Source of the DNA: an uncultured Methylobacter sp.
GTDB lineage: Bacteria > Pseudomonadota > Gammaproteobacteria > Methylococcales > Methylomonadaceae
Reading direction: 5' to 3'
NCBI GenBank assembly: GCA_903831545.1
Contig: CAIKYI010000770.1
Span: 1-11,242, forward strand
Length of the DNA stretch: 11,242 bases
Each line of letters opens with the position of its first letter. The first letter of the stretch is position 1. The notes under the pieces are model-generated. The model did not search any database, was not told where the DNA came from, and worked only from the letters and a program-made list of their open reading frames with translations. Positions 1-11,242 of the stretch are shown here, one piece after another. The position numbers were made by a program, and so were the translations under genes.

Positions 1-640
1 AGGAATTGAAAACGGCTTTAATTGATAATTCCAACTGCTCATAAACACTTTCAGGGAAAGGACGGCCGGTTTCTTCCAAAACCACCTGAAGAAACAATTC
101 GCTGATTTGGCGTAAATGTTCGGCATCCAAACCCACATCGGCTTTTATTCCCGCCTGCTGCTTAATTGCAGAAAAATGCAGGTCAAATTTTTCATCATCA
201 ATGCCCAAAGCAACCTTGCCGAATAACTGGATAAACCGTCGGTAAGCATCGTAGGCAAAGCGTGCATCGCCTGTTTGGTTGATCAGACCGGCAAGGGTCT
301 TGGCATTAAGACCAAGATTCAAAATAGTGTCCATCATGCCCGGCATCGAAATCGCCGAACCTGAGCGCACTGAAACCAGCAATGGATTTTGACCATCACC
401 AAATTTCCTGCCCGAGAGCGTTTCAACCTCGGCTATTTGGGTTTTAACTTCTTCAAGCAGGCCTTCCGGCAATTGATGCTTTTCAAGATAATCCAGACAA
501 GCTTCGGTGGTAATCACAAAACCCGGAGGCACATTAAGCCCTATCTGCGTCATCTCACAAAGATTGGCGCCTTTACCGCCCAAAAGAACTTTATTTTTAC
601 CATCGCCGTTTTGAAATGAATAAATGTATTTTTCAGTCAT
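1..640 (-). CDS. ppdK: Pyruvate, phosphate dikinase, N-terminal part (runs off window)
   Basis: Interconverts pyruvate + ATP + Pi and phosphoenolpyruvate + AMP + PPi in the cytoplasm. Only the first 213 codons are visible; the family is usually about 870-900 residues, so the rest, including the phosphohistidine and PEP domains, lies outside the left edge. The visible part is the nucleotide-binding domain. It has GGKGANL with Lys23 and the motif SVRSG..SMPGMMDTILNLG around residues 90-110 with Arg92; these match the ATP-binding Lys22 and Arg92 of the Clostridium symbiosum enzyme. RFAYDAYRRFIQLFGKV follows, as in PPDK. The SMPGMMDT signature separates PPDK from PEP synthase (PpsA). The ATG at 638-640 is preceded by a GAGG Shine-Dalgarno about 8 bases away, and the reading frame is open to the edge. 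PPDK occurs in many bacteria, including type I methanotrophs that use pyrophosphate-linked glycolysis; that link is inference only. Confidence 0.93.
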   Translation of the reverse strand, partial: MTEKYIYSFQNGDGKNKVLLGGKGANLCEMTQIGLNVPPGFVITTEACLDYLEKHQLPEGLLEEVKTQIAEVETLSGRKFGDGQNPLLVSVRSGSAISMPGMMDTILNLGLNAKTLAGLINQTGDARFAYDAYRRFIQLFGKVALGIDDEKFDLHFSAIKQQAGIKADVGLDAEHLRQISELFLQVVLEETGRPFPESVYEQLELSIKAVFNS

Positions 641-674
641 GATGAGCCTCAAAGTAATTAGAAGAACGTTTTTT

Positions 675-680
675 ATTATA
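675..680 (-). promoter_or_regulatory. Candidate -10 element for ppdK
   Basis: On the minus strand this reads TATAAT, a perfect sigma-70 -10 box, 34 bases upstream of the ppdK ATG. Transcription would start near 668, giving a short leader of under 30 bases. The hexamers 16-18 bases further upstream (about 697-704) are poor matches to TTGACA, so an activator may be needed. A perfect palindrome at 704-722 lies just upstream of the -35 position. Confidence 0.4.
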
Positions 681-703
681 AGATGTAGCTAAAGCATTAA
701 TCG

Positions 704-722
704 CAGCTGTTTAAAACAGCTG
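704..722. repeat. Perfect 19-base palindrome upstream of ppdK
   Basis: CAGCTGTTT-A-AAACAGCTG: two 9-base arms around one central base. It sits directly upstream of the expected -35 region of the ppdK promoter, where a dimeric regulator could bind. It could also form a hairpin in a transcript, but no T-run follows, so it is not a typical terminator. CAGCTGTTTTA recurs at 9458-9467 within a hairpin, so it may instead be a small dispersed repeat. Confidence 0.5.
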
Positions 723-1122
723 TATTTAGTATCTAAAATCCAACGCTAAAAAGGTCGCCAGCATTTTCCAGCCGCTTGCCGGTGTTCGTTATGTCATTGC
801 CATCACAAGCAAGCAAATTAATTGCGGGCAATCCTATCATAGTAGGTTACTCTAACATCAATACTTTGTTTTATAAAAATTGGCCCACCCCTGATAAACT
901 CATTTTTTACATTAATAATGCATAAATTCAGAGCACAAAGGACTCATAATAATCCCTGTCAAAACAAGGATTTTAAGCTGATTTCAGGTTACATGAATCC
1001 ACCCGTACCAATTTGATGCGCCATCCTGAGTAACACCTATAAACAACGCTAAAAGAAACAATTGGGCCAGCTAAAGAACAGGCTAATCCGACCACAAACA
1101 AACCAAACCCCGTGTATTTGGT
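723..1122. other. Non-coding stretch between divergent genes
   Basis: No ORF in this stretch looks like a protein, and no RNA gene was recognised. Only short weak inverted repeats are present, such as ATTGC-GG-GCAAT near 821-832. I looked for a yybP-ykoY manganese riboswitch ahead of the metal-transporter genes and saw no recognisable core. It presumably holds the upstream control regions of ppdK (leftward) and the ZIP gene (rightward). Confidence 0.5.
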
Positions 1123-1128
1123 TATAAT
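1123..1128 (+). promoter_or_regulatory. Candidate -10 element for the metal-transporter pair
   Basis: TATAAT lies 43 bases before the ATG at 1172, preceded by TTTGGT. Transcription would start near 1135, giving a leader of about 37 bases. No good TTGACA-like box lies 16-18 bases upstream (that region is AC-rich), so this is a weak or activator-dependent promoter prediction. Confidence 0.35.
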
Positions 1129-1171
1129 GTCTCGCACACATTCCAAAACAAGCTGATGCAGGTAAACTTTT

Positions 1172-2122
1172 ATGACTATAACAACAAAAACACTTACAAG
1201 TATGCAACGCTATTTTGAAGGCCAAATAGCCACCATAACAGCCAGCAATAACTATCAAAAACTGCTGGCCATGCCGCCGTTAAAACGTTGGACAACCGTG
1301 GCCGGACTATTCCTGCTGTTACAGTTAGTCATATTTGGCAGTTTATATTTAATTTTTGGCCAGGTTGTCGTTATTGGTTTTTTGGCCAGCATTCTCGCCG
1401 GACTGGCAACAGGTGTGGGCGCATTGCCCGCACTGTTTTTTAAAGACATTTCCAAAAACCTGTTCAACAGCATGCTGGGAGCTGCAGCCGGCGTTATGCT
1501 GGCGGCGACCGCTTTTTCCCTGTTGGTTCCCGGCCTGGAATACGGTAATTTGCTCTGGCCCGGTAAAGGTATTTACATCGTGTCCTTAGGCATGATGGTC
1601 GGCGCGTTTTTTCTGCATTTCGCTGATCGCCAACTACCCCATGTGCATTTTGATTCTATTTCGGATACGCACTTAAATTCGCTAAAAAAAGTCTGGCTGT
1701 TCATTATTGCTATCACTATCCACAACTTTCCCGAAGGCATGTCGGTCGGGGTTAGTTTTGGTTCAGGAGAGATTAAAAACGGTGTGGTGCTAACCATTGC
1801 CATTGCCTTGCAAAATATTCCTGAAGGCCTTGCCGTAGCCCTGCCTTTGGTCGGATTAGGCTACAACAAATGGCGAGCCGTTGGCATCGCAACTTTGACA
1901 GGCCTTGTTGAACCTGTGGGCGGCTTGCTTGGCGTTTCCATGGTAACGGTCTTTCAACCCATCCTGCCCATCGCCATGGGCTTTGCCGCTGGGGCCATGC
2001 TTTTTGTCATCAGCGAAGAAATCATTCCCGAAACGCACTCCGATGGCCGTTCACGCTACGCCACCTTTGCCTTAATGATTGGTTTCATTATTATGATGAC
2101 CCTGGACAATATGCTGAGTTAA
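1172..2122 (+). CDS. ZIP-family divalent metal transporter (GufA/BbZIP-like)
   Basis: Inner-membrane carrier expected to move Zn(II) or other divalent metals (Fe, Mn, Cd are possible) into the cytoplasm. The 316 residues hold eight or nine hydrophobic segments, roughly at 41-62, 66-88, 99-121, 132-150, 174-194, 204-224, 235-260, 264-282 and 296-313. The ZIP metal-site motifs are clear: HNFPEG at 184-189 and QNIPEG at 214-219, with Glu247 in the next helix and SEEIIPETH at 281-289. By comparison with Bordetella bronchiseptica BbZIP, the first metal site (His, Glu, Gln, Glu) is H184, E188, Q214, E218. The BbZIP Asp208 equivalent is Asn215, so the second site may bind less tightly. About 60 residues precede the core, more than in compact ZIPs. 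The start was chosen for AGG at 1160-1162, 9 bases upstream; the ATG at 1202 has no ribosome-binding site. A second metal transporter follows after 60 bases on the same strand. Confidence 0.88.
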   Translation: MTITTKTLTSMQRYFEGQIATITASNNYQKLLAMPPLKRWTTVAGLFLLLQLVIFGSLYLIFGQVVVIGFLASILAGLATGVGALPALFFKDISKNLFNSMLGAAAGVMLAATAFSLLVPGLEYGNLLWPGKGIYIVSLGMMVGAFFLHFADRQLPHVHFDSISDTHLNSLKKVWLFIIAITIHNFPEGMSVGVSFGSGEIKNGVVLTIAIALQNIPEGLAVALPLVGLGYNKWRAVGIATLTGLVEPVGGLLGVSMVTVFQPILPIAMGFAAGAMLFVISEEIIPETHSDGRSRYATFALMIGFIIMMTLDNMLS

Positions 2123-2182
2123 GCCCTTAACAGTGATTACACAGCTTACAGTACATGGAAAAAACCGTTCCCAGGAAAAAAA

Positions 2183-2896
2183 ATGGATCATCTTCAAAGC
2201 TATTTACAACATTTTCTAACGTCACTGAGTACGGCCACTGTTTTTGAAAGTCTTCCCGGTTCTTTCCAGCATTTTTTCCTGTTGCTAAGCACCGGAAACT
2301 TTACTGAAATGTCAGCCGCAGCAGTCACCAGTTTTGCCTTAATCTCAGTTGCTGAAATAGGTGATAAAAGCCAACTGGTATGTATGACACTGGCCTCGCG
2401 ACACAGAGCGCTACCCGTTTTAATCGGCGCAATTTCGGCTTTCGCCTTTTTAAACAGCCTGGCCGTGATTTTTGGAGTCGCTATTGCCAATTGGCTACCG
2501 GAATATATCGTTGCAGCCATTGTCGCCGCCTTGTTCGCCGCATTCGGCATTCATTCCTTGCGCCTGGAAATTGAAGACGAAAATGCAGAGGTTAAAGAAC
2601 AAAGTGGTCATAGCATTTTCTTCACCACTTTTTTATTAATTACAGTCGCTGAATTCGGAGACAAAACCCAGCTGGCAGTTGTCGCCTTAAGCAGCACCGT
2701 TGCCCCGCTGGCCGTATGGTTCGGCTCGACTGTCGCGTTAGCCTCAACATCGGCCCTTGGTGTTCTGGCTGGTAAAACCGTATTGCGAAAAGTGCCCTTG
2801 GGCTTGTTGCACAAAATCAGCGGAAGCATCTTCCTTGTACTTTCGCTTATTGCCGGTTATCGGGCTTATGTGAGCTATGCGGTACTCTCGAATTAA
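2183..2896 (+). CDS. TMEM165/GDT1-family (UPF0016) cation transporter
   Basis: Multi-pass inner-membrane protein of the GDT1 family. Studied bacterial members export Mn(II), and eukaryotic ones move Mn/Ca into the Golgi. The 237 residues show the internal duplication typical of the family, each half with the E-x-G-D-K-[ST] signature: EIGDKS at 58-63 and EFGDKT at 157-162. Hydrophobic segments surround these and occur near 79-100, 107-127, 175-197 and 212-229. A charged cytoplasmic loop at about 127-142 links the halves. About 45 residues precede the first signature segment, a longer N-terminus than usual. The start is supported by AGGA at 2173-2176, 6 bases before the ATG. It follows the ZIP gene by 60 bases, so an operon is likely; an importer paired with an exporter suggests metal balance, probably Zn/Mn, but substrate identity is inference. 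It converges on the chemoreceptor gene, 39 bases away, with no clear terminator between. Confidence 0.87.
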   Translation: MDHLQSYLQHFLTSLSTATVFESLPGSFQHFFLLLSTGNFTEMSAAAVTSFALISVAEIGDKSQLVCMTLASRHRALPVLIGAISAFAFLNSLAVIFGVAIANWLPEYIVAAIVAALFAAFGIHSLRLEIEDENAEVKEQSGHSIFFTTFLLITVAEFGDKTQLAVVALSSTVAPLAVWFGSTVALASTSALGVLAGKTVLRKVPLGLLHKISGSIFLVLSLIAGYRAYVSYAVLSN

Positions 2897-2935
2897 GTTT
2901 TTACCGACAAAACACCTAAACAGGAACATCCAAAA

Positions 2936-5749
2936 CTAAAACTCTTCCCATTCATCAATATCAACCTTACGTGGCTGTAGTTGCGGCTTAATGCCGCTGA
3001 TCGGTGTTTTATCTTTTATGATTTCCTGCATCTTTTGCGGTTGAAAAATTGGACTGATTGAATAATCGTCTATTTTAAAGCTGGCGACGGTATCCACCAG
3101 ACTTTTTGCCTGCTCTTCAAGTGATTCCGCCGCAGCTGCCGCTTGCTCCACCAAGGCTGCATTTTGCTGGGTAACATCATCCATCTGGGCAATGGCCTGA
3201 TTGACCTGCTCAATGCCGGAAGTTTGTTCAATTGAGGCAGAGCTGATTTCGGTCATCATCGCGGTAACACCCTGGATGGCGTTAACGATTTCTTCCATGG
3301 TTTGTCCGGCTTGCGCCACCAGCTTGGTACCATCGGCAACTTTAACCACCGAGTCGCCAATTAAGCCCTTAATCTCTCCCGCTGCTGCAGCTGCACGTTG
3401 GGCAAGATTACGCACTTCAACTGCAACCACCGCAAAGCCACGACCTTGATCACCGGCACGCGCCGCTTCTACCGCTGCATTTAACGCCAGTATATTGGTC
3501 TGGAAAGCAATGTCATCAATGACTGAAATAATATCAACAATTTTGTTTGAAGCGGAGCTGATGTCTTGCATGGTAGTTACAACTTCACCAACGACTTTAA
3601 CTCCATTGCCCGCGATATCTGATGCGCTAACCGCAAGTGCGTTGGCCTGTTTGGCATGTGCGGTATTAGCTTGCACAGTAGAGGTCAGTTCTTCCATGCT
3701 GGCAGCGGTTTGTTCCAGGCTGGCGGCTTGCTCTTCGGTACGGTGCGATAGATCATTATTTCCGGCAGCAATTTCTTTAGCCCCGGTGTTAATATTATGC
3801 GAGGCATCTTTGATGCTAGTGACTATTTCTCTTAACTTGTCCACGGTGATATTGGCGTCTTCTTTCAGTTGGCCAAAAGTACCGGAATATTCATTACTTA
3901 TTTTCTCGGTCAGATCGCCACGCGATAGCGCATCAAGTACCCTTACAACCTCATTAAGACCAATTTCACTGGTGCTTAATAATTGGTTAAGACCTTCACC
4001 CAGTTCACGAATAAACCCCTGTTTGCCTGTTAACACAAAACGCCGGGTAAAATCACCACGGATGGCTGACTCTACCAACATCGCCACTTCTTTTTCTACG
4101 GCAACTTCCGCAGTACGATCCTGCCACTCGGCGACTGTACCCAGTCGTTGGCCCAATTCGTTTATAACCGGACTGGCCGTGACCACTATGGCGTGACCGC
4201 CAATATTCATACTCGCTGTGTAGGTGTGGTCTAAGCTGGAAAGTAATTGCAATTGGTGCGTAGAATTAACATGGAAACTGTCAATATTGCTACCAACCAG
4301 ATGATTAGCTGAAAAGTCCGGTAATTGTTTACGGATATCTGTTTCGGCCTTGCTCAAAATATTGACCACGGCTTTATTGGCGTAAATAATATTTCTGGCG
4401 TTATCCGCAATCATCACGCTGGTATTAACATTATCCAGCCCCATTTTAATGCGCAAGTTCTCCTCGGCAATACGTTTATTTTCTGTAACCTCAAAACCAA
4501 GTTTTGTTTGCATTGCTTTAAGAGCTTCCAGAACTTTACCCGTTTCATCCTGATGTTCAAGTTCGACAATATTACGGTAATTGCCTTGGGCGATCTGACC
4601 AAAGTGGCCAATCACGGCATTAAGTGGCCGGGTAATACTGCGGATTAACGCTACGCCTAACCAAAGAGCTAATATAATGCCCGCACCCGTCAAAGCGAGA
4701 ACACTTCTTTTTGTCGTTTCATAGCGAATTTGTGCTGCATTGAACTCCTGTTTGGCGACCTCTATCTGTAAGTGCAACAACTTTTGAATGCCGACACTAA
4801 CGGGTTCATAAAAAGGCCTGATCCTGTTGGCAATCATGGTATTGGCCAGCACCATTTCATTACTTCGCAAGGCCGATAGCACTGGTTTAAAGCCCTCCAC
4901 TTCCAAACGCTTTATGTCTTCAGCAAACTTGTCGGCCAGTTTCTTTTCCTCGGGTGTGAGATAAGTATTAGTATAGGCATTCCAGGTCTTGCCAATTTCC
5001 TGGTTGTTTTGTTCCACCTCCTCTACAGATTTCAGAATGACTTCAGGCGTCGAATTGATAAGGGATGCGGTAATTCGCACCCTATTGGTCAATAACAACT
5101 TCTGAATAAGCGCAAGTTGATCCATAGGTATGGTACGATCTTCATACACAGTTCGCAGACCGTCATTGGTCATACTCATGCCCGCTAAACCCATCCCGCC
5201 TATTGCAATCATAAGTAAGGACAACAAACCGATAACAATCGACAGGCGGATTCTAATAGTAAGATTTTTAGCTACCTTCAATTTTGACAGTAAGGTTGAT
5301 TTTATGACCTTGCCGTCTTCTATTTTAAGACCACCGGCCTTACCTTCGCGAAATAACCGGTAAGCCGCAGCTGCCGTTTGCATTTGCTCATAACTGGTTT
5401 TACTACGCACCGACATATAACCGACCAGCACATCGTTTTCATAGGTTGGCATGGCATTGGCTAACACCCAGTAAAAATCTCCGTTTTTGCAGCGATTTTT
5501 AACCATTCCAGTCCACGGACGACCTTCTTTTAATACTTGCCACATATCCTCGAAGGCTTCGGGCGGCATGTCGGGATGACGTACAATATTTTGTGACGAT
5601 CCAATTAACTCTTGTCGGGTAAAGCCGCTAACCCTGACAAAGTCATCGTTGATGTAGGTAATTATTCCTTTTAAATCAGTTTTGGAAACAATCAAGTCAT
5701 AGTCTGTAAGACTATATTCAACGTCAGTTACCGGCATATTCATTTTCAT
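2936..5749 (-). CDS. Aer-type PAS methyl-accepting chemotaxis protein
   Basis: Membrane chemoreceptor expected to control the CheA kinase. Domain order over 937 residues: Aer-like PAS (about 10-118); TM1 (about 169-191); periplasmic four-helix-type region (about 192-346); TM2 (about 349-369); HAMP (370-422); a divergent PAS-like segment (about 432-548); two further HAMP-like stretches (about 555-600 and 600-645); MCP signalling domain (about 650-890). The first PAS has VRHPDMP with R57, H58, D60 and W79 at the same numbering as the FAD-contact residues of E. coli Aer, so bound FAD and redox or oxygen sensing are likely. The MCP tip is intact: [20 protein letters not shown] (745-764). EQTAASMEE near 679-687 looks like an adaptation site. 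The protein ends in EWEEF, a WxxF-type CheR tether, after a flexible linker of about 40 residues. The ATG at 5747-5749 has GAGA upstream; Met3 and Met5 are possible alternatives. No other che gene is in view, so signalling partners lie elsewhere. Confidence 0.95.
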
Positions 5750-5827
5750 AAAATTTCTCGTGATTTATAGCGAGCTTCAACTAATACACCTAAGAGGAAG
5801 TGTCATTAAAATATTTCCCGATTAATG

Positions 5828-6061
5828 TTAAAGGGGCTTTCTAGTTTGAATCCTCTCTGTTTCCGACTTACAAATATTGGGATTGTGGATCATCAAGTAA
5901 CTACCATTGAAAGACGAAACAAGAATGACATCACCGTATTCGGGATGACTGGCATGCCTGGTTGCTACCAAACCTTCATAGTAAAAAGTTTCTTTTTTGG
6001 CATATCCAGCTATATTTTGATATTGCCTTGAGGTGATTGGAGATATTTTCAAATTTTTCAT
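5828..6061 (-). CDS. Small protein of unknown function, 77 residues
   Basis: I do not recognise this family. The product has a globular-looking core at about residues 10-62 (QYQNIAGYAKKETFYYEG, HPEYGDVILVSS, NGSYLMIHNP), which suggests alternating beta strands, and a polar tail ending in TRKPL. There is no signal peptide or membrane segment. It lies between the ethylene-receptor-like GGDEF-EAL gene (64 bases upstream) and the chemoreceptor (78 bases downstream), all on one strand, so it may be co-transcribed. The ribosome-binding site is weak: ATGGGTATAACAAG precedes the ATG. An antisense frame of similar length (5825-6031, plus strand) gives a less protein-like product. Balanced composition and position favour a real gene, but it could be a remnant or chance ORF. 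Confidence 0.5.
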   Translation of the reverse strand: MKNLKISPITSRQYQNIAGYAKKETFYYEGLVATRHASHPEYGDVILVSSFNGSYLMIHNPNICKSETERIQTRKPL

Positions 6062-6125
6062 CTTGTTATACCCATATTGCCCATTTAATTAAGTTCTTGG
6101 TTTTTGGTTAGCCTGTTAGAGACAG

Positions 6126-8669
6126 TCATATTCCACAAATGACCTTTAATGACACTCTGGAAAGTTCACTCAGTAGCAATTCAAACTCCGCTAGCGGTAT
6201 CGGTCTACTATACAAATATCCCTGATAGGCCAGACAGCCCTGGCGTTCCAGACAAAGCTGCTGCTCTTCAGTCTCAACGCCTTCGGCGATCACGTTAAGA
6301 CCAAGATTATTGGCCATGCCGATAATAGTCTGGATGATCGCGGCGTCGTTCTGGTCGGTGATAAGGTCACGCACAAAGGATTGATCGATTTTTAACTGGT
6401 ATAGCGGTAGTTTCTTCAGGTAACTCAACGAAGAGTAACCGGTACCAAAATCATCCATGGAAAACTGAATACCCAGCAGCTTCAGGGTGTGCATCTTTTC
6501 GATGGTTTCTGCAACATTGTGCATGACCAGGCTTTCGGTGAGCTCCAGCTTTAGCAGCTTTGCATTTGCGCCTGTCTGTACCAATATCTTGCACATTTGC
6601 TTGACGAAATAAGGCTGACTGAACTGACGCACACTGACATTGACCGCCAGCTGTAAATCCTGGGTAAGCGGACTATTCTCCCAGTCTTTAAGTTGCTGGC
6701 ATGCGCTGCGCATGACCCAGTCACCAATCGGCAGGATCAAACCGGTTTCTTCCGCGATAGGAATAAAGTCGGCAGGGGAAATAAAACCAAGCTGCGGATG
6801 AAGCCAGCGTAACAGCACTTCTGCCCCAAATACGCGGCGTTTGGAATCCACCTGAATTTGATAATATAGAGCTAATTGATTTTCCAGTAAGGCATTGCGC
6901 AGATCCGCTTCCAGCATTACCCGACTTTCCAGTAAGGTCTGCATGTCCGGATCGAAAAAACACAGCGTATTACGCCCGTCATGTTTTGCCTCATACATGG
7001 CGGTATCAGCGAACTTAAGCAATTCCTCACCCGTTAACTTGGCACCGGAAAACAGACTGATACCTATACTGGCCGAACTATGGAGTTTATGTCCGCCCAG
7101 CAGATACGGCTGGTTTATCACGGCCAGAATTTTTTCAGCAACACCTTTGGCTTGCAATGCGGCTTTAGCTTGGTTTTTATTTAATTCTTCGAGCAAGATA
7201 ACAAACTCATCGCCTCCCAATCTCGCCAGAGTATCGCCCTGACGTATGCAGGCTTTTAAGCGTTTTGCCACATCAATCAGTAACTGATCGCCAATTCCAT
7301 GGCCCTTGGTATCATTGATGGACTTGAAGTTATCAAGGTCAATCATCAGGATTGCAGAATAGAGCCGGTTTCGGCTACTCATGCTAATTGCCAGTCCCAG
7401 GCGATCGTTAAGCAGCCTTCGATTGGGAAGATCTGTTAAAGGATCGTAAAAGGCAAGACGATGAATGGCCGCTTCCGCATCTTTATGTTCGCTAAGATCT
7501 GTAAAAGCACCGACATAAATGGTCACTTGCCCGGCAAGGTCGGTAACCGCAGTAATAGTCAGCCATTTGGGATAAATTTCGCCACTTTTACGCCGATCCC
7601 ACACCTCGCCCTGCCAGTATTTTTCCGGTATCAATTTATCCCACATGGCTTTATAAAATGCGCCATCATGTCGATCTGACTTCAATATGGCGGGGGTTTT
7701 ACCGATCACTTCTGCAGGGTAATAGCCAGTAAGTCGGGTAAAGGCACTATTGACACGCAAGATGCGGTTATTGGCATCGGTAATCATAATGCCCTCCTGA
7801 GCTTCTATTGCTATTGCGGCAATACGAAGCTCCCGCTCGGTCAATCTGTGTTCGGTGATGTCACGACCAATGACAACCAATCCCTTGCGTTTACCGCTGA
7901 TCTCGAACAACGGTGCCTTACGCATCTCGAATTCACGACAACTGCCCGTTTCGTCGAAGATAGTCTGCTCTGAAAAATACAGTTTGCGCGCATTCCAGGC
8001 CGACTCATCATCGCTAACACATTGTTTGTGCAGGCTACGCATCTCTGGACATTCGATGGCCAGCTCCAAACTCGTCTTGCCTTGCCAGACAACATCATTA
8101 AGATTAAAAAGTTTCCTGGCAAGTCCATTAACAAATAGTAATCGTCCCTCGCCATCTTTAAAAAAAATGGCATCAGGAATGGTTTCCATGAGTGTGGTGA
8201 GTTGTTTACTGCGCAGCCTGAGAGCCGTTTCGCTGTTTTTTAAGTCGTGTTGTGACTTTTTCCGTTGTTCAATCTCTTGTTCAAGCTCTGCCGGCGAGGG
8301 CAGGCGTAAGGCTTGTGGCATTATCCGAACCAGACAAATCGCCGTGGCAATGGAAAGTACTGCTGTGATAATTTTTAAAATAGCATCAACCCAATACAAC
8401 GGTTGCCATAACAGTAAAATGGAAAATAAATGGGTGGTGCCGCAAGCTAGAATAAAAGCACTGAACATTAAAAATATCCCGCGAAATTGCAGGTCTTTTC
8501 GATGTAAGACAAAGTAACCGAGCGCAAAAGGAATGGAATAATAAGACAGTGCAATCAGCCCATCTGAAATCACATAAGACCAGACTATACTGGTTGTCCA
8601 ATGAAGGCAGAAACCATGAGGCATCCAGCCGTTTCCGCCCACTAAATCATTAAGGATTATTTCAAACAT
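6126..8669 (-). CDS. Ethylene-receptor-like sensor with PAS-PAS-GGDEF-EAL (c-di-GMP enzyme)
   Basis: Membrane sensor predicted to make and/or degrade cyclic di-GMP. The N-terminus (about 20-118) has three hydrophobic helices resembling the ethylene-binding domain of plant ETR1 and cyanobacterial relatives: SDGLIALSYYSIP (35-47), FILACGTTH (72-80) and LKIITAVLS (98-106). ETR1 residues Asp25, Tyr32, Ile62, Cys65, His69 and Lys91 correspond to D36, Y43, I73, C76, H80 and K99; Cys/His bind Cu(I) in ETR1. PAS domains follow at about 150-275 and 281-397. The GGDEF domain (about 400-570) has intact GGDEF at 485-489 and an inhibitory RxxD site (RQGD, 476-479). The EAL domain (about 578-835) has the common EVL variant (617-619), NVS (677-679), DDFGTGYSS (739-747), K760 and EGVET (796-800), so both activities look possible. 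AGGAG at 8675-8679, 5 bases from the ATG, supports the start. Azospirillum brasilense AzoEtr1 is a known ethylene receptor with a diguanylate cyclase output; ligand identity here is inference. Confidence 0.93.
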   Translation of the reverse strand: MFEIILNDLVGGNGWMPHGFCLHWTTSIVWSYVISDGLIALSYYSIPFALGYFVLHRKDLQFRGIFLMFSAFILACGTTHLFSILLLWQPLYWVDAILKIITAVLSIATAICLVRIMPQALRLPSPAELEQEIEQRKKSQHDLKNSETALRLRSKQLTTLMETIPDAIFFKDGEGRLLFVNGLARKLFNLNDVVWQGKTSLELAIECPEMRSLHKQCVSDDESAWNARKLYFSEQTIFDETGSCREFEMRKAPLFEISGKRKGLVVIGRDITEHRLTERELRIAAIAIEAQEGIMITDANNRILRVNSAFTRLTGYYPAEVIGKTPAILKSDRHDGAFYKAMWDKLIPEKYWQGEVWDRRKSGEIYPKWLTITAVTDLAGQVTIYVGAFTDLSEHKDAEAAIHRLAFYDPLTDLPNRRLLNDRLGLAISMSSRNRLYSAILMIDLDNFKSINDTKGHGIGDQLLIDVAKRLKACIRQGDTLARLGGDEFVILLEELNKNQAKAALQAKGVAEKILAVINQPYLLGGHKLHSSASIGISLFSGAKLTGEELLKFADTAMYEAKHDGRNTLCFFDPDMQTLLESRVMLEADLRNALLENQLALYYQIQVDSKRRVFGAEVLLRWLHPQLGFISPADFIPIAEETGLILPIGDWVMRSACQQLKDWENSPLTQDLQLAVNVSVRQFSQPYFVKQMCKILVQTGANAKLLKLELTESLVMHNVAETIEKMHTLKLLGIQFSMDDFGTGYSSLSYLKKLPLYQLKIDQSFVRDLITDQNDAAIIQTIIGMANNLGLNVIAEGVETEEQQLCLERQGCLAYQGYLYSRPIPLAEFELLLSELSRVSLKVICGI

Positions 8670-8718
8670 TACGACTCCTAGAGTTTATGATTTGGTAAAA
8701 ATAACTTCCCGCTTGATA

Positions 8719-8749
8719 TAGGATGTGCCGAGGAACGAGGCGCATCCTA
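8719..8749 (+). repeat. REP-like hairpin upstream of the ethylene-receptor-like gene
   Basis: An 11-base stem (TAGGATGTGCC with GGCGCATCCTA) closes a 9-base loop, GAGGAACGA. Ten pairs are Watson-Crick and one is G-U when read on the plus strand; on the minus strand that position is a C-A mismatch. Eight T residues (8759-8766) follow after nine bases, too far for a standard terminator. The form resembles short dispersed REP-type palindromes, but only one copy is in the window. It lies 50 bases upstream of the start at 8669 and so could sit in that gene's leader or promoter. Confidence 0.5.
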
Positions 8750-8951
8750 AAGACGCTGTTTTTTTTATGGAAATTATTTTTCACCAAATCCCTAATACCG
8801 ATAACCATCTTCTTAAACAGACATCCGCAAGAACAAATACTTTCTGTCCCCTGAATTACGGTATAAAAGCGTGTGGAACAGATTGACAGTAACCTGAAGA
8901 AATCCGGGCAGAACCTTTTCGAGTGAAAATCGTCCTTAATGATGGGCAGAC

Positions 8952-9026
<75 letters not shown>

Positions 9027-9444
9027 AGTTGACGCAGGACATCATAGACAAGCAAAACGCTACCAATATATGTGGCATTCGACTTGTACAGAGATTGATT
9101 GGTATAGCGAATTATAGCTGGGTGGTTGAACACGCTCGTCTCCTGCCTTTTAAGGCAATTCGTCAATTTCCGCTTATGAAAAAAAATCATTACGGGTAGT
9201 TTAACGAGACGTGTTCTGGGTCTCACTGAATCGGTGCCGGGGGCAGGGGCAAACCGAATATATCTGGTTATTTGCAGCTTGATTGACGAAAAAACTTAGC
9301 CACTCAAATACTGCAATTAAATGTTATAAGAAAAACTATCTCACTGCAATACGTATAAATACCTAGTTGAATAAATCAGCTTGTGCGGCATAGCTTACTC
9401 CACTGTCATTAAATTACACCTCGCTAGAATATAATACTGCTGGA
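9027..9444. other. Non-coding stretch, nothing recognised
   Basis: AT-rich sequence between the GATA tract and the tandem hairpins, downstream of the kinase/ANTAR operon. A TATAAT at 9430-9435 (plus strand) has no matching -35 and no gene downstream. GAGAC and GTCTC near 9205-9222 form a short inverted repeat of doubtful meaning. No RNA gene or protein was recognised. Confidence 0.5.
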
Positions 9445-9490
9445 GTAAAACTGCTTCAGCTGTTTTACAGGCAACAGTTAAAGCTGTTGC
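9445..9490. repeat. Two tandem hairpins downstream of the ANTAR regulator
   Basis: Hairpin A (9445-9468) pairs GTAAAAC with GTTTTAC, then after one mismatch two inner G-C pairs around a TTCA loop. Hairpin B (9471-9490) pairs GCAACAG with CTGTTGC around a 6-base loop. Two bases separate them. On the minus strand they would lie roughly 75-120 bases beyond the stop of the response regulator, in its 3' untranslated region. Neither strand has a T-run right after, so they are not classic terminators, although they may protect or end the transcript. Hairpin A shares CAGCTGTTTTA with the palindrome at 704-722. Confidence 0.5.
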
Positions 9491-9566
9491 ACTCCCGTTT
9501 ATTTAACAATTTACGCTTAACTTAAGGCCGTGACTTTTACCCGCCAAAGCTTGGCCAACATCTTTC

Positions 9567-10172
9567 CTAATCCATAAGATTATTAACTTCAATGGCTTTG
9601 ATAACATCCCTGGCAAATTCAGCCAGCTTTTGTTGCTGGCTGCGTGCCGTTTTGCGTAACATTTCAAAAGCTGCTTTTCGGCTCAATTTATATTTAGCCA
9701 TGGTGATGCCTACGGCAATACTGATTTCCCGTTCACTATCCAGAGCGTTTTGCAACTGCTGCTCGGTAGTCCTCAGCTTACGTAACTCTTCCGCCCGAGC
9801 CAGAGCAGACTCGATGCTCGGCACTAATTGCTGCGAATCAATCGGCTTTACCAGATAACCTAAAGAGCCACTGGAAGCCGCCTTCTCGACATTCTCACTG
9901 TCGTTATACGCAGTCAGGAACATAAAAGGAATGTGATCCAGTAATCGCAAGCGTTCCGCAAGCTGCAAACCGCTCTTGCCAGGCATGCTGACATCAAGAA
10001 TGGCAAGGTCTGGCCGCTCGCCACTGGCCAATAAAGCTTCCGCATCGTCTGCAGATTCCGCGGTACTGACCTTATAGCCCGCCGTGACCAAACCTTGTGC
10101 AAGTGTCATCAGTACCAGACGATCATCATCGACAAGTAGAAGATTGGGCTTGTTGCTGGCATTTACATTCAT
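9567..10172 (-). CDS. Response regulator with ANTAR RNA-binding output (REC-ANTAR)
   Basis: Cytoplasmic response regulator predicted to act by transcription antitermination: phosphorylated ANTAR proteins (AmiR, NasR, EutV type) dimerise and bind paired hairpins in nascent RNA. The receiver domain (about 10-125 of 201) is complete, with acidic residues D15-D17, phospho-acceptor D60 in AILDVSMPG, T87 in FLTAY and K109 in LVKP. A coiled-coil-like linker (125-145) leads to the ANTAR domain (about 140-196), recognisable by ISIAVGITMAKYKLSRKAAF and MLRKTARSQQQKLAEFA. Length is normal for the family. The ATG at 10170-10172 overlaps the kinase stop codon as ATGA, implying translational coupling and a cognate pair, like EutW/EutV. 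The target transcripts are not evident: no leader with two hexaloop hairpins carrying A at loop position 1 and G at position 4 was found in the window. Confidence 0.93.
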   Translation of the reverse strand: MNVNASNKPNLLLVDDDRLVLMTLAQGLVTAGYKVSTAESADDAEALLASGERPDLAILDVSMPGKSGLQLAERLRLLDHIPFMFLTAYNDSENVEKAASSGSLGYLVKPIDSQQLVPSIESALARAEELRKLRTTEQQLQNALDSEREISIAVGITMAKYKLSRKAAFEMLRKTARSQQQKLAEFARDVIKAIEVNNLMD

Positions 10173-11242
10173 ATGCTCGATTCCAGTTGAATAACAGGCT
10201 CATCCAAGTTCAAGGTGGTAATGACAATACCGTTCTGCTGTGACCAGGTCAAGCTGGCACCAGCTCTGGGTAACAATGATACGGCCAGCTGCAAGCCGGT
10301 GCCGAAACTGGTCGTATCCTCAAGCCCGAAGCCGGCCGGTAGCTGTCCCGTATTATGAATATCCAGCCGAATTGAAGCGGGATGGGGCTGATGGCTAAGT
10401 CTAACTCTGACCGACTCCTGTTTCGCGCTATGCTTGACTGCATTTAAAATCAACTCGTTAATTACCAGCGCTAATGGCACCGCTTCAGCTTCAGTAATGA
10501 TACAAGGTATCCATCCTTCCGGAATTTCAACAAGAACCGATTTTTGCCACAGTGCTTCGACGCCTGCCGCGATGGCGACCGTCAGTTCACAGGCGCGAAC
10601 CGACGACGTAACTGCGCGACCTTGCAATCCGTGTATAACAGAAATACTTTGCACCTGGCTGATAGCCTGATTAATGGGGATCGCTGTTTCAGGGTGTATT
10701 TGAATAAATTGACGCAACATCCCCGTAATACCTTGCAGATTATTCTTGATACGGTGATGCACTTCTCGCACCAGTACGGATCTCAGTGACATTTCGTGCG
10801 CTATCCGCTGGTCTTCAAAGTACTTGCGCTCGGTAAGGTCAATAAAAATGGCTTGTGCCCAAACTCGTCCGTCTATCTTTATCAATGTAGGACGAATTTC
10901 GATATCAACCACCTGACCATTTTTTCGCAGAATTTTTGTTTCAATGGGGGAAAATATTTCGTTTATTACGATATCCTTGAATTTTTTTTGGACTTTAGAC
11001 ATCTCGCTAGCCGGATGAATTTGTGAGATATTCATTCCGCGAAGTTCCTGTTCCGTATACCCCAACAGCAGTTCTCCCGAACGGTTGACTTCTTCTATAT
11101 TGCCCTCCGTATCAACGATCAAGACAGTATCGCTGGCATCTTCTAAAAACGAACGGTAACGCTGCTCTCTTTCCTTGACATCCACTTCAGTCCGCTTTTG
11201 TTCCGTAATGTCAGTTAACAATCCACTCCATAAAATACTGCC
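10169..11242 (-). CDS. PAS sensor histidine kinase, HisKA_2 type (5' end outside window)
   Basis: Sensor kinase predicted to phosphorylate the overlapping ANTAR regulator. The frame is open to the right edge: the first visible codons (GSILWSGLLTDITEQKR) are the end of a PAS/PAC domain, so at least one PAS lies further upstream. The TTG at 11221 is not a credible start. In the 357 visible residues, a full PAS domain spans about 27-138, followed by the HisKA_2 phospho-acceptor motif EVHHRIKNNLQ (160-170, His163 the likely site) and a HATPase. The ATPase has an N-box NELILN (262-267) and a glycine-rich FGTGLQLAVSLLPR. The usual G1 box Asp (DxG) is replaced: LDIHNTG reads Asn at 297, possibly typical of this sub-group. 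No membrane segment is visible, so this part is cytoplasmic. The stop overlaps the regulator's ATG by 4 bases. PAS + HisKA_2 kinases paired with ANTAR regulators are known (EutW/EutV); the signal sensed is unknown. Confidence 0.92.
   Translation of the reverse strand, partial: GSILWSGLLTDITEQKRTEVDVKEREQRYRSFLEDASDTVLIVDTEGNIEEVNRSGELLLGYTEQELRGMNISQIHPASEMSKVQKKFKDIVINEIFSPIETKILRKNGQVVDIEIRPTLIKIDGRVWAQAIFIDLTERKYFEDQRIAHEMSLRSVLVREVHHRIKNNLQGITGMLRQFIQIHPETAIPINQAISQVQSISVIHGLQGRAVTSSVRACELTVAIAAGVEALWQKSVLVEIPEGWIPCIITEAEAVPLALVINELILNAVKHSAKQESVRVRLSHQPHPASIRLDIHNTGQLPAGFGLEDTTSFGTGLQLAVSLLPRAGASLTWSQQNGIVITTLNLDEPVIQLESSI

Follow-up and report, generated by a model that had tools for sequence, protein, structure and literature searches.

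We analysed a stretch of 11,242 nucleotides from an uncultured Methylobacter sp., which is referred to as the window throughout its whole length. The minus strand of the window carries, in this order, a PAS-HisKA_2 kinase, an ANTAR response regulator, a receptor gene and a chemoreceptor, with an RNA element and a microsatellite located between the regulator and the receptor:

10169..11242, minus strand: PAS-HisKA_2 sensor kinase (Pfam), truncated where the window stops; retained in the three loci that also retain the ANTAR regulator
9567..10172, minus strand: response regulator with an ANTAR (RNA-binding) domain (Pfam); retained in three of the four orthologous loci that could be read
9122..9258, minus strand: conserved, structured RNA lying between the genes for the ANTAR regulator and the receptor (covariance model); candidate leader or sRNA
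8948..9026, plus strand: microsatellite of 19.8 AGAT copies, located between the receptor start codon and the RNA element (repeat search)
6126..8669, minus strand: ETR1_N-PAS-PAS-GGDEF-EAL receptor gene, 847 aa (ORF and Pfam)
2936..5749, minus strand: methyl-accepting chemotaxis protein with PAS, downstream of the receptor; retained in three of the five orthologous loci that could be read

Within the receptor gene, the following parts were located:

8598..8621, minus strand: PHGFCLHW, the N-terminal PHGxCxxW motif before helix 1 (motif scan)
8301..8588, minus strand: ETR1_N ethylene-binding-type three-helix domain, aa 28-123 (Pfam PF25487 and predicted helices)
8430..8444, minus strand: C76 to H80, aligned with the ETR1 Cu(I) ligands Cys65/His69 (alignment; ligand role from PMC11819568)
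7857..8201, minus strand: PAS domain 1, aa 157-271 (Pfam)
7488..7796, minus strand: PAS domain 2, aa 292-394 (Pfam)
6969..7454, minus strand: GGDEF domain, aa 406-567, with motif and I-site intact (Pfam, motifs)
6201..6908, minus strand: EAL domain, aa 588-823, with motifs intact (Pfam, motifs)

In the Pfam profile search of the 847-residue ORF, ETR1_N scored 124.6 bits (cut-off 27; E 1.9e-36), and the identity of the sensor as an ETR1_N domain is secure as a sequence assignment. The preliminary description had called the protein an ethylene-receptor-type sensor with a dual GGDEF-EAL output and had proposed a profile search of the N-terminal domain. That search revealed clear membership in ETR1_N, far over the cut-off, and the ORF (6126-8669, minus strand), its coordinates and every residue named there proved right in the ORF and in the ETR1 alignment. 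The motif check found both domains of the GGDEF-EAL tandem with catalytic motifs, in agreement with the earlier statement that the GGDEF, I-site and EAL motifs look intact. In particular, the GGDEF domain contained GGDEF at 485 and the I-site RxxD at 476, and the EAL domain contained E-x-L-x-R at 617 (reading EVLLR), N-x-S at 677, ELTE at 709, DDFG at 739, K-x-D at 760, AEGVE at 795 and QGY at 816. No histidine kinase output was found in the protein by Pfam, and GGDEF-EAL stood in its place; because of this output, the protein falls outside the histidine-kinase subgroup of ethylene receptors (ETR1, SynEtr1 and AzoEtr1). The best NCBIfam match was the DibA phosphodiesterase model NF045675 (aa 266-829, 628.7 bits), which was under its curated cut-off of 980 and left the sensor domain outside the matched span.

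Predicted binding-site residues and known ethylene receptors

Upon alignment with ETR1, we found that D36, Y43, I46 and P47 of the window protein correspond to ETR1 D25, Y32, I35 and P36, and that I73, C76, H80 and K99 correspond to I62, C65, H69 and K91. Which seven ETR1 residues are needed for ethylene binding was reportedly established by Wang et al. in 2006. The literature gives the number required by ETR1 as seven, and all seven are present in the window domain (D36, Y43, I46, P47, I73, C76 and H80), along with the counterpart of Lys91. The residues listed earlier were thus correct, but the list was incomplete, as the conserved ETR1 Ile35 (I46) had been left out. The roles of ETR1 C65, D25, H69 and K91 are described in PMC11819568.

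The AlphaFold2 model, which was built from 73 aligned rows, contained three long predicted helices (residues 26-56, 63-88 and 92-122), with a mean pLDDT of 85.2, a pTM of 0.71 and averages of 88-95 for the ten-residue blocks from 31 to 120. C76 and H80 were both in the predicted second helix, four residues (one turn) apart. The structure prediction suggested for Cys76/His80 in the preliminary description therefore gave the i, i+4 spacing in a confident helix. A helix-face test by residue numbering pointed in the expected direction, with P values of 0.05 for helix 1 and 0.07 for helix 2 that were not significant. Strict PHGxCxxW was found before helix 1 in 92 of 100 Methylococcales-set rows, in 75 of 76 other rows, which were found through patterns from conserved stretches or by similarity and so lean to conserved members, and in 12 of 12 further rows, which were the best-scoring of their searches and lean the same way. 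This motif, which was not seen in AtETR1, could provide an extra metal ligand or a structural cap near the putative copper site.

Three known receptors were compared with the window protein. AzoEtr1 from Azospirillum brasilense contains the same ETR1_N domain, and the window was 52% identical to it over 113 aa. Its residues D35, C75, H79 and K98, as given in PMC11819568, match those of the window one position apart, and in both proteins a PAS domain follows the helices. The outputs are different, as AzoEtr1 signals through a histidine kinase and an adjacent response regulator according to the same paper, in contrast to the GGDEF-EAL output of the window protein. PMC11819568 describes AzoEtr1 as a 525-aa protein with PAS and histidine kinase domains, and we found at the A. 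brasilense Sp7 plasmid locus, where the database record carries no annotated genes, a 525-aa ORF from an ATG, with D35, C75, H79 and K98 in place, that also showed PAS and a histidine kinase. AzoEtr1 had previously been put forward as a receptor with a diguanylate cyclase output; both sources rule it out as such a precedent. AzoEtr1[1-130] expressed in yeast showed saturable ethylene binding, as reported in PMC11819568, and the likeness to AzoEtr1 is the strongest support for the ethylene binding that we infer for the window domain. SynEtr1 (slr1212) from Synechocystis, which was compared by description, is an ethylene receptor whose binding domain is of this kind too; it differs in signalling through a light-sensing GAF domain and a histidine kinase (PMC11819568 and PMC7700396). 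Arabidopsis ETR1, whose sequence was entered by hand for the alignment and the identity figure, was 40% identical to the window over 98 aa and contains GAF, kinase and receiver domains in place of the PAS-GGDEF-EAL arrangement.

From this homology, the window protein is probably a membrane receptor of the bacterial ethylene-receptor type, with a putative Cu(I)/ethylene site that signals to c-di-GMP. Most likely, Cu(I) would sit between C76 and H80 within the three N-terminal helices, and ethylene would bind at this site. Ligand binding would then displace the helices; the two PAS domains would relay this movement to GGDEF and EAL, and the net synthesis or breakdown of c-di-GMP may alter as a result. 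We lean towards a predicted net phosphodiesterase, because many tandem GGDEF-EAL proteins are net phosphodiesterases and the best NCBIfam match is likewise to a phosphodiesterase model. The output may be motility or attachment, as suggested by the chemoreceptor gene that adjoins the receptor in several relatives. Several small ligands can occupy Cu(I)-olefin sites, and the site could instead bind another Cu(I) ligand met by methanotrophs, namely propylene, acetylene or carbon monoxide. Ethylene is the ligand shown for AzoEtr1 in PMC11819568, and we consider such a change of ligand highly improbable.

Host, output variation and distribution

The preliminary description had considered a methanotroph host. 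The genus, Methylobacter, and matches to PF02461 (pMMO/AMO) in 68 of the 81 relatives-set genomes agreed with this view, but pMMO itself was not found by the PF02461 search in the incomplete host bin (3.6 Mb, 805 contigs, 72.7% complete), which is one of the 13 genomes without a match. The PF02461 matches lie in its relatives only, and to judge from these the bin itself is presumably methanotrophic.

The host bin contained five ETR1_N genes over the cut-off and one weak match. Two of the five are GGDEF-EAL genes (the window's and L040), and the other three are hybrid kinases with receiver domains. One of these hybrid kinases (L043:2142-4954) has a stop that shares one base with the start of a gene for a response regulator with an HD-GYP-type HD domain. 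This pair is likely a further link from ethylene to c-di-GMP; three of the five ETR1_N genes would then point to c-di-GMP, because two are GGDEF-EAL genes and L043 lies beside the HD-GYP-type regulator. Up to five over-cut-off copies per genome were found (G000, G012, G019 and G072), and the 81-genome relatives set held 103 such places. The 100 rows analysed consisted of 99 of these places, including the window, and the weak row L044; G013:C123, G017:C162, G027:C39 and G029:C251 were left out, although G017:C162 entered later as L141/L244. The weak locus L137 yielded no ORF.

Single-sequence searches assigned to the 100 rows a kinase output in 58, GGDEF-EAL in 34, GGDEF alone in 4 and none found in 4. 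D, Y, P, C, H and K, six residues in all, occurred together in 72 of the 100 rows and in 27 of the 34 GGDEF-EAL rows. All seven binding residues were kept in 68 of the 100 Methylococcales-set rows; the window's predicted binding site is intact and those of nearly a third of its relatives are not, so among some members of the group the domain drifts or serves another purpose. The Cu-ligand positions were the best conserved of eight, with C kept in 98 rows and H in 97 vs 90 for D and 83 for K.

The tree of the domain, which had been proposed earlier, was built by a quick method from 177 rows and 140 columns, and 83 of its 174 inner branches were open. The window grouped with three GGDEF-EAL rows, L120 (G004), L141 and L162, and also with six kinase rows, including L042 from the host bin; this mixed group had moderate support (SH-aLRT 86-90), and no starred set contained the window. 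The GGDEF-EAL label required 14 changes on the tree, at least 5 of which were forced by starred branches. Judged by these sequence comparisons, output modules have been swapped repeatedly among ETR1_N proteins, and input and output have been reshuffled, because the window domain sits in a mixed group with histidine-kinase proteins. Such frequent swapping, the presence of two PAS domains and the apparent lack of ETR1_N in some relatives at the locus would also fit a domain that acts as a passive membrane anchor or dimeriser, with the PAS domains as the sensors. However, an anchor would not be expected to preserve C, H, Y and I selectively in its membrane helices, as is seen over 100 divergent rows, and we consider this reading distinctly unlikely.

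ETR1_N was over the cut-off in 42 of the 81 relatives-set genomes. In the host's family, it was over the cut-off in 117 of 201 genomes, with none over the cut-off in the other 84. The class-wide sample gave 12 of 369, three of the 12 being Methylococcales; the Fisher test on this background took 9 of 365, with four visible order members set aside, and further order members may be present among the 333 unlisted genomes that had no match. The second test family was that of G770, which bears PF02461 and belongs to the host's phylum outside the host's class; we take it to be a family with alphaproteobacterial methanotrophs. In this family, PF02461 was found in 20 of 199 genomes and ETR1_N over the cut-off in 38 of 199. 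ETR1_N was present in 14 of the 20 PF02461-bearing genomes vs 24 of the 179 others (Fisher P 1.6e-7), although the enrichment tests ignore shared descent and the 20 genomes represent three genera and hence few independent events. Enrichment of ETR1_N was thus seen in the host's family and, within G770's family, among the genomes that bear PF02461.

Copper is essential to pMMO, and together with the high conservation of the Cu-ligand positions this would suit an ETR1_N domain that acts here as a Cu(I) sensor for pMMO copper supply, its ethylene binding being incidental or lost. On the other hand, the other ethylene-binding residues (D, Y, I, P and I) are kept in the window too. G556 has three AMO-type genes, and its family, which we take to consist of ammonia oxidisers, had ETR1_N in 5 of 100 genomes, a weak argument against the copper reading, as AMO is known for G556 alone. 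We consider the copper-sensor reading unlikely. Because of this low count, the correlate hinted at is methane monooxygenases rather than copper monooxygenases as such; copper monooxygenases in general were set aside as the correlate on the same count, with the same limit.

Ethylene sensing by a receptor of the proposed type would have an obvious use, because ethylene is a harmful co-substrate of methane monooxygenase in methanotrophs. PMC11507031 reports that ethylene inhibits methanotrophs, also at natural soil levels, and that pMMO oxidises ethylene to toxic epoxyethane, and it describes a detoxification system. Our results suggest that Methylobacter relatives may be able to sense ethylene, a gas harmful to them. 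ETR1_N proteins are not the sole candidate sensors, because PMC11507031 names a MEDS-domain regulator beside the epoxyethane genes of one methanotroph as another candidate hydrocarbon sensor. The word receptor does not occur in the main text of that paper, the one found on ethylene in methanotrophs, and no report of ethylene receptors in methanotrophs was found among the titles listed by a literature search that covered few subscription papers. A wide range of outputs for bacterial ethylene-binding domains is already in print (PMC7700396); what is new is that methanotrophs have the GGDEF-EAL output, how it is distributed and in which genetic setting it occurs. The earlier idea gains interest because of the methanotroph distribution and the linked chemoreceptor. 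Methanotrophs limit methane emission, and a receptor-type ethylene sensor, if true, would tie ethylene from plants and microbes to the methane sink and offer a direct genetic means of testing that tie.

Gene neighbourhood and intergenic features

The kinase and the ANTAR regulator were found upstream of the receptor in L140, L162 and L146 (three of the four loci long enough), and the chemoreceptor was found downstream of it in L140, L141 and L162 (three of the five readable loci). L140 and L162 keep all four genes, the L162 chemoreceptor match being in two pieces; L146 keeps the first three, and L141, whose contig starts near the receptor, keeps the last two. No chemoreceptor of the window's kind was found within 2.9 kb downstream in L146, and L142 showed none of the window's neighbours over the 5 kb upstream and 2.9 kb downstream that were covered. 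L144 was too short for this comparison, and the window's ZIP, GDT1 and PPDK genes fall beyond the ends of most compared loci.

The RNA element was conserved in the window, L140, L162, L141 and L146, and the covariance model from these five rows revealed 18 places, including the window, in 11 of 121 relatives-set genomes. Within 1.5 kb on each side, a close relative of the ANTAR gene lay upstream at 9 of the 18 loci, the window included (E at most 5e-64). Downstream of the element, we found receptor or GGDEF-EAL relatives in L240, L241, L242, L244 and L251, chemoreceptors in L243, L245, L246 and L252, and a receptor fragment in L248; the weaker element matches L253, L255, L256 and L257 had none of the window's genes within 1.5 kb on each side. 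When 20 rows were fitted to the model, 89.9% of the cells paired and 11 of 21 pairs had two-sided changes; the covariation score was reached by 0 of 500 shuffles and the count of further pair types by 3 of 500, in a control that keeps relatedness in and with an alignment that leans to the covariance model. The window element alone folds modestly better than shuffles (z -2.17). When the window was run through cmscan with E values of up to 5, Rfam gave two matches, both away from the element.

The element contains two covarying hairpins with 9-nt consensus loops (judged by eye), and the dual-hairpin pattern of ANTAR targets, in which each of two hairpins has a hexanucleotide loop with A1 and G4, was not found in it. 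We do not propose a pseudoknot between the hairpin-2 loop GAACAC and a downstream GTGTTC, as the loop letters change without a matching change in several rows (by eye). The 3' end of the element resembles a ribosome-binding site and the GTG start of a short ORF, with a VFxQLxI start in several rows. We propose the element as a candidate ANTAR-controlled leader.

At the element loci L242 and L251, from two congeners, the GGDEF-EAL gene has no matching ETR1_N part, and at L243 and L248 the receptor gene is present as fragments only. These four loci suggest receptor decay or sensor exchange, and the receptor is thus dispensable at the element locus. A wider reading is tentative, and we would put it at less than even: two separate lineages of aerobic methanotrophs may have a multi-receptor ethylene network with c-di-GMP outputs for avoiding or withstanding ethylene, and in Methylobacter-type genomes one of the receptors would belong to a module with a chemoreceptor and an ANTAR regulator, the leader of the regulator being a new structured RNA class.

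In a search for viral relatives, two stretches matched a pattern and none was confirmed as a relative. The promoter scan of the window was not above shuffles (7 vs 8.7), and terminator-like sites numbered 7 vs 3.6 in shuffles (sd 1.7), an excess of about two sd. Additionally, the AGAT array lies about 280 bases upstream of the receptor start and is in frame within a short ORF. Among the 41 genomes searched, seven perfect AGAT copies in a row were found in the host bin only, at one place, and the array is a possible phase-variable spacer or a lineage oddity.
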